This document shows, piece by piece, positions 1 to 64,000 of a stretch of 64,000 nt of DNA; position 1 is the stretch's first letter, and each line of letters begins with the position of its first letter. The stretch is from Sneathiella sp. P13V-1 (GTDB lineage Bacteria > Pseudomonadota > Alphaproteobacteria > Sneathiellales > Sneathiellaceae): contig NZ_WYEU01000002.1 of the NCBI RefSeq assembly GCF_015143595.1, positions 744,001 through 808,000 on the forward strand. Direction: 5' to 3'. The position numbers and the translations under genes are program-made. The notes under the pieces are model-generated. The model did not search any database. It worked only from the letters and a program-made list of their open reading frames with translations, and was not told the DNA's origin.

Positions 1-82
1 TTTATACATCTCGACTCTTCATCAATTCAATTTATAGAAATTTTTATCCATTGGCGTGACCGAACGTCTGGGGAGATGAACT

Positions 83-116
83 CTTTTCGCTTTGATTTGC
101 CAATCAAATTGAAAAG
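83..116 (+). promoter_or_regulatory. Hairpin in the flp pilin leader
   Basis: An imperfect inverted repeat: outer arms CTTTTC (83-88) and GAAAAG (111-116), inner arms TTTGATT (91-97) and AATCAAA (102-108), a 2-by-2 internal loop and a TGCC apical loop. It ends 47 nt before the pilin start codon and has no T-run after it, so it is unlikely to be a simple terminator. It could stabilise the abundant pilin mRNA or modulate its translation. The rest of bases 1-127 shows nothing recognisable. Confidence 0.45.
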
Positions 117-163
117 ACGGTCAACCAATGGATAACAAAAAAAACCAAAATGAAGGGGTTAAG

Positions 164-364
164 ATGAAACAGTTATTTGTTGATTTCTTTCTTGAAGAAG
201 AAGGGGTTACAGCAGTCGAATATGCTTTGCTGGCGTCCGCCGCAGCTGGTGCCGTAACAGGGATTGCAAGCGGCTTTTACACGGATCTGGGTACATTTTT
301 TGATGGTATTACGTTAAGCGGTGACAGTTCTGGCAGTGGCTCTGGCGGAAGCCAGCTGCCTTAA
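164..364 (+). CDS. flp: Flp-type pilin (major Tad pilus subunit)
   Basis: Structural subunit of a Flp/Tad type IVb pilus, inserted in the inner membrane, cleaved by the prepilin peptidase and assembled by the gene products that follow. About 66 residues. The class signature is the hydrophobic helix with GVTAVEYALLA, carrying the Glu-Tyr pair typical of Flp pilins just after the predicted cleavage site. The ATG at 164 is preferred over an in-frame ATG at 128 because GAAGGGG (152-158) sits 5 nt upstream of it. The C-terminus is an odd Gly/Ser-rich tail. It is first in the operon, as usual. Confidence 0.9.
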   Translation: MKQLFVDFFLEEEGVTAVEYALLASAAAGAVTGIASGFYTDLGTFFDGITLSGDSSGSGSGGSQLP

Positions 365-381
365 AGTAGAGGGGGAGCGAA

Positions 382-897
382 ATGATGACTTCACCCGATA
401 TCAGTGGAATAGTCATTTCGCTCATTTTGTTTGGCATGTCACTATTGTGTCTGACAATCGCTTACACTGATCTTGTAAGTCGCAAAATCAAAAATAATCA
501 TCTGATTGGATTGTTCGTGATGGCTTTGCTTTTAAAGTCATCCACATTGGGACCTGTTGATATCCTTATGGATTTCACGGTTTCTCTGATCGTTACAGCA
601 GCGACTTTTATTTTGTTTCTTTACCGGAAAATGGGTGCCGGAGACGTCAAATATATTGGTGTCTCTTTCTTTGTTTGTGGTCTTCAGTATATGCCAGAAT
701 TTAGCCTGGTTCTTTTTGTCAGTAACATTGCTATCGCGATTTACACTTTCTCAGAAAGTTTGAAATTCACTTGGCTCACCATAGCTAATTTTCTGGGTGT
801 TCCTGCGCTCAAGGAGATGGCCCTAGAAAGAAACTCAATTCCGTTCGGTGTTCCAATCTCTATCGCTAATGTTCTCTGCATTGCCTGGATGATGTGA
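382..897 (+). CDS. cpaA: Prepilin peptidase CpaA/TadV (A24 family)
   Basis: Membrane aspartyl protease that removes the leader of the Flp pilin and probably of the TadE/F/G pseudopilins. 171 residues, several hydrophobic segments. The two catalytic aspartates of family A24 are recognisable in YTDLVSRKIKN near residue 30 and in the GxGD motif of KMGAGDVKYIG near residue 90. It lacks the N-terminal methylase domain of PilD, which fits the short Tad/Cpa type. A GGGGGAG ribosome-binding site lies just before tandem ATG codons at 382/385. Confidence 0.92.
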   Translation: MMTSPDISGIVISLILFGMSLLCLTIAYTDLVSRKIKNNHLIGLFVMALLLKSSTLGPVDILMDFTVSLIVTAATFILFLYRKMGAGDVKYIGVSFFVCGLQYMPEFSLVLFVSNIAIAIYTFSESLKFTWLTIANFLGVPALKEMALERNSIPFGVPISIANVLCIAWMM

Positions 898-908
898 GTC
901 ACTAACGA

Positions 909-1727
909 ATGCGGTCATTTCTATTGTTCATAACCGGATTTTTCTTTCTCTCCTTTGCTGTTTATCTGGGGCTCGGGCTCTACACAGAGGAGGCGAACAC
1001 TGCAAATGCTGTCGTTCCCAAAAAAATCTGGTTGGCGACTGTTCAAAGAACAATTGAAAAAGGTGATTTTCTGTCTGCAACAGATTTGCAATGGACCTAT
1101 GTGGAGGCGGCGGACGGGTACGAGGAATTTGTCTCTAAAGAAAGTATAAAAGGCGATGAAACTAACAGGTATCTGGCATTGGAAACGCTTGAAATCGGCG
1201 AGTTGGTCAAGACATCGGACATTCTTGGGGTGGATAATCCCGACGTGATCAAGCTAGCAGTGAAAGCGGGGCATCAACTGACAAATCTACCTGAAAAGAT
1301 GGAGAACAGTTTCGTATCTAACCTTTTCATTGGTGAAAGCGTGGATGTTTACTGGGTAATGAAAGAACAGCGCTCCAACCGAGAAGTGGTCCTGAAAATT
1401 GGTACAAAATGGCGGGTTTTGAAGAAGGATAAAGAGCAGTATATGGAGATTCCAAAAGATTTTGTCTCCCTATATCTGTCAATTCAACGACACGGAAAGA
1501 TAACGTTCTTACGATCATCCAGTGCCGATGATAAAGAAACAGCAACACCGCCTGATGAACTTACCACTCAGATAGACAAGCTCTTGGCAGCTCCCGTTCA
1601 AAGTGTAGTTCAGTATAGAGAAATCCGTATTCATCGGGGAACATCTGTTACCAGTGTTTCTACAGAGACAAATTATCCAGATGTGAGAGGTGTTATCAAG
1701 GATAAGCGTCAGAAGGTGAAAGAATGA
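909..1727 (+). CDS. cpaB: Flp pilus assembly protein CpaB (RcpC)
   Basis: Periplasmic protein thought to stabilise the secretin channel of the Tad pilus. One N-terminal hydrophobic anchor (about residues 3-25) is followed by a SAF-like domain (about 40-110, containing IEKGDFLSATDLQW) and an RcpC/CpaB C-terminal region. 272 residues is within the family range. The start lies 11 nt after cpaA without a strong ribosome-binding site, which suggests translational coupling. It overlaps cpaC by 4 nt. Confidence 0.85.
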   Translation: MRSFLLFITGFFFLSFAVYLGLGLYTEEANTANAVVPKKIWLATVQRTIEKGDFLSATDLQWTYVEAADGYEEFVSKESIKGDETNRYLALETLEIGELVKTSDILGVDNPDVIKLAVKAGHQLTNLPEKMENSFVSNLFIGESVDVYWVMKEQRSNREVVLKIGTKWRVLKKDKEQYMEIPKDFVSLYLSIQRHGKITFLRSSSADDKETATPPDELTTQIDKLLAAPVQSVVQYREIRIHRGTSVTSVSTETNYPDVRGVIKDKRQKVKE

Positions 1728-3088
1728 AAAACCTTATTTCATTCATTGCGGCGCTATTATTCTCATCTCTTTGCTTCGGCGATGAGTTGGAGATCAATGT
1801 CAACGAAGGTAAACTGCTGCGTATCTCGGACGAGATACAGGATATCGTTGTTACCAATCCAGAAATTGCAGATGTCAGATTAACCCAGGATAAGAACCTG
1901 TTTGTTTTCGGAAAGTCTTCCGGTCAAACACATATCGTTGTCTTGGGAAGACAGGATCGTATTCTTGTAAATCGAACAGTAACTGTAAAAGCCAATCTAA
2001 ATCGTCTTCAGCGCGTGCTGGATCAACATTTTCCAGAGAGCCGGATGCAGGTGACTGCCTCACCCGGACGGATCATTCTGTCAGGATTGGTGCATTCTGC
2101 GGCATCCATGACCAACGCGTTAACAATTGCTGAGGGCTTTTTAGGAGACGGCGGCAAGATCATAAATCAAATGACGGTCATGGGCCCTAACCAAATAAAT
2201 GTGAAGGTTCGGGTTATGGAGATGAACCGTGTTGCCATTAAGGAAATTGGCCTTAATTGGGACATTCTGTTCAATCCGGGATCATTGGCTGTCAATATCC
2301 TGACAGGTCGCAGTAGTCGCGGGATAGGGGGCAACTTTATTCCTGATTTTGGAACCGGTGGCGGCGGTGTTTCCGCAAGAATTGGCTCTTCTGGAACGGA
2401 TGGCGATGTTTCAACGGTTATTGATGCCTTGGTGAAAGATCAGCTTGTGACGGTTTTGGCGGAACCTAATCTCACATCGCGCTCCGGCAGTACGGCGAGT
2501 TTCTTTGCTGGCGGCGAATTTCCTATCCCAATCGCCGCAGATAACAACAAAATTACCATCGAATTCAAAAAGTTTGGGGTCATTCTGGATATGACACCGA
2601 CCCTTCTTTCCAGGAACAAAATCAGATTGCATATCAAACCTGAAGTAAGCGAGCTTACTGCAACAGGTGCTATTGTAACGGAAGGCATCTCCATTCCAGG
2701 TGTTGCCATCAGGCGCACTGAGGCAACCATTGAGCTTGCGGATGGTCAGAGCTTTGCGGTGGCTGGAATGTTTCAAAATCAACGACTTGATACGGTTAGT
2801 AAAGTTCCGTGGTTGGGTGACATTGACGTCCTTGGACCTTTATTCAGATCGAAAAAATTCCAAAACTCAGAGAGTGAGCTGGTCATTGTCGCAACAGTAA
2901 GCATCGTCCGCCCAACCTACGAGGATCACTATAGATCTCCATTGGAAGTCAAGCGTGAACATGAACTGGAGGTTGATGACCACATTAGGCAACCTCAGTA
3001 CTTGAGAACATCTCCCGATTACCCGGCCTTTAAAATGCTAAATGGGTATAAGGTCTATGGCCCTCATGGGATTGGAGAGAGGCGATAG
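1724..3088 (+). CDS. cpaC: Pilus secretin CpaC (RcpA)
   Basis: Outer-membrane secretin that forms the exit pore of the Flp pilus. 454 residues: signal peptide (about 1-19), an N-terminal pilus-associated domain with the typical LxxPxxI/VADV pattern (VVTNPEIADVRL), a BON-like segment, then the secretin domain from about residue 160 to 400. Signature stretches are VLAEPNLTSRSG, GGEFPIP and VPWLGDIDVLGPLFR, followed by ELVIVATVSIVRP at the end of the barrel. It sits between cpaB and the small lipoprotein gene, the usual order. Confidence 0.93.
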   Translation: MKNLISFIAALLFSSLCFGDELEINVNEGKLLRISDEIQDIVVTNPEIADVRLTQDKNLFVFGKSSGQTHIVVLGRQDRILVNRTVTVKANLNRLQRVLDQHFPESRMQVTASPGRIILSGLVHSAASMTNALTIAEGFLGDGGKIINQMTVMGPNQINVKVRVMEMNRVAIKEIGLNWDILFNPGSLAVNILTGRSSRGIGGNFIPDFGTGGGGVSARIGSSGTDGDVSTVIDALVKDQLVTVLAEPNLTSRSGSTASFFAGGEFPIPIAADNNKITIEFKKFGVILDMTPTLLSRNKIRLHIKPEVSELTATGAIVTEGISIPGVAIRRTEATIELADGQSFAVAGMFQNQRLDTVSKVPWLGDIDVLGPLFRSKKFQNSESELVIVATVSIVRPTYEDHYRSPLEVKREHELEVDDHIRQPQYLRTSPDYPAFKMLNGYKVYGPHGIGERR

Positions 3089-3090
3089 GC

Positions 3091-3675
3091 ATGAGGATAA
3101 TTCTTGTGACATTGATGAGCTTTGCTCTTTTATCCTGCAAATCTCTGATTGCTGACCCGGAGCCTTTGGACAGCAGCTTACAGGCAACATCACTGCGCTC
3201 CTATTACATTGAAAAATCCATATCTACGGGCATTGTGAGAAATTCCGCTGGGGACGTCGATCCTTCTTTGGAACTTGCAGCGTGGCTCTTTGAGGCGAAG
3301 GCTGGTATCGACGAGCGTCTGGTTATCCTGTCAGATGCAAATCTGGACCAGGAAACTAAGGATAAATTAGCTGGCATATGGAGTGAATTTAATAACTCGA
3401 AAGTTCATTTTATTGCTAAGTCAGACGCTCAATACAGGGTTACGGCAAGGCTTTACAGATATTCGCTTAAAATAGACGACTGTCAAAATAGAAAGGGGCA
3501 ATACCGGCTTGGATGCGCAACAGAAATCAACAGGCAATTGAGCCGTTATAATCTCAATCCAGTACAGGGTAACACCGATATTACCTCTCCTGCTATATAC
3601 GAACAGGTTCCTGTCGCCCGAGACGTCCAGTTCATAAAATCTCCCTGGATTTCAGAACGGGAGGATCGGGAATGA
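3091..3675 (+). CDS. cpaD: CpaD-like pilus biogenesis lipoprotein
   Basis: Small outer-membrane lipoprotein, probably an accessory of the CpaC secretin. The signal peptide ends in the lipobox LLSC (Cys16). A C-terminal stretch LGCATEINRQLSRYNLNP resembles the GCA...N...DP block of CpaD. 194 residues. The assignment rests on that block and on position between the secretin gene and cpaE; most of the sequence is divergent. It begins 2 nt after cpaC and overlaps cpaE by 4 nt. Confidence 0.7.
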   Translation: MRIILVTLMSFALLSCKSLIADPEPLDSSLQATSLRSYYIEKSISTGIVRNSAGDVDPSLELAAWLFEAKAGIDERLVILSDANLDQETKDKLAGIWSEFNNSKVHFIAKSDAQYRVTARLYRYSLKIDDCQNRKGQYRLGCATEINRQLSRYNLNPVQGNTDITSPAIYEQVPVARDVQFIKSPWISEREDRE

Positions 3676-4880
3676 ACAGTCCATATCCGATGTTATCCCA
3701 ACGCAGCAAGAACACTCTCATCGCCTTTCTCAACAGCGAGGAAGAAATCGAACGGCTGTCTCAAATATCGGTAAATCAGGGCATTCAATTGTTAAAAGCC
3801 CAAGTGGGAACAATCAGAAATTCAATTGAGTTTTTCAAAAACAATCCCTCTTCGAATATCCTTATCGTTGACATCACTGGTGAAGACTTTCCTTTGGATC
3901 GTATTGATGAATTGGCTGAAGTTTGTGCGCCGGCTGTCAAAGTTGTGGTGGTGGGCGATCGGGACAGCGTGGGGCTTTACAGGGCTTTGCTCGACCGTGG
4001 GGTTTCCGATTACCTCGTGCGGCCTCTTCCGGAAAGCTTGTTGGTGGATATACTAAAACAACTTGTGGTAGGAGACGTACAAAAAAGAAGGCCTTCCTCA
4101 AATGGCAAAACCATTGGGGTGATGGGAGCAGTCGGCGGCGTTGGAACCAGTCATCTTGTTGCTAATATGGGATACATATTATCAAGCATAAATAACAGCC
4201 AAACAACCATTGCTGACTTGGGAGGGGGAAGCCATTTTTCCCTTATTTATGGGCAAAAGCCCGTTGGTGGATTGGAAGAACTTCTTCAAAATCCGGACCG
4301 AATTGATGACCTTCTATTAGAAAGGTCACTTCAATTTCTTGGAAGAAGACTGGATCTTCTGGGGGTGAATTCTGAGACAATGCTCCCCCACATAGATAGG
4401 GAGGCGTTTACCAAACTTATCAGATTAATTTCCCATCGCCGGCACTATCTATTGCTGGATTTTCCATCTTATCACTCTGCTAATCATTTTGAAAATTTTT
4501 GCAACTGCGATGCTAAATTTATCCTTGTACCTCCTTCATTGCGAGGGTGTCTGACAGCCCGCAATATACTCAAAAATGCAAGGGCATTAAATCCGGAGGG
4601 CGGCATACAGGTTGTCCTTTCAAATGCACGGCCAACGTCGAAGGATACTCTGCGTCTAAATGAGGTAGAGGATATTCTGGAGAAGAAAATCGCTGCCTTT
4701 ATCCCGTTTGATGGAAAGTTGTTCACCAAGTCGGAGTTGGAAGGGCAGCCTGTCTTCTCGTTGAACTCAAGAGGGAGAACCCTATACTCCCAAATCCTGC
4801 CCCTCATTTCTTCACATAAGCAAACAAAGGAAAAGGCCACATCAAAGTGGGGGGGACTGAATGTTTGGAAAAAGAAATAG
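3672..4880 (+). CDS. cpaE: Pilus localisation ATPase-like protein CpaE/TadZ
   Basis: ParA/MinD-family protein that positions the Tad machine at the cell pole. 402 residues: an N-terminal receiver-like fold (about 45-135, no obvious phospho-acceptor acidic pocket) and a C-terminal ParA-like domain starting at about residue 150. The P-loop reads GGVGTSH, so the Walker A lysine of true ParA proteins is absent, as is common in CpaE proteins, and strong ATP hydrolysis is doubtful. It overlaps cpaF by 20 nt, with the cpaF ribosome-binding site inside this gene. Confidence 0.88.
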   Translation: MNSPYPMLSQRSKNTLIAFLNSEEEIERLSQISVNQGIQLLKAQVGTIRNSIEFFKNNPSSNILIVDITGEDFPLDRIDELAEVCAPAVKVVVVGDRDSVGLYRALLDRGVSDYLVRPLPESLLVDILKQLVVGDVQKRRPSSNGKTIGVMGAVGGVGTSHLVANMGYILSSINNSQTTIADLGGGSHFSLIYGQKPVGGLEELLQNPDRIDDLLLERSLQFLGRRLDLLGVNSETMLPHIDREAFTKLIRLISHRRHYLLLDFPSYHSANHFENFCNCDAKFILVPPSLRGCLTARNILKNARALNPEGGIQVVLSNARPTSKDTLRLNEVEDILEKKIAAFIPFDGKLFTKSELEGQPVFSLNSRGRTLYSQILPLISSHKQTKEKATSKWGGLNVWKKK

Positions 4881-6240
4881 CGCTACCGGCCTTACCGAAT
4901 TTGCCGAAGAGAACGATGAATATTCTTACGAGAATAAGAGGGAAGATGAGCAAGGTTCACAGTCAAAAATAGCCCGGCCACTGGGGCATATGGAAACCAT
5001 ACGAGGGGAATTTTTTGAACGGGTAAATCCTACCTTTGCGAACGGATTATCTAACGACCAGCTTCTGGTGAAAATCAACGAGGCGGTTGAGGAGATTGTA
5101 GAGAGTGCAAAACTGCCGATCAATTGGAAGGAGCAGACTAACGCAGCATTGGAATTGCTGAACGATATTGTCGGTTTGGGACCAATTGAAACGTTGCTGG
5201 ATGATAAACAGGTGACAGATGTTCTGATCAACGGATATGCCGCCATCTTTGTAGAGCGAAATGGCCTTCTTGAGAAAACGGACATGGCATTCAGAGATGA
5301 ACACCATCTGCTGAATGTTGCAAAACGGATCGCACTCACAGCAGGGCGACGGGTTGATGAAAGCTCTCCCATGGTGGATGCCAGACTGATAGATGGAAGC
5401 CGTGTGAATATCATCATTCCGCCGCTTTCTGTTCATGGGACCATTATATCCATAAGAAAATTTCCCAATCATAAAATCTCGTTAAATGACCTTGTTGCAT
5501 ATGGCGCAATGAGTGAAGACATGATGCATTTTTTGAAATTTGCTGCGAAAATTCGCCTTAATATTCTAATCTCAGGTGGTACTGGATCAGGCAAGACAAC
5601 AATATTAAACGCTTTGTCTGGGTGCATTAGCGAAGGGGAGCGGATAGTAACCATTGAAGATGCCGCAGAAATAAACCTTCAACAACCTCATGTTATCAGT
5701 TTGGAAACCCGTCAGCGGAATATGGAGGGTGGCGGAGAAGTTTCCCAACGGGATTTGCTTCGAAATGCCCTTCGGATGAGACCTGATAGGATAATAATTG
5801 GGGAAGTGAGAGGGCCTGAGTCTCATGAGATGCTGCAGGCCATGAATACCGGGCATGATGGGTCCATGTCGACGGTTCATGCAAATTCTCCAAGAGATGC
5901 AATGTTACGTGTAGAAGATCTTGTTCTCTCCTATCAGTCTAATTTTAATCCTCTGGCTGTCCGGCGCCAGATTGGGTCAGCCCTGGACCTTGTTATTCAT
6001 GTGGTTCGGGACTTTGGCGGCCGAAGATATGTGCAATCCATCAGTGAAGTTCAGGGAATGGAAAATGATGTGATCACAATGCAGGAGTTATTTGTTCATG
6101 ACATCACTTCGACATTGTCTTCTTCTGACAGTGGGGCCGGATTTATCACCAGAAGGGTGCGTCCTCACTGTGCCTTGAAAGCAAAATCATTTGGTTTAGA
6201 GGCGGACGTTTTGAAACTGTTCCGAGGGGCGCATGACTAA
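4861..6240 (+). CDS. cpaF: Pilus assembly ATPase CpaF/TadA
   Basis: Hexameric secretion ATPase of the type II/IV (GspE/VirB11) family that powers Flp pilus assembly and probably retraction. 459 residues: a variable N-terminal segment, the three-helix and PAS-like region, then the ATPase core. Walker A is GGTGSGKTT at about residues 238-246, the Walker B region is [11 protein letters not shown], and a His box is in [14 protein letters not shown] strong G-rich ribosome-binding site precedes the ATG. It overlaps tadB by 8 nt. Confidence 0.96.
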
Positions 6241-7138
6241 ATATCTGATTTTATGTGCCTCTCTCACGATTTTCTGGTTAGGCGGATATATTCTTTTTCG
6301 GTTGTACAAAGAAAGGAAACGTCACGAGTGTATTCGTTTGGCCTCGCTGTTGAAGGTGCAGGACATCAAGAATAGTTCCGAACCCCAAACTACTGAAAGT
6401 GAAATTGGCGTTCGTGAAAAACTATTCCAGTATTTGATGTCCAGAAGGGTGGTCTGGGCGCTTTGTGGTTTCGGGGCATCACTACTTATTGTGTGGCGGA
6501 CATTTCCCCATTTGTTCATTCCGTGGTTAGGACTGGCGCTGATATGGGCGACTGTCACAATGACAGTTCTCGTGTTGCGTTGGCGTAAATCCAGAGAGCT
6601 GAGCAAAATGACCGAACAGTTTCCAGAAACACTGGATCTAATCGTTCGCGCGGCCAAGGTTGGGGTGACACCAGATGCAGTGTTAAGGGAAATCGGTGGA
6701 AATATTCCTGATCCCCTTTGCAGGGTTTTTGAGGAAATTGAGGGATTGCGTTTTGCCGGTATGCCGATGGAAGTGGCGTGTCAGAAGGTTCATTTCAACT
6801 ATCCGCTTAAAGAATTGCTCTACCTGCAAGCTGTACTTTCGATCCAAAGGAAGGTTGGAGGGAGTTATGCAAAATTAGTGGAAGTTCTGGCGCAAAATAT
6901 GCGTGAGAGGCAGCAAAAGGAAAAGCGGGTAAATGTTGCAACGTCTGAGGCACGAACAGCAGCCAAGGTGGTTGGTTTGCTTGCTCTCGGGTCCATTGTA
7001 AGCCTGTTCTTTTTAAATCGGGATCAATTTCTATTCCTAATTCAGGACGCATCGGGACATTCAATCCTTCTATATAGCGCCTTAAGTATCGCTTCTGGTT
7101 TTTTCATTATTCGGCAAATGCTGAGGGCCGTATCATGA
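6233..7138 (+). CDS. tadB: Tad pilus inner-membrane platform protein TadB
   Basis: Polytopic inner-membrane protein of the GspF/T2SF family; with TadC it forms the platform on which CpaF acts. 301 residues with an N-terminal membrane segment, a pair of hydrophobic segments at about 75-120, a cytoplasmic T2SF helical domain (FPETLDLIVRAAKVGVTP) and two C-terminal membrane segments. Overlaps of 8 nt with cpaF and 4 nt with tadC indicate coupled translation. Confidence 0.92.
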   Translation: MTKYLILCASLTIFWLGGYILFRLYKERKRHECIRLASLLKVQDIKNSSEPQTTESEIGVREKLFQYLMSRRVVWALCGFGASLLIVWRTFPHLFIPWLGLALIWATVTMTVLVLRWRKSRELSKMTEQFPETLDLIVRAAKVGVTPDAVLREIGGNIPDPLCRVFEEIEGLRFAGMPMEVACQKVHFNYPLKELLYLQAVLSIQRKVGGSYAKLVEVLAQNMRERQQKEKRVNVATSEARTAAKVVGLLALGSIVSLFFLNRDQFLFLIQDASGHSILLYSALSIASGFFIIRQMLRAVS

Positions 7139-8097
7139 GCAATGAGGTGATCGTGATCGTAATAGCGGTGTTGATACTGTCTGCTATTTTTTGCCTGTTT
7201 GTGTCCTTCAAAGAAACAGCTAAAGAGAAAAGAAGGTTTCTGTTTGAAAGAGCAGGGGCGAGGCGCGGCGAAACTGAATTTGACGCGATCTCACGGTTTA
7301 TTGTCGGATTTGGTGTCGGAACTTCGGAACCTAAATTCCTTCTAAATAAAAACAGTCTTTCTGAAGAGAGGGAGGAGTGGGACAGAGGGGATAACATTGC
7401 AAATCAGTATTTTGGCACCTTCCACATACATAGAAAACTCCACAGTGCACTCAATATCGGCATTAAGGTGGGGACGTCAGTCGCCCTTTTTTGTATAATT
7501 TTTGCTCTCCTCTCAGGCTTCAATTTGCATGACACTGATATACGCTCAGTTCTTGTATCTGCGGGTTTGTCTGTGAGTTTCGGGATATTAGGTCCAGAAT
7601 ATGCTATGAAGGCTCACCTCAAGAAGATCATCCATGTCATCGAGCAAGACGCCCCTGATGTGATTGATTTGTTGATGCTTGGGGTGGAGGCGGGCTTGAG
7701 TTTCGATCAGTCCGTAGAAATGGCCCGGCATCATATTAAATCCTATTCACCCAAAATTGGCAAAGAGCTGGAAACTCTCTCTGCTGAGTTGGTGATGTTA
7801 CCGGACAGGACACAAGCGCTTGAAAATCTGGCTTGGCGTACAGGGTCGGAGACATTCAGATACCTGAAAGTGGCCTTAATACAGGGTGAACATTACGGAA
7901 CTCCCATCGCGAGTTCCCTGAAAACGGTGGCCAAGGAAAATCGTGAACGGCTTCTATCTGACAAGGAAGAAAGGGCAAGACGAGTCCCTGTTTTTTTAAG
8001 CATCCCGTTGATGTTACTTATTTTGCCGCCCGTCATTGTTATTTCTGCGGGGCCCGGTTTCATATCCATGATGCGTGTGTTGGGAGGGGGGCAATGA
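7135..8097 (+). CDS. tadC: Tad pilus inner-membrane platform protein TadC
   Basis: Second GspF-like platform protein, paralogous to TadB. 320 residues: an N-terminal membrane segment, a hydrophobic pair at about 110-160, the T2SF domain (APDVIDLLMLGVEAGLSFDQ) and a C-terminal membrane segment with the ERARRVPVFLSIPLMLLILP pattern typical of TadC. It overlaps tadB and tadD by 4 nt each (ATGA). Confidence 0.92.
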   Translation: MSNEVIVIVIAVLILSAIFCLFVSFKETAKEKRRFLFERAGARRGETEFDAISRFIVGFGVGTSEPKFLLNKNSLSEEREEWDRGDNIANQYFGTFHIHRKLHSALNIGIKVGTSVALFCIIFALLSGFNLHDTDIRSVLVSAGLSVSFGILGPEYAMKAHLKKIIHVIEQDAPDVIDLLMLGVEAGLSFDQSVEMARHHIKSYSPKIGKELETLSAELVMLPDRTQALENLAWRTGSETFRYLKVALIQGEHYGTPIASSLKTVAKENRERLLSDKEERARRVPVFLSIPLMLLILPPVIVISAGPGFISMMRVLGGGQ

Positions 8098-8927
8098 GTC
8101 GAATTTGCCTGAAATTACTTGGCCTGTTTTTTCTACAGATGGGATTATCTGCCTGCGCGGAGTTAGAGCCTCTTTCTATGTTCTCTAATGTAAATCACTC
8201 ACTTGTAGAGGAAGCCGTATCGGAAACCAAAAAAGGTGAAGCAGTTGCGGATGCATTTTTTAAACAAGGACAATATGAAGCGGCGCTAGAGATTTATGAG
8301 AATATCCTTGATCGTACTGAGTTGGATGACCGGGCTCCAATTTTGTTGAAACATGGGCAAGCGGCCAACGCAGCAGGCCTTCATTTAAAGGCAGTAAAAT
8401 CCTTTGAAAAGTTGAGTTATTACGTGGACCACAAATGTCCAGCCTATGTGGGGCTTGGTAAAGTTCAAATGAAACTGGGTAAGCCTAAAACAGCAAATGA
8501 GACTTTTGCGGCCTGCTTGAATATTGAGGAAGAGCACAAAGAGGCCAGCGAGTGGTTTGCCCTTTCAAAATTATTCTTGTCAAAAGATCCGCAGACGGTT
8601 CTCTATCTCAAAAAATTGGCAAATCAAAACCCAACGGATTTGTTCCGCCAAAATAACTTTGCTGTTTCGCTCATCTTGCACCATGAATTTGAGAAAGCGA
8701 AGCAACATCTTGAAATATATGCATTTTCAAAAATTTCGAACAGGCAGGTTCGACACAATCTCGCGCTTACCTACGCGTTGATGGGGGATGAAGACGCGTC
8801 ACGTTACGTGTCCTTATTGGATATGCCGCCAGAGGCTGCAACGACAAATCTGACCTACTATCGGTATATCCGGCAGAGCAAGAATGAAGAGGCGCTTCAC
8901 GCGTTGCTGCTGGGTGTCGCCAAATGA
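8094..8927 (+). CDS. tadD: TPR lipoprotein TadD
   Basis: Tetratricopeptide-repeat lipoprotein needed for assembly or outer-membrane targeting of the Tad secretin. The signal peptide ends in a lipobox-like LSAC. TPR-like helical pairs run from about residue 45 to 240 (for example FKQGQYEAALEIYENILD). 277 residues. ATGA overlaps with tadC and with the following TadE gene. Position in the operon supports the call. Confidence 0.83.
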   Translation: MSRICLKLLGLFFLQMGLSACAELEPLSMFSNVNHSLVEEAVSETKKGEAVADAFFKQGQYEAALEIYENILDRTELDDRAPILLKHGQAANAAGLHLKAVKSFEKLSYYVDHKCPAYVGLGKVQMKLGKPKTANETFAACLNIEEEHKEASEWFALSKLFLSKDPQTVLYLKKLANQNPTDLFRQNNFAVSLILHHEFEKAKQHLEIYAFSKISNRQVRHNLALTYALMGDEDASRYVSLLDMPPEAATTNLTYYRYIRQSKNEEALHALLLGVAK

Positions 8928-9373
8928 AAGGACTGGCATCAATCATACGTGAAACGGAAGGGAGTTTGGCAGTAGAGCTAGCCCTCTTTCTGCCGATTTT
9001 GTTTTTGTTTGTCCTAACGGCTTTTGATTTTTTCAGATTTTCCCTCGCAGAGCGAGAGCTATCAACAGCTCTTGCAAGCACGGTGAATTATCTGCAGAAA
9101 GCATCAGTTGAGGAGGTTGGCGTAACCGACATAGCGTCGAATGTTTTGAAAAAGGAAATCAGCGGGTTAGGGGTTAAAAGCCTAGATGTTGAAAAAGTCA
9201 CCTTAACCATCTCTTCTTTTGAAGAAATTGGGGGAAACAGCCACTTTAAGAAAGCAACAGCCACAGCAAAAACTTCTTTTAGCTCATTGATATCTGTTGG
9301 ATCGTTAAAGGCTTTTCCTGAAATTCAAGTGGCAAAAGCCCTGTTCTTCCGAGCGTCTTCGGTCAATGAATGA
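8924..9373 (+). CDS. tadE: TadE-like pseudopilin
   Basis: Minor pilin-like protein of the Tad system. 149 residues with one N-terminal hydrophobic helix preceded by the TadE signature (ETEGSLAVELALFLPILF), in which the Glu after the predicted cleavage point is conserved; CpaA would process it. The rest is a small soluble domain outside the membrane. ATGA overlaps with tadD and with the next gene. Confidence 0.85.
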   Translation: MKGLASIIRETEGSLAVELALFLPILFLFVLTAFDFFRFSLAERELSTALASTVNYLQKASVEEVGVTDIASNVLKKEISGLGVKSLDVEKVTLTISSFEEIGGNSHFKKATATAKTSFSSLISVGSLKAFPEIQVAKALFFRASSVNE

Positions 9374-9903
9374 TGTGGCATCGGTTTATAGAAAACACTG
9401 AGGGAAGCACGCTTGTCGAGGCCGCAATCACCATGCCTTTTGTGATTTTTCTGTTTCTCGGTGGCGTAGATCTTAATCGCGTCGTGGACATGGAAGAGAT
9501 CGTCTCAGACATCTCAAATTCTGGTTTGTTTTTAATCACAACCGAGGCGCTCACCCCCACGAAGATGTCGGATATATTGAAAAATACCTATGAAGATAAA
9601 CTTGCAGGGGGCGAGCTAGAAATTGCCTTTCAATTCCAATTGTTGGAGGTCAATAGAGACGGTCGCTCCGCTATCAAAAAGGAGTTCCTGACAGGTCAGG
9701 CCGGTTTTACCTGTTACATTGATGTAACTGATGCTGCGCTAAGCCCATCATTTGATGAGGGAGCGATTACACCAAATTCGAGCCACATCGTTGTTGGAAG
9801 AACCTGTGCGCGTGCAAAAGGGGGATTTTTCCTAAGCTCACTTCTGCCAGATTTTCTAGTAAATCATCAGGTTCTTCGACAGATTAAGGATCCTTTGTTT
9901 TGA
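9370..9903 (+). CDS. tadF: TadE/TadF-like pseudopilin
   Basis: Second TadE-family membrane protein, 177 residues. The N-terminus ENTEGSTLVEAAITMPFVIF is the TadE/F signature with a Glu and a transmembrane helix. Two cysteines in the C-terminal domain (CYID and RTCAR) could form a disulfide outside the cytoplasm. TadF is chosen over a second TadE because of its position between tadE and tadG. The ATG overlaps the previous stop codon. Confidence 0.78.
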   Translation: MMWHRFIENTEGSTLVEAAITMPFVIFLFLGGVDLNRVVDMEEIVSDISNSGLFLITTEALTPTKMSDILKNTYEDKLAGGELEIAFQFQLLEVNRDGRSAIKKEFLTGQAGFTCYIDVTDAALSPSFDEGAITPNSSHIVVGRTCARAKGGFFLSSLLPDFLVNHQVLRQIKDPLF

Positions 9904-11171
9904 GGGCCTTAGAACTGCGCACAGAATGGCGGGATGAACGCGGTTCTGTCGCGATATGGGGAGTGTTCGCGATCATGATCCTGATCGGTGTTTTTGCGTT
10001 CGCCATTGATGTGGGGCGCTATCTGGTTGCCAAAAACCAAGTGCAGACAGCGGCACAGAATGTTGCGCTTTCAGTCGCAGATCATTTGTATCTGTTACAG
10101 GACGAGGAACTTGTCTCCTACCTTGATCAGCAGATTTTCCTGCAAGCTTCTATGTTTAAATCTGGGTTTTTGTTTGGGCCAGGCAATGTACAGTTTTCAA
10201 AGAAAAACGGAGTAATACAGGTGGCGCAGGCTTCTGTTCAGGTCGAACTGCAAATCCGCCTTACACCGTTGTTTTTGCAGTATGTAAGCGATGCAAAGAT
10301 CATTGAAGTCTCGGCTGATGCAGAGGTTACCCATACCTTGGAGGCGGCGGAGATTGCCTTCGTTCTGGATGGATCTAATGGCGCCTCACTTCACACAGAG
10401 AATAAATTGCTGGGGTTTCTGGAGGCTTTGACCAATAAATATAACTCCAGTCAGCCCAAGATATCTGTAGGGCTTGTCCCGCACGCAACTGGATTGATGC
10501 GCGTGGGTTCCAGAAGAAACTGGGTGGTGCCCGGGATGTGGCCAGATGCAGTGCCACCTAATGTACCGGGCATTCCCTTGTGGGCGGGTGCGTTGGAAGA
10601 TCAAAGATGGTGTGTGGGACCAAGAGCTGATGATTATGATCTGAAAACGCCCGGCACAGCGCCATTCCCACTAGAGATGGAGATCACCGTCGAGACAGCA
10701 ATTGATGGAACAGATGAGTATTCAGTTACAACCACAGAGGATTGCCCAGAAACATCAGTTCAGCCAGTTGCAGCCTCCAATTCGTTGCTCTCGACAGCGT
10801 CGGCGAGGGTTCAGACGGGTGATTTTGATCCGGGGATGGGAATGATGTGGGGGCTCCGGGTATTAGATCAATCCTGGAGTTCTGCCTGGGGCCGAGTGGC
10901 CGAAAATGAGGCGCAAAAACTCGTCGTTTTTCTGGTGAGTTCTGCTTACGAAGAAAATGAAAGCCGATCTCAGAGATTAAATGCGGCCTGCCAAATTGCC
11001 GCGTCTAAGCAAGTAGAGGTCATCATCGTAGACGTTGCGCAGGAACCTTCAACTCTTTTGGATAAGTGTGAAAATGCCTTGGTGGTTTCAGCAATAAATG
11101 AAGAAGAACAGAAAAGTATGGCTTACAAAATCATTCAAAGCCTTAGCCGATCAACCCTTCAATTACCCTAA
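9900..11171 (+). CDS. tadG: TadG-like pilus protein with degenerate VWA domain
   Basis: Last gene of the pilus operon. 423 residues: an N-terminal Tad segment (DERGSVAIWGVFAIMILIGV) with one membrane helix, then a large outer domain resembling a von Willebrand A fold. The MIDAS position reads DGSNG from D157 instead of DxSxS, so metal binding may be lost. The start is a TTG at 9900 overlapping the previous TGA, with AAGGA about 8 nt upstream. The stop overlaps the convergent DUF1853 gene by 4 nt. Confidence 0.78.
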   Translation: MRALELRTEWRDERGSVAIWGVFAIMILIGVFAFAIDVGRYLVAKNQVQTAAQNVALSVADHLYLLQDEELVSYLDQQIFLQASMFKSGFLFGPGNVQFSKKNGVIQVAQASVQVELQIRLTPLFLQYVSDAKIIEVSADAEVTHTLEAAEIAFVLDGSNGASLHTENKLLGFLEALTNKYNSSQPKISVGLVPHATGLMRVGSRRNWVVPGMWPDAVPPNVPGIPLWAGALEDQRWCVGPRADDYDLKTPGTAPFPLEMEITVETAIDGTDEYSVTTTEDCPETSVQPVAASNSLLSTASARVQTGDFDPGMGMMWGLRVLDQSWSSAWGRVAENEAQKLVVFLVSSAYEENESRSQRLNAACQIAASKQVEVIIVDVAQEPSTLLDKCENALVVSAINEEEQKSMAYKIIQSLSRSTLQLP

Positions 11172-12082
11172 ACCCTGTTCTGTAAAGTCCATGTGTCCGG
11201 CATGATGAACAGAGTCTGTTGTATATGTTCCCCGTGTTTGTTGATAAGGAAAGCAACTTGTTTCGGTGTAGAGTTTTTATCGAAAATATCTGTCATAGTC
11301 TTCACGAATTGCTCAATTGAAAAGTCTTTCCATTCACCTTTCAATATAGGCGAAAGCCAATCTTTCTTTTCCAAGATACAATAGGAAGAAGGGTGATCAA
11401 GGCGTTGATTAATTATGGTGTTTTCGAAATCGCCAAGTGTTACCCATTGCCCCTTTAGACCCATATCCGACATTCGTTCTGGCCTGATCCCTGATTGTTT
11501 ATCTACAGGATCATAAAGACATCCTTTCACAAAAGGATAGGTATGAATTTGAACATTGGACAAGCCGAGATCATCCAAAGTGGGTTTGGCATAATCTTCC
11601 AAAGAGATTTGCATTTGATGATCGAACAACCGATCGAGTTTACGTTTCAGGTTGTCCCGGCGGAGGGGACCCAGCCAGTCTGCTTCGTCTTCTGGATCGC
11701 CATCACAGGCATAGAATTTTATGGCGAGTTCCCACTGATAGAGGGTGCCTTCATATTCAAACAATAGATCAAGTTCACCATAAGTGGTTTTCTCGTCCCT
11801 AATTTGAATGTTGGTGCCAATTACACGGACCTCGGGCAGATTTTCTAACCAAAAGAAAACCAGTTTTTCGAACAGAGTGCCCAGATTTTTGCGTTTTGCA
11901 GTTGTCAGATACTGTAGCAGTTTGGAAGGGTCATTCTTTGTCTCTGCTATCAGCGTTTGACTTGCCTCCAGCTCCCATAATTTGGGCTCCACTGGTGCTG
12001 ATAGCAAAAGGGGAGAATTAATCACCCAGTCGAGCGCATCACCAGCTTTTTCCGGGTCCAGCATCAATCTTCCGTTACCCAA
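11168..12082 (-). CDS. DUF1853 family protein
   Basis: No established function. 304 residues, cytoplasmic by sequence. The conserved core YGELDLLFEYEGTLYQWELA followed by IKFY (E103, D105, E118, K122) resembles the beta-hairpin of PD-(D/E)XK nuclease folds, though the E-to-K spacing is longer than the classic ExK. It is the last gene of a four-gene minus-strand group and overlaps the TauE gene by 8 nt. Family membership is recognised from the EYEGTLYQWELAIKFY region; nuclease activity is only an inference. Confidence 0.72.
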   Translation of the reverse strand: MGNGRLMLDPEKAGDALDWVINSPLLLSAPVEPKLWELEASQTLIAETKNDPSKLLQYLTTAKRKNLGTLFEKLVFFWLENLPEVRVIGTNIQIRDEKTTYGELDLLFEYEGTLYQWELAIKFYACDGDPEDEADWLGPLRRDNLKRKLDRLFDHQMQISLEDYAKPTLDDLGLSNVQIHTYPFVKGCLYDPVDKQSGIRPERMSDMGLKGQWVTLGDFENTIINQRLDHPSSYCILEKKDWLSPILKGEWKDFSIEQFVKTMTDIFDKNSTPKQVAFLINKHGEHIQQTLFIMPDTWTLQNRV

Positions 12083-12911
12083 AAATGCCGTAGAACATTC
12101 TAAGCGACGTTAAAAACAGGAAGAAGGCAAATGCCTTTTTAAGCATTCCAGTATTGATCGTATGGGCGATATGGGCGCCTACCGGTGCAAACAGCATGGT
12201 CATCGGCACAATGATCAAAAAGCCCAGAATGTTGACATAACCAAGATTGCCGGGTGGCAAATCAGTGACATTCATGCCGGCCGCCAGAAAACCAATGGTT
12301 CCCGGAATGGCAATGATCAATCCAATTGCAGCTGCCGTTCCAACGGCCTGTCGAATGGGATAATTGAACAAGGTCAGAATAGGGACGGAGAAGGTGCCGC
12401 CACCAATGCCCATCATGGCGGAGAACCAGCCAATAAAGAGGGCCAGAACTTCTTTGAGCGGAGAAGAGGGGAGCTTATCAGCCAGATGAGCCCCATCCGG
12501 ACGGAAGGCCATATTGGCGGCAACAAGAAGGGCCAGTACTGCGAAAACACCGGTCAGTATCTTAGCGTTGACGATGCTTGCCATCCAGGTGCCGCCTAGG
12601 ACGCCCAGAAAGATGATAATCCCCCAACTTTTAAGGAGTTTTACATCAATTGCCCCTTTTTTATGGTGGGCCCGTGCCGATGAAATTGAGGTCAAGATGA
12701 TGGTTGCGAGTGATGTGCCAACGGCTACATGCATCCGCACCTCTTCCGCAACGCCCACATAGGACAAAAGATGATAAAGCACAGGGACAATCACAATGCC
12801 GCCACCTACACCGAGGAGACCCGCGAGAATACCGGCGACGATACCTGTACCAATGAGGGCTGCCCCCAAGACGAGAAGAAGTTCTATATCTTGTCCTGCA
12901 AAATCAAACAT
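12075..12911 (-). CDS. Sulfite exporter TauE/SafE family permease
   Basis: Inner-membrane permease of the TauE/SafE (DUF81) family, members of which export sulfite, sulfoacetate or other small anions. 278 residues with about eight hydrophobic segments. The duplicated family motif is visible: GLLGVGGGIVIVPVL near residue 32 and MMGIGGGTFSVPILT near residue 165. The substrate cannot be read from sequence. It lies 17 nt downstream of the CoxE-like gene and overlaps the DUF1853 gene, so co-transcription is likely. Confidence 0.85.
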   Translation of the reverse strand: MFDFAGQDIELLLVLGAALIGTGIVAGILAGLLGVGGGIVIVPVLYHLLSYVGVAEEVRMHVAVGTSLATIILTSISSARAHHKKGAIDVKLLKSWGIIIFLGVLGGTWMASIVNAKILTGVFAVLALLVAANMAFRPDGAHLADKLPSSPLKEVLALFIGWFSAMMGIGGGTFSVPILTLFNYPIRQAVGTAAAIGLIIAIPGTIGFLAAGMNVTDLPPGNLGYVNILGFLIIVPMTMLFAPVGAHIAHTINTGMLKKAFAFFLFLTSLRMFYGIFG

Positions 12912-12928
12912 TTACCACTTTACTTTCA

Positions 12929-14392
12929 CTAATTTGATTTAAGAAGATCGCGGATGACGAGCTCCAGTTTATTGAGGGAATTACAAGTATCTGCAACTGT
13001 GCAATAAGGCGCAATTCTATCCATCTCGGAATCTCCGGAGCCCCACAAAGATTTCCGTTCAGGATTAAGCCAGATAACACGTTTCGCCCGCTTTTTGATG
13101 TCTTTTAGAATATCTGTTCCGGGGTCGGATCCGTTAGAGCGTCCATCCCCCAGAATGATGACCGTAGTGCGATTATCGATTTCATCAAAAACGAGATCCT
13201 TGAAATCCTGCATGGCCCGGCCGTAATCCGTCGACCGTCCACCATATTTATCAATGGCGGCAGGAACAGCCTCTTCTGGACCGTTATCTTTTAATAGATC
13301 CGTGATTTCACCAAGATCACCTGAAAAGGCAAATGACCTCACATTGGGAAGCACTTCATTCATGCTGTAAAGAAACAGAAGTAGAAAACGCGCAACAGAG
13401 GCAACCGAGCCACTTACGTCACAGACCGCCATGACTTTAGGGCGATCTTTTTCCTTTTGTTTCCAATGGGTTTCAAACAGAATGCCGTCATAGGCCACAT
13501 TGCGGCGCATGGTTTTGCGAATATCCAGATGCCCGCGATTTTTGACCTTCTTAACCCGCGAATTCATATCCGTCAGGCGCTTGGCCATTTTCCGAACCAG
13601 ATCGCGCATGATCTTAAAATCACGGGTTTCGATATTGGAGAGCCGGACTTTCTTAAGAACGTCCTGCCTAAACTCAAGGCTTTTCCCTTCAGCGGTCAGG
13701 GCAAGTTGGCGGTCCACCATATCGCGGGTGGCTTCAAACAGGATATTAAGGCGGCGATCTAGCTCGTCTGCGCTTTCATCTTCCCCCTGATTGCGACGAT
13801 CGCGGACCTCTTGGGTCACATCATTTAGACCCATGGCCTCCATAATCCGGCGGGTAAATAATCCACGCTGCGTAGAAAGCACAATATTACCAAGTCCGAC
13901 TTCATCGGCAGCTTCGTTCATTGCCATAGTCAGGGCGGTACGATCCCCACTTTCCAGCATATCAATAAGCGAAGGTGTCCCTTGACCTTCAGCAGATGGT
14001 TGGTCCTCACATTGGCCGCTTCCGCCGCCACTGCCCCCACCTTCGCCATTTTGTGGCCCCATATCATTCTGAAGATCGTCCAGTGCGTCTTGTGGGGCTG
14101 ATCCTTCTGGCCCGTCCCCATTATCAGACCCTTCATCCCCCAATTGTTCTTGCAGGTTCCCGCCTAAATCGAGGTTTGTTTCAATTTTGAAGAAATCATC
14201 GAAACACTGGTCAAAACTGGCCATTTCATCTTCGGTTTTGGCCATTACCTGACTTAAGGCGCCCTTGAGGAGCGACCGATCTTCATAGCCGAGCAGTTCA
14301 ATGGTGCGCGCGGCATCAATGGCCTCTCCGATAGAGACGGGCACATCAGCGTGGCGCAACATATCCACAAATTCGGCTAAGGGGCGGCTCAT
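12929..14392 (-). CDS. CoxE-like VWA domain protein
   Basis: VWA-domain partner of a MoxR ATPase; such pairs act as chaperones that insert metal or mature enzyme complexes, as CoxD/CoxE do for CO dehydrogenase. 487 residues: N-terminal helical region, an acidic Gly/Ser-rich linker (about 85-140), and a C-terminal VWA domain with an intact MIDAS, D325VSGS. It overlaps the moxR gene by 4 nt (ATGA). No CO dehydrogenase gene is nearby, so the client is unknown; the molybdenum hydroxylase near 32-34 kb is a possible but distant one. Confidence 0.85.
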   Translation of the reverse strand: MSRPLAEFVDMLRHADVPVSIGEAIDAARTIELLGYEDRSLLKGALSQVMAKTEDEMASFDQCFDDFFKIETNLDLGGNLQEQLGDEGSDNGDGPEGSAPQDALDDLQNDMGPQNGEGGGSGGGSGQCEDQPSAEGQGTPSLIDMLESGDRTALTMAMNEAADEVGLGNIVLSTQRGLFTRRIMEAMGLNDVTQEVRDRRNQGEDESADELDRRLNILFEATRDMVDRQLALTAEGKSLEFRQDVLKKVRLSNIETRDFKIMRDLVRKMAKRLTDMNSRVKKVKNRGHLDIRKTMRRNVAYDGILFETHWKQKEKDRPKVMAVCDVSGSVASVARFLLLFLYSMNEVLPNVRSFAFSGDLGEITDLLKDNGPEEAVPAAIDKYGGRSTDYGRAMQDFKDLVFDEIDNRTTVIILGDGRSNGSDPGTDILKDIKKRAKRVIWLNPERKSLWGSGDSEMDRIAPYCTVADTCNSLNKLELVIRDLLKSN

Positions 14393-15339
14393 CGGCGGGC
14401 GTCCTTTAACGCGGCGGTCACCATTTTTGGTACTTCACTATCCATATTGTCGATATCGTCTTCGAATTTCAGCAGCATGTTAAGTGTATTTCGCACCATT
14501 TCCGTGTCCAGATTATCTGCATGCAGTAACATCAAGGTACGGGCCCAATCAATGGTTTCACTAACGGCAGGCAGTTTTTTCAGATCCTGTGTGCGAAGTT
14601 GCTGTACAAAAGAGACAAGCTGATTGCGAAGTTTCTCATCAATTTCTGGAACACGGGCCTTGATAATTTCACGTTCGCGATCGGCGTCGGGGAACGGGAT
14701 GTAAAGATGCAAACAACGGCGTTTGAGGGCATCGCCCATCTCACGGCTGTTGTTACTGGTCAGGAACACAACAGGTTTGTGTTTGGCTTTGATGGTTCCA
14801 ATTTCAGGAACTGTGATCTGGTAATCTGACAGAATTTCCAACAGATAAGCTTCAAATTCATGATCTGATTTGTCAATTTCGTCAATCAACAGAACTGTCT
14901 GATTTTCGGCTGTTAACGCCTGAAGAAGAGGGCGGGCCTCCAAAAAGTCATGGGAAAAGAACTGGTCACTAAAACCGTGCAATTTTTCCATAGACGCGTC
15001 TATGCCTTGTGCATCTTCAAGGAGATCACCAAGTTTCTCTTTCAAAATTTGGGTGTAAAGAAGCTGCTTGCCATATTTCCATTCATAAAGCGCTTTGCTT
15101 TCATCCAGACCTTCGTAACATTGTAGGCGCACAAGATCCGCGTCCATAAGCTCAGCTGTTGCTTTGGCAAGCTCTGTCTTACCGACACCCGGCGGGCCTT
15201 CAACAAGGATCGGTTTATCCAGTTTTTGAGAGAGATAGATAGATGTCGCGATATGTCGGTCGCAAATATATCCAGCTTTTTCAAAGCGTTGCTGGATTTC
15301 ATTAATTGCCTGTGCCGGATCTTTATCAACAATACTCAC
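14389..15339 (-). CDS. MoxR family AAA+ ATPase (CoxD-like)
   Basis: AAA+ ATPase of 316 residues that presumably works with the overlapping VWA protein. Walker A is GPPGVGKTE (48-56), Walker B is LLIDEID (150-156) and sensor 1 is in VFLTSNNSRE. The start is a GTG at 15339. It is first in a minus-strand group of four genes, diverging from alaS. CoxD is the closest named relative, but the absence of cox structural genes makes a generic MoxR label safer. Confidence 0.9.
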   Translation of the reverse strand: MSIVDKDPAQAINEIQQRFEKAGYICDRHIATSIYLSQKLDKPILVEGPPGVGKTELAKATAELMDADLVRLQCYEGLDESKALYEWKYGKQLLYTQILKEKLGDLLEDAQGIDASMEKLHGFSDQFFSHDFLEARPLLQALTAENQTVLLIDEIDKSDHEFEAYLLEILSDYQITVPEIGTIKAKHKPVVFLTSNNSREMGDALKRRCLHLYIPFPDADREREIIKARVPEIDEKLRNQLVSFVQQLRTQDLKKLPAVSETIDWARTLMLLHADNLDTEMVRNTLNMLLKFEDDIDNMDSEVPKMVTAALKDARR

Positions 15340-15443
15340 AAGAAAATTCCATTTTTGGGGCCAAACCTAGTGAAGTTTAGGAGGGGCAGATTTCTTATTA
15401 TTTTCATTTTTTCTCCCCTTTGCTTATCAGGAAGTTTAGAAGA

Positions 15444-15472
15444 TTTCCAGCTTTTGCAGACTAATGCATAAT
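15444..15472 (+). promoter_or_regulatory. Candidate sigma-70 promoter of alaS
   Basis: TTTCCA (15444-15449) and CATAAT (15467-15472) with 17 nt between them match four and five of six consensus positions. Transcription would begin near 15479, just before the inverted repeats at 15483-15544. The rest of the 15340-15580 gap shows a T-rich stretch but no gene. Confidence 0.4.
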
Positions 15473-15482
15473 GATCCTCACT

Positions 15483-15544
15483 GGACAGTCTACTTTTCAC
15501 GGGTTAAAAGGCGTGAAAAGGCAATAATTTAATGCAAACTGTCC
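15483..15544 (+). promoter_or_regulatory. Two-tier inverted repeat in the alaS leader
   Basis: Outer arms GGACAGT (15483-15489) and ACTGTCC (15538-15544) enclose a perfect 9-bp inverted repeat CTTTTCACG (15493-15501) / CGTGAAAAG (15512-15520). It lies directly after the predicted transcription start and 36 nt before the alaS codon. It could be an RNA structure or a DNA operator. E. coli AlaRS is known to bind a palindrome at its own promoter, so an autoregulatory site is a reasonable inference. Confidence 0.5.
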
Positions 15545-15580
15545 CCGTCATTCTGCAGGATGGCGAACAGGAGTTAGAAT

Positions 15581-18235
15581 ATGACGACCGCTAAGGAAAT
15601 ACGCTCTTCATTTTTGGACTTTTACGCCAAAAATGGTCACGAAATTGTGGATAGCTCGCCGCTGGTACCACGTAACGATCCAACCTTGCTGTTTACAAAC
15701 GCGGGTATGGTGCAGTTTAAGAACGTATTCACAGGACAGGAAAAACGCCCTTACAGCCGCGCGGTAACTACGCAGAAATGTGTGCGCGCAGGCGGAAAGC
15801 ATAATGACCTTGAAAATGTGGGTTATACTGCGCGTCACCACACATTCTTTGAAATGCTGGGTAACTTCTCCTTTGGGGATTACTTTAAGGATTTGGCAAT
15901 TGAACTTGCCTGGAACCTGTTGACCAAGGAATTTGGTCTGTCAAAAGATAAACTGCTGGTCACAGTTTATCACGACGATGACGAAGCCGTTGACCTTTGG
16001 AAGAAAATTGCTGGCATTGGTGACGACAAAATTATCCGTATCGCCACATCAGATAACTTCTGGTCCATGGGCGATACCGGTCCATGTGGTCCGTGCTCCG
16101 AGATTTTCTTCGACCATGGTGAAGGCATCCCTGGTGGTCCTCCAGGCTCTCCTGATGAAGATGGAGATCGTTTTATTGAAATCTGGAACCTGGTGTTCAT
16201 GCAGTTTGAACAACAGGCTGGCGGAGATCGTGTAAACCTGCCACGCCCATCCATTGATACAGGTATGGGACTTGAGCGTATTGCCGCTGTTCTGCAAGGT
16301 AAACACGACAACTACGACATCGACCTGATGCGGAAAATCATCGAAGCCTCCGCCGATGCATCAAATGTTTCTGCGGACGGTGACCTTGCTGTGTCCCACC
16401 GCGTGATTGCCGACCACCTGCGTTCTTCTTCTTTCCTGATTGCGGATGGTGTTCTGCCATCAAATGAAGGCCGTGGTTATGTGCTTCGCCGTATCATGCG
16501 CCGTGCCATGCGTCATGCGCATCTTCTGGGCGCGAAGGAGCCGATGGTTTACAAGCTGGTGCAGACACTTGTGGATGAAATGGGATCTGCCTTCCCTGAA
16601 TTGGAACGGGCGCAGGCACTGATCACAGAAACACTGAAACTGGAAGAAACGCGCTTCAAGGAAACGCTTGGCCGTGGATTGAAACTTCTTTCAGATGAAA
16701 CTGATGGTCTTGGGGATAATCAGGCATTGTCCGGTGATGTAGCGTTTAAACTGTATGACACATTCGGCTTCCCGCTTGATCTGACTAAAGATATTCTGCG
16801 CGGGCAAGGACGTGATCTGGATGAAGCCGGTTTCGATGCCGCCATGCAGAAGCAGAAAGAAGCGGCGCGTGCCGCGTGGTCCGGCTCCGGTGAAGCTGCA
16901 ACCGATCAAGTCTGGTTTGATCTGTATGATCAACATGGCGCAACTGAATTCCTTGGCTATCAGACCGAAGTTTCTGAAGGTCAGGTTCAAGCTGTTCTCG
17001 TTGGCGGTGAAGTCGCAGAAAAAGCCTCCGCTGGTGATGAAGTGATGTTGGTCCTGAACCAGACGTCTTTTTATGGCGAGTCCGGTGGCCAGGAAGGTGA
17101 CAAAGGTCAGCTTGTTTCTGAAAATGGTCTGGAAATCCAGATTACCGATACCCAGAAACGCGAAAACCTGCATGTTCATATTGGTAAGATTATCAAAGGC
17201 GAAGTTGCCGCGGGTGCCATTGTGGAAACGCAGGTTGATGGTGGACGCCGTGCACGCCTTCGTGCGCACCATTCCGCCACACACCTTTTGCACGAAGCCT
17301 TACGTCAACGCCTTGGGGATCATGTCACACAGAAAGGATCTTTGGTTGCCGAAGACCGTCTGCGTTTTGACATTTCCCATCCAAAACCGATCAGCGCGGA
17401 AGAACTTCGCCAAATTGAAAAAGATGTGAACGATCGCATTCGAATGAATGCAGAAGTTTCTGTCATTCTGACCACACCAGATGAAGCCATTAAAGCAGGT
17501 GCTATGGCACTCTTTGGTGAAAAATATGGGGATGAAGTTCGTGTCGTCTCCATGGGCGGTGAAGATATTGGCAAAGGTGCCGGTAAAAACTACTCAACAG
17601 AGCTATGCGGTGGTACGCACGTGTCCCGCATGGGTGACATCGGTATGCTGAAAATTATCGGTGAGGGTGGCTTGGCTGCGGGTGTTCGCCGTATCGAAGC
17701 CGTCGTTGGTGAAGCGGCGCTTGACTATATGAACGGTCAGGAAAGCCTGCTTTCCAATGCAGCGGGAGCCTTGAAAGTCGCGCCAGCTGAGCTTGAAAAA
17801 CGTATCAATGGCCTTTTGGAGGAACGTAAGAAGCTGGAGCGGGAATTGAAAGAGACCCGTAAGAAACTGGCAACTGGCGGTGCTTCCGGTGGTAATGATC
17901 AGGAAGAAATTGGCGGTGTGAATGTCGTTGCTAAAGTTCTGGAAGACGTGCCACCAAAAGACCTTAAACCAATGGCCGATGACATTAAGGCACAAGTTAA
18001 ATCCGGCGTTGCGGTCTTGATCGCCGTGAACGAAGGTAAAGCCTCCATCGTGGTAGGTGTTACCTCAGACGTAGCTGAAAAACTGAGCGCAGTTGATCTT
18101 GTCCGTGTTGGTTCAGCGGCCCTTGGTGGTAAAGGCGGCGGTGGCCGTCCTGATATGGCGCAAGCCGGTGGTCCGGATGGGTCTAAAGCAGAAGACGCCA
18201 TTAAGGCAATCAAAGAGACAATCGCAAACGGTTAA
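15581..18235 (+). CDS. alaS: Alanyl-tRNA synthetase
   Basis: Charges tRNA-Ala with alanine and edits mischarged Ser/Gly. 884 residues, normal length. N-terminal class II catalytic domain (start [20 protein letters not shown]; [16 protein letters not shown] type motif 2), the tRNA-recognition region, the editing domain with zinc/active-site motif H564xxxH568 and C676GGTH680, then a C-terminal coiled coil and DHHA1 domain rich in glycine at the end. AGGAG lies about 8 nt before the ATG. A perfect terminator follows. Confidence 0.98.
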
Positions 18236-18243
18236 GATTATGA

Positions 18244-18272
18244 AAAACGGCAGGATCTGATCCTGCCGTTTT
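18244..18272 (+). terminator. Rho-independent terminator of alaS
   Basis: A perfect 13-bp stem (18244-18256 with 18260-18272) and a 3-nt CTG loop, the right arm ending in TTTT. It begins 8 nt after the alaS stop codon. The A-run on the left makes it potentially bidirectional. Confidence 0.85.
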
Positions 18273-18274
18273 CC

Positions 18275-18356
18275 TCTGTGTATGCGGGAACACAGAACGC
18301 CTCCGAGTGACTCTCGGACTCCCTTTACCTATATATTTCAGTGTTTTGGAAAGGGA
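18275..18356. other. Series of short hairpins between alaS and htpX
   Basis: Three more inverted repeats follow the alaS terminator without a gene between: TCTGTGT (18275-18281)/ACACAGA (18290-18296), TCCGAG (18302-18307)/CTCGGA (18313-18318), and TCCCTTT (18320-18326)/AAAGGGA (18350-18356). They could belong to a small structured RNA or be remnants of a repeat. No tRNA fold was found here. Confidence 0.3.
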
Positions 18357-18431
18357 AGTTACACTTTGCAAATAGTTCCTGTCAGCAATAAGGCTCAACT
18401 AAGGAACTTTTGTGACAGGATTTTTTCCAGA

Positions 18432-18460
18432 ATTGAATTTCACCTAGGTAGTTTCCATAT
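18432..18460 (+). promoter_or_regulatory. Candidate heat-shock (RpoH) promoter of htpX
   Basis: ATTGAA (18432-18437), 15 nt, then TTCCATAT (18453-18460) resembles the CTTGAA / CCCCATnT pattern of RpoH promoters. It ends 27 nt before the htpX start. htpX is a heat-shock gene in many bacteria, which supports the reading; the match is partial. Confidence 0.35.
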
Positions 18461-18487
18461 ATGCAGGGTAGGAAATAGGGCGAGATC

Positions 18488-19462
18488 ATGAATTACCTTA
18501 AAACAGGAATGTTAATTGCTGCCATTACGGCGATCTTTCTAACGGCTGGTTTTCTGCTGGGCGGTCAAAGCGGGATGCTGATCGCTTTGGCGATCGCTGT
18601 TGTGATGAATTTCTTTGCTTACTGGAATTCAGACAAGATGGTTCTTCGCATGTATGGTGCGAAAGAAGTGGATCAATCTACAGCACCGGAGTTTTACAAC
18701 CTCGTTGCTAACCTGGCGCAACGGGCTGATCTTCCTATGCCGAAAGTCTATATCATGGAAAATCCGCAGCCCAATGCCTTTGCGACAGGCCGAAACCCTG
18801 AAAATGCCGCAGTTGCTGCGACAACAGGCCTTCTGAAAATCCTCAACCGTGAAGAAATCGAAGGTGTGATGGCCCATGAGTTAGCTCATGTGAAGAACCG
18901 TGACACGCTGATCATGACGATTACAGCGACCATTGCTGGTGCCATCAGTATGCTCGCGAATTTTGCGCTGTTCTTTGGTGGAAATCGCGACAGTAATAAT
19001 GGCGGAATTGGGATTATTGGGGTGATCCTGACCATGATTATGGCACCACTGGCGGCGATGCTGGTTCAAATGGCCATCAGTCGGACACGTGAGTATTCTG
19101 CCGATAAGCTGGGCGGACAGATTTGCGGAAATCCGGAAAGTCTGGCGTCTGCATTGTACAAATTGCAGCATGGCGCTGACCAGATTGAAAATGTGACCGC
19201 TGAGAGAAACCCTGCTTCTGCCAGCCTGTTTATTGTGAACCCTTTGCATGGGCAAAGGGCGGATAATCTGTTTTCAACCCACCCGAAAACAGAAAACAGG
19301 ATTGCCAAATTACGTGAACTGGCAGCAGAAATGTTTCATTCTCAAAAGCCAGCCCGTTACCGCCGAACTGAGAAGAGAGCCACCCAAACCCGTAAAAGTG
19401 TTATTCCTGAAACAGGAAATACTAAAAAACATGATAAGGGGTCAGACGGTCCCTGGGGTTAG
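18488..19462 (+). CDS. htpX: Membrane zinc metalloprotease HtpX
   Basis: Inner-membrane M48 metallopeptidase that degrades misfolded membrane proteins together with FtsH. 324 residues: two N-terminal membrane segments (about 7-50), the zinc motif H130ELAH134, two further hydrophobic segments (about 140-195), and a third zinc ligand E202 in EYSADKLGG. An RBS-like AGGGCGAG precedes the ATG. The basic tail (about 290-324) is longer than in short homologues. The stop overlaps the convergent tetR gene by 4 nt. Confidence 0.95.
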
Positions 19463-20088
19463 AGGCTGCTTGAGTTCTTTACCATCGCACGTGACAGGAA
19501 ACTGGCGAGGAGTTTGACAAACTCTTCACGGCTTTTGCCCATGCGGTAGGCTTGCGGTGCCGTTGACTGAATAACCCCCATCATGGCGTGCCCCATCAGT
19601 TCAGGATCCACGTCATCATAAAGCTCATCACGTAATTTCGCTTCTTTCAGGATACGAATAAATCCTGACGCAAATTTAGTCCGCACTACAGATGCTGTCT
19701 TATCGGTCGGATCAAAAACTTTGATGTCAACGAGTGCAGAGCGCAGCAGCCCAGGATTTTGTTCCGCAAATTCCTGGATGGCGTTAAGTGCGTGATTCAG
19801 ATAATCCTCGAAGGTTTGAACTTCTGGGATATGCTCAACAACATAGTTTGTTAAATCCTCTTGTGCTTCACTGGCAAAAGCTAAAAAAATCTCACGTTTA
19901 TCATCAAAGTGACTGTAGAAAGTACCATGGGCAACATCGGCTTCGCGGGCAATATCCTGTGGCCTTGTTTCGTGATAACCCTTTTGAATAAATAACTTTT
20001 TTGCTGCTGCTAGCAGACGTTCTCGTTTTTCTGCTTTACGCTTACTTGCGCGGTCGTTGGCTATTTTGCCATCAACTATGCCGCTCAT
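19459..20088 (-). CDS. TetR family regulator of the adjacent acyl-CoA operon
   Basis: 209 residues. The N-terminal helix-turn-helix lies at about 25-65 ([22 protein letters not shown] pattern), followed by an all-helical ligand-binding domain. It diverges from the acyl-CoA ligase operon, and the gap holds a palindrome over a TTGACA box, so repression relieved by an aromatic or acyl-CoA ligand is the simplest model. Ligand inferred only from context. Confidence 0.88.
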
Positions 20089-20135
20089 ACTGCACGCCCC
20101 TTATTATTTTTTTTCAGCCGCGGCTGGAAATCCCT

Positions 20136-20166
20136 TTGACAATTTGTCATCTTATCGAAGTTATAA
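20136..20166 (+). promoter_or_regulatory. Promoter with overlapping palindromic operator ahead of the ligase operon
   Basis: A perfect TTGACA -35 box (20136-20141) and an AT-rich -10 (TTATAA, 20161-20166, 19-nt spacing, or one base earlier) precede the ligase gene. The palindrome TGACAA-T-TTGTCA (20137-20149) overlaps the -35 box, as expected for a TetR-type repressor. A second 12-bp palindrome CAGCCG/CGGCTG (20115-20126) lies just upstream. Confidence 0.6.
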
Positions 20167-20210
20167 AAAAAACCAAAAAAAACAAAATAAAAATCAGGGG
20201 AGACTAAAAC

Positions 20211-22064
20211 ATGCATTCCGCAGTTCCATTCAGGGCGTTAAATCGACCAGCTCCCGATACATCCGTTACAAAACGGACGGACGGTTCCTATCTGATGCAA
20301 AGCAATATTGCAATCGGAGAATATGAAACAAACATTTCAAAACTTTGGCATGATGCAGCTATTGAAATGCCAGACAGGCCCTTTCTGGTTCAATGTAGTC
20401 CTGAAGAAACATGGGCAGAGCTGACCTACAAAGAAGCAAAAGAAAAAGCGGACCAAATCAGTAATTGGCTGTTGAAAAACGGATATTCGGAAAAAACGTC
20501 CATTCTGATCCTGTCCACCAATAGTTTTTCCCACGCACTTCTTGCCATGGGCGCATTGCAAATCGGTGTACCGATAGTGCCGGTTTCTCCATCTTTTTCC
20601 TTGATGACAAAGGACTTTGAAAAGCTGAAATATGCCGCTGATCTGGTGGAGCCAAAAATGGTATTCGCCGAAGACGCCGCGATGTTTGGTAAGGCCATTG
20701 ATATCTTAAATGAAGGCTCACGAGATATTTTCACAGCCAAGGGAGTTTTTGAAGGGACAGGGCGTCCTTTTGAAGATTTGCTTGATGAAGATATTGATCT
20801 GGAGGCTATCGAAGAGGCACGCACCAAGGTTCATGCGGATACGCTCGCAAAAATCCTGTTTACGTCAGGATCTACGGGTATGCCAAAGGCGGTGCCCAAT
20901 ACCATGAAGATGATATGTTCCGGCCAGAAGATGTTGGAACTGATCTCGGAGCCGCGGGACCCAATCAATGATCCGCTGGTCTTTTTGGATTGGTTGCCGT
21001 GGCATCATACTTACGGCGGCAACGTCAATTTCTTCAGTGTCATGCGGGTGGCAGGCACCATGTATATGGATGATGGTAAACCGGTCCCGGGATTGTTTGA
21101 AAGAACCATTGAAAATATCAAACGCGTAAAACCAACACGGTTCAGCAGTGTGCCAACGGCGTTCAGTTTCCTGCTGGATCGTATGGAAAATGATGAAGAG
21201 TTTGCAAACGCATTCTTCTCACGCGTAAAGATCTGCCAATATGGTGGTGCGGCGCTATCGCAGGAACTGTTCGAACGTATGCAGGTACAGGCCATCAAAT
21301 ATACTGGCCTTCGTATGCCTTTTGGAACAGGTTGGGGAGCGACTGAGACAACAGCCGTAGGAACAGCAGTTTACTGGAATGAAGAAAAGGTTGGATTGCT
21401 TGGCGTGCCCTATTCAGGCATTGACGTCAAATTGGTACCAGTCGCCGGCAAATATGAAATCCGCGTAAAAGGCCCGGCAATTCTGGAAGGGTATTACAAA
21501 CGCCCGGATTTGACGAAAGAGTATTTTGATGAGGAAGGGTTTTATTGCATTCGTGATGCGGTGAAATTTATTGATCCTGAGGATCCGTCACATGGACTGA
21601 CATTTGCGGGTCGCGTTTCGGAAGATTTCAAACTGTCAAATGGCACATGGGTCGAGGTGGGAAGTCTGAGGCTTAACCTGATTGACGCGCTTGATCCATA
21701 TGTTCGGGATATTGTGATTGCAGGGCATGATATGGAGGATATCGGTATCTTGTTGGTCCCAAGCGAGCCGGCCATGAAAGAAATCATGGCAAATGGCTTT
21801 AAAGCTCAAATCGTACTTGATGCAATTGCTGATACAACATACCTTCAGAACATAAAAGAAAAGCTCGAAAGCTATAACGAAAAAAATAAAGGAAAAAGCA
21901 GGCGAGTGGGACATGTCCTTGCTATGGGCTATCCATTGTCGCCAGACAAAAACGAAATTACCGACAAGCAATATATCAACCAATCTGCTGTTCTGGAGAA
22001 CCGGGCGCAACTCGTAGAACGGCTATTTAACAGCACTGACAGTGATGATGTGCTTCATTTCTAA
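20211..22064 (+). CDS. fcs: Feruloyl-CoA synthetase-like AMP-binding acyl-CoA ligase
   Basis: ATP-dependent CoA ligase of the ANL superfamily, activating an aromatic (hydroxycinnamate-like) or other carboxylic acid. 617 residues. The AMP-binding P-loop is FTSGSTGMPKA from residue 217; the A5 region is GTGWGATETT; A7/A8 are YCIRDAVKF and FAGRVSEDFKLSNG. The C-terminal EITDKQYINQ block is typical of feruloyl-CoA synthases. A good AGGGGAG lies 8 nt before the ATG. It heads an operon with a reductase and a beta-oxidation enzyme. The exact acid is not deducible. Confidence 0.8.
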   Translation: MHSAVPFRALNRPAPDTSVTKRTDGSYLMQSNIAIGEYETNISKLWHDAAIEMPDRPFLVQCSPEETWAELTYKEAKEKADQISNWLLKNGYSEKTSILILSTNSFSHALLAMGALQIGVPIVPVSPSFSLMTKDFEKLKYAADLVEPKMVFAEDAAMFGKAIDILNEGSRDIFTAKGVFEGTGRPFEDLLDEDIDLEAIEEARTKVHADTLAKILFTSGSTGMPKAVPNTMKMICSGQKMLELISEPRDPINDPLVFLDWLPWHHTYGGNVNFFSVMRVAGTMYMDDGKPVPGLFERTIENIKRVKPTRFSSVPTAFSFLLDRMENDEEFANAFFSRVKICQYGGAALSQELFERMQVQAIKYTGLRMPFGTGWGATETTAVGTAVYWNEEKVGLLGVPYSGIDVKLVPVAGKYEIRVKGPAILEGYYKRPDLTKEYFDEEGFYCIRDAVKFIDPEDPSHGLTFAGRVSEDFKLSNGTWVEVGSLRLNLIDALDPYVRDIVIAGHDMEDIGILLVPSEPAMKEIMANGFKAQIVLDAIADTTYLQNIKEKLESYNEKNKGKSRRVGHVLAMGYPLSPDKNEITDKQYINQSAVLENRAQLVERLFNSTDSDDVLHF

Positions 22065-22082
22065 ATAATGGAATTAAAGTAA

Positions 22083-23117
22083 ATGACTGAAATGAACAAA
22101 CAATGGCTTCTGAAATCCCGCCCAGTAGGCGAACCTACTCTTGATAACTGGGAGTTTGTCGAAACACCAGTTCCTACACCAGGTGAAGGTGAGATGCTGC
22201 TGAAGACAATCTATATGTCTTTGGATCCTTACATGCGCGGTCGCATGAATGCGAGCAAAAGCTACGCGGCGAGCGCTGAAATTGGCGAGCCAATGAGTGG
22301 TACTGGTGTTTCTGTCGTCGTTAAAAGCAACAACGACAAATTCAGAGAAGGGGACTATGTGGTTTCTCATACTTTGTGGCAGTCCCACTCCATTTCCAAT
22401 GGTCAAGGTGTCATGAAAGTGGATCCAGCCAATGCGCCAATTTCTACAGGTGTAGGTATTCTGGGGATGCCAGGATTGACCGCTTATGTTGGTCTTTTGG
22501 ATATCGGTCAGCCAAAAGAAGGTGAGACAGTTGTGGTTTCAGCAGCGTCCGGTGCTGTTGGCTCCATCGTAAGCCAGATTGCGAAACTTAAAGGATGCCG
22601 TGTTGTTGGTGTGGCTGGTTCTGACGACAAATGTAGATATGTTGAAGAAGAACTGGGGGCGGATGTCTGCGTAAATTACAAAGACGACGACTTCGAAGCC
22701 AAACTTGAAGCCGCGTGCCCGAACGGTATCGACGTATATTTTGAAAATGTGGGCGGTCGCGTGTTTGACGCGGTATTTCCATTGATGAATGACTTCGCCC
22801 GTATTCCGCTTTGTGGCCGTATCGCTAACTACAACATGACAGGCGATCCAGACGGTCCGAACAAGCTTCCAGCCTTTTTTGGATCCATGCTCGTTAAACG
22901 AATTCTTCTAAAGGGTTTCATAAGTTTTGATCACTATGATCGCTTCCCGGATGTGGTTCGGGATCTTGGAAACTGGATCAGAACCGGTGAAGTTAAGTAT
23001 AAAGAAGACATCGTACAGGGTATTGAAAACGCTCCAGAAGCGTTTCTCGGTTTGTTGAAAGGTAAGAATTTTGGAAAGCTGCTTGTGCAGGTTTCTGATG
23101 ATCCAACTCGGGGTTAA
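22083..23117 (+). CDS. NADP-dependent MDR oxidoreductase (CurA/PTGR type)
   Basis: Zinc-free medium-chain reductase of the leukotriene B4 dehydrogenase/curcumin reductase group, which reduces alpha,beta-unsaturated carbonyls with NADPH. 344 residues. N-terminal GroES-like domain (LDPYMRGRMN motif near 48), then a Rossmann fold with SAASGAVGSIVSQIAKLKG near 155-175. It starts 18 nt after the ligase gene. In this operon it may reduce an enone or acrylate side chain, but the substrate is inferred only. Confidence 0.88.
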   Translation: MTEMNKQWLLKSRPVGEPTLDNWEFVETPVPTPGEGEMLLKTIYMSLDPYMRGRMNASKSYAASAEIGEPMSGTGVSVVVKSNNDKFREGDYVVSHTLWQSHSISNGQGVMKVDPANAPISTGVGILGMPGLTAYVGLLDIGQPKEGETVVVSAASGAVGSIVSQIAKLKGCRVVGVAGSDDKCRYVEEELGADVCVNYKDDDFEAKLEAACPNGIDVYFENVGGRVFDAVFPLMNDFARIPLCGRIANYNMTGDPDGPNKLPAFFGSMLVKRILLKGFISFDHYDRFPDVVRDLGNWIRTGEVKYKEDIVQGIENAPEAFLGLLKGKNFGKLLVQVSDDPTRG

Positions 23118-23158
23118 CACCCCTCCAAAAACAGTCAAACCTTGGAAGGATTTATTGA

Positions 23159-25243
23159 ATGACTGCTATTACGGAAAAAGTAAGTTACGAAGCAGAGGGT
23201 GATGTTGGTGTGATCACGGTGGATAACCCACCGGTAAATGCCCTTGCCGCTGCTGTGCGTGCCGGTATCAAAGGTGGTATCGAAGCTGCCAACGCGGATG
23301 ATAGTGTTAGCTCCATTGTACTTGTATGTGCAGGACGTACCTTCATCGCGGGCGCTGATATCACCGAATTTGGTAAGCCACCTCAAGAGCCTAACTTGAA
23401 CGCGGTGATCTCTGCGATTGAAGAAAGCTCTAAGCCCGTTGTTGCGGCAATCCACGGTACTGCGCTTGGTGGTGGACTGGAAACAGCACTTGGTTGTCAT
23501 TATCGCGTCTGTAGCCCAGCGGCGCAAGTTGGCCTGCCAGAAGTTAAACTTGGTATTTTACCAGGTGCAGGTGGCACGCAGCGTCTGCCACGTGTTGTTG
23601 GCGTTCCAATGGCATTGCAGATGATCACAAGCGGGGCGCCAATTAAAGCGCAGAAAGCACTTGAAGTTGGTCTGGTAAGTGAAATTGTCGATGGTGACCT
23701 TAAAGAAGGTGCCATTGCATTTGCTAAATCTGTCGTTGCAGAAGGTCGTCCGCTGGTGAAAATCAGTGAACAGAATGACAAGTTGCAAGAAGCAAAAGAC
23801 AATCCTGCAATCTTTGATGATTTCCGTAAATCTATCGCCCGCCGCACACGTGGTTTCCAGGCTCCTGAAAACTGCATCAAGGCAATTGAAGGCGCTGTGA
23901 AACTTCCTTTCCCAGAAGGATTGAAGCGTGAACGTGAGTTGTTCATGGAACTGATGACCGGTGAGCAATCCATCAGTCAACGTTACATGTTCTTCGCAGA
24001 ACGTCAGGCTATGAAGATCCCTGATGTGCCACGTGAGACCAAAACTTTTGATATCAATTCTTGTGGTATCATTGGTGCGGGCACCATGGGCGGCGGTATC
24101 GCCATGAACTTCCTTCAGGCTGGTATTCCAGTAACCATTGTTGAAACTTCTCAGGAAGGTTTGGATAAAGGCCTTGAAATCATCCGCAAAAACTATGCGG
24201 CAACCGTTTCAAAAGGCCGCATGAGCCAAGCCGCCATGGATCAATGCATGGGGCTTCTGACAGGGACTACGAACCTGGAAGATGTTGCGGATGTAGATAT
24301 CGTAATCGAAGCCATCTTCGAAAATATGGAAGTGAAAAAAGAGCTGTTCGAGAAACTGGACGGTATCTGTAAAGACGGTGCCATTTTGGCAACCAATACT
24401 TCTACATTGGACATTGATGAAATCGGCAGCGTCACCAAACGTCCTGAATTTGTTATCGGTCTGCACTTCTTTAGCCCAGCGAACGTTATGCGTCTGTTGG
24501 AAGAAGTGCGTACCAAGAAGACAAGTAAGGAAGTTATGGCAACCTGTATGAACCTTGCAAAACGCATTGGTAAGGTTCCGGCCATGGTTGGTGTATGTGA
24601 AGGTTTTGTGGGTAACCGTATCCTTCACCGTCGTTCCGAACAGGCAACAGCCCTGATTATGGAAGGTGCACTGCCACAAGATGTGGACCGCGTTCTGTTT
24701 GATTTTGGTCTTCCAATGGGTCCATTTGCCATGTCTGACTTGGCAGGTAATGATGTTGGATGGCGTATCCGCCAAGGTAAGGGGGAGACAAGCCCTGTTG
24801 CTGACAAGATCTGTGAAATGGGTCGTTTTGGTCAGAAAACCGGTTCCGGTTATTACCTTTATGAAGAGGGGAGCCGTACACCGAAGCCTGATCCTGTTGT
24901 GGAAGAAATCATTGTCAATGCTTCAAAAGAAGCTGGCATTGAACGCCGCGAGATTTCTGATGAAGAAATTCTGGAACGCTGCATTTATCCAATGATCAAT
25001 GAAGGCGCTAAAATCCTTGAAGAAGGTATTGCGGCCCGTCCAAGTGACATTGATGTGATCTGGGTTTACGGCTATGGCTGGCCTGTATATCGCGGTGGCC
25101 CTATGCGCTATGGCGACGCAACTGGCCTTCAGAAAGTTTATGACAAACTTTGTGAATATCAGAAAACACATGGTGACTTCTTCAAACCGGCTAAGCTTCT
25201 TGAGAAGCTGGTTAAAGAAGGAAAAGGTTTTGTAGATCTGTAA
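23159..25243 (+). CDS. Bifunctional enoyl-CoA hydratase/3-hydroxyacyl-CoA dehydrogenase
   Basis: Fused beta-oxidation enzyme of the FadB/FadJ class. 694 residues: crotonase domain (about 1-190) with oxyanion-hole AGADITEF and GGGLETAL and the glutamate in GLPEVKLGILPGAGGTQ; NAD-binding domain from about 298 with GAGTMGGGIA; dehydrogenase C-terminal domain with HFFSPANVMRLLE and a second half-domain with YGYGWPVYRGGPMRYGD. Product of the ligase upstream is the probable substrate. No thiolase follows; a terminator does. Confidence 0.93.
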   Translation: MTAITEKVSYEAEGDVGVITVDNPPVNALAAAVRAGIKGGIEAANADDSVSSIVLVCAGRTFIAGADITEFGKPPQEPNLNAVISAIEESSKPVVAAIHGTALGGGLETALGCHYRVCSPAAQVGLPEVKLGILPGAGGTQRLPRVVGVPMALQMITSGAPIKAQKALEVGLVSEIVDGDLKEGAIAFAKSVVAEGRPLVKISEQNDKLQEAKDNPAIFDDFRKSIARRTRGFQAPENCIKAIEGAVKLPFPEGLKRERELFMELMTGEQSISQRYMFFAERQAMKIPDVPRETKTFDINSCGIIGAGTMGGGIAMNFLQAGIPVTIVETSQEGLDKGLEIIRKNYAATVSKGRMSQAAMDQCMGLLTGTTNLEDVADVDIVIEAIFENMEVKKELFEKLDGICKDGAILATNTSTLDIDEIGSVTKRPEFVIGLHFFSPANVMRLLEEVRTKKTSKEVMATCMNLAKRIGKVPAMVGVCEGFVGNRILHRRSEQATALIMEGALPQDVDRVLFDFGLPMGPFAMSDLAGNDVGWRIRQGKGETSPVADKICEMGRFGQKTGSGYYLYEEGSRTPKPDPVVEEIIVNASKEAGIERREISDEEILERCIYPMINEGAKILEEGIAARPSDIDVIWVYGYGWPVYRGGPMRYGDATGLQKVYDKLCEYQKTHGDFFKPAKLLEKLVKEGKGFVDL

Positions 25244-25265
25244 GCGACACAAATCATTAGAAAAG

Positions 25266-25290
25266 CCCCGCATATTGCGGGGTTTTTTTT
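25266..25290. terminator. Bidirectional terminator between the beta-oxidation gene and the MFS gene
   Basis: Stem CCCCGCA (25266-25272) / TGCGGGG (25276-25282), loop TAT, followed by eight T. It lies 22 nt after the hydratase/dehydrogenase stop and touches the stop of the convergent MFS gene. An A-run (25261-25264) on the left gives a short T-run on the other strand. Confidence 0.85.
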
Positions 25291-26770
25291 AGGTTGATGT
25301 TTGTTCTTTCCGATAGGTTCGAAGCATGTAAATTGCAGGGACAAGGGCAAGTGCAAACACGGTTGCGGTGATCATAAAGACATCCTGAAAAGTGTGGGTC
25401 ATGATTTCAACTGTTTGGCCCTGATTAAGTGGTCCGCTGGCATTTATCTTGGCTTCGGCCACATAACCGTTTGTTTTGGCAGTGATCAAAATTGCGGTGA
25501 GATTAACCCCGATGGAGCCGCCGACCATCCGCACAAAATTAAGCGATCCTGAAGCTTGCGTCACTCGGTTGGGAGGAACGGATGAAAGGCCAAAGGTGCT
25601 GTAGGATGGCATAACAAAACCAAGGCCAACACGTCCCACAATAATCCAACCCGCCAGATAGAGATAATCCGTGTTTTGTTCCGAATAGCTCAGGATAAAA
25701 GTTGAGACGATAAAGAGAACTTGACCAAAAAGGATCAGTCGATGGGCAGGCATGATGTCAATCAAACGTCCAACGACGGGAAATACGATGACCATCAACA
25801 GGCCAGCGGGGAAAAGGACCATTCCAGCGTCTGTAGCCGACGCCCCTTGAACAGTTCGGGCAAATAAGGGAATGGCATAAAAACTGGAAAACAGCCCCGC
25901 ACTTGTGAAAACACCAATCATCGTGGCGGAAGAAAACTTTAGGTTCTTAAAAAGCCTGAGATCCACAAGAGGATTTGCGCTTGTCCAGTCGCGCCGGAAG
26001 AACAAAGTAAACCCGATACAGGCGATTAAGAAGTAAGGATAAACTTTTATGCTGGTTACTGAATTAAATTGCGTATTGGTAAAGGCCGTAAGCAATGCTG
26101 CCACTGAAAGTGCGATCAGTATAAAACTCAGCATATTGAAACGTACTTTCTCACGCTCCCCAGATCGGTTGGGCAGGAATACAAACCCGAGAAGAGCGGA
26201 AAGCAGGGCGAGGGGGATCACCAAGGAAAAAGTAGTATGCCAATCCATGCTGTCAGTAACGATCCCGCCAATAACCGGACCAAAGGCGGGGCCTATCACA
26301 ACACCCATTCCGAACAGACCCATGGCTCGTCCCCGCATATTTGCAGGAAAGAGAAGAAAAATAAGGGACATGGATAGAGGTTGCAGGATACCCGCGCCTG
26401 CACCTTGAAGAAGTCGCGCGATAACAAGAATGGGAAAATTAAAAGATTGCCAACCGAGCAAACTGCCAACCACGAAAACACCAATAGCAATAAGAAAGGT
26501 CGCCCGCGTGCCAAACTGGCTTACCAGCCAGGCAGTTGCCAGCATGGCAATGCTACTGGCGCATAGAAAACCTGTTGAAAGCCACTGCGCGTCACCTTGC
26601 GAAATTCCAAAGGTTGCCATTACATCTGTCAGGGCCACATTGACCATCGTCGATGAAAAAATGGTAGTCAAGAGGCCCAGAACAACAGCACCACCAGCCA
26701 TCCATTTATACGCTTCGCCATATCTAGCCTGCAAATATTCATTTCGGGATTGGCCGGATGCATCGCTCAT
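25289..26770 (-). CDS. DHA2 family MFS transporter (EmrB/QacA type)
   Basis: Proton-driven drug or metabolite exporter of the 14-helix DHA2 group. 493 residues with about 14 hydrophobic segments. Motif-C-like RLLQGAGAGILQPLSM and the first-helix pattern STMVNVALTDV are typical of EmrB. No EmrA-type adaptor is adjacent. Its ATG overlaps the stop of the CoA transferase gene by one base (TAATG), so both are co-transcribed. It may export an aromatic acid or toxic intermediate of the neighbouring pathway. Confidence 0.88.
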   Translation of the reverse strand: MSDASGQSRNEYLQARYGEAYKWMAGGAVVLGLLTTIFSSTMVNVALTDVMATFGISQGDAQWLSTGFLCASSIAMLATAWLVSQFGTRATFLIAIGVFVVGSLLGWQSFNFPILVIARLLQGAGAGILQPLSMSLIFLLFPANMRGRAMGLFGMGVVIGPAFGPVIGGIVTDSMDWHTTFSLVIPLALLSALLGFVFLPNRSGEREKVRFNMLSFILIALSVAALLTAFTNTQFNSVTSIKVYPYFLIACIGFTLFFRRDWTSANPLVDLRLFKNLKFSSATMIGVFTSAGLFSSFYAIPLFARTVQGASATDAGMVLFPAGLLMVIVFPVVGRLIDIMPAHRLILFGQVLFIVSTFILSYSEQNTDYLYLAGWIIVGRVGLGFVMPSYSTFGLSSVPPNRVTQASGSLNFVRMVGGSIGVNLTAILITAKTNGYVAEAKINASGPLNQGQTVEIMTHTFQDVFMITATVFALALVPAIYMLRTYRKEQTST

Positions 26771-27897
26771 TATTCGCTGCCAAATTCTTTCCTAAGTGCC
26801 GCATTATGTTCGCCCAAGGCGGGAATTGGGCCGTAACTTTCCTCATCACCTGCAAATCTAATCGGTGAGGAGATGAGGCTGACAGGTCCATTTTCAGATT
26901 GGACCTCCGTTCGTTCCAATTGTGGATGGTCGATAAGATCAGCAACTGTGTTTAGAGACCCAAAGGCAATGCGAGCCTTTAAAAGCTTATCTGTCAGGAC
27001 ATTTCTTTCTTGCGTTGCGAATATATCCAGAATTTCCTGACGAAGCTGTTCCCGGTTAGCAACCCGAAGCTCATTATTGGCATAATCTGGATGGTCTACA
27101 AAATCAGGACGATCCAGAACCTGTTCACACAAGTTTTTCCATTCGGTCTGATTTTGAATGGAGATCACGATTTCACCGCCATCTTTTGCCGTGAAGGCCT
27201 CATAAGGAGCAATTGAAGGATGACTTAACCCACCACGTCCCGGCGCCTTGCCACCATATTGCTGATGGAGAAGAGGGACCGTCATCCAATCTGCCATCCC
27301 GGCAAATAATGTGGATTTAATGGATTTGCCTTTTCCGGTCGTCTTCCTCTCATAAAGGGCTTCCAATACAGCAACAAGGCCATGCATACCCGCTGCAATA
27401 TCACAAACTGAGACACCAACCCTTCCGGGTTCCTGCGGTGACCCAGTCACCATGGCTAGACCTGTTTCAGATTGAACCAGCATGTCGTAGGCCTTCATTT
27501 TGGCAAATGGTCCATCTTCACCATATCCGGAAATATCAACTGTAATCAGTCTTTTATTGGTAGCGCGTAGGTTCTCACTGTCCAAATCGTATTTGTCCAC
27601 TACATTAGGGGCAAGGTTTTGAATAAACACATCCGCTTTGCTAATAATTTTTTTCAGTAAAGCAAGATCTTCGTCCTTTTTTATATCCAATTGGAGGGAT
27701 TCTTTGCCTCTGTTGAGCCAGACAAAATAGGCGCTTTGACCATTGACGACACTGTCGTAATAGCGTGCGAAATCGCCTTCGGGCCGTTCAATTTTGATTA
27801 CGCGCGCACCGGCATCAGCAAGGCGCGAAGAAAGGTAAGGGGCCGCAACGGCCTGTTCCAGTGAGACCACAAGGATATCGTTCAAAGGTCGTGACAT
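26770..27897 (-). CDS. CaiB/BaiF family CoA transferase (class III)
   Basis: Transfers CoA between carboxylic acids through a protein-bound anhydride. 375 residues, slightly shorter than typical formyl-CoA transferase. N-terminal Rossmann segment (VVSLEQAVAAPYLSSRLADAGARVIKIERP region) and the catalytic aspartate D166 in GVSVCDIAAGMHG. It is coupled to the MFS gene. An itaconyl-, succinyl- or aryl-CoA role cannot be chosen from sequence. It diverges from the luxP-like gene. Confidence 0.9.
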   Translation of the reverse strand: MSRPLNDILVVSLEQAVAAPYLSSRLADAGARVIKIERPEGDFARYYDSVVNGQSAYFVWLNRGKESLQLDIKKDEDLALLKKIISKADVFIQNLAPNVVDKYDLDSENLRATNKRLITVDISGYGEDGPFAKMKAYDMLVQSETGLAMVTGSPQEPGRVGVSVCDIAAGMHGLVAVLEALYERKTTGKGKSIKSTLFAGMADWMTVPLLHQQYGGKAPGRGGLSHPSIAPYEAFTAKDGGEIVISIQNQTEWKNLCEQVLDRPDFVDHPDYANNELRVANREQLRQEILDIFATQERNVLTDKLLKARIAFGSLNTVADLIDHPQLERTEVQSENGPVSLISSPIRFAGDEESYGPIPALGEHNAALRKEFGSE

Positions 27898-28089
27898 TAT
27901 TGTTCTTTATTGGTTGAGGCAGGTATGAGACACTATTGTTTAATATGCGCCAGTATAACTGTTTTACTAAGCCCGTAATAAGAAAAAAGACTTTTGGTTT
28001 GGTAATTAATTGGCTCGATTGTTAAATGTAATCATTTTGTTAGGGATTTAGAACTTAATGTAGTTGAATAAATAAGGGCGGAAACAGTA

Positions 28090-29211
28090 ATGATGTACAG
28101 AAAAGCTATGACATTAGTAGCGACCCTTGCTGCAATGCTAACCATATTCGTCCATGCCGAATATGCATTTTCAGCTGAACAAAGCACAACATATTGGACT
28201 GTTGACGAATATCTCTCCAATAACCCTTCACAGGTTGATTTATCTGAAAGTTTCGAAAAGAAAATTCAGAGCGCCGTTTCGGGTAAATCCAAAGTTACAA
28301 CCCCAGTTAAGATCGTGATGGTATTACCTGGATTGCAGGTATCCGATTACTGGCGTCGCAGCATTACTTCAATGGAAGAACGGCTTAAAGAACATGGTGT
28401 TGACTATGTGCTGAAAACACATTTTACAAAGCCCGGTGATGTGTTCCGTGAACAGAGTAAAGTACTCATTCAGTATTTGAGTGAAGATCCTGATTATGTT
28501 GTTTTCACGCTTAATGCGGATCAACATAAAACGTTAATTAGTCAGCTTATCAGAAAACCAAAAATAAAGGTAATGCTGCAGAATATTACAACTCCCTTAA
28601 AAACTTTTGGCGCGAGGCAACCTTTTCTGTATGTGGGTTTTGACCACCGTATCGGGACTGAGCAGCTCGCGCAGGTTTATTTAAAGCGTTTTGGTGGAAA
28701 AGCGAAGTTTGCCATATTGTATGGAGAGAAGGGATATGTCAGTGAAATGCGATGCGGCGCCTTTGAGGATTTAATGAGAGCCCATCCGGAGATGATTCAA
28801 CTGACAACTTACCATGTGGGTTTTAACCGTGAAAAAGCGTACCTTGCGACAAAAGATGTTTTAACTGCCCATCCTGATATAGATTTTGTTTTCAGTTGCT
28901 CAACAGATATTGCTTTTGGTGCGATAGATGCCATCAAAGAAGCAGGTAAGCAAGACAGGGTGATCACTAATGGCTGGGGGGGAGGATCCGCGGAGTTGCA
29001 GGCCATTGAAGATAAAGAACTAGCCTTTACTATTATGCGGATGAATGATGATAATGGCGTAGCGATGGCCGAGGCAATCGTCATGGACATTAACAAATTG
29101 GGTGAAAAGGTTCCCGTCATCTACTCAGGATCAATGGTCATCGTTGATCAAAAAACAAGTGTAAATCGTATTATGGAACTTAAAACGCGTGCCTTTAGAT
29201 ACTCAAAATGA
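28090..29211 (+). CDS. luxP: LuxP-like autoinducer-2 binding periplasmic protein
   Basis: Periplasmic binding protein of the sugar-binding type I fold, very like Vibrio LuxP, which binds the borate diester form of AI-2 and signals through LuxQ. 373 residues with a signal peptide (about 1-28, cleavage near AFSA). Counterparts of all LuxP ligand residues are present: Q83, S85 and W88 in PGLQVSDYW, N165 in LQNITTP, R221, S271/T272/D273 in SCSTD, W296 in NGWGGG and R317 in MRMNDD, with near-constant offset to the Vibrio numbering. It overlaps the next gene, a LuxQ-like kinase, by 23 nt. RBS AGGGCGG upstream. The 192-nt gap before it holds no other gene. Confidence 0.92.
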   Translation: MMYRKAMTLVATLAAMLTIFVHAEYAFSAEQSTTYWTVDEYLSNNPSQVDLSESFEKKIQSAVSGKSKVTTPVKIVMVLPGLQVSDYWRRSITSMEERLKEHGVDYVLKTHFTKPGDVFREQSKVLIQYLSEDPDYVVFTLNADQHKTLISQLIRKPKIKVMLQNITTPLKTFGARQPFLYVGFDHRIGTEQLAQVYLKRFGGKAKFAILYGEKGYVSEMRCGAFEDLMRAHPEMIQLTTYHVGFNREKAYLATKDVLTAHPDIDFVFSCSTDIAFGAIDAIKEAGKQDRVITNGWGGGSAELQAIEDKELAFTIMRMNDDNGVAMAEAIVMDINKLGEKVPVIYSGSMVIVDQKTSVNRIMELKTRAFRYSK

Positions 29212-31801
29212 GAAAGTAAAAAAGGGAATTAAACTCCAGCTCCTGCTGGCGGGAGGGTTGTTTAGTGTTCTGACGCTGGTGACGCTTGCCATTCTGGTTG
29301 TCACGTTTTTCAGTTCCAGCCTGGTTATAGATAACGAACGGCAGCAGATTTCAGGGAAAAGTGGTGCTATCGCTGATCTCGTCCTGGAAAAACGCATGGA
29401 TGCCTCTCGACAGTTTGCTGATTTGATCGCGGAAGAAGTTGCGACCAAACAAGCTGACAATCTGGAAGAAATTTATAGCTATATTGAAGCGGCGTTCTAT
29501 ACCCAGAAAGAGGGGAGTGTCGATTATGTCGCGCTATTGACAGAGCACGGCGATATTGTTGAGGAAATTCATATTCAACTGAACCAATTTCCGTCCATCC
29601 GTGAGCAGATTTCCAAAATGCGGACAAGCAGGAATTTGTGGAATATCGCAATTGAGCCTGAAAATAATCGTAATACTGCACAAGTACTTGTCTACTACAA
29701 AACAGAACTTCTAAATAAAAGGACGGGTAAGGTGGATGGATACATCCTTTCCGGCCTTTTTCTGAATGACAATGTGACGCTTTTGGAGGAAATAAAGAAA
29801 AGGACGAATGCAGATTTTGTATCCTTGGTGGTTCAGGGGTTTGAAGTCAGTAAATTTGGCGAACCTAAAGACGGAATAAGTTATTCGTCGGGGGCTGCAA
29901 AAATTGTAGAAAATAATAAAGATGAACTTTTCTTTGCTCCTCGTATTTTAGAGGATGTATTCCCTGACAGTGGACTTGTCGTATTTGTCCACTATCACAC
30001 CCTCGGATACCAACCTCTATCAAATCTTTATGTGGTTTCTGCCGCGCTCGGTTTTGTTGTCATCTTCATACTGTCCATATTTGCCTATTACATTGGGAAA
30101 AGTTTCATTGTTTCTCCGATCAAGCAACTTAGTAGTTATTCAAAAAGGCTGGAGAAAAGGGATAAACATGCGCCCACACCCAAGTTTGCGGCGGAAGAGT
30201 TTAATGACCTGACCAATAACTTGAAGAGTGTTTTCACTAATTTTATCGAAAGCGAGAAGAGATTTCAGGATTTCGCCAGTGTCACCTCAAACTCCATGTG
30301 GGAGACCGACTCTGAGCATAGGTATACCTTTATTTCACGGGATAAGAATGCCTCACAACCAACCCGGTATGGATCGCTGGTCGGATTAAGGCGATGGGAA
30401 GTGGAAGGTGTAGATTTCGACTATTCAGATTGGGAAGCACATAAAGTTGAAATCAGAGATAGAAAACATTTCCGGAATTTCATTTTCAGGCGCGTAAATC
30501 CTGTTGGTGAAATGGAATATTGGAGCTGTTCCGGTAAACCGATAATCAACGAAAGGGGTGACTTCCTAGGGTATAGAGGGACATCCACAAATATCACCGC
30601 AGAGTATCTGGCGCAGGAGGAAGCTGAACGTATTCAGGAACAGCTTCGTCAATCTCAAAAGTTGGAGGTTGTTGGGCAGCTAACCGGCGGTATCGCCCAT
30701 GATTTTAATAACCTTCTTGCCGTGGTTATTGGTAATCTGGAGCTTGCTCTTGAAAATGAAAGCCTGAATGCAAGCACAAAGAAACTTCTCAACGATGCGT
30801 TTCGTGGGGCAGAAAGAGGTGCCTCTCTTACGCATCAGCTGTTGGCCTATTCCAGGCAACAAACCCTAACACCATCCGTTGTAAAGCCAGATAATATTGT
30901 CAGTGGCATGTACAGCTTATTTACCCGTGCTGTTGGGGAAAGTATTTCTCTCAAGACGTTTCTGGAGAATAAATGGTCTGTGTATATTGACCCTAACGAG
31001 CTTGAAAATGCATTGATGAACCTTCTTGTGAACGCCCGGGACGCAATGCCCGAGGGAGGTGACATTTCCATCGAGAGCTTTGATGTCGCCATCGAAAAGG
31101 ATTTTCATGCTACAGGGAGTGATATCGAAGCTGGTGAATATGTTTGTATAGTGGTAACGGACAGTGGTTCTGGGATGAGCAAAGAAATTCAGGAACGAAT
31201 TTTTGAGCCGTTCTTCACAACAAAAGAGGTTGGAAAAGGTAGTGGCCTTGGCCTGAGTATGGTGTTTGGTTTCGCTAAACAGTCTGGTGGTCACATCAGC
31301 ATTTATAGCGAAGAAGGAGTTGGCACCAGTATTAAACTCTACTTGCCAAGGGCCCTGCAGGAAGAAGAGAAAGCCACTAAATCAAGGGATGTAATTAGAT
31401 TTGGGAATGGCGAAACTGTTCTGGTCATTGAAGATGATGTGAAAGTCGCAGAAATGATTTCCAAACAGCTTCGGTCGATCGGATATGTACCTGATGTCTA
31501 TGTGGATTCGGAAGCTGGAATTCTGGCGCTCGAGAAAGATCAAGCGGACATTCTGCTCGTCGATGTCATTATGCCTGGAAGATTCTCCGGGTTTGATGTT
31601 GTGGAGCATGTGAAAGATAGATATCCGGGTCTTCCTTATGTTTTGATGTCGGGTTTTACAGGGAATAACCTGCCGACGGGTCAAAAGGACAAGGTGGTCA
31701 TAGAGAACATCCTCATGAAGCCATTTAGTAAAGTTCAGTTATCAGAAGCACTATACGTAGCGCGAATGCAAAACCCTGTATTGAAAAAGGCGAACCTGTA
31801 A
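29189..31801 (+). CDS. luxQ: LuxQ-like hybrid sensor histidine kinase
   Basis: Membrane hybrid kinase, 870 residues. Order: TM1 (about 15-38), periplasmic sensor region (about 39-275), TM2 (about 280-305), HAMP-like segment, PAS domain (about 355-473), HisKA with H504 in [11 protein letters not shown], HATPase with DSGSGMS and [11 protein letters not shown], and a C-terminal receiver with D792 in LLVDVIMPG. This is the LuxQ layout, although the HisKA is of the DFNN type. The start is GTG inside luxP. In Vibrio apo-LuxPQ acts as kinase and AI-2 turns it to phosphatase; that logic here is an inference. No Hpt is attached, so an external phosphotransfer protein is required. A terminator follows. 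Confidence 0.88.
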
Positions 31802-31819
31802 AGGTTCGCCTCTTTTTTT
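31788..31819 (+). terminator. Rho-independent terminator of the luxPQ-like operon
   Basis: Perfect 10-bp stem AGGCGAACCT (31788-31797) / AGGTTCGCCT (31802-31811), loop GTAA, then C and seven T (31813-31819). It overlaps the kinase stop codon and ends just before the convergent molybdoenzyme gene. Confidence 0.9.
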
Positions 31820-31820
31820 A

Positions 31821-34079
31821 TCAGATGCTGTAACCAGCCTTGGTAATTGGGAGTTGTCTTAACCGGTCTCCATTGGCTTGAAATATGGCGTTCGTAACCG
31901 CCGCCGCGATGGGAGGCGTCCCTGGTTCTCCCACACCGCCCATGGGTCTTCCAGACGGGGCAAGTTCAACAATGATCTCAGGGCAAGTTTCCATAGTCAC
32001 CATCTGGTAGTCAGGGAAATTGCCTTGGACGACTTTTCCGCCATCCAGATTGATATCACCATATAGGGCAGCCGTTAGGCCAAATATGATGCCACTTTCC
32101 ATCTGCGCGATGACCGTATCCGGGTTCACAATAGTACCGCAATCTACAACGCAATATACCTTGTCAACTGACAGGTTCTTGTCGGCATCCACCGAAACTT
32201 CAGCTACCTGACCCACGATACTGCCAAAGGATTCATGCAAGGAAACACCGCGGCCCTTACCTTTACCAAGCGGGGATGACCAATTGCTGAGTTTTGCAAG
32301 TTTTTGTAAAACGTCACTGAAATCCTTGTGATCTGACAGATGTTTCATTCTGAAGTCAATGGGATCAGCGCCCGTTTTGGCAGCCAGTTCGTCCATAAAA
32401 CTTTCCGTAAAGAAAGCGTTATATGAATGGCCAACGCTACGCCAGTATCCGACAGGAACAGGAGTAGGGGACGGGAAATGCTCAACCAGCTTGTTCGCAA
32501 ACTGATAGGGCATGTCTGCCGAGCCTTCAGCCGTCGTATTGTCCGGCATGTCAGAGCCCGCCCATGGAAGCAGACGTTGTGTAAATTGACGGGTGATTGA
32601 GGGGCTGGCGATCTGATTGTGAAATGCGTCGATCTGGCCATCTTTACCAAGGGCGGCAGAGAATTTTGACAGAGCAGCCGGTCGATACATGTCATGCTGC
32701 ATATCCTGTTCTCTGGTCCAAATGAGTTTTACAGGCTTATCTTTGTATTCCTTTGCAATCTTCACTGCCATGACAAGGAAATCGACTTCTGCACGGCGGC
32801 CAAATCCACCACCCAGATAAGTGGTGTTTACTTTCACATTTTCTGCAGGAACATCAGCGGCTTGTTCAGCCAGCCATGCGGCCAAAGTTGCGGATTGATG
32901 TGCAACCCAGACTTCAACACTGTCATCACCAACTTTCGCTGTACAGTTCATCGGTTCCATTGTGGCATGTGCAAGGAAGGGCACTTTATATTCTGCTTGA
33001 AGTTTGTCGCCGCTGTTTTCAAGGGCAGTGATGGTATCACCTTCATCCACATAACTACGACCATCCCCGGCTGCGATATTTTTTTCAAACATGCCGTAGA
33101 TATTGTCCATGTCGAGGCTGCCATTGCCACCGTCATCAAAGGTGACTTCAATTTCTTCCACCGCCATTTTTGCACGCCAGAAGCTGTCTGCGATAACAGC
33201 CACAGCATTGTCGAGCTTAACTGTTTTCAGAACACCTGGCATTTTCTTTGCTGCGGTGTCATCCCAGCTTTTGACAGTTCCCCCAAATACAGGGGCAATT
33301 CTGACAGCCGCGAAACCCATGTCCGGTAAAACAACGTCAACGCCAAATCCGGCACTCCCATCCACCTTAGATGGCAGATCCAGTCGTTTCTGGCTTTTAC
33401 CGATGATTTTCCAGTCTTTAGGATCTTTAAGAGGGATATCCCGATCCAGTTTGATTTTCGAAGCATCTTCCACAAGTTCAGCATAAGTAGCTGATTTGTC
33501 GCCAGATCTGGTTTTGATTTCCCCATTTACGGCAACACATTGATCTGCAGATATTCCCCATTTTGTGGCGGCAGCTTGGATAAGCATTTCACGGGCAGTG
33601 GCACCCGCGTGACGCATCGGCTCCCAGAAGTTTCGAACACTCGTACTTCCACCGGTAACTTGCAAGCCAAGCATTTCGCCAACATTTCTCATCAGCCACG
33701 CACCTGCAGTGGCTTCCCCTTTATGGTGACCATCTGAGAAGGGTAAGCTATCCATGACAGCAACGACGTTGGCGTATTTTGGATCAACCGGTGCAGCCTC
33801 TGGCGTTACTTTATCTAAATCGACTTCAAGCTCTTCAGCAACGAGCATTGAAAGGGCGGTGTAAATTCCCTGTCCCATTTCTGCCTGGGAAATGGCAACG
33901 GTGATCTTTCCGTCGGTATTTATTTTTACCCAAGCATTTAACGGATATTCGCCTGCTGCGGCTGTTTTCTCAAAAACTGAAACGCCATCATCACCGCCCA
34001 GAGCATAAGCGACAGCTATACCGCCACCAACAAGCCCACCTGCGATCAGGAAGTTTCTGCGTGTCATCATTTTTGGCAT
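31821..34079 (-). CDS. Xanthine dehydrogenase family molybdopterin-binding subunit (IorB-like)
   Basis: Large subunit of a two-subunit molybdenum hydroxylase, closest in layout to isoquinoline 1-oxidoreductase beta or aldehyde dehydrogenases of that group. 752 residues. A Tat signal is clear: TRRNFLIAGG with Arg7-Arg8 and a hydrophobic stretch, so it is exported. Mo-pterin motifs include GGGFGRRAEVDF and the catalytic glutamate E718 in GVGEPG. It is encoded 4 nt after the 2Fe-2S subunit. No FAD subunit or maturation gene is adjacent; electrons probably go to a periplasmic cytochrome. Substrate unknown. Confidence 0.9.
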   Translation of the reverse strand: MPKMMTRRNFLIAGGLVGGGIAVAYALGGDDGVSVFEKTAAAGEYPLNAWVKINTDGKITVAISQAEMGQGIYTALSMLVAEELEVDLDKVTPEAAPVDPKYANVVAVMDSLPFSDGHHKGEATAGAWLMRNVGEMLGLQVTGGSTSVRNFWEPMRHAGATAREMLIQAAATKWGISADQCVAVNGEIKTRSGDKSATYAELVEDASKIKLDRDIPLKDPKDWKIIGKSQKRLDLPSKVDGSAGFGVDVVLPDMGFAAVRIAPVFGGTVKSWDDTAAKKMPGVLKTVKLDNAVAVIADSFWRAKMAVEEIEVTFDDGGNGSLDMDNIYGMFEKNIAAGDGRSYVDEGDTITALENSGDKLQAEYKVPFLAHATMEPMNCTAKVGDDSVEVWVAHQSATLAAWLAEQAADVPAENVKVNTTYLGGGFGRRAEVDFLVMAVKIAKEYKDKPVKLIWTREQDMQHDMYRPAALSKFSAALGKDGQIDAFHNQIASPSITRQFTQRLLPWAGSDMPDNTTAEGSADMPYQFANKLVEHFPSPTPVPVGYWRSVGHSYNAFFTESFMDELAAKTGADPIDFRMKHLSDHKDFSDVLQKLAKLSNWSSPLGKGKGRGVSLHESFGSIVGQVAEVSVDADKNLSVDKVYCVVDCGTIVNPDTVIAQMESGIIFGLTAALYGDINLDGGKVVQGNFPDYQMVTMETCPEIIVELAPSGRPMGGVGEPGTPPIAAAVTNAIFQANGDRLRQLPITKAGYSI

Positions 34080-34083
34080 GATA

Positions 34084-34542
34084 TCAGGCTCCTGTCTGGA
34101 TTTTTACGGCTTCGTGGATGGCTTTACGGATACGGGGGTACGTACCGCAGCGACAGATATTCGTGATAGAGGCATCTATATCTTCATCTGTCGGATTTGG
34201 ATTTTCCTCCAACAACGCGCTCACAGCCATGATCATGCCAGATTGACAATAGCCACATTGAGGTACCTGTTCTTGAAGCCATGCCATTTGAACGGCGGAT
34301 TGTTTTTCTTGTCCAATCCCTTCGATAGTTGTTATGTCTTTGCCGGCTGCTTCCTCAAGCGTGTATGAACAGGAGCGTACAGCCTCACCATCCACATGAA
34401 CCGTGCAAGCCCCGCATGCACCTACACCGCACCCAAATTTGGTGCCTGTCAACTTGACAGTATCTCTTAATACCCACAGAAGAGGGGTATCCGCCTCCGC
34501 GTCAACACTCGTTGGTTGACCATTTATGTTGAGATTTATCAT
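34084..34542 (-). CDS. 2Fe-2S subunit of molybdenum hydroxylase (IorA-like)
   Basis: Small subunit with two [2Fe-2S] clusters: a plant-ferredoxin type ([15 protein letters not shown]) and a C-terminal helical type (CGYCQSGM and CRCGTY). 152 residues from the ATG at 34542, the normal IorA length. A longer frame from 34599 is rejected: it would read through the promoter -10 and operator at 34566-34585, and MINLNINGQ is the family N-terminus. GGGAC precedes the ATG on the minus strand. Confidence 0.92.
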
Positions 34543-34565
34543 TATCTTGTGTCCCGGCAAAATTA

Positions 34566-34607
34566 AATGACCACTGGTCATTATAATGTTGGAATTCATC
34601 CAAACAA
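34566..34607 (-). promoter_or_regulatory. Promoter and palindromic TetR operator of the molybdenum hydroxylase genes
   Basis: A perfect 17-bp palindrome AATGACCA-C-TGGTCATT (34566-34582) overlaps a consensus -10 TATAAT read on the minus strand (34585-34580). A weaker -35 TTGTTT lies 16 nt upstream (34607-34602). Transcription would start near 34573, giving a leader of about 31 nt. The divergent TetR gene at 34699 is the natural repressor. Confidence 0.7.
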
Positions 34608-34698
34608 GTCAATATAATAATTTGGTGATAATTGGCTTTTAATCAGATTACCTATTAGATAGATATAGCGTGTTGCTTCTTCTAGGGCGTAGTAATTG

Positions 34699-35373
34699 AT
34701 GAATAAAGTGTTGGGAAAACGGGCTGTAAGCGAGCAGCAAAAAGGTGTGCGCCGGGAAAGTGTACTGTCGGCTGCAAGGCGCCTTTTTATAGATGCAGGC
34801 TTTTTTGATGTCAGTATGTCCATGATCGCCAAAGAGGCAAAGGTTGCGAAGGGAACTGTCTATCTCTACTTCAAAACCAAAGAAGAAATTTTTCTGGAAC
34901 TGTCAAAACGAGATTTCGAGGATTGGTTTGACTGTCTTTATGCACGCATTGAAGCGGAGTCAAAACCCCTAACAAATAGAGATTTTTCGGACCTATTTTC
35001 CGAAACATTAAGAGGGCGTGAAACGGCTATTCGCTTGATGTCTCTTCTTCACTTGGTTTTGGAGAAAAATGTCTCCTATGACGATGTGTTGGAATACAAA
35101 CTCGCTTTGCTTCAAAAATCAGCGAAACTGAGTGAATTGGTTGAAGAGACGTTGCCGTTTTTGTCAAAGGGAGAAGGGATACAACTTCTGGCAAAAATTC
35201 ACAGTTTGCTCATCGGTTGGGGGCAGATGTGTGATGTTTCGCCGGTTGTAGATCAAGTTCTGGAGCATGAAATGCTGGCTGATCTAAGATTTGATTTTCA
35301 TTCCCACTTTACAGAAAGTCTCTTTTTGTTGTTGGAGGGGATGAAAAGCGCAACGTTTTTTGCGAGTAAATAA
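34699..35373 (+). CDS. TetR family regulator of the molybdenum hydroxylase
   Basis: 224 residues from ATG 34699; an in-frame TTG sits one codon earlier. The helix-turn-helix at about 20-63 contains MIAKEAKVAKGTVYLYFKTK, the classic TetR recognition helix. The C-terminal domain is helical and unlike that of the regulator at 19459. It diverges from the IorA/IorB-like genes, and a good palindrome lies between them, so it probably controls them and perhaps itself. Ligand unknown, probably the enzyme substrate. Confidence 0.9.
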   Translation: MNKVLGKRAVSEQQKGVRRESVLSAARRLFIDAGFFDVSMSMIAKEAKVAKGTVYLYFKTKEEIFLELSKRDFEDWFDCLYARIEAESKPLTNRDFSDLFSETLRGRETAIRLMSLLHLVLEKNVSYDDVLEYKLALLQKSAKLSELVEETLPFLSKGEGIQLLAKIHSLLIGWGQMCDVSPVVDQVLEHEMLADLRFDFHSHFTESLFLLLEGMKSATFFASK

Positions 35374-35416
35374 AACAAACTAAGTGGACGATAATATTAA
35401 TAGTATTTTTATTTAG

Positions 35417-35444
35417 GTCAAAAGTAGTAAAGTTTTGACTTTTT
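35417..35444 (+). terminator. Possible terminator after the tetR gene
   Basis: GTCAAAA (35417-35423) / TTTTGAC (35433-35439), 9-nt loop, followed by five T. The stem is AT-rich and short, so termination would be weak. The rest of the 35374-35496 gap is AT-rich without a clear promoter. Confidence 0.4.
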
Positions 35445-35496
35445 CTCAGAAAAATATACTATCCTCGAAGTTGTATAGCCGATTACAGGTTCCTTA

Positions 35497-37911
35497 ATGT
35501 CCCTATATCCAGCACGTTTTACTCTAATTCGTGCCGCCGCTGTTGCGATACTGCTTTGCGGCGTTGGTATTTCTTTGATCGTTCAATTCCGAGTTCAAGA
35601 CAAACAGGATGGTATGTTCAAAGAATATATCACCTCTGAAAGCCGATTTCTGTCGCGCGCGGTGGAGGCTGAACTTCTGTCGGTTCAACGTGAATTACAG
35701 TTCTTATCCGAAAAATTTCTATATAACGGTGTCGAGGGCAGATCCAATGAACTCGGAGATTGGGCTTCATTTATCGCGAATATGCCCGGCGGATATACGA
35801 TTGCTGTAATTGCAGATGACATGACCGTGAAGTGGAATTATCAGGATATTAGTACGATTTCACTCGAAAATATTCTTAAGCAGCAAAAAAACAACTCATC
35901 TGAACTATCGAGCGGAGGAGTCTACAGCACCCCCAGTTTGAGTGTGGAAAATGCCTTTGATCATTATCTCGTTCTTCAAACGCCCTATGTTACAAGTCAA
36001 ACCGGTCAGCAGTTAAAATTTATGATGCTGCTAAATCCTGGGCCGTGGCTGCATAATGTTGTGAAAAACCTGAATTCAGAATATTCGAATAAGCAGTATG
36101 AAATGCTGATCAGGCAGGGAAATAAAATTCTATTGGAGAGCCCCAAATATTCGACTTCTGAATTTCAAGAATGGATCTCTACAACGCGTATTTCAGCAAA
36201 CGGTATTAAACTGGATGTCTCCATTCGCCCAACCGAAGCGCTGTATAGGCAGATACATCAGTTCTCTGGCAATTGGTTGATGTTGGCGGTGGCATCCGCT
36301 TTCTTCCTTGCTGCTTTACTTACTTATTTACTTGCACGCAGCAAGTCGGACAGCGAATTGAAAGATGAGGCAATTTCATTCCTAAAAAAGGAAAACAAGC
36401 GACACACGGACAAAATTGAATTTGTAAAAGCAAAAAACAGAAGTATGGATTGGTCACATTCCCATATTTTGAGAGACACGCGTCAATCACTGGAAGATTT
36501 GGTGCGTCTGGTGCTTCATCTCGATAAAGACAAGTTTCCGGAGCATGTGAAAAACCAGGTCAGGAACGTCAAAAATTCTGCTTTTTATCTGCTCGCCCTT
36601 TTAAGTCAACTTTCCACTTTTGATAGTGAAGATGAGGGTAACGGTTATGATTTGACGGATTTTGATATCGAAACTCTGATCTCGGGCTTGCTGAAAATTT
36701 TTGAACCGATGGCTGAACGGCGTAACATTATAGTCCACTATAATTTTATCGGTGATACAGCTACGCTATTAAGATCTAATCCGGAAGTCATTCGACTTCT
36801 TTTGTTCGAGCAAATAAAGGACATTTTGTCGTCAAGAACACATGGCACTTTAGGTGTGCTTGTAACGCTATCACCACAAATGGATAAAGAGCACCTTCTT
36901 GAGGTGGAGATAACTTTTCACGGGGATGAGCGGCATTTACGACCTTCTTCCGCTGGTGATAAATTTATCGAACCGCGTAGTGAGCTATTGAATATTTTGG
37001 GGGCGAGGTTCAAGTTTGAAGGGCCGCAAAGCTGGCAGGTTGCGACTGTTATCAGTATTCCAGTGAAAACGTCTAATCTGCAGCGACCCAAGGTTAAACT
37101 GTCCGGGACTGAAATTGAAATTCCTAACCTTCAGATTTTGCTGGTTGAGGACAATCACATTAATCAGTTGATTGTGAAGGAAATGCTGACATCTGACGGA
37201 CATATTGTCGTAGTTGCCCAAAATGGGGCTGACGCTTTGCAAAAAGTGAAACAGGCTCCCGACAGATTTGATCTAGTCCTTATGGACATTCAAATGCCCG
37301 TTATGAACGGTGTGGATGCAACCCGCGCAATCAGGGAAATGGGGATCTCTGAAGAACAACTTCCTATTTTTGCGATGACAGTAAATACCTTAAAAAGTCA
37401 GGTTGATAAATATATTCAGGCAGGAATGCAAAACGCATTGGTAAAGCCAATTATTCATGGTGAGTTGAGGCAGTCACTAGGCGCATTAATCTACAATCAA
37501 AAATCAGGTGATAAAGACTTTAGGGAAGTACCTGCCCCTGTAATGGCGATGCTATTGATAGATGAAGACATATTAGGAACCATAAAAAATCTAATGTCTA
37601 AAGAGCAAGTGCGTACGCTGGTTCAGACCTTGGAAAGCGGGATGGAGCAGAATTTCAAAGATCTGAAAAACCAATCAATTTCCATGAAGAAAAAACGGCT
37701 GGTTGCTCACGACATGAGAGGACAGGCTGCCAATTCAGGTTTTGTCGCTGTGGCTGATCTGGCCACTGTTATTGAAGAGCAATTGAATCAGGGTGGCTAC
37801 AAGGAAGCTGACGTCCGTGAATTGGAAGAGATATTTGATAGAACTCTTGCCGTTGCGAAAGAGTATCTGGAATGTAACAGTCCGGAAAATACAACATATA
37901 AAGATACTTAA
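35497..37911 (+). CDS. Membrane hybrid kinase-like protein with degenerate catalytic domain, receiver and Hpt
   Basis: 804 residues. TM1 (about 10-28), an extracytoplasmic sensor region (about 29-258), TM2 (about 262-285), coiled coil, then a HisKA-like helix pair with H323 in SHSHILRDT. The ATP-binding region lacks recognisable N, G1 and G2 boxes: the N-box equivalent reads EQIKDILSSRTHG. The receiver is intact (VEDN, D597 in LMDIQMPVMNG, Thr of FAMT, Lys of LVKP). A C-terminal Hpt has H738 in AHDMRGQAAN. It is probably a pseudokinase or phosphatase that relays phosphate through Asp597 and His738. It might serve the orphan receiver of the LuxQ-like kinase; this is inference. Confidence 0.8.
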   Translation: MSLYPARFTLIRAAAVAILLCGVGISLIVQFRVQDKQDGMFKEYITSESRFLSRAVEAELLSVQRELQFLSEKFLYNGVEGRSNELGDWASFIANMPGGYTIAVIADDMTVKWNYQDISTISLENILKQQKNNSSELSSGGVYSTPSLSVENAFDHYLVLQTPYVTSQTGQQLKFMMLLNPGPWLHNVVKNLNSEYSNKQYEMLIRQGNKILLESPKYSTSEFQEWISTTRISANGIKLDVSIRPTEALYRQIHQFSGNWLMLAVASAFFLAALLTYLLARSKSDSELKDEAISFLKKENKRHTDKIEFVKAKNRSMDWSHSHILRDTRQSLEDLVRLVLHLDKDKFPEHVKNQVRNVKNSAFYLLALLSQLSTFDSEDEGNGYDLTDFDIETLISGLLKIFEPMAERRNIIVHYNFIGDTATLLRSNPEVIRLLLFEQIKDILSSRTHGTLGVLVTLSPQMDKEHLLEVEITFHGDERHLRPSSAGDKFIEPRSELLNILGARFKFEGPQSWQVATVISIPVKTSNLQRPKVKLSGTEIEIPNLQILLVEDNHINQLIVKEMLTSDGHIVVVAQNGADALQKVKQAPDRFDLVLMDIQMPVMNGVDATRAIREMGISEEQLPIFAMTVNTLKSQVDKYIQAGMQNALVKPIIHGELRQSLGALIYNQKSGDKDFREVPAPVMAMLLIDEDILGTIKNLMSKEQVRTLVQTLESGMEQNFKDLKNQSISMKKKRLVAHDMRGQAANSGFVAVADLATVIEEQLNQGGYKEADVRELEEIFDRTLAVAKEYLECNSPENTTYKDT

Positions 37912-37949
37912 TGATTGACCGCGACCGGTGAATTTGATTCACTCTGCAT

Positions 37950-38261
37950 ATGAGCGCAAGATACGAAATCCAGAAAAGATTGAAGACAGGGGTGGGGCCA
38001 ATTCTAGGCTTACTCGTCATCTGTTATTTCAGCTATCACCTTGTTGAAGGGGATAGGGGGCTTTTTGCGTATCTGAAGCTGCAGCAGGATATTCAGTCAG
38101 CAAATGCTGAATTGATGATCACAGAGCAGGAAAGATCTAAACTTGAAAAACGGGTTTCTTTACTGCGTCCAGAGAATCTGGATCTGGATATGTTGGAAGA
38201 ACGTGCGCGTGACGTTTTAGGACTGGCACATCCGGATGAACTGGTCATCTATACAAAATAA
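37950..38261 (+). CDS. ftsB: Cell-division protein FtsB/DivIC family
   Basis: Small bitopic divisome protein that links FtsL and FtsQ. 103 residues: cytoplasmic N-terminus, one membrane helix (about 15-33), coiled coil (about 45-72) and the conserved C-terminal block LEERARDVLGLAHPDELVIY. Location just before pdhA is typical of alphaproteobacteria. No ribosome-binding site is visible; a small hairpin GTGAAT/ATTCAC (37928-37942) lies just ahead of the ATG. Confidence 0.9.
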   Translation: MSARYEIQKRLKTGVGPILGLLVICYFSYHLVEGDRGLFAYLKLQQDIQSANAELMITEQERSKLEKRVSLLRPENLDLDMLEERARDVLGLAHPDELVIYTK

Positions 38262-38298
38262 GTTTCAAGCGAGACCTTCGTTATTTTCTGATACCAGA

Positions 38299-38493
38299 AT
38301 TAACTCTGCACAAATTTAATTACGCATCATTGTCAAAAATTATCGGTATATTTCAATTTCAGTGAATTAACTGAAGTTGCTGCATTTTTATGTCGCGATG
38401 CAACAAATTAACTCGATTAACTGTAATCCGTGTAATTTTATGATTTTCACTTGTCTATGCCAATTTTGTTAACCACATTCGATCATATTAACG
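38299..38493 (+). repeat. Repeated ATTAACT boxes in the pdhA upstream region
   Basis: Exact ATTAACT occurs at 38299, 38366, 38407 and 38416, with related GTTAAC at 38468 and ATTAACG at 38487. The 298-nt gap between ftsB and pdhA is AT-rich and holds no gene. TTAA-containing boxes are the core of CtrA sites (TTAA-N7-TTAA), but here the closest pair is separated by 5 nt, so another regulator is equally possible. An imperfect TTGCTGCA...TGCAACAA repeat lies at about 38377-38407. Confidence 0.45.
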
Positions 38494-38559
38494 CTTGAGC
38501 AGGCAGTGGTTTCAGGGAAGTGCTGCCTTATTTATTATCTCGCAACCAAGGGAGAGATG

Positions 38560-39558
38560 ATGGCTAAATCAGCATCAACGACCAGACGCAGAAACGCGAA
38601 GGTCGATCCTGAACTCACCAAGAAATATTTCCGTGACATGCTTCTTATTCGTCGCTTTGAAGAAAAAGCCGGTCAGATTTACGGTATGGGCCTGATCGGC
38701 GGCTTCTGTCACCTCTATATTGGACAGGAAGCCGTTGTTGTTGGGATGCAATCCACCATTACACCTGATGATGCTGTTATCACTTCCTATCGCGATCATG
38801 GCCATATGCTCGCCTGTGGGATGGATGCAAAAGGTGTAATGGCAGAACTTACTGGCCGCGAAGGTGGTTATTCAAAAGGTAAGGGCGGCTCCATGCATAT
38901 GTTCTCCAAAGAAAAAAACTTCTATGGCGGCCATGGAATTGTGGGCGCTTGTGTGCCCTTAGGAACGGGTATTGCCTTTAGCCAAAAATATCAAGACAAC
39001 AACCAGGTGACCCTATGCTACATGGGCGATGGTACTGTGAATCAGGGGCAGGTCTACGAAAGCTTCAATATGGCGGAACTTTGGAGTCTGCCTGTTGTTT
39101 ACGTTATCGAAAATAATGAATATGCCATGGGTACGTCTGTGAAGCGCGCGTCCGCGCAGCCAGACTTGTATCGCCGCGGTGAAAGTTTCAATGTGCCGGG
39201 TGAACAGGTCGATGGTATGGATGTTTTTGCCGTCGCCGAGGCCGGGCGTAAAGCCGTTGAATGGGCCAAAAGCGGTAAAGGTCCTTATATTCTGGAAATG
39301 AAGACATACCGTTATCGCGGTCACTCCATGTCTGATCCGGCAAAGTACCGTTCAAAGGAAGAAGTGAACAAGAAGCGTGCGGAAAGTGATCCGATCGAAC
39401 GTGTTCGGGAAAAACTGCTGAACGAAAAAATCTACACAGAGGATGAGCTGAAAGAAATCGACCGTGAAGTGAAGGCTATCGTCGCCGAAGCGGTTGAATT
39501 CGCTCAGGAAAGCCCTGAGCCGCATCCAGATGAACTGATGACAGACATCGTCATTTAA
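38560..39558 (+). CDS. pdhA: Pyruvate dehydrogenase E1 component, alpha subunit
   Basis: Thiamine-diphosphate-dependent decarboxylase subunit of the pyruvate dehydrogenase complex. 332 residues from the second of two tandem ATG codons; AAGGGAG lies about 7 nt before it, so the longer frame from 38506 is not used. ThDP-binding motif GDGTVNQG...VIENN is present near 165-195, and the phosphorylation-loop region YRYRGHSMSDP near 255. First gene of pdhA-pdhB-pdhC-lpd. Confidence 0.96.
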   Translation: MAKSASTTRRRNAKVDPELTKKYFRDMLLIRRFEEKAGQIYGMGLIGGFCHLYIGQEAVVVGMQSTITPDDAVITSYRDHGHMLACGMDAKGVMAELTGREGGYSKGKGGSMHMFSKEKNFYGGHGIVGACVPLGTGIAFSQKYQDNNQVTLCYMGDGTVNQGQVYESFNMAELWSLPVVYVIENNEYAMGTSVKRASAQPDLYRRGESFNVPGEQVDGMDVFAVAEAGRKAVEWAKSGKGPYILEMKTYRYRGHSMSDPAKYRSKEEVNKKRAESDPIERVREKLLNEKIYTEDELKEIDREVKAIVAEAVEFAQESPEPHPDELMTDIVI

Positions 39559-39594
39559 CCCCACAGAGCAGATAAGACATAGAGGACATTCAAA

Positions 39595-40983
39595 ATGCCT
39601 ACAGAAATTCTCATGCCGGCTCTGTCGCCGACGATGACTGAAGGAAAGCTGGCCCGCTGGCTGGTAAATGAAGGGGATGAAGTCGCCTCCGGTGACGTTC
39701 TCGCCGAAATTGAAACCGATAAAGCCACCATGGAAGTGGAAGCCGTTGATGAAGGTGTCATTGGTAAAATCCTGATCGCAGGGGACACAGACAATGTGGC
39801 CGTGAACACCCCAATCGCACTGCTTCTGGAAGATGGTGAAGATGCATCTGCGGCTGATAATTATCAGGCAGGTGGCAGCGCTCCTGCACCAGCCGCAGTT
39901 GAAGCTCCGGCAGAAGGTACCACAGCTCCAACCGCGCAAGTGATCGAAGCCAATAGCGAAGGCTATGACGCATCTGTCGAAATCCCTGCGGGAACGGAAA
40001 TGGTCAGTACCAGCGTCCGTGAAGCCCTTCGCGATGCAATGGCGGAAGAAATGCGGAGCGATGATCGCGTTTTCATTATGGGTGAAGAGGTTGCCGAATA
40101 TCAAGGCGCTTACAAAGTGACGCAAGGCCTACTGGATGAGTTTGGCGCGAAACGCGTCATTGATACCCCGATTACAGAACATGGTTTTGCCGGTATCGGT
40201 GTCGGTGCGGCGTTCCACGGCCTGCGCCCAATTGTTGAGTTTATGACATTTAACTTTGCCATGCAGGCCATTGACCAGATTGTGAACTCAGCGGCGAAAA
40301 CCCGTTATATGTCAGGTGGTCAGATGGAAAGCCCGATTGTTTTCCGGGGACCAAATGGTGCGGCATCCCGTGTGGGCGCGCAGCATTCACAATGTTATGC
40401 CGCATGGTACGCTCATGTGCCGGGTCTTATCGTTGTGGCACCGCATACGGCGGCTGACGCAAAAGGATTGCTGAAATCCGCCATTCGGAACCCCAACCCG
40501 GTGATCTTCCTGGAAAATGAAATTCTCTATGGTCAAAGCTTTGATGTGCCGGTCATGGATGATTTCACTGTGCCGCTTGGAAAAGCAAAGATTGCCCGCT
40601 CCGGTGATGACATAACTATCGTTTCCTTCGGTATGGGCATGACTTATGCGTTGGGTGCGGCTGAAAAGCTCGCAGAAGAAGGCATTTCTGCCGAAGTGAT
40701 TGACCTTCGGACAATCCGCCCGTTGGATATGGACACGGTTCTGGCGTCAGTGCGCAAAACCAATCGCTGTATCACCGTCGAAGAAGGATGGCCGCAACAT
40801 GGTGTGGGCGCGGAACTTTCCGCCCAGATTATGGAGCAAGCCTTTGATTATCTGGATGCACCGGTCATGCGGGTCACAGGTAAGGATGTCCCGATGCCAT
40901 ATGCGGCAAATCTTGAAAAACTGGCACTGCCAAATGTTCAGGAAGTTGTCGAAGCTTCTAAAACAGTCACTTATCGCAAATAG
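39595..40983 (+). CDS. pdhB: Pyruvate dehydrogenase E1 component, beta subunit with lipoyl domain
   Basis: 462 residues. Unlike most E1-beta proteins it begins with a lipoyl domain (about 1-80; lipoylated lysine in [13 protein letters not shown]), then an Ala/Pro-rich linker (about 85-125) and the transketolase-like E1-beta domain (from about 137, [11 protein letters not shown]...[19 protein letters not shown]). This fusion is characteristic of alphaproteobacterial PDH. Its lipoyl-domain DNA is nearly the same as that of pdhC over 74 nt. Confidence 0.96.
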
Positions 40984-40994
40984 GGGGAAGAGGG

Positions 40995-42284
40995 ATGCCA
41001 ATTACCATTACTATGCCAGCCCTGTCCCCAACCATGACAGAGGGCAAACTTGCTACCTGGCATGTTGCGGAAGGGGATGAGGTTTCCTCCGGTGATGTGA
41101 TCGCCGAAATTGAAACCGACAAAGCCACCATGGAAGTGGAGGCTGTTGATGAAGGGGTTATTGGGAAAATCCTGATTGATGCCGGTACTGAAAATGTATC
41201 TGTGAACAGCCCGATTGCCTATCTTTTGGAAGACGGTGAAGATGCGTCTGCCCTTGAAGGGATGAGTACTTCTGCAGCGCCTGCACCCGCTGCGGCTCCC
41301 GCTGCACAAGAGACTGCATCAGCGCCTACTGCGGTGACACCTGCACCGGCAGCACCATCATCACCGCAAGGCTCACGCGTTTTTTCTAGTCCGCTTGCCC
41401 GCCGTGTGGCGGCTGATGCGAGTCTTAATATCGCGGATATCCAGGGTACTGGCCCACGCGGTCGTATTATTCGGGCTGATGTGGATGCGTTCATTGCTGC
41501 GGGCGGTACTGCGAAAGCGGCACCTGCACCAAGTGCTGATGCCCCTGCTGCAACACCAGCACCTGCTGCCGCGCCGGTTGTAACAACCCCACCACATGCA
41601 GGGGAGCATGAAGAAATTCCGCTCACTGGTATGCGTAAAACCATTGCGAAGCGTCTTACAGAAGCCAAGCAAACCATCCCGCATTTCTATCTGACCATTG
41701 AATGCGAGTTGGATAACCTGCTGGCTATGCGTAAAGAGCTGAATTCCCGCGGGGATGATTACAAAATCTCCGTTAATGATTTCATCATTCGCGCAAGTGC
41801 ACTGGCGCTTAAGAAACTGCCCGCGGCCAATGCCATTTGGGGCGGGGACAAGATCCTGCAATATAAAGATATTGATATCTCCGTTGCGGTTGCCGTGGAA
41901 GGTGGTCTGATTACTCCTGTGGTCAAGAACGCTGACAAGCGAGGTCTTGCGGATATTTCCAACAATATGAAGGAACTCGCCGGGAAAGCCCGTGATGGCA
42001 AGCTGATGCCTGAGGAATATCAAGGTGGTTGTTTCTCCATCTCCAACCTTGGCATGTTCGGCATCAAGGAATTCTCTGCGGTGATTAACCCGCCACAATC
42101 TGCCATTTTGGCCGTTGGAGCAGGAGAACAGCGTCCTATCGTGAAAGACGGAGAACTGACCGTTGCCACAATGATGAGTGTGACCTTGTCCTGTGACCAC
42201 CGTGTGATTGACGGTGCCTTGGGTGCGGAACTGTTGAAATATTTTAAAGGCTATATCGAAGAGCCGCTGACCATGATGCTTTAG
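40995..42284 (+). CDS. pdhC: Dihydrolipoamide acetyltransferase (PDH E2)
   Basis: Core acetyltransferase of the complex. 429 residues: one lipoyl domain (about 1-78), Ala/Pro linker, peripheral-subunit-binding domain (about 131-168, SSPLARRVAADASLNIADIQ), a second Ala/Pro linker, and the catalytic domain (about 205-429) with DHRVIDGALGAELL carrying the active-site His and Asp. It starts 11 nt after pdhB with GGGGGAAGAGGG as ribosome-binding site. Confidence 0.96.
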   Translation: MPITITMPALSPTMTEGKLATWHVAEGDEVSSGDVIAEIETDKATMEVEAVDEGVIGKILIDAGTENVSVNSPIAYLLEDGEDASALEGMSTSAAPAPAAAPAAQETASAPTAVTPAPAAPSSPQGSRVFSSPLARRVAADASLNIADIQGTGPRGRIIRADVDAFIAAGGTAKAAPAPSADAPAATPAPAAAPVVTTPPHAGEHEEIPLTGMRKTIAKRLTEAKQTIPHFYLTIECELDNLLAMRKELNSRGDDYKISVNDFIIRASALALKKLPAANAIWGGDKILQYKDIDISVAVAVEGGLITPVVKNADKRGLADISNNMKELAGKARDGKLMPEEYQGGCFSISNLGMFGIKEFSAVINPPQSAILAVGAGEQRPIVKDGELTVATMMSVTLSCDHRVIDGALGAELLKYFKGYIEEPLTMML

Positions 42285-42296
42285 GGGGATACCCAA

Positions 42297-43697
42297 ATGA
42301 GTGAACAGAATTTCGACGTTGTGGTCATTGGATCGGGCCCGGGCGGTTATGTTGCCGCTATCCGCGCCGCGCAGCTTGGCTTAAAAGCCGCGGTTGTGGA
42401 GCGGGAACATCTTGGTGGGATTTGCCTGAACTGGGGCTGTATCCCGACAAAGGCGCTTCTTCGTACCGCAGAAGTTTATCGCAATATCAAGCATTCCACC
42501 GCCTATGGCATCAAAGTAGACGCCGCTGCGGTTGATCTGGAAGCAACCGTGAAACGCTCCCGCCAAGTGGCGTCGCAGCTTTCCGGTGGTATTGCAGGTC
42601 TATTGAAGAAAAACAAAGTCGCTGTGTTTGATGGCTTTGGCAAATTGGCGGGCGCAGGGACTGTTGCCGTTGAAAAAGACGGTAAAGTCACCAAAATCGG
42701 CGGAAAACATATCATTCTGGCAACCGGCGCGCGCGCACGTGTCTTGCCGGGGATGGAGCCTGACGGCAAGTTTATCTGGTCCTATAAAGAAGCATTGGTG
42801 CCGGATACAACACCAAAACGGCTTCTTGTCGTGGGATCCGGTGCCATCGGTATTGAATTTGCCAGCTTCTTTAATGAACTTGGCAGCGACGTCACCGTTG
42901 TTGAGGTCATGGATCGCGTTCTGCCAGTGGAAGATAAAGATATTTCTGATTTTGCGGAAAAATCCTTCAAGAAACAGGGCATGAAAATCCTGAAAGCGAC
43001 CACAGTGGAAGGCGTGAAAAAATCCACCAACCACGTCACCGCGTCTTTCAAAGACAAAAAAGGCAAAGTCACCACAGCAGATTTCGATCGTGTGATCATG
43101 GCAGTGGGCATTGTCGGTAACGTGGAAAATATCGGCCTTGAAGGCACCAAGATTAAAGTGGACCGCACCCATATTGAAGTGGATGCGTATTCCCAAACGG
43201 CAGAACCGGGGGTTTACGCTATCGGTGATTTGACCGGCCCACCATGGCTGGCTCATAAGGCATCGCATGAAGCCGTGATCTGTGTTGAGAAGATCGCTGG
43301 TGTCAAAGACGTGCATCCATTGGAAGTTCAAAACATTCCGGGCTGTACCTATTGCCATCCTCAAGTGGCAAGCGTTGGCCTGACGGAAGCTGCCGCCATT
43401 GAAAAAGGATACAAGGTTAAAGTTGGCCGTTTCCCTTTCATTGGTAATGGTAAAGCCATTGCCTTGGGGGAAGCCGAAGGCCTTGTTAAAACCGTGTTTG
43501 ATGAGAAAACTGGTGAGCTTTTGGGGGCCCATATGGTGGGCGCCGAAGTTACAGAGTTGATTCAAGGGTACGGCATTGCTAAAACCCTAGAAACAACTGA
43601 GCTGGAGTTGATGCACACGGTCTTCCCGCATCCGACCTTGTCGGAAATGATGCATGAGTCGGTGCTTGATGCCTATGGTAAGGCACTCCATATTTAG
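42297..43697 (+). CDS. lpdA: Dihydrolipoyl dehydrogenase (E3)
   Basis: FAD enzyme that reoxidises dihydrolipoamide with NAD. 466 residues. FAD-binding GSGPGGYVAAIRAAQLG at the N-terminus, redox-active disulfide in GGICLNWGCIPTKALL, NAD-binding VVGSGAIGIEFASFF, and the C-terminal dimer motif HPTLSEMMHES with the catalytic His-Glu pair. It is 12 nt after pdhC and dedicated to PDH by context. Confidence 0.97.
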   Translation: MSEQNFDVVVIGSGPGGYVAAIRAAQLGLKAAVVEREHLGGICLNWGCIPTKALLRTAEVYRNIKHSTAYGIKVDAAAVDLEATVKRSRQVASQLSGGIAGLLKKNKVAVFDGFGKLAGAGTVAVEKDGKVTKIGGKHIILATGARARVLPGMEPDGKFIWSYKEALVPDTTPKRLLVVGSGAIGIEFASFFNELGSDVTVVEVMDRVLPVEDKDISDFAEKSFKKQGMKILKATTVEGVKKSTNHVTASFKDKKGKVTTADFDRVIMAVGIVGNVENIGLEGTKIKVDRTHIEVDAYSQTAEPGVYAIGDLTGPPWLAHKASHEAVICVEKIAGVKDVHPLEVQNIPGCTYCHPQVASVGLTEAAAIEKGYKVKVGRFPFIGNGKAIALGEAEGLVKTVFDEKTGELLGAHMVGAEVTELIQGYGIAKTLETTELELMHTVFPHPTLSEMMHESVLDAYGKALHI

Positions 43698-43734
43698 TTT
43701 ATGTTATTAGTTTAGTTCCGCGATCGGAAACGCC

Positions 43735-44691
43735 ATGACAGATATTGCTTCGGAAACAAAACGGGTTCGCCATCCTGAGAAGGTCAACAAACCCGATAAC
43801 CCCATTCAGCGGAAACCTTCCTGGATCCGTGTGAAGGCCCCTGTTTCCAAGCAATATAACGAAACGCGGGAACTGATGCGCGGCCTAAACCTCACCACCG
43901 TGTGTGAGGAGGCATCTTGCCCAAATATTGGTGAATGCTGGTCCAAGAAACACGCGACCATGATGATCATGGGCGAAATTTGTACCCGTGCCTGCGCGTT
44001 TTGTAACGTCTCCACCGGTAAACCAAACGCCCTTGATCCGTTTGAGCCTTTCAATGTGGCGAAAGCTGTGAAAACCATGGGGCTCAACCATGTGGTGATC
44101 ACATCGGTGGACCGTGATGATCTGGCAGATGGTGGTGCGCAGCATTTCGCAGAAGTTATTCAGGCCATCCGTGAAGCATCGCCAGAGACAACTATTGAAA
44201 TTCTAACCCCTGATTTTCTTAAAAAAGAAGGCGCGTTAGAAGTTGTGGTAGCCGCGAAACCAGACGTGTTTAACCACAACCTGGAAACCGTGCCGAAGCT
44301 TTACACAACGGTGCGCCCCGGTGCCCGTTATTTCCATTCTTTACGTCTGTTGCAGCAGGTGAAAGAACTGGATCCCACCATCTTCACCAAATCTGGCATC
44401 ATGGTAGGACTTGGTGAAAACAAGGACGAAGTTGCTCAAGTGATGGATGACATGCGCGTTGCTGACATCGATTTCCTGACAATTGGGCAGTATCTGCAAC
44501 CAACGGTGAAGCATCACGCCATTGATCGTTTTGTGACACCAGAGGAATTTCAGGCCTACGAAAAACAGGCTTATAATAAGGGCTTCCTGATGGTATCGTC
44601 CTCACCGCTAACCCGCTCCAGCCATCACGCTGGTGAAGATTTCGCCAAATTGAAGGCGGCACGGGACAAATTGAACGCTGCAAAGGCTTGA
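43735..44691 (+). CDS. lipA: Lipoyl synthase
   Basis: Radical SAM enzyme that inserts two sulfurs into octanoyl-lipoyl domains, here probably those of PdhB and PdhC. 318 residues. Auxiliary cluster [13 protein letters not shown], radical SAM motif [10 protein letters not shown], and the C-terminal RSSHHAG serine that ligates the auxiliary cluster. It follows lpdA by 37 nt. No lipB is seen in the window. Confidence 0.97.
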
Positions 44692-44726
44692 TCTATAAAA
44701 ATAAGAAGCGCGTAATCGAGTAACCC

Positions 44727-45188
44727 ATGCCCACACATGCAGAAAAAAAGGTCCTGCCTTACACTCCGGAACAGTTATTCACTCTGGTGGCGTCGGTTGA
44801 TAAATACCCTGAATTTCTGCCTTGGTGCATTGGCGCGCGTGTGAAAGAACAATCCGATGTTCATATGGTCGCCGACCTTGTGATCGGGTTTAAGATGTTC
44901 CGCGAACGCTTTACATCGCATGTGAAAATGGACGCGTTAGAGCCACGCATAGACGTGGAATATAAAGACGGACCGTTCAAGTACCTCAACAACCACTGGA
45001 TCTTCCTTGATCATCCTGACGGCTGCGAAATCGACTTCTTCGTGGATTTCGAGTTTAAATCCGTCATCTTGCAAAAAACCATCGGCATGCTTTTCAACGA
45101 AGCCGTCCAACGCATGATCGCCGCGTTCGAGTCCCGCGCCAAAGACCTTTACGGTGCACCCGACGGGGTTGTTAGTCCCTCTAAATAA
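44727..45188 (+). CDS. COQ10/RatA-like START-domain protein
   Basis: Polyketide-cyclase/START-type small protein (SRPBCC fold), 153 residues. The N-terminus (YTPEQLFTLVASVDKYPEFLPWC) is the signature of the COQ10/RatA group, which bind ubiquinone or, for RatA, were reported to inhibit 70S ribosome formation. In alphaproteobacteria next to lipA, a coenzyme-Q chaperone role is more likely than a toxin. It probably belongs to the pdh-lipA transcript. Confidence 0.87.
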   Translation: MPTHAEKKVLPYTPEQLFTLVASVDKYPEFLPWCIGARVKEQSDVHMVADLVIGFKMFRERFTSHVKMDALEPRIDVEYKDGPFKYLNNHWIFLDHPDGCEIDFFVDFEFKSVILQKTIGMLFNEAVQRMIAAFESRAKDLYGAPDGVVSPSK

Positions 45189-45194
45189 AGTCTA

Positions 45195-45234
45195 TTATCC
45201 CCTGACAGCTTTTACAGCTTGGGCGAGGGGATAA
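45195..45234 (+). promoter_or_regulatory. Hairpin that would sequester the ribosome-binding site of the GFA gene
   Basis: A 9-bp inverted repeat TTATCCCCT (45195-45203) / AGGGGATAA (45226-45234). The right arm contains the AGGGG Shine-Dalgarno sequence and ends one base before the ATG at 45236. Inside the loop ACAGCTT occurs twice. There is no T-run, so it is not a normal terminator. RNA-thermometer-like or ligand-dependent translational control is possible. Confidence 0.5.
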
Positions 45235-45235
45235 A

Positions 45236-45637
45236 ATGGCAAAAATACATAAAGGGTCCTGCCTTTGCGGGGCGGTCACTTTCGACATCACGGGTGAATT
45301 TCAGCAGTTCTTCCTCTGCCATTGTCATCGCTGCCAAAAAGGAAGCGGTTCCGCCCACGGTGCAAATCTTTTCTCGACCGAGGCCAAGTTAAAATGGCTG
45401 ACCGGAGAAGATCAGATCACAACCTTTAACGTCAAAGGCACCCGCCACACCCGAAGTTTTTGCAAAACATGTGGTGCCGTGATGCCAATCACACAAGGCG
45501 ACCTCCTCGTCGTCCCCGCGGGCACTCTCGACACCCCTGTCGACATTAAACTCAACGGTCACCTTTTCATGAAAGACGCCGCGAGTTGGGAAGAATGCTT
45601 AACGGATGCACCCAGATTTGAAGAGTTTCCTGAGTAA
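45236..45637 (+). CDS. GFA family (glutathione-dependent formaldehyde-activating type) protein
   Basis: Small zinc protein, 133 residues. Zinc-binding cysteines of the GFA fold are visible: CLCGAVTF, CHCHRCQKGSG and CKTCGAVMP. Founding members were thought to speed up S-hydroxymethylglutathione formation, but most members, including this one, have no proven reaction. Its start lies within a predicted hairpin. The stop directly abuts the convergent cinA-like gene. Confidence 0.87.
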   Translation: MAKIHKGSCLCGAVTFDITGEFQQFFLCHCHRCQKGSGSAHGANLFSTEAKLKWLTGEDQITTFNVKGTRHTRSFCKTCGAVMPITQGDLLVVPAGTLDTPVDIKLNGHLFMKDAASWEECLTDAPRFEEFPE

Positions 45638-46138
45638 TCACATCTCTTCCAGCGCGCTTAGCAGCATTTCAAGGGCTGTCTCAATTGTGGCGAGGCGGAC
45701 TTTGTCGCGGCCGATGTCGCCGTAGTCCATTTTTTTGTGCAGGATGATGCCGTCGCGGTTTGCGGTGGCGAGGTGGACGCGGCCACCGGGTTTGTGGTCA
45801 CTACCGCCGGGGCCTGCGATGCCGGTGACGGCAACGGCAAGGTGGGAGGCGGATTTGGCGATGGCGCCATTTGCCATTTCACAGGCCGTGCGTTCAGAGA
45901 CCGCGCCAACTTCGCGCAATGTATCGGCAGAAACCCCAAGCACCTGCATCTTTGCCTTGTTGGTGTAGGTAATAAAACCCCGATCCACAACGGCGGAGGA
46001 TCCGGCGATGTCCGTGAGTGACCCGCCAATGAGGCCGCCTGTGCAGCTTTCGGCGGTGGCAACATACACACCTTTTTCAGCGCCTTTTTTGATGACTTTG
46101 GTGGCAAGGGTTTCGATATGTTCGGGAAGAATGCTCAT
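45638..46138 (-). CDS. pncC: CinA-family nicotinamide-nucleotide amidohydrolase (PncC)
   Basis: 166 residues, equal to the C-terminal CinA domain alone; the N-terminal MoCF-like domain is absent. Typical motifs are ATAESCTGGLIGG near residue 28 and VTGIAGPGGSDHKPGG near 105. It deamidates NMN to nicotinate mononucleotide in NAD recycling. Its ATG overlaps the pgpA stop by one base. Confidence 0.92.
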   Translation of the reverse strand: MSILPEHIETLATKVIKKGAEKGVYVATAESCTGGLIGGSLTDIAGSSAVVDRGFITYTNKAKMQVLGVSADTLREVGAVSERTACEMANGAIAKSASHLAVAVTGIAGPGGSDHKPGGRVHLATANRDGIILHKKMDYGDIGRDKVRLATIETALEMLLSALEEM

Positions 46139-46617
46139 CAGATTACCTGTTTTATAAGTGCCAATGCGCCAAGGGCCAGAACACCTGCCGCAATATCATC
46201 AACCATCACGCCAAGAGCGCCTTTTATATTTTTATCCATCCATCCGATGGGCCAAGGTTTCCAGATATCAAAAATCCGGAAAAAGACAAATGCCAGTAGA
46301 TAGAGAAGGGGGGAAGTCCCTGCGATGAGAAGCGGGATCCATTGACCCGCTACCTCGTCAATCACTACCTCGCCGGGGTCTGTGCGGCCCGTTTTCTTGC
46401 AATAGATATGGGTCACCAGAATACCCAACAGGAAGACCACAACAATAGCCTCCATCAGGTAAACTTGCCCGCCCAGCATATAAATACCGTATCCAAATGG
46501 CAGCGCCGCCAAGGACCCGAGTGTCCCCGGAGCCTTTGGGGACAGGCCGGACCAGAACCAGGTCGCCATAATCGTTGCCGGATGAAAGGCAGAGATATTA
46601 TTGAGCTTTGTTGTCAT
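46138..46617 (-). CDS. pgpA: Phosphatidylglycerophosphatase A
   Basis: Membrane phosphatase that makes phosphatidylglycerol. 159 residues with several hydrophobic segments. Family motifs: WFWSGLSPKAPGTLGSLAALP region (split at residues 16-36) and DPGEVVIDEVAGQWIPLL with the acidic catalytic cluster. It lies 12 nt after ispDF and is coupled to the cinA-type gene. Confidence 0.93.
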   Translation of the reverse strand: MTTKLNNISAFHPATIMATWFWSGLSPKAPGTLGSLAALPFGYGIYMLGGQVYLMEAIVVVFLLGILVTHIYCKKTGRTDPGEVVIDEVAGQWIPLLIAGTSPLLYLLAFVFFRIFDIWKPWPIGWMDKNIKGALGVMVDDIAAGVLALGALALIKQVI

Positions 46618-46629
46618 TCTCGTTCTTGT

Positions 46630-47772
46630 CTATTCCGGCAGTTTGACGGTGGCAACGGCTTGCGCGGCGATGCCTTCTTTGCGGCCTGTGAAGCCGAGTT
46701 TTTCTGTTGTGGTGCCTTTGACCGAAACACGCGGTGTGGCGATTTCAAGAATTTCAGAAATTCGGGCGCGCATTTTATCCCGATGCGGCCCGATTTTCGG
46801 GGCCTCACATATTATGGTGAGGTCGATATGGGAAATTACACCGCCTTTTTCCGCGACCAGTTTCGCCGCATGAGCAAGGAAGCGATCAGAAGACGCGCCT
46901 TTCCATTTATCATCAGACGGTGGGAAGTGAGTGCCGATATCACCTTCCCCAATGGCGCCGAGAACTGCGTCGGTAATGGCGTGCAATGCTACATCTGCGT
47001 CTGAATGTCCGGCGAGTCCTTCTTCGTGAGGGACCTTGATCCCGCCTAGCCACATGTCCCGGTCAGGGGCAAACTTATGAACGTCATAGCCCATGCCGGT
47101 TCGAATATCTGTCAGATTGCTTGATTTGATCATGGCGATATCTTCGTGGGTTGTGATTTTGATATTGGCCTGACTGCCGCGGATCCAGTGGACAGGAATG
47201 CCGGAAAGTTCGGCAAGTGCCACATCATCGGTGACTTCTTGCGAGTTATATATCCGGTGTGCGCCCAAAATGGCTTCATAGTCAAAGCATTGGGGGGTTT
47301 GGGCCGCCACAATATGGTTCCGGTCGAGGGTTTCTTTAACCTCATTTTCCCGCACGGATTTAAGCGTATCCACAACGGGGAGGGCGGGAAGGACCGCTTT
47401 GTATTTCTCCATCGCTTTAAGGCAACGGCTAATCAGATCGGCGCTGACAAAAGGGCGTGCGGCATCGTGAATAAGGACGGTGTCTGGCGCAAAACGTTCA
47501 ATTGCATCAAGGCCAGCATGAACACTTTTCTGGCGCGTTGTACTGCCCGCCACCCAATGGGGTAGCTTGAAACCCTTGATGGCCTCCCGATAAAGATCAA
47601 TGTCATCGGGGTTAATCACCACCTGAATCTGGTCGATTTCCGGGTGGTCGTAAAAGGCACGAATGGTCTTGGTCAGCATCATTTCATCCCCAAGGGACAA
47701 ATATTGCTTGGGAAAATCAAGTCCGGTTCGGCTGCCGCTTCCCGCGGCGACAATGAGTGCAACTGAGGTCAT
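46630..47772 (-). CDS. ispDF: Bifunctional IspD/IspF isoprenoid enzyme
   Basis: Two steps of the MEP pathway in one chain. 380 residues: IspD cytidylyltransferase (about 1-222; VALIVAAGSGSRTGLDFPKQ, LIHDAARPFV) and IspF cyclase (about 223-380; GMGYDVHKF, LAGHSDADVALHAITDA, metal ligands Asp and His in DVH). Fusion is common in alphaproteobacteria. First gene of a minus-strand ispDF-pgpA-pncC group. Confidence 0.97.
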   Translation of the reverse strand: MTSVALIVAAGSGSRTGLDFPKQYLSLGDEMMLTKTIRAFYDHPEIDQIQVVINPDDIDLYREAIKGFKLPHWVAGSTTRQKSVHAGLDAIERFAPDTVLIHDAARPFVSADLISRCLKAMEKYKAVLPALPVVDTLKSVRENEVKETLDRNHIVAAQTPQCFDYEAILGAHRIYNSQEVTDDVALAELSGIPVHWIRGSQANIKITTHEDIAMIKSSNLTDIRTGMGYDVHKFAPDRDMWLGGIKVPHEEGLAGHSDADVALHAITDAVLGAIGEGDIGTHFPPSDDKWKGASSDRFLAHAAKLVAEKGGVISHIDLTIICEAPKIGPHRDKMRARISEILEIATPRVSVKGTTTEKLGFTGRKEGIAAQAVATVKLPE

Positions 47773-47900
47773 GCCCCTAGATTAAGGCGAGGCTGCAAGG
47801 GGTTCAACAAAATAGAGAAAGTGAACAGGTTTCAGTTGCAATTCCTCTTTCACTACCCTAAATTGCACAAAAGTTAATCATTTTTATTTTTGCATAAAAA

Positions 47901-48893
47901 ATGACCATTTGTATCGGTGACATTAAATTAGACAAGCTCGCGCTGCTCGCGCCAATGGCCGGAATTACCGATTTGCCATTTCGAAGAATTGTATCCCGAT
48001 ACGGGGCTGGTCTTGTGTTTTCAGAAATGGTGGCGAGTAAGGCCATGGTGGCGGAAACCCGCCGATCTCTTCGTATTATTCGTGCTGACGATGATGTAGA
48101 TCTGATGGCCGTGCAGCTTGCCGGATGTGATCCAGAGATTATGGCAGATGCCGCCCGATTGAACGAAGAACGCGGTGCCAAGATCCTTGATATCAATATG
48201 GGCTGTCCTGTGAAGAAGGTGACGTCCGGTATGGCTGGATCGTCACTGATGAAGGATCTGGAGCACGCAGGCAAGATCTTAAAAGCTACTGTGGACGCGG
48301 TGGATATTCCAGTGACACTTAAGATGCGGACCGGATGGGATGACGACAGCCGCAACGCACCAGAACTTGCTAAAATCGCCGAAGATGTGGGGATCAAGAT
48401 GCTTACCGTGCATGGGCGTACCCGCTGTCAGTTCTTTAAAGGATCTGCCGATTGGCGCTTTATCCGAAATGTGAAGGACGCTGTATCGCTGCCCGTCATT
48501 GCCAATGGGGATATCCAAACAGTGCAAGACGCACGTGAGGCTATGGACCAGTCGGGGGCTGACGGCGTTATGATCGGGCGCGGGGCCTATGGTCGCCCGT
48601 GGTTCGTCAATCAGGTGTGTGAGTATCTGAAAGACGGCACCATTGTTGCCGATCCCGATTTTGAGACCCAGCGCGATCTGGTTCTGGAACATTATGACGG
48701 AATTATTGATTTATACACCCCACGGGTTGGTGTGCGTGTCGCACGCAAACATCTGGGCTGGTACTCTGAACGTCTTCCAGGCGGCAAGAAGTTTCGCGAC
48801 ACCGTGGTGCGTCTGGATGACCATCTGCAAGTGCGCGATGAGATTTTCAAATTCTATGATCAGCTTGACCGGGAAGGGAGCGAGGTTGCCTAA
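47901..48893 (+). CDS. dusB: tRNA-dihydrouridine synthase DusB (NifR3)
   Basis: FMN enzyme that reduces specific uridines of tRNA. 330 residues. FMN-barrel start [14 protein letters not shown], catalytic Cys in [19 protein letters not shown], and [12 protein letters not shown] / [14 protein letters not shown] phosphate motifs. It leads the ntr cluster, the classical nifR3-ntrBC order of alphaproteobacteria. The ATG follows an A/T-rich stretch with no Shine-Dalgarno, so translation may be leaderless or weak. Confidence 0.95.
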
Positions 48894-48896
48894 ACC

Positions 48897-49997
48897 ATGT
48901 TAGAGAAGTTGAAGAAAACTCCGGACCCTTTAAGCATCCTTTCCGCACTGGCTGATCCAATCATTGTGGTTGATGAGGAAGGGTATGTACCTTACGCCAA
49001 TCCGGCGGGAGAGGAGTTCTTTTCCTCCTCTGTTAAAGTGCTAAGGAAAACAAAGCTGGAGCAACTGGTTCCCTTTGGAAGCCCGATTATCAATCTGGTA
49101 GATCAGGTGCGGAAATACAAAGACCGTATCTCTGAATATGGGGTTGATCTTGGAACGCCGAAAACCGGCTCCAAGAATGTGAATATTCAAGTCTCTTCCA
49201 TGTATGACAAGAACCTCGTGGTGGTTCAGATCGAAGAACGTTCCATGGCGTCCAAAATGGATCGCCAACTGACCCACCGGGGTGCCGCGCGATCTGTTAC
49301 CGCCATGGCAGCCATGCTTGCCCACGAAGTGAAGAACCCGTTGTCTGGCATTCGGGGATCAGCACAGCTTCTTGAGATGAATGCCTCAGACGGAGATCGC
49401 GCGCTTACACGGCTTATCTGCGATGAAACGGACCGCATCTGCGCCATCGTGGACCGGATGGAGGCGTTTTCCGATGATCGACCGATTGAGCGGGATGCGG
49501 TGAACATCCACGAAGTACTTGAACATGTGCGCATGATTGCCAGAAATGGTTTTGGCAAGAAAGTAAACTTCATTGAACAATATGATCCATCTTTGCCTTA
49601 CGTATATGGCAACCGGGATCAGTTAATTCAGGTGCTCTTAAATCTGGTGAAAAACGCCTGCGAAAGTGTCCCTGAAGACAGTGGTGAAATTACCCTGACA
49701 ACTGCCTACAAGCCGGGTGTTCGGCTGGCAGTGCCAGGAAGCAAGGGCCGGGTACAACTTCCTTTGGAAGTTGGTGTGAAAGATAACGGTCCGGGAATAT
49801 CCGAGGAACTTCTCCCTCATATTTTTGATCCTTTTGTCACGACGAAAACAGGCGGTAGCGGGCTGGGGCTGGCCCTTGTTGCCAAAATCGTCGGGGATCA
49901 CGGGGGAATTGTTGAATATGACAATAGCGGAAAAGGTGGGCATTTCCTGATCCGTCTTCCCGTCTATCATGTCGCCAAACAGAAAGATGAAAGCTAA
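48897..49997 (+). CDS. ntrB: Nitrogen sensor kinase NtrB
   Basis: Cytoplasmic histidine kinase/phosphatase that controls NtrC in response to PII. 366 residues: PAS domain (about 15-110), HisKA with H143 in [19 protein letters not shown], and HATPase with the N box in [11 protein letters not shown] and [10 protein letters not shown]. It starts 3 nt after dusB and its stop overlaps the ntrC start (TAATG). Confidence 0.95.
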
Positions 49998-51439
49998 TGG
50001 CTGGAACCATACTTGTTGCAGATGACGATCAAGGGATCCGTACGGTCCTTGACCAAGCCCTGTCCCGTGCAAACTATACTGTCAGATCCACCGGAAACGC
50101 AGCCACCCTTTATAACTGGGTGCTGGAAGGAGAAGGGGATCTTGTTCTTACCGACGTTGTGATGCCAGATGAAAACGGGCTTGATCTTCTACCGCGGCTT
50201 AAGAAAATCCGCCCTGAACTGCCCATCATCGTGATGAGCGCGCAAAACACCCTTCTGACTGCGGTGAAGGCAACGGAACGCGGTGCCTATGACTACTTAC
50301 CAAAGCCATTCGATTTGAAAGAACTTCTGCAGGTAGTGGAGCGTGCTTTATCCAAGCCAAAGAAAGTACGCAGCAATACGGTAGAAGAGGAAGATACAGA
50401 AGGGAAAATCCCTCTGATCGGTCGCTCCCCTGCGATGCAGGAAATTTACCGCGTTCTTGCCCGTCTGATGGGAACAGATCTCACCGTTATGATCACAGGT
50501 GAAAGCGGAACCGGTAAAGAGCTTGTTGCCCGTGCTTTGCATGAATATGGCAAACGCAAAAGCGGCCCTTTTGTTCCGATTAACATGGCGGCGATCCCAA
50601 AGGAATTGATTGAATCAGAGCTGTTCGGTCACGAAAAAGGCGCCTTCACCGGCGCAGAAAGTCGCGCTGTTGGACGTTTCGAGCAGGCCCAGGGCGGCAC
50701 ACTGTTTTTGGATGAAATAGGTGATATGCCGCTTGATGCACAAACCCGTCTTCTGCGGGTCTTGCAGCAGGGGGAATACACGACCGTTGGCGGCCGCACT
50801 CCTATGAAAACAGATGTGCGTATCGTTGCCGCAACAAACAGGGACCTTCGTCAATTTGTCCGTCAGGGATTGTTCCGTGAAGATTTGTTCTATCGTTTGA
50901 ATGTGGTGCCACTCCGCTTGCCACCCTTACGGGAGAGATCGGAAGACATTCCGGATCTGGTGCGTCACTTTTTGGCACTCACTCAGGAAGAAGGACTTCC
51001 GGTCAAAAGTATCGACAATGAAGCGCTTGAGATCCTGAAGAAACATAAATGGCCGGGTAACGTTCGCGAACTTGAAAATCTGGTTCAGCGTTTGGTGGCG
51101 CTTTATTCTGAAGAAGTGATCGATGCCAAAGTGGTTGCCATGGAATTGCAACCAACAGCAAGTACCCCATCCACTGACGTGATTCCCGAAGATGAAAGCC
51201 TTGGCGATGCGGTTGAGCGGCATATAGCGAAGTATTTTGCCGCCCATCCCGGCAGTTTACCGCCATCCGGCCTCTATGAGCGGGTAATTCGAGAGGTCGA
51301 ACGTCCTCTGATTACGCTGTCGTTGGATGCGACAAACGGAAATCAGATCAGAACCGCAGAATTGTTGGGTCTCAACCGAAATACATTACGGAAAAAGATA
51401 CGAGAGCTTGATATTCAGGTTGTTCGCGGCGTGAAGTGA
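49997..51439 (+). CDS. ntrC: Nitrogen regulator NtrC
   Basis: Sigma-54-dependent activator of nitrogen-assimilation genes. 480 residues: receiver (D53 in LTDVVMP), AAA+ domain with Walker A GESGTGKE and an intact GAFTGA loop (215-220) needed for sigma-54 contact, [13 protein letters not shown] Walker B, and a Fis-type helix-turn-helix near 455 ([19 protein letters not shown]). Followed by a hairpin terminator. Confidence 0.96.
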
Positions 51440-51449
51440 TGCTTAAATA

Positions 51450-51467
51450 CCACAGATGTGGTTTTTG
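51450..51467 (+). terminator. Short terminator after ntrC
   Basis: ACCACA (51450-51455) / TGTGGT (51458-51463) with a 2-nt GA loop, ending in a run of five T. The stem is short with a tight loop, so it may attenuate rather than stop transcription into ntrY. Confidence 0.5.
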
Positions 51468-51547
51468 GGAATCGTAACACGTACGGGGGCAGGTTGAGCG
51501 ATGTGTAAAAGATGCCTTTGTGGCTGTGTGGCAGAGCTGTGACACAG

Positions 51548-53749
51548 ATGCAAAGTAACATTTCGCAAACTGAAAGTTTTTGGAGCCGTTGGTCAAAGAG
51601 ATTTGGCCTGGGGCCGAAAAGCTCACTTGCTGTTGCGCTCCTTGCACTGGCTTCCGGAATTGCGACATATGGTTCGTTGACGGTCGGCGACAACAATTAT
51701 ACCAAACTTCTGGTTATCGCAGATCTAGTCTTTCTCGTGATTTTGGCGGGACTTGTCAGCCAGCGCCTTATGCGCATGTGGCGCAGAAATAAAACCGGCA
51801 AAGCCGGCAGCGCCATGCATCGCCGCGTGGTACGCCTGTTTATCCTTATTGCTGTGGCTCCCGCTTTGATGGTCGCGCTCTTTTCTGCGCTCTTTTTCAA
51901 TATTTACTTTCAAAAGCACTTTTCAGATCCTGTGAATGAAGCGGTTGCGGAATCCTTGGGGGTCGCGGACGCCTATATCAAAGAGAATATTCAGAATATT
52001 CGTATTGATGCCCTGGGTATTGCTGCAGACATCAATCGTGTTCCAGTTCAAATCCTGCAAAGCAAAACTCTTTTCAGTCGTTTTTTGACAGAACAGGTTG
52101 CGGCCAGAAACCTGAGTGAAGCGGTGGTTCTCGATGGTAATAAGCGCATCATTGCCCAATCAAACCTGAGTTTTCTGGTCGAATTTGACCAGATGCCCAA
52201 TGAACTGATTGAAAAAGCAACCTCAACTCAGGTGATCATCGCAACCGAAGAGGGAGATGAACGCGTTCGGGCACTTGTTCAGCTTGATCGTATCTTGGAT
52301 GGATATTTGTTTATCAGCCGTTACATTGATCCGCGTGTTCTGGGGCATCTGGAGCGCACCCGTAAAGCATCAGAAGATTATCGGCAGCTGAAAGAGGAAG
52401 GCTTTGGTATTCAAATTCAGTTCGCGGTGATTTTTATCATTATCTCCTTGATGGTGGTCCTTGCGGCCGTTTGGTTTGGCCTTGCTATTTCATCGCGGCT
52501 TGTGGGACCAATTGCAGGCCTCGTTGATGCAGCAGAACGCGTTCGTGATGGCGACCTTAAAGCCAAGGTGGATGAGAGGGTTGCGTATGATGAAATGGCG
52601 ATCCTAAGCCGGTCTTTTAACAGTATGGTGGGGGAACTTTCCTCTCAACAGGAACGATTGAGAGAGACAAACCAGCAGCTTGATGAACGGCGTCGTTTCA
52701 CTGAAACAGTCCTATCTGGTGTCTCCTCTGGTGTAATCGGTCTTAACAAGGAAGGTGTGATAACTCTTCCCAACAGAACCGCCAGTGATCTGTTGTCACT
52801 GGATGTTGATGATATGGTGGGGCAGTCGCTATATGATGTCGCTCCAGAGTTCAAAGATCTTCTAAATGAAGTGCGCGAACGTCCTTCTCGTATTTCCCAA
52901 GGGCAAATCCATTTAGAAAGTGGCGATAAACACAGGCAACTTCTTGTCCGGATTGCCGCCGAAATTTCCGCATCTGGCGTTGAGGGCTTTGTGGTTACCA
53001 TTGAGGAGATTACCGAACTTGTCTCTGCACAAAGAATGGCAGCGTGGGGTGATATTGCTCGCCGCATCGCCCATGAGATCAAAAATCCTCTGACACCAAT
53101 CCAATTGGCGGCGGAACGTATTCGCCGTAAATACGGAAAAGAAATCACAAGTGACCGTGAAGTTTTTGACAAATGTACGGATACAATCATTCGCCAGGTA
53201 GGCGATATTGGCCAGATGGTGGATGAGTTTTCGGCTTTTGCACGGATGCCCGCACCGGTATTTAAAGCTGAACCGCTTGCCCGGATTTTGGAAGAAGCGG
53301 TCTTCCTTCAAAAGGTTGGGCATCCGGAAATTGTCTATACGCTTAACGAATTGCCCTCCTATACCACCTGTAAAATTGATGAACCGCAGGTGAAACGTGT
53401 GTTCACCAATTTGATGCAGAACGCGGCGGATGCCATTGAGGGGCGCGAAGGGGATTCAAAAGACCTGCCTGAAGGATCTATTGAAATTACAGTTATCGAG
53501 GAAGATACCGACATTATTGTCCGGTTTGAGGATAATGGTCGTGGTCTTCCGAGTGAAGACCGAAACCGTTTGACAGAACCCTATGTAACCCACCGCGAGA
53601 AAGGGACTGGGCTTGGCCTTGCGATTGTAAATAAGATTATGGAGGAACATGGAGGATCACTTATTTTAAGAGACGCCTCTAATCCCCCAGGTGCGTGTGT
53701 AGAAGTATTTTTTAAAAAAACCGATATTGACGACGAAACAGGGAAATAA
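51548..53749 (+). CDS. ntrY: Nitrogen/redox sensor kinase NtrY
   Basis: Membrane histidine kinase paired with NtrX. About 733 residues from ATG 51548; an upstream in-frame ATG at 51512 is possible but adds an atypical MPLWLC N-terminus. Three N-terminal membrane segments, an extracytoplasmic region (about 125-280), another TM, HAMP, PAS, HisKA with His in RRIAHEIKNPLTPIQLAAER, and HATPase ending GTGLGLAIVNKIMEEHGG. Its stop is 3 nt before ntrX. Confidence 0.93.
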   Translation: MQSNISQTESFWSRWSKRFGLGPKSSLAVALLALASGIATYGSLTVGDNNYTKLLVIADLVFLVILAGLVSQRLMRMWRRNKTGKAGSAMHRRVVRLFILIAVAPALMVALFSALFFNIYFQKHFSDPVNEAVAESLGVADAYIKENIQNIRIDALGIAADINRVPVQILQSKTLFSRFLTEQVAARNLSEAVVLDGNKRIIAQSNLSFLVEFDQMPNELIEKATSTQVIIATEEGDERVRALVQLDRILDGYLFISRYIDPRVLGHLERTRKASEDYRQLKEEGFGIQIQFAVIFIIISLMVVLAAVWFGLAISSRLVGPIAGLVDAAERVRDGDLKAKVDERVAYDEMAILSRSFNSMVGELSSQQERLRETNQQLDERRRFTETVLSGVSSGVIGLNKEGVITLPNRTASDLLSLDVDDMVGQSLYDVAPEFKDLLNEVRERPSRISQGQIHLESGDKHRQLLVRIAAEISASGVEGFVVTIEEITELVSAQRMAAWGDIARRIAHEIKNPLTPIQLAAERIRRKYGKEITSDREVFDKCTDTIIRQVGDIGQMVDEFSAFARMPAPVFKAEPLARILEEAVFLQKVGHPEIVYTLNELPSYTTCKIDEPQVKRVFTNLMQNAADAIEGREGDSKDLPEGSIEITVIEEDTDIIVRFEDNGRGLPSEDRNRLTEPYVTHREKGTGLGLAIVNKIMEEHGGSLILRDASNPPGACVEVFFKKTDIDDETGK

Positions 53750-53752
53750 ACA

Positions 53753-55165
53753 ATGTCCGCTGACATACTTATTGTCGACGACGAAGCAGATATCCGGGAA
53801 TTAATTGCCGGTATTCTGGAAGATGAAGGTCATGAAACCCGTGAAGCGGGGAATAGTGACGAATGTCTAAGTGAAATTGCAAACAGATGCCCAACCATGG
53901 TCATTCTGGATATCTGGCTTAGGGGAAGCAAGCTGGATGGTATTGAAATACTGCAACAAATTAGAAAGACCAACCCTGACCTGCCTGTGGTGATGATCTC
54001 TGGTCACGGAAATATTGAAACGGCGGTCAATACGATCAAAATCGGTGCTTATGACTTTATTGAAAAGCCTTTTAAGGCTGTACGATTACTTCAAGTTGTT
54101 GAGCGGGCTTTGGAATCTTCGCGCCTTAGGCGCGAGGTTGAAGAACTGAAGGCTAAAATGGGCGGGGCTCCCCATAAGCTGGTTTTTCGATCCAATATAA
54201 TGGTTCAGGTTGAACAGTCCATTATGCGGGTTGCACCAACAAACAGTCGTGTGTTGATCACGGGCCCTTCCGGATCAGGAAAAGAAGTCGTCGCGCGAAT
54301 GATTCATGAAAACTCCCTTCGGGCGAATGGGCCGTTCGTTGTCTTGAATGCCGCAACCATGGCACCGGAACTATTGGAAATTCAGTTGTTTGGTGTTGAA
54401 GAAGGACACTTGAGTTCAACAAAAGGGGCAAGGCGCGGTCTTCTGGAACAGGCCCACGGTGGCACCATTTTCCTTGATGAAGTGGCAGATATGCCGTTGG
54501 AAACTCAAGGCAAGATATTACGTGTCCTTGTGGACCAATCCTTCCAGCGTGTTGGTGGTAGTGACAAAGTGAAAGTTAATGCACGCGTAGTCTCCTCCTC
54601 AAGCCAGAATTTGGCAGAAGCAATGGAGCAGGGGCGTTTCCGCGAAGATCTCTATCATCGTCTGGCTGTTGTTCCGCTGGATTTACCATCCCTAAAAGAA
54701 CGTTCGGAAGATGTTGCGCCGCTGGCACGTCACTTCATAGAAAGTTTCGCAAAATCTTCCGGCCTACCTATACGTAAAATTGGTGAAGATGCCATTGCTA
54801 CATTGCAGGCGGCAAGTTGGCCGGGGAATGTTCGTCAGCTAAAGAATATGATTGAACAGATTATGATCCTGGAAACAGGAGACAGGAATGCAACCATTAC
54901 CTCTGATATGATCCCATCTGACTCAGGACCAACCAAATCAATGCTTGGGAAGAGTGACAACAGTGAGCAAGTTGAAATCATGACATTGTCGTTGCGTGAG
55001 GCAAGGGAGAGGTTTGAAAAAGAATATCTGGAGGCTCAGGTGAATCGTTTTGGTGGAAATATCTCCCGAACGGCCTCTTTTGTAGGGATGGAAAGGTCTG
55101 CTCTTCATCGAAAATTGAAATCTCTTGGAATTCATAATAATGATAAGGGTAAGGATGCGGACTAA
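53753..55165 (+). CDS. ntrX: Response regulator NtrX
   Basis: NtrC-family regulator of nitrogen, redox and envelope functions. 470 residues: receiver with D53 in VILDIWLRG, AAA+ domain with Walker A GPSGSGKE and Walker B GGTIFLDEVADMP, and Fis-type helix-turn-helix (TASFVGMERSALHRKLKSL). The GAFTGA loop is missing: the region reads VEEGHLSSTKGARRG. As in other alphaproteobacterial NtrX proteins it therefore probably acts with sigma-70 rather than sigma-54. Confidence 0.94.
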   Translation: MSADILIVDDEADIRELIAGILEDEGHETREAGNSDECLSEIANRCPTMVILDIWLRGSKLDGIEILQQIRKTNPDLPVVMISGHGNIETAVNTIKIGAYDFIEKPFKAVRLLQVVERALESSRLRREVEELKAKMGGAPHKLVFRSNIMVQVEQSIMRVAPTNSRVLITGPSGSGKEVVARMIHENSLRANGPFVVLNAATMAPELLEIQLFGVEEGHLSSTKGARRGLLEQAHGGTIFLDEVADMPLETQGKILRVLVDQSFQRVGGSDKVKVNARVVSSSSQNLAEAMEQGRFREDLYHRLAVVPLDLPSLKERSEDVAPLARHFIESFAKSSGLPIRKIGEDAIATLQAASWPGNVRQLKNMIEQIMILETGDRNATITSDMIPSDSGPTKSMLGKSDNSEQVEIMTLSLREARERFEKEYLEAQVNRFGGNISRTASFVGMERSALHRKLKSLGIHNNDKGKDAD

Positions 55166-55207
55166 TCTTCAAGGCCATCTGTCTCCTGAACCTAGAGGTA
55201 ATGGATC

Positions 55208-56584
55208 ATGCGGGTAATTATTTGTGGTGCCGGTCAAGTGGGCTCCAACATCGCACGTCAACTTTCCCGTGAAGGGAATGAAGTCACACTTGTTGATCAA
55301 AATGCCGATCTGATTAAAAAAATCGGCGATGAACTTGATGTGCGTGGTATGGTTGGACATGCTTCCCACCCAGATGTACTTGAAGCTGCAGGAGCCCAAG
55401 AAGCAGATATGATCATTGCTGTGACCTACAGTGATGAAGTTAATATGGTTGCCGCGCAGGTCGCACACTCACTGTTTGATGTTCCAAAAAAAGTGGCACG
55501 TATCCGCTCTCAGCAATATCTGTTGCCGATTTGGGCCGATCTATATAGCCGTGACCACCTACCTATCGACGTTATTATTTCACCAGAAGTCGAAGTCGCC
55601 CATGCGATTGCCCGTCGCCTAAAGGTACCTGGGGCTTTTGACATGGTGTCTTTTGCGGAGGGGAAGGTGCAGGTCATTGGTGTTCGCCTTGATGAAAGCT
55701 GCCCGATTGTTAATACGCCATTGCGCCAGTTGACCGAACTATTCCCGGATTTGAACATCGTTGTAGTAGGCATTTATCGTAATGGCAAAATGATTGTACC
55801 TACCAGTAATGATCAGATGTTCCCCGGGGATGAAGTTTATTTCGCTGCGGACGTGGGGCATGTAGGCCGTGCAATGCCTCTTTTTGGTCACGAAGAGCAA
55901 GAAGCCCGAAGCGTTGTGATCGTCGGCGGAGGTAACATTGGCCTTCACCTGGCCAAAATCATTGAAAATGACATGAAAAATGTGTCGCTTAAAATCATTG
56001 AACGCGACAGAAAACGTGCAGAGAAAATTCAGGAAGAGTTGGAAAAATCTATTGTTCTCAATGGTGAAGCCCTTGATCCTGATATTCTGAATGAAGCTAA
56101 CGTAAGTCGTGCAGAGACGGTTGTAGCCCTCACAAATGACGATGAAGCTAATATTTTGTCTTCTCTACTTGCCAAAGGCCAAGGGGCGGAAACAGCGATT
56201 ACCCTTATCAATAATCCTATTTTTGGAAACCTGATCACAGATCTGGGGATTGATGTTGTCGTCGACCCTCGTGCCACAACTGTCTCCGAAATCCTGCGCC
56301 ATATTCGCCGCGGTCGAATTCGCGGTTTGCATTCATTCCAGGATGGAGCCGCAGAGGTTGTTGAGGGCGAAGCCCTTGAAACGTCAAAACTTGTAGGTAA
56401 AGAACTTCGCAACGTGAAATTGCCAAAAGGAACTATTATTGGCGCGATTTTGCGTGATGAAGAGGTTGTTATCCCTAGAGGAGATACTGTAATTAAAACT
56501 CATGACCGGGTTGTGATCTTCGCGCTTCGGAATACTGTTCGCAAGGTGGAAGAAATGTTCTCCGTCAGTTTGGAGTTTTTCTAA
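55208..56584 (+). CDS. trkA: Trk potassium uptake regulator TrkA
   Basis: Cytoplasmic NAD-binding subunit of the Trk potassium system. 458 residues made of two RCK halves: Rossmann GAGQVGSNIARQLS at the start and GGGNIGLHLAKII near residue 240, each followed by a TrkA-C domain (MFPGDEVYFAAD; VIKTHDRVVIFA). Linked to ntrYX as usual in alphaproteobacteria; trkH follows after 4 nt. Confidence 0.96.
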   Translation: MRVIICGAGQVGSNIARQLSREGNEVTLVDQNADLIKKIGDELDVRGMVGHASHPDVLEAAGAQEADMIIAVTYSDEVNMVAAQVAHSLFDVPKKVARIRSQQYLLPIWADLYSRDHLPIDVIISPEVEVAHAIARRLKVPGAFDMVSFAEGKVQVIGVRLDESCPIVNTPLRQLTELFPDLNIVVVGIYRNGKMIVPTSNDQMFPGDEVYFAADVGHVGRAMPLFGHEEQEARSVVIVGGGNIGLHLAKIIENDMKNVSLKIIERDRKRAEKIQEELEKSIVLNGEALDPDILNEANVSRAETVVALTNDDEANILSSLLAKGQGAETAITLINNPIFGNLITDLGIDVVVDPRATTVSEILRHIRRGRIRGLHSFQDGAAEVVEGEALETSKLVGKELRNVKLPKGTIIGAILRDEEVVIPRGDTVIKTHDRVVIFALRNTVRKVEEMFSVSLEFF

Positions 56585-56588
56585 GCAC

Positions 56589-58073
56589 ATGAACTTAAAC
56601 CCGGTTTTAACAATTCTGGGATGGGCGTTATCAGTGTTGGCCTGCCTTATGCTGGTACCGATCATGTTTGCCTTTGATATAGGGACGATTGATACAGCTG
56701 GTTCTTTCCTGGTGTCTTCAATTGTGACCTTTTTTGTGGGGGGAGGGCTGGTTTTTGCGAGCCGGCGTGAAAACACAAGTATGGAAAGGCGGCAATCATA
56801 TCTTACAGTCACATTAGTTTGGATCGTCATTCCTCTGTTCGCAGCAATGCCTTTTTATTTCTCGGGTGTTTCTACTGATTTGATTGATGCTTATTTTGAA
56901 GCTATGTCCGGTTTTACAACGACCGGAGCATCCATTTTCTCTGACGTTGAAGCACTACCAAGATCTATTTTGTTCTGGCGGGCATTACTTGAATGGTTTG
57001 GTGGATTTTCCCTGATTATCATGCTGTCCATTCTTGCGACGACAGTGAACGATATGGCCAACAACTCCCTTGGTCGTGCGATCGCCAAAAGTAACCGAAG
57101 GCGGTTGTCACGCAAAGTTCGTTATGCGGTCATCTCGATCCTCGGGGTTTATTCATTATTGACGGTAAGCTGCATTCTCCTTCTTTGGCTTGCCGGTATG
57201 GGGATGTTTGAATCCATTTGTTATGCCTTTAGCACCCTTTCCACTGGTGGATTTATGATTTCCAACAGCGGGGCAGAGTTGTTCTCTGGAAGATTAATAG
57301 AATTGGTGTTGATGATTTTTATGGTCATTGGTGCCATAGATTTTGCTCTTCACTGGGCATTTTTCAACGGCGACAGAAAAGCGTATTTTCAAAACCCAGA
57401 ATATCGCTATCTGATTTACGTGTTGATCGCTCTCATCGCTGTAACTTTTACGATGTTGCTGATGCAAACGGATATCAATCCAACGGACAGCCTTCGTTAT
57501 GCCATGTTCAATAGTGTCTCTGCACTGACCACCACTGGATTTATGATGCCGCCAGTTTCTAATGGCACTCTGGTATGGCCTATTGGTGTCGTGTTTTTGA
57601 TGTTGCTGGCGGCGACCATCGGAGGCTCTACAGGTTCTACAGCAGGTGGTGTGAAGCTTCTGCGTATCATCATGTTGCTGAAACTTGGGCTCGCCGAAGT
57701 GCGTCGATTGAGTTTTCCACGTGCTGTAATCCTTCTTAAATACGGGAAGGAAAACATCACCAAGGACACGATATTGTCCACTTGGGCGTTCTTTGCGTTC
57801 TACTTGTTCGCCGCCATTTTAGTGTCATTGGGACTGGCCCTTACTGACTTGGATATGGAAGCGTCACTGACGCTCGCGCTTGCAAACCTTGCCAATGCAG
57901 GAGCTATAGTATCCACTGATTTAATTGTTCAAACGTCAGAAAATCCGCAATTTGTCTCCTACGAGGCGCTCAGTGGCTTTGCCAAAATAATCTTGTGTAT
58001 CGCCATGCTGGTTGGACGTCTTGAGTTTTTTGCCATACTTACATTATTAAATCCCGCCCTTTGGCGTCGATAA
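56589..58073 (+). CDS. trkH: Trk potassium channel subunit TrkH
   Basis: Membrane potassium transporter pore subunit, 494 residues with four TM-P-TM repeats. Selectivity-filter-like segments: SGFTTTGAS, STLSTGGFM, TTTGFM and NLANAGAI region. The gating GGSTGSTAGGVK loop precedes helix M3C. It forms an operon with trkA and the aminotransferase gene that starts 12 nt downstream. Confidence 0.95.
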   Translation: MNLNPVLTILGWALSVLACLMLVPIMFAFDIGTIDTAGSFLVSSIVTFFVGGGLVFASRRENTSMERRQSYLTVTLVWIVIPLFAAMPFYFSGVSTDLIDAYFEAMSGFTTTGASIFSDVEALPRSILFWRALLEWFGGFSLIIMLSILATTVNDMANNSLGRAIAKSNRRRLSRKVRYAVISILGVYSLLTVSCILLLWLAGMGMFESICYAFSTLSTGGFMISNSGAELFSGRLIELVLMIFMVIGAIDFALHWAFFNGDRKAYFQNPEYRYLIYVLIALIAVTFTMLLMQTDINPTDSLRYAMFNSVSALTTTGFMMPPVSNGTLVWPIGVVFLMLLAATIGGSTGSTAGGVKLLRIIMLLKLGLAEVRRLSFPRAVILLKYGKENITKDTILSTWAFFAFYLFAAILVSLGLALTDLDMEASLTLALANLANAGAIVSTDLIVQTSENPQFVSYEALSGFAKIILCIAMLVGRLEFFAILTLLNPALWRR

Positions 58074-58085
58074 CGAGGTTAGATT

Positions 58086-58937
58086 ATGTCGCGCATTGCA
58101 TATGTTAACGGCCAATATGTTCCACATGGTGAAGCCGCAGTTCATATTGAAGATCGGGGGTATCAGTTTGCAGATGGAGTGTATGAGGTTATTCCCATTG
58201 TAAACGGTAAAATGATAGGCGAGCAGGGGCACATGGACCGTCTGTGGCGCAGCATGGACGAGCTGCAAATGGATGCCCCAATGGCGCCAGGTCCAATGAA
58301 GATTGTCATGCGAGAAGTCCTACGTCAGAATAAAGTTGAAACAGGTTTGATCTATATTCAGGTGACTCGTGGGGTTGCTCCGCGTGATCATCCGTTTCCC
58401 CTAGATGCAGTACCATCTCTTGTGATGACGGCAAAGAAAACCTCCATGGATGCCGCAGATGCCAAAGCTGATAAGGGTGTGTCTGTAATCACGACCCCTG
58501 ATATCCGCTGGAATCGTTGCGACATTAAATCAGTGGCGCTGCTTCCAAATGTTCTGGCCAAACAAGCCGCAAAAGAGCAGGGGGCCTATGAAGCCTTTCA
58601 ATATGATGCTGACGGAAACATTACCGAAGGCAGTTCTACAAACGCCTGGATTGTTGATCAGGATGGCACATTGATCACACGACCTACTAGCAATTCCATC
58701 CTCGCAGGTATTACCCGCGCAGAGCTTCTGGACCTGCTGGAAAAGGAAGGGATCAAAGTAGAACTTCGTGCCTTTTCAAAAGATGAACTGATGAATGCCC
58801 GTGAAGTGTTTTTGACTAGTTCTTCCTCCTATGTTCAGCCGGTTGTTGAAGTGGATGGAAAGGTGATCGGCAACGGAAAACCTGGTAGTATTTCCAGTAA
58901 CTTGAGGGGAATTTTCAAAAGCTATATGCAGAATTAG
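58086..58937 (+). CDS. dat: D-amino-acid (D-alanine) aminotransferase
   Basis: Fold-type IV PLP aminotransferase, 283 residues. N-terminal AYVNGQYVPHGEAAVHIEDRGYQFADGV pattern (split), PLP lysine probably in RCDIKSVALLPNVLAKQ, glutamate/phosphate motifs in EGSSTNAWIV and SILAGITRAELLDL. D-alanine aminotransferase fits the DRGYQFADGVYEV block better than branched-chain enzymes, but BCAT-like activity cannot be ruled out. Context between trkH and hfq is seen in related genomes. Confidence 0.87.
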   Translation: MSRIAYVNGQYVPHGEAAVHIEDRGYQFADGVYEVIPIVNGKMIGEQGHMDRLWRSMDELQMDAPMAPGPMKIVMREVLRQNKVETGLIYIQVTRGVAPRDHPFPLDAVPSLVMTAKKTSMDAADAKADKGVSVITTPDIRWNRCDIKSVALLPNVLAKQAAKEQGAYEAFQYDADGNITEGSSTNAWIVDQDGTLITRPTSNSILAGITRAELLDLLEKEGIKVELRAFSKDELMNAREVFLTSSSSYVQPVVEVDGKVIGNGKPGSISSNLRGIFKSYMQN

Positions 58938-58950
58938 TGCATACTAATTC
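58931..58950 (+). terminator. Weak hairpin at the end of the aminotransferase gene
   Basis: Perfect 8-bp inverted repeat GAATTAGT/ACTAATTC with a GCAT loop, overlapping the stop codon. It is followed by CGTTTGTT rather than a clean T-run. Further on, TGAAATTCACAG (58961-58972), followed by six T, partly matches CTGTGATTTCA (59000-59010) as an inverted repeat. Confidence 0.35.
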
Positions 58951-59064
58951 CGTTTGTTCATGAAATTCACAGTTTTTTAAGAGGAAACTTGGATTATTTC
59001 TGTGATTTCACTGCAAATGTGCTTGTGTTTTTGGGATTATATCCTTATGTCAGGAAAACTTTTT

Positions 59065-59092
59065 TTGCCTTTCAGAATTTCGGCCTTATTAT
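59065..59092 (+). promoter_or_regulatory. Candidate hfq promoter
   Basis: TTGCCT (59065-59070) and TATTAT (59087-59092), spacing 16, match four and five of six consensus positions. It lies about 64 nt before the hfq start, and the AAAGAGAC ribosome-binding site follows. The 218-nt gap contains no other gene. Confidence 0.4.
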
Positions 59093-59155
59093 AAAAACCT
59101 GATAAAGCTGAAAAACTTTGAAAGTTAATTTTAATAAAAAGAAAGAGACTGTTAA

Positions 59156-59395
59156 ATGGCCTCTGAGAAATCACTGAACGTTCAAGACGTTTTTCTTAAC
59201 AAAGTTCGCAAAGACAATGTCCCTGTCACCATTTTTCTCGTAAATGGCGTTAAACTTCAGGGTTCTGTTAGTGCTTTTGACAATTTTTGCGTAACTCTGC
59301 GTCGCGACAAACAGGATCAACTGGTTTATAAGCATGCCATCTCTACCGTCATGCCAGCTACTCCAATCCAACTATATGATCCGTCAGCGCAGTAA
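59156..59395 (+). CDS. hfq: RNA chaperone Hfq
   Basis: Sm-like hexameric RNA chaperone for small RNAs. 79 residues. Sm1 region [19 protein letters not shown] and Sm2 motif [10 protein letters not shown] are clear. The Sm1 end reads [11 protein letters not shown], slightly different from the common FDQFVVLLR. A short tail follows, as in other alphaproteobacteria. hflX lies 30 nt downstream. Confidence 0.97.
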
Positions 59396-59425
59396 GCGCG
59401 CCAAATGAGTATTTGACGATTTAGT

Positions 59426-60751
59426 ATGGATAATGATCAAGAACGGGCAACGTCCCGTTCCGGGGATCAGGCACTTGTCCTGCATCCTTATCTGAAAAAA
59501 GGCGAAAAAATAAGCGGCCGTGACCCCGAAGCTTGCCTGCAAGAGGCGGTGGCACTGACGGCTGCTATTTCCCTAGACGTTGTTCACAGCGAAGCTGTTC
59601 CCCTATCTAAACCAAAACCCGGCACGCTTTTTGGCGAAGGAAAGCTGGAAGAATATAAAGACTACATTGAGGCCAATGACATTGATGTGGTGATCATTGA
59701 TGGAGCAGTGACACCCGTTCAACAACGCAACATCGAACGCCGCATCAAGGCCAAGGTTATTGACCGTACCGGTCTTATTCTCGAAATTTTCGGAGATCGC
59801 GCGCAGACCCGTGAGGGTGTGTTGCAGGTTGAGCTTGCCCATCTTTCCTATCAGCGTACACGCCTTGTTCGGTCATGGACACACCTTGAACGTCAGCGGG
59901 GCGGTGCAGGCTTCCTTGGTGGTCCCGGTGAAAGCCAGCTTGAGATTGACCGTCGTTTGATTGACGACCGAATTACCAAGTTAAAGCGGCAACTGGAAAC
60001 GGTTGTGCGTACACGTGAACTGCACAGGTCAAAACGCAAACGGGTTCCATATCCGATTGTGGCACTTGTTGGCTATACCAATGCCGGTAAATCCACCTTG
60101 TTTAACCGCCTGACAGAATCCGATGTCTTTGCCAAGGATCTGTTATTTGCGACACTGGACCCGACCATGCGCAAAATTGATCTACCGGGCGGTCAAACTG
60201 TGATTTTGTCTGATACGGTGGGCTTTATCTCAGATCTTCCCACAGAACTGGTGGCCGCTTTTCGGGCGACTTTGGAAGAAGTGCTTGAAGCTGACCTCAT
60301 TGTTCACGTGCGCGACATCACCCACGCAGATACTGAAGCGCAGAAAAAAGACGTCTTTAACGTTCTCAAAAAACTTGGGATCAATCGGGAAGAAGACGGC
60401 CTTTACCTTGAAGTTTTAAACAAAATCGATTTGCTGCCAGAGGAAGAGAGGGATTTCATTGAAAATGAAGTTTCTCGCCGTGAAGACCTGTTGATGATGT
60501 CAGCAGTTACAGGTGAGGGGGTGGATGAATTCCTTCAAACTGTTGAGAATATTATCACTCGGAACCAGAAAAACCTGATTATTGAGGTGCCAGCCTCAGA
60601 TGGGGCAACAGTGTCCTGGATCTACCGTAATGGCACTGTTGTTAATCGGCAGGATGTGGATGATGTGGTTAGGCTGGAAGTGAAGTTCTCACCAGAAAAC
60701 TTTGGAAAGTTAGAGAAAATGGATGTGGAAATAAGCAAAGCCGCGAAATAG
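59426..60751 (+). CDS. hflX: Ribosome-associated GTPase HflX
   Basis: GTPase that splits stalled or heat-damaged ribosomes. 441 residues: N-terminal HflX domain (GTLFGEGKLEEYKDYIE; DRTGLILEIFGDRAQTREG), coiled-coil region with GPGESQLEIDRR, then the G domain with G1 GYTNAGKSTLFN, G3 DTVGFI and G4 NKID. It follows hfq as in many proteobacteria. It is convergent with mazG, 6 nt apart. Confidence 0.96.
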   Translation: MDNDQERATSRSGDQALVLHPYLKKGEKISGRDPEACLQEAVALTAAISLDVVHSEAVPLSKPKPGTLFGEGKLEEYKDYIEANDIDVVIIDGAVTPVQQRNIERRIKAKVIDRTGLILEIFGDRAQTREGVLQVELAHLSYQRTRLVRSWTHLERQRGGAGFLGGPGESQLEIDRRLIDDRITKLKRQLETVVRTRELHRSKRKRVPYPIVALVGYTNAGKSTLFNRLTESDVFAKDLLFATLDPTMRKIDLPGGQTVILSDTVGFISDLPTELVAAFRATLEEVLEADLIVHVRDITHADTEAQKKDVFNVLKKLGINREEDGLYLEVLNKIDLLPEEERDFIENEVSRREDLLMMSAVTGEGVDEFLQTVENIITRNQKNLIIEVPASDGATVSWIYRNGTVVNRQDVDDVVRLEVKFSPENFGKLEKMDVEISKAAK

Positions 60752-60757
60752 GAATGC

Positions 60758-61561
60758 TTATTCCTTCGCTTTTGCTTTATTCCAAAGATCATCCATTTCT
60801 TCCAAATTTGAAGTAGCAGGGGTTTTGCCCAATTTGGCAAGCTCCGCCTCTACATCCTGAAAGCGGCGCGTAAACTTGCGGTTGGTCCGGGCTAAGGCCA
60901 CTTCCGGATCAAGGCCTGCTTTACGGCCGAGGTTAACAACCGCAAACAAGATGTCGCCAAATTCATCTTCCAAGCGGTCTTTTTCCGCATTTTGCGTCAA
61001 TTCCTGCTTAAATTCGTCGATTTCTTCGTGAATCTTGTCAAAAACCGGTGGAAGGTCAGGCCAGTCAAAACCAACTCGTGCCGCCCTTTTTTGTAATTTT
61101 TCCGAACGGGTAAGTGCAGGCAGGGTTTTAGCGACCCCATCCAGTGCAGATATAGGCCCTTCGGATTTAGAGGCTTTGACCGCGCGTTCTTCCGCTTTTG
61201 TTTCTTCCCATGCTTTAGTTTGTGCATCCGCTGTTTTGATAGATTTGTCACCAAATACGTGTGGATGTCGAGAAATCATCTTGTCACTGATGGCCCCAAC
61301 AACGTCGTGAAAATCAAAATCACCTTGTTCTTTGGCCATCTGGGCATAGAAAACCACCTGAAACATCAAATCTCCGAGCTCTGATTTCAGTTCTGCCATG
61401 TCATTTTCTTCAATGGCTTCAGCAACTTCGTAGGCCTCTTCAATGGTATGAGGGGCAATGGTAGAGAAGGTTTGTTCCAGATCCCAGGGGCATCCACCAT
61501 CAGGATCCCGCAAGCGTTCCATGATTTCCAGAAGACGGGTCATTTGATCTTGGTTTGTCAT
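60758..61561 (-). CDS. mazG: Nucleoside triphosphate pyrophosphohydrolase MazG
   Basis: Hydrolyses NTPs and dNTPs to monophosphates as a housecleaning enzyme. 267 residues from ATG 61561; the longer frame from 61681 begins with a non-homologous stretch, and GAGG precedes 61561. Two MazG domains: the first has EEAYEVAEAIEENDMAELKSELGDL region with the metal-binding ExxE...D pattern, the second EEIDEFKQE...EDEFGDILFAVVNL. It diverges from recX. Confidence 0.94.
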   Translation of the reverse strand: MTNQDQMTRLLEIMERLRDPDGGCPWDLEQTFSTIAPHTIEEAYEVAEAIEENDMAELKSELGDLMFQVVFYAQMAKEQGDFDFHDVVGAISDKMISRHPHVFGDKSIKTADAQTKAWEETKAEERAVKASKSEGPISALDGVAKTLPALTRSEKLQKRAARVGFDWPDLPPVFDKIHEEIDEFKQELTQNAEKDRLEDEFGDILFAVVNLGRKAGLDPEVALARTNRKFTRRFQDVEAELAKLGKTPATSNLEEMDDLWNKAKAKE

Positions 61562-61641
61562 TTTATTCGGCCTCATCATGGGGGTGTTCAGGCATTTATA
61601 TCCTGTTTGACCGCTACTGCAAACTATCCGATAGTGTCCCC

Positions 61642-62247
61642 ATGGACGATATGGAAAAACAGCCCAAAAAGCGAAAACCACGACCGCTCAAACCCGTTGA
61701 AAAACAAAGGGTGAGGGAGCAAGCATTGCGTTATCTGGATCGCTTTGCCGCCACCACAGACAAACTAAAGCGACATCTTTTTACTAAGAATTACAAAGCG
61801 ATGGCGCAACATTCTCAGGATGAGGAACAAGTACGTCAATTGATTGAGGAAGTGGTTGAAAGCCTTGTGAAAGCGGGACTGATGGATGATCAGCAATATG
61901 CAGATGCAAAAGCCAGATCTCTATCCCGTCAGGGCAAATCCACCCGTCATATTCGTCAGAAACTGCAATCACTGGGGTTGAAAGACCGACAAGCTGATCA
62001 TGCTTTAACAGAACTGAGTGACGTTGAAGGCTATACAGACCTTATCGGCGCGGCCAAATATGTTAGAAAACGCCGTTTTGGTCCGTATAAAGATAAAAAC
62101 ACCCGTGATGAACGACGGGATAAGGAGTTATCAGCTCTTATGAGAAACGGATACTCCTTTGATATTTCAAATAAAATACTATCTCTTCATACAGTGGATG
62201 AAGTTGAAGATATCATTTATGGGTCATCTGATTTAAAGGGGGAATAA
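61642..62247 (+). CDS. recX: Regulatory protein RecX
   Basis: Small helical protein that inhibits RecA filaments. About 201 residues from ATG 61642 (another ATG at 61651); an upstream frame from 61555 runs into the mazG start region and is not used. Basic N-terminus (KKRKPRPLKPVEK), then three-helix repeats with ALRYLDRFAATTDKLKRHL and RSLSRQGKSTRHIRQKLQSLGL. recA is not in the window. Confidence 0.85.
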   Translation: MDDMEKQPKKRKPRPLKPVEKQRVREQALRYLDRFAATTDKLKRHLFTKNYKAMAQHSQDEEQVRQLIEEVVESLVKAGLMDDQQYADAKARSLSRQGKSTRHIRQKLQSLGLKDRQADHALTELSDVEGYTDLIGAAKYVRKRRFGPYKDKNTRDERRDKELSALMRNGYSFDISNKILSLHTVDEVEDIIYGSSDLKGE

Positions 62248-62251
62248 TTCA

Positions 62252-62950
62252 ATGACATCAACCACAGTTTTGATCACAGGTGCTAATCGCGGGATTGGTC
62301 TGGAACTCACCAGGCAGTATCTTGAAAAGACGGATTACAATGTCATTAGTACAGCGAGAAATATAAATAATGCGCATGATCTCAATAACTTAAAGGAAAC
62401 ACATAGAGAACGACTTCAAGTTCTCTCGCTTGATGTCACAAGCGACACTTCTGCAAGTAATCTGAGTTTGGAACTAAAGAATACCGACATTGATATTCTG
62501 ATTAATAACGCCGGGATTATGGGCGGAGCCCATCAGGAATTTCGGGATATGGATTATGGTGATTGGGCAGAAGTGCTCGCGACCAATAGCATGTCGCCAA
62601 TGAGAATTACAGAAGCGCTGTATGAAAATCTGAAGCGCAGTAAAGGTAAAGTCGTCACAATATCCAGCCAAATGGGCGCTATGGGCAAAGAAGGTGCGGG
62701 ACGTATTGCATATAGATCCAGCAAATCAGCAGTAAATAAAGTCATGCAATGTGTCGCGGAGGATGTAAGGCGTGATGGTATTTCAGTAATGTGTGTCCAT
62801 CCAGGATGGGTTCAAACAGACATGGGCGGCAGTGCTGCAGATATTACTGCGGTCGAAAGTGCGTTAGGCATCCGTCAAATCATCGAAGAGCTGACAATAG
62901 AAAAATCAGGCTGTTTCATGAATTGGAACGGCACAGAACATGTGTGGTAG
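62252..62950 (+). CDS. Short-chain dehydrogenase/reductase
   Basis: NAD(P)-dependent SDR, 232 residues. Cofactor motif ITGANRGIGLELTRQ, NNAGIMGG, and the catalytic tetrad Ser in TISSQMG, Tyr and Lys in YRSSKSAVN. Closest in pattern to the classical C-factor/sniffer-like SDRs that act on carbonyl compounds; substrate unknown. It starts 4 nt after recX, so it may be co-transcribed. Confidence 0.88.
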   Translation: MTSTTVLITGANRGIGLELTRQYLEKTDYNVISTARNINNAHDLNNLKETHRERLQVLSLDVTSDTSASNLSLELKNTDIDILINNAGIMGGAHQEFRDMDYGDWAEVLATNSMSPMRITEALYENLKRSKGKVVTISSQMGAMGKEGAGRIAYRSSKSAVNKVMQCVAEDVRRDGISVMCVHPGWVQTDMGGSAADITAVESALGIRQIIEELTIEKSGCFMNWNGTEHVW

Positions 62951-63046
62951 GGATATTTCCTATCACATCAATAATGCGCATAATATATATTATGGAAAAT
63001 ATGGATGTTATAAAACAGCTGAAATCAGAGATATGTTTATTTCATC

Positions 63047-63469
63047 TTACATCTGAAACTCTTCTTCGGCTTTGGCCACGCAGATCACATATCCGTCTGT
63101 GTCTCTTAAATAAAGTTCGTTCATGCCGTACCAGGACAATTTGGGCTCTCTGATGATCTGATCCTTGGTCGCGCGTTTCTGAACGGCTTTAGGATCATGG
63201 TCGCGGAAATAAATTGTCCCTGTGAAAATTGGCTGATCTGCCTGTTTCGCATTTGGCATATCTTCACCAAGGCTGTCTGTTCTCTGTAACATTAACTGCT
63301 GACCATCCAATTCAACAGTCGTGAATACGATATCCTGACCGGCTTCATCACCGTCATTTAAAACCTGTTGATCCTTAGTTATGAAATACAGAACTTTCAT
63401 ACCAATCACGTCGCGATAAAAAGCTGCTGCTTTTACCACGTCTTTCACCATTAAATTCGGAACAATCAC
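63047..63469 (-). CDS. VOC (glyoxalase/bleomycin-resistance fold) protein
   Basis: Single VOC-domain protein of about 140 residues. Start taken at GTG 63469 (MIVPNLMVKDVVKAAAFYRDV...) because AAGGGGG lies 5 nt upstream; the ATG at 63490 would put that ribosome-binding site inside the gene and overlaps a terminator stem. Elements include the paired beta-alpha-beta units and ELYLRDTDGYVICVAKAEE at the end. PhnB-like or dioxygenase-like role cannot be told apart. Confidence 0.78.
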   Translation of the reverse strand: MIVPNLMVKDVVKAAAFYRDVIGMKVLYFITKDQQVLNDGDEAGQDIVFTTVELDGQQLMLQRTDSLGEDMPNAKQADQPIFTGTIYFRDHDPKAVQKRATKDQIIREPKLSWYGMNELYLRDTDGYVICVAKAEEEFQM

Positions 63470-63489
63470 TATTTCCCCCTTTAAATGCA

Positions 63490-63512
63490 AACGGCGCCGA
63501 ATTGGCGCCGTT
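63490..63512 (-). terminator. Terminator of the Old Yellow Enzyme gene
   Basis: Perfect 9-bp stem AACGGCGCC (63490-63498) / GGCGCCGTT (63504-63512), 5-nt loop, located 15 nt past the stop of the minus-strand flavin oxidoreductase. On that strand it is followed by TGCATTT, a weak T-run. Confidence 0.7.
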
Positions 63513-63526
63513 CTTATCAGTTTGAT

Positions 63527-64000
63527 TTAAGCTACAAACTCTTTCCAGGTCTCTGCAATTTTATCGATAAAGAAATCGCTGAGCGCTTCGTTTCGTAGAT
63601 GTTCACGTGTTGCTGGCAGCGACATGCTTTCAAATGAAGGATCCGCCTGTACTTTTTCTACGAAATCATGATGCAAGATTGCGGCGCGACCTGCCATCAC
63701 CATGTCAGCACCGGCATTCAGGGCTTCATTGGCATCTGCTGCTGTCATGATTTTACCTGCAACACAGAGTTTTGTGTTTCCGCGATCCAGTCCCGCAAAC
63801 CAGTCAATCAGGCGCTTTCCTTTATATTCAGGGTCAACAGGTTCCATAAAGCAGTCCCACAAGGACATATCGATGAAATCGAGCTTCCCGTCTTCCATAA
63901 TTTTCTGTGCTAGCTCAAGAATTTCACCGATCTCCATGCCGAAGCGTTCTGGTGATAAGCGAAGGCTTAAGTTAAAATCAGAGCGAACACGCGCGCGGAT
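63527..64000 (-). CDS. NADH:flavin oxidoreductase (Old Yellow Enzyme family), partial
   Basis: C-terminal part of an FMN-dependent ene-reductase-type TIM barrel; the frame stays open to base 64000, so the N-terminus lies beyond the window. About 157 residues visible. Upstream residues RVRSDFNLSLRLSPERFG and the C-terminal phosphate-binding AGKIMTAADANEALNAGADM / VMAGRAAIL pattern identify the family. The ATG at 63937 is internal, not the start. Confidence 0.88.
   Translation of the reverse strand: MRARVRSDFNLSLRLSPERFGMEIGEILELAQKIMEDGKLDFIDMSLWDCFMEPVDPEYKGKRLIDWFAGLDRGNTKLCVAGKIMTAADANEALNAGADMVMAGRAAILHHDFVEKVQADPSFESMSLPATREHLRNEALSDFFIDKIAETWKEFVA

Follow-up and report, generated by a model that had tools for sequence, protein, structure and literature searches.

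The best-described system of the kind analyzed here is LuxP/LuxQ of Vibrio, represented by the V. harveyi structures 1jx6, 1zhh, 2hj9 and 3c30; the hydrogen-bond contacts of LuxP in 1JX6 are given as Gln77, Ser79, Trp82, Asn159, Arg215, Thr266 and Arg310 (PMC9687752). According to a 2025 paper, LuxP is restricted to Vibrio, and the limited distribution of both classic receptors has raised doubts about AI-2 as an interspecies signal (PMC12503165). The presence of LuxP outside Vibrio and without luxS has been reported since 2008, when homologues were described in the luxS-negative Neptuniibacter, Marinomonas, Desulfuromonas and Desulfovibrio; three of these four LuxP genes adjoin a PAS-containing regulator, and the one in Desulfovibrio adjoins neither a luxQ-like nor an ABC-transporter gene (PMC2561040). 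For alphaproteobacteria, in particular Sinorhizobium and Rhodobacter, listening to AI-2 without luxS has been proposed to occur through LsrB (PMC3386761).

Within the 64,000-nucleotide stretch of the Sneathiella sp. P13V-1 genome that we analyzed (hereafter, the window), two overlapping genes encode counterparts of LuxP and LuxQ. Our preferred reading, to which we assign a probability of roughly three in four, is that of a receiver-only AI-2 sensor, in which a LuxP-LuxQ input module is mounted on a kinase of the alphaproteobacterial type.

The LuxP homologue and its predicted AI-2 pocket

The gene at positions 28090–29211 (plus strand) encodes a protein of 373 aa that, on the evidence of a PDB search, pocket residues, phylogeny and model fold, is predicted to be a periplasmic AI-2-binding protein, LuxP, with an N-terminal Sec-type signal peptide which, as read by eye, would be cleaved near residue 29. 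Its best PDB match is V. harveyi LuxP (E 2e-84), compared with 1e-15 for the best match other than LuxP, and the alignment with 1zhh/1jx6 extends over 339 residues, encompassing both QPFLYVGFDH and NGWGGGSAEL, the long blocks that the original prediction had named as common to Vibrio LuxP. The predicted structural model (pLDDT 77) has the LuxP fold: the first five ranks of the fold search are all LuxP PDB entries (Z 28.8–31.8; rmsd 4.6–5.8 over 307–312 residues), followed by a row with Z of 27.0. To judge from its sequence, this gene encodes a full-length LuxP that is far nearer to LuxP than to sugar-binding proteins. The G+C content of luxP is 0.417 vs 0.470 for the window, but the TetR gene (0.425) and a second sensor gene (0.423) are nearly as low, so this value says little.

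All seven 1JX6 contacts are present in the window LuxP, as Q83, S85, W88, N165, R221, T272 and R317, the numbering being shifted by +6 and, past a one-residue insertion seen in the PDB alignment, by +7. The original prediction had listed these seven together with S271, D273 and W296 as counterparts of the AI-2 contacts, and each of the ten residues was found where it had been placed; positions 271, 273 and 296 derive from that list rather than from the contacts in PMC9687752. Nine of the ten are invariant in 47/47 aligned LuxP-type rows, V. campbellii included, whereas position 271 varies among S, A and T; equally conserved columns number 37 of 373, giving a hypergeometric P of 3e-9 for nine invariant pocket residues. 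Kept out of this alignment were three LuxP loci (L022, L051 and L055) and seven strong LuxP matches; two of the three loci, when checked later, agree at the pocket positions, and the LuxP of L055 is broken, lacks the first three of these positions and agrees at the seven that it covers. Within the genus, the pocket is constant while LuxP identity to the window protein drops to 48–59%. E. coli LsrB, only 17% identical to the window protein, shares 0/10 pocket residues with it in the alignment, and neither the LsrB pocket nor, among the ORFs and Pfam matches, an adjoining transporter gene, as expected of an lsr operon, was recognized for the window protein.

A phylogeny of LuxP homologues, proposed in the original prediction as a check, groups the window protein with LuxP and apart from the nearest sugar-type binding proteins. 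In the tree of 53 rows, from which the E. coli rows were dropped and in which 80 N-terminal residues resulting from an over-long start in L013 were trimmed, the 47 LuxP rows are split from six sister ABC proteins with support of 100/99. In the first tree (56 rows, with E. coli RbsB, AlsB and LsrB), the nine outgroup rows appeared in two places, and 13% of bootstrap trees united them on a single side of a branch; the E. coli sequences are very distant and lie on very long branches, which calls for a long-branch warning. The alphaproteobacterial LuxP rows fall outside the clade containing V. campbellii in both trees, so that a recent transfer of luxP from Vibrio is unsupported; the 53-row tree neither establishes nor rules out a single alphaproteobacterial LuxP clade (AU p 0.37). 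Chance resemblance or a generic sugar-binding protein is ruled out by the PDB match, the pocket residues and the tree.

An alternative is that this LuxP-fold protein senses a different furanose or borate-diol compound (L-xylulose, L-xylosone or a metabolite of algae or of a host, for example), with AI-2 a mere look-alike. Vibrio LuxP responds to micromolar L-xylosone and L-xylulose (PMC12921845), so AI-2 is not necessarily the natural ligand; furthermore, LuxS was not found in the organism, and the closest relatives beyond the LuxP clade are encoded among ABC-transporter genes, in Roseicitreum with genes for RbsD/FucU and an aldolase. However, the window protein matches V. campbellii LuxP at each of the ten pocket positions, whereas the six ABC-transporter relatives differ from it at Q83 and D273 in all cases and at N165 in five; we consider a different ligand unlikely.

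A LuxQ-type sensor on a CckA-like kinase core

As the original prediction indicated, luxP overlaps, by 23 bases, a gene for a luxQ-like hybrid sensor kinase (29189–31801, plus strand; 870 aa, GTG start). Much of the LuxQ layout attributed to this kinase is borne out by Pfam searches and hydropathy, with all parts on the plus strand: TM1 (residues 20–38, 29246–29302; hydropathy 2.5), a LuxQ periplasmic domain (residues 39–279, 29303–30025; PF09308 by profile search, 38.5 bits vs a cut-off of 25.7), TM2 (residues 280–298, 30026–30082; hydropathy 2.65), HisKA with the phospho-accepting His504 assigned by its H-box (30674–30862; PF00512, 6.7e-9), a CckA-like HATPase_c (30989–31351; PF02518, 2.1e-21) and a receiver domain with Asp792 as the candidate phospho-accepting residue by motif (31418–31753; PF00072, 4e-12). 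The HAMP and PAS domains of the predicted layout were absent from the Pfam results for this kinase at E up to 1; a probable PAS domain can be placed at residues about 365–473 (30281–30607, plus strand) by analogy with the congener kinase G168, which has PAS_4 at the matching place (5e-5), and HAMP is marginal in another congener kinase, G391 (0.048).

Residues 15–374 of the kinase align to positions 4–368 of the LuxQ_Vibrio model NF041947 with 118.9 bits, below the equivalog cut-off of 1200. When a profile of the eight periplasmic domains from the genus was compared with the PDB, only LuxQ chains were retrieved (E 8e-9, 1e-6 and 9e-6), the next match having an E-value of 0.23. The domain is 18–30% identical to its counterparts outside the genus, and its structural model is poor (pLDDT 47), with a best fold-search Z of 8.5, which is at chance level; LuxQ chains were not among the best 50 rows of this search, which excludes nothing. 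Pairs with more similar LuxP proteins also have more similar periplasmic domains (r 0.90, 231 pairs), and among the 153 pairs having both parts of the kinase, the correlation with LuxP is 0.91 for the periplasmic domain and 0.77 for the kinase core. The overlapping kinase is accordingly predicted, from its sequence, to retain the sensor half of LuxQ.

Some members of the periplasmic-domain set also match dCache_1 below its cut-off, and dCache_1 domains can bind AI-2 (PMC11796354), so that the LuxQ-type domain, with its Cache-superfamily fold, might itself bind the signal, LuxP being an accessory. This is very unlikely, given that PF09308 is the sole family matched by all eight members and that the LuxP pocket is intact and strongly constrained.

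The signaling core differs from that of Vibrio, as had been anticipated from the AHDFNN-type HisKA: the H-box carries this motif instead of SHEIRTP, the Vibrio-type H-box of V. campbellii, and is of the CckA/PRK13557 type. The scores of the core against PRK13557 (333 bits, cut-off 631) and CckA (306 bits, cut-off 1000) are both below the cut-offs; in the PDB, the kinase matches 5idj best (2.8e-40), an entry labelled only 'Histidine kinase', and its matches also include 5idm, which is CckA.

Distribution of the module and probable reception without LuxS

Of 385 alphaproteobacterial genomes, seven have strong LuxP matches, and the LuxQ sensor domain is found in exactly these seven, in surveys that miss LuxP matches weaker than E 1e-30 to the window protein. 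The combination of LuxP with an intact pocket and a LuxQ-type sensor is present in five alphaproteobacterial families in the sample, plus Magnetovibrio, so the module is common to several families and not unique to the window genome. A scan of genome contigs with the single LuxP sequence yielded five loci, where an alignment query would probably reach further, and no LuxP was detected in viral contigs. Elsewhere, the LuxQ-type periplasmic sensor is joined to other kinases or to GGDEF-EAL enzymes.

A role of LuxP in AI-2 uptake or chemotaxis, instead of one with the neighboring kinase, would fit the sister-group binding proteins, whose genes belong to ABC-transporter operons (an lsrK is annotated near one of them), and the Motilimonas LuxPs examined, which have no adjoining LuxQ-type sensor. 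Such a role is nevertheless highly improbable for the window protein: no ABC-transporter gene was recognized beside its gene among the ORFs and Pfam matches, and in alphaproteobacteria, the LuxQ-type sensor lies directly downstream of luxP in all 12 loci where the contig continues, with overlapping genes in eight, in addition to the co-occurrence in 7/7 genomes.

Within the genus of the window, the luxP-luxQ pair behaves as a cassette that is present or absent at one site: among 24 genomes, nine carry LuxP and 15 gave no LuxP, several of the latter being incomplete. Two of the nine carriers have damaged copies: in G391, luxP is frameshifted close to its end, and in G395, the receiver-encoding part of luxQ contains stops; these lesions are either real or assembly errors. 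Patchy presence and damaged copies would fit a decaying leftover without function, a possibility that is negligible given the intact frames of both window genes, the intact kinase motifs and a pocket that is unaltered despite the divergence of LuxP within the genus.

No luxS was detected in the window genome, which is rated 100% complete, by a search that was positive for 5 of 14 control genomes; SahH is present. Among LuxP carriers, LuxS was found in 0/14 alphaproteobacteria and in 36/37 gammaproteobacteria, the alphaproteobacterial baseline being 3 of 294; LuxS is thus rare in the class anyway, and LuxP carriers do not stand out by lacking it. Quorum sensing by self-produced AI-2, which is recognized by luxS in the genome, is not indicated here. 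From these sequence features, we infer that the bacterium senses AI-2; because the search detected no LuxS, other organisms must be the source of the signal, and this bacterium probably listens to them without answering.

In the receiver-only sensor, periplasmic LuxP would bind AI-2, most likely as the borate diester, between its two lobes, and would be anchored by the LuxQ-type periplasmic domain of its partner kinase, the product of the adjoining gene, such that the ligand on LuxP would shift the kinase/phosphatase balance. The input module is fused to a CckA/PRK13557-like HisKA-HATPase-receiver core in place of the Vibrio core; with such a core, phosphate would probably move from His504 to Asp792 and then reach an Hpt protein or response regulator encoded elsewhere, bypassing LuxU/LuxO. 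No response-regulator gene was recognized beside luxP-luxQ in the window among the ORFs and Pfam matches. A second sensor (35497–37911), considered as a phosphorelay partner, was dropped because it had no match in 18 congener stretches at 1e-10, a weak null result since only some of these stretches extend far enough past TetR.

More broadly, it seems somewhat probable that LuxP and the LuxQ periplasmic domain comprise a portable AI-2 input cassette that, across several bacterial classes, has been recombined with unrelated outputs, namely, Vibrio-type and CckA-type hybrid kinases, kinases with Hpt or hemerythrin, and GGDEF-EAL enzymes. In alphaproteobacteria, where AI-2 production is rare, the cassette would be acquired and lost as one unit, solely for eavesdropping on AI-2 producers. 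The swapped cores would reveal how a single input governs different outputs. Genomes of the genus that have or lack the cassette at this site provide a natural comparison, so that listening without sending is directly testable.

Comparison with known systems

The module resembles Vibrio LuxP/LuxQ in its full-length LuxP with the same pocket, in the LuxQ sensor half and, as in V. campbellii, in the order of the overlapping genes luxP-luxQ, but differs in the kinase core and in the apparent lack of luxS in the genome. In having LuxP without luxS, it is similar to the homologues reported in 2008, which belong to Gamma- and deltaproteobacteria; the LuxP section of that paper includes no alphaproteobacterial LuxP or LuxQ periplasmic domain (PMC2561040). 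An alphaproteobacterial LuxP combined with a LuxQ-type sensor thus bears on the claim, as worded in PMC12503165, that LuxP is confined to Vibrio. LsrB, in contrast to the window LuxP, is a transporter protein with another pocket. With CckA and the PRK13557 hybrid kinases, the window kinase shares the HisKA-HATPase-receiver core, but unlike these, it has a LuxQ-type periplasmic sensor and a LuxP partner.

A LuxP-type binding protein with a conserved pocket

The luxP gene (28090–29211, forward strand) and the luxQ gene (29189–31801, forward strand), which overlap, both have intact reading frames and are flanked by a divergent CoA-transferase/MFS pair (25289–27897, reverse strand) and by a molybdenum-hydroxylase-type pair (31821–34599, reverse strand; the small subunit was recognized by Pfam and the large subunit read from the sequence). 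The original prediction took the two genes for a complete AI-2 receptor module; this module is real, was rightly interpreted, and is one instance of a wider pattern. Nearby, a sensor at 35497–37911 contains receiver and Hpt domains, with HisKA/HATPase lacking a Pfam match, and is possibly a degenerate kinase.

The assignment of the binding protein to LuxP holds: with phmmer, residues 34–372 match V. harveyi LuxP in the PDB with an E-value of about 2e-84, compared to 1.4e-15 for the best non-LuxP entry. The alignment comprises 47 LuxP-type proteins, of which 14 are from alphaproteobacteria (the window's among them), 32 from gammaproteobacteria (among them V. campbellii) and one from Arcobacteraceae; six ABC relatives and RbsB, AlsB and LsrB of E. 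coli were aligned with them, and seven strong LuxP matches from an order-level sample of 295 were left out. All 47 rows share the same residue at nine of the ten pocket positions, position 271 being S, A or T; given that only 37 of the 373 columns are invariant overall, this is not attributable to chance (hypergeometric P = 3e-9). Among three additional LuxP rows, two agree with the pocket, and a broken one (locus L055) agrees at the seven positions that it covers. Six columns, including pocket positions Q83 and D273, are fixed in LuxP and missing from all six ABC sister rows, and N165 is changed in five of these six. S271, D273 and W296, which we take to be pocket residues, come from the list in the original prediction. 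The other seven contacts are published (PMC9687752).

The predicted LuxP structure (pLDDT 77) ranks five LuxP entries first (Z 28.8–31.8), followed by a fructose-binding domain (Z 27.0); because sugar-binding proteins have the same fold, the argument rests on sequence and tree. Once the three distant E. coli proteins are removed (53 of the 56 rows kept), the tree splits the 47 LuxP rows from the six ABC sisters at 100/99, so that the expected separation from sugar-binding relatives stands at this level; it does not extend to the 56-row tree, where the outgroup is split: the E. coli rows attach beside the gammaproteobacterial genome G730, the six ABC rows fall among LuxP subgroups, the placement of such long rows being unsure according to the tool's own warning. 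The window LuxP groups with congeners and other alphaproteobacteria, outside the V. campbellii clade. Support for the deep LuxP branches is weak, and descent of the alphaproteobacterial proteins from one origin is neither demonstrated nor rejected (AU p 0.37). Every membership feature testable by computation was found, and the protein is classified as LuxP.

A LuxQ-type kinase whose core differs from that of Vibrio

The window kinase joins a sensor of the LuxQ type to a core unlike that of Vibrio, as anticipated for both halves. Its LuxQ-periplasm domain (PF09308) exceeds the Pfam cut-off, this family is matched by all eight domains of the genus, and a profile of these eight retrieves three LuxQ sequences from the PDB (E 8e-9, 1e-6 and 9e-6), the next best match being at 0.23; structure prediction for the periplasmic domain gave no usable model. 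With the NCBIfam LuxQ_Vibrio model, the best-aligned stretch is residues 15–374 (profile 4–368) and the total is 118.9 bits, far under the equivalog cut-off of 1200, so the protein is not a Vibrio-LuxQ equivalog. The cytoplasmic part scores 333 bits to PRK13557 and 306 to CckA, each below the model's cut-off. H504, the N-box, the G-boxes, D792 and K, the motifs expected of a working kinase and its receiver, are all present.

A sensor lies directly downstream of 12 of the 14 alphaproteobacterial luxP genes, overlapping in 8 cases, and all 12 match LuxQ-periplasm (11 above the cut-off, G107 under it at 22.5 bits); the other two luxP genes (G407 and G368) are cut short by the proximity of a contig edge, and in G368 a LuxQ-periplasm sensor lies at the edge of another contig. 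The AHDFNN core is found in the eight readable kinases of the genus and in G368, where no receiver was found; G257 and G107 have SHELRTP kinases without a receiver, and the LuxQ-type kinase of UBA2562 adds a receiver and Hpt. A second LuxQ-periplasm kinase of UBA2562 (L101 4645–6816; G112, contig C332) is on an 8.1-kb contig, where no luxP was seen. In Magnetovibrio blakemorei, a LuxQ-periplasm kinase with a terminal hemerythrin domain (L024 7127–9382) is preceded by luxP and by a gene with a weak SBP_bac_3 match; the kinase could join AI-2 with oxygen or redox sensing.

Among the scanned gammaproteobacterial loci, hybrid kinases occur in G1070, G1061, G1019 and V. campbellii, and GGDEF-EAL outputs in G1189 and G730 (LuxQ-periplasm at 18.6 bits in the latter, under the cut-off). 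The LuxP-linked LuxQ-periplasm proteins of G1160 (L079 4213–6162) and G1021 (L091 4384–6195) stop after PAS, with no kinase or output domain found, and no LuxQ-type sensor follows the LuxP copies at loci L021, L022, L086, L087, L088 and L090. LuxP is present in two copies, about 21–44 kb apart, in each of four genomes: two of Motilimonas, plus G978 and G935. LuxP similarity correlates with periplasmic-domain similarity (r 0.90, 231 pairs) and, in the 153 pairs with both domains, at r 0.91 for the periplasmic domain versus 0.77 for the kinase core, correlations that are descriptive because the pairs have common ancestry.

Distribution, signal production and the cassette site

LuxP matches (threshold E 1e-30) were detected in 9 of 385 alphaproteobacterial genomes, seven of them strong (5e-92 or better) and two weak, the latter (G335 and G252) being ABC-type proteins. 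LuxQ-periplasm exceeds the cut-off in the identical seven genomes (7/385), which span five family codes, G107 clearing it barely when scored with neighbours in frame; were the two independent, such an overlap would have a probability of 4e-15, although three of the seven belong to one genus. An eighth genome, G352, has LuxQ-periplasm under the cut-off and no LuxP match. Magnetovibrio blakemorei (Rhodospirillales) is an additional LuxP case, and in the window's order LuxP is present in 9 of 25 genomes. Strong LuxP was found in two of 369 sampled genomes from the class of Motilimonas (Gammaproteobacteria), with weak matches in two, and in 36 of the 295 in the collection from its order, with one weak match; among 150 genomes of the class to which the Arcobacteraceae MAG belongs, that MAG alone has LuxP.

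LuxS was not found in the window's own genome (rated 100% complete), where SahH is present. Among LuxP-bearing genomes, LuxS is encoded in 0 of 14 alphaproteobacteria versus 36 of 37 gammaproteobacteria, G730 being the exception, and none was seen in the Arcobacteraceae MAG. Since class-wide LuxS is confined to 3 of 294 alphaproteobacterial genomes (G069, G106 and G119, unusual for the class), its absence is the rule in the class rather than a trait of carriers.

In the window and six congeners (G168, G041, G403, G395, G390 and G391), with both flanks readable, luxPQ is bordered by the CoA-transferase genes on one side and the molybdenum-hydroxylase genes on the other; G407 and G396 each show a single flank. 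The site was read in 9 of the 15 LuxP-less genomes of the genus, in one of which (G397) the second flank gene is not in the stretch read. In the other eight, the flanks are separated by 800–828 bases in seven congeners and by 129 in G405; the gap in the seven (L130–L134, L136 and L138) contains a 222-aa methyladenine glycosylase gene (Pfam 2e-20), the six other copies being 65–68% identical to that of G393. This gene was not found in the read stretches of eight luxPQ-bearing congeners, and the search for luxP or luxQ remnants at the site in LuxP-less congeners gave nothing better than E 2.5. Thus, one place holds luxPQ, the glycosylase gene, or nothing, luxPQ and the glycosylase gene being unrelated alternatives. 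A frameshift close to the luxP 3' end in G391 (L077 5820–6060) and stops within the luxQ receiver part in G395 (L073 8640–9180) are either real or assembly errors.

Comparison with known systems

In searches of an open-access library, which covers part of the literature, we found no description of an alphaproteobacterial LuxP with a LuxQ-type kinase. In the accessible portions of these sources, LuxP orthologues are limited to Vibrio among 138 genomes (PMC524169) and LuxP is said to be exclusive to Vibrio (PMC12503165); PMC2561040 reports LuxP in luxS-negative Oceanospirillales and deltaproteobacteria, deems AI-2 recognition by such bacteria conceivable, and names LsrB alone for alphaproteobacteria; and PMC8895600 and PMC4822843 cover LuxQ or its domain with no alphaproteobacterial cases in those portions. 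The 267 LuxP proteins counted in PMC12268683 are mainly from Proteobacteria, with no breakdown by class in the portions covered, and may include alphaproteobacterial entries; three, from Proteobacteria and Deferribacterota, bound AI-2.

On plasmid pRA01 of Roseicitreum antarcticum, a LuxP-sister binding protein (L067 5905–7041; 33% identity to the window LuxP; pocket ESWNRNTAWR) is encoded between ABC permease and ATPase genes. A sugar-binding regulator and a gene annotated as lsrK, for the AI-2 kinase, are nearby, and the locus may be an operon for AI-2 uptake that includes a relative of LuxP.

In Vibrio, AI-2-bound LuxP turns LuxQ from kinase to phosphatase (PMC3386761), and the form of AI-2 recognized by LuxP is borated (PMC12921845). 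With the pocket, sensor domain and operon as in Vibrio, the same input logic is likely, the direction of switching not included, and the output would have to differ, the AHDFNN core and receiver suggesting that the signal is relayed to an Hpt protein or response regulator encoded elsewhere.
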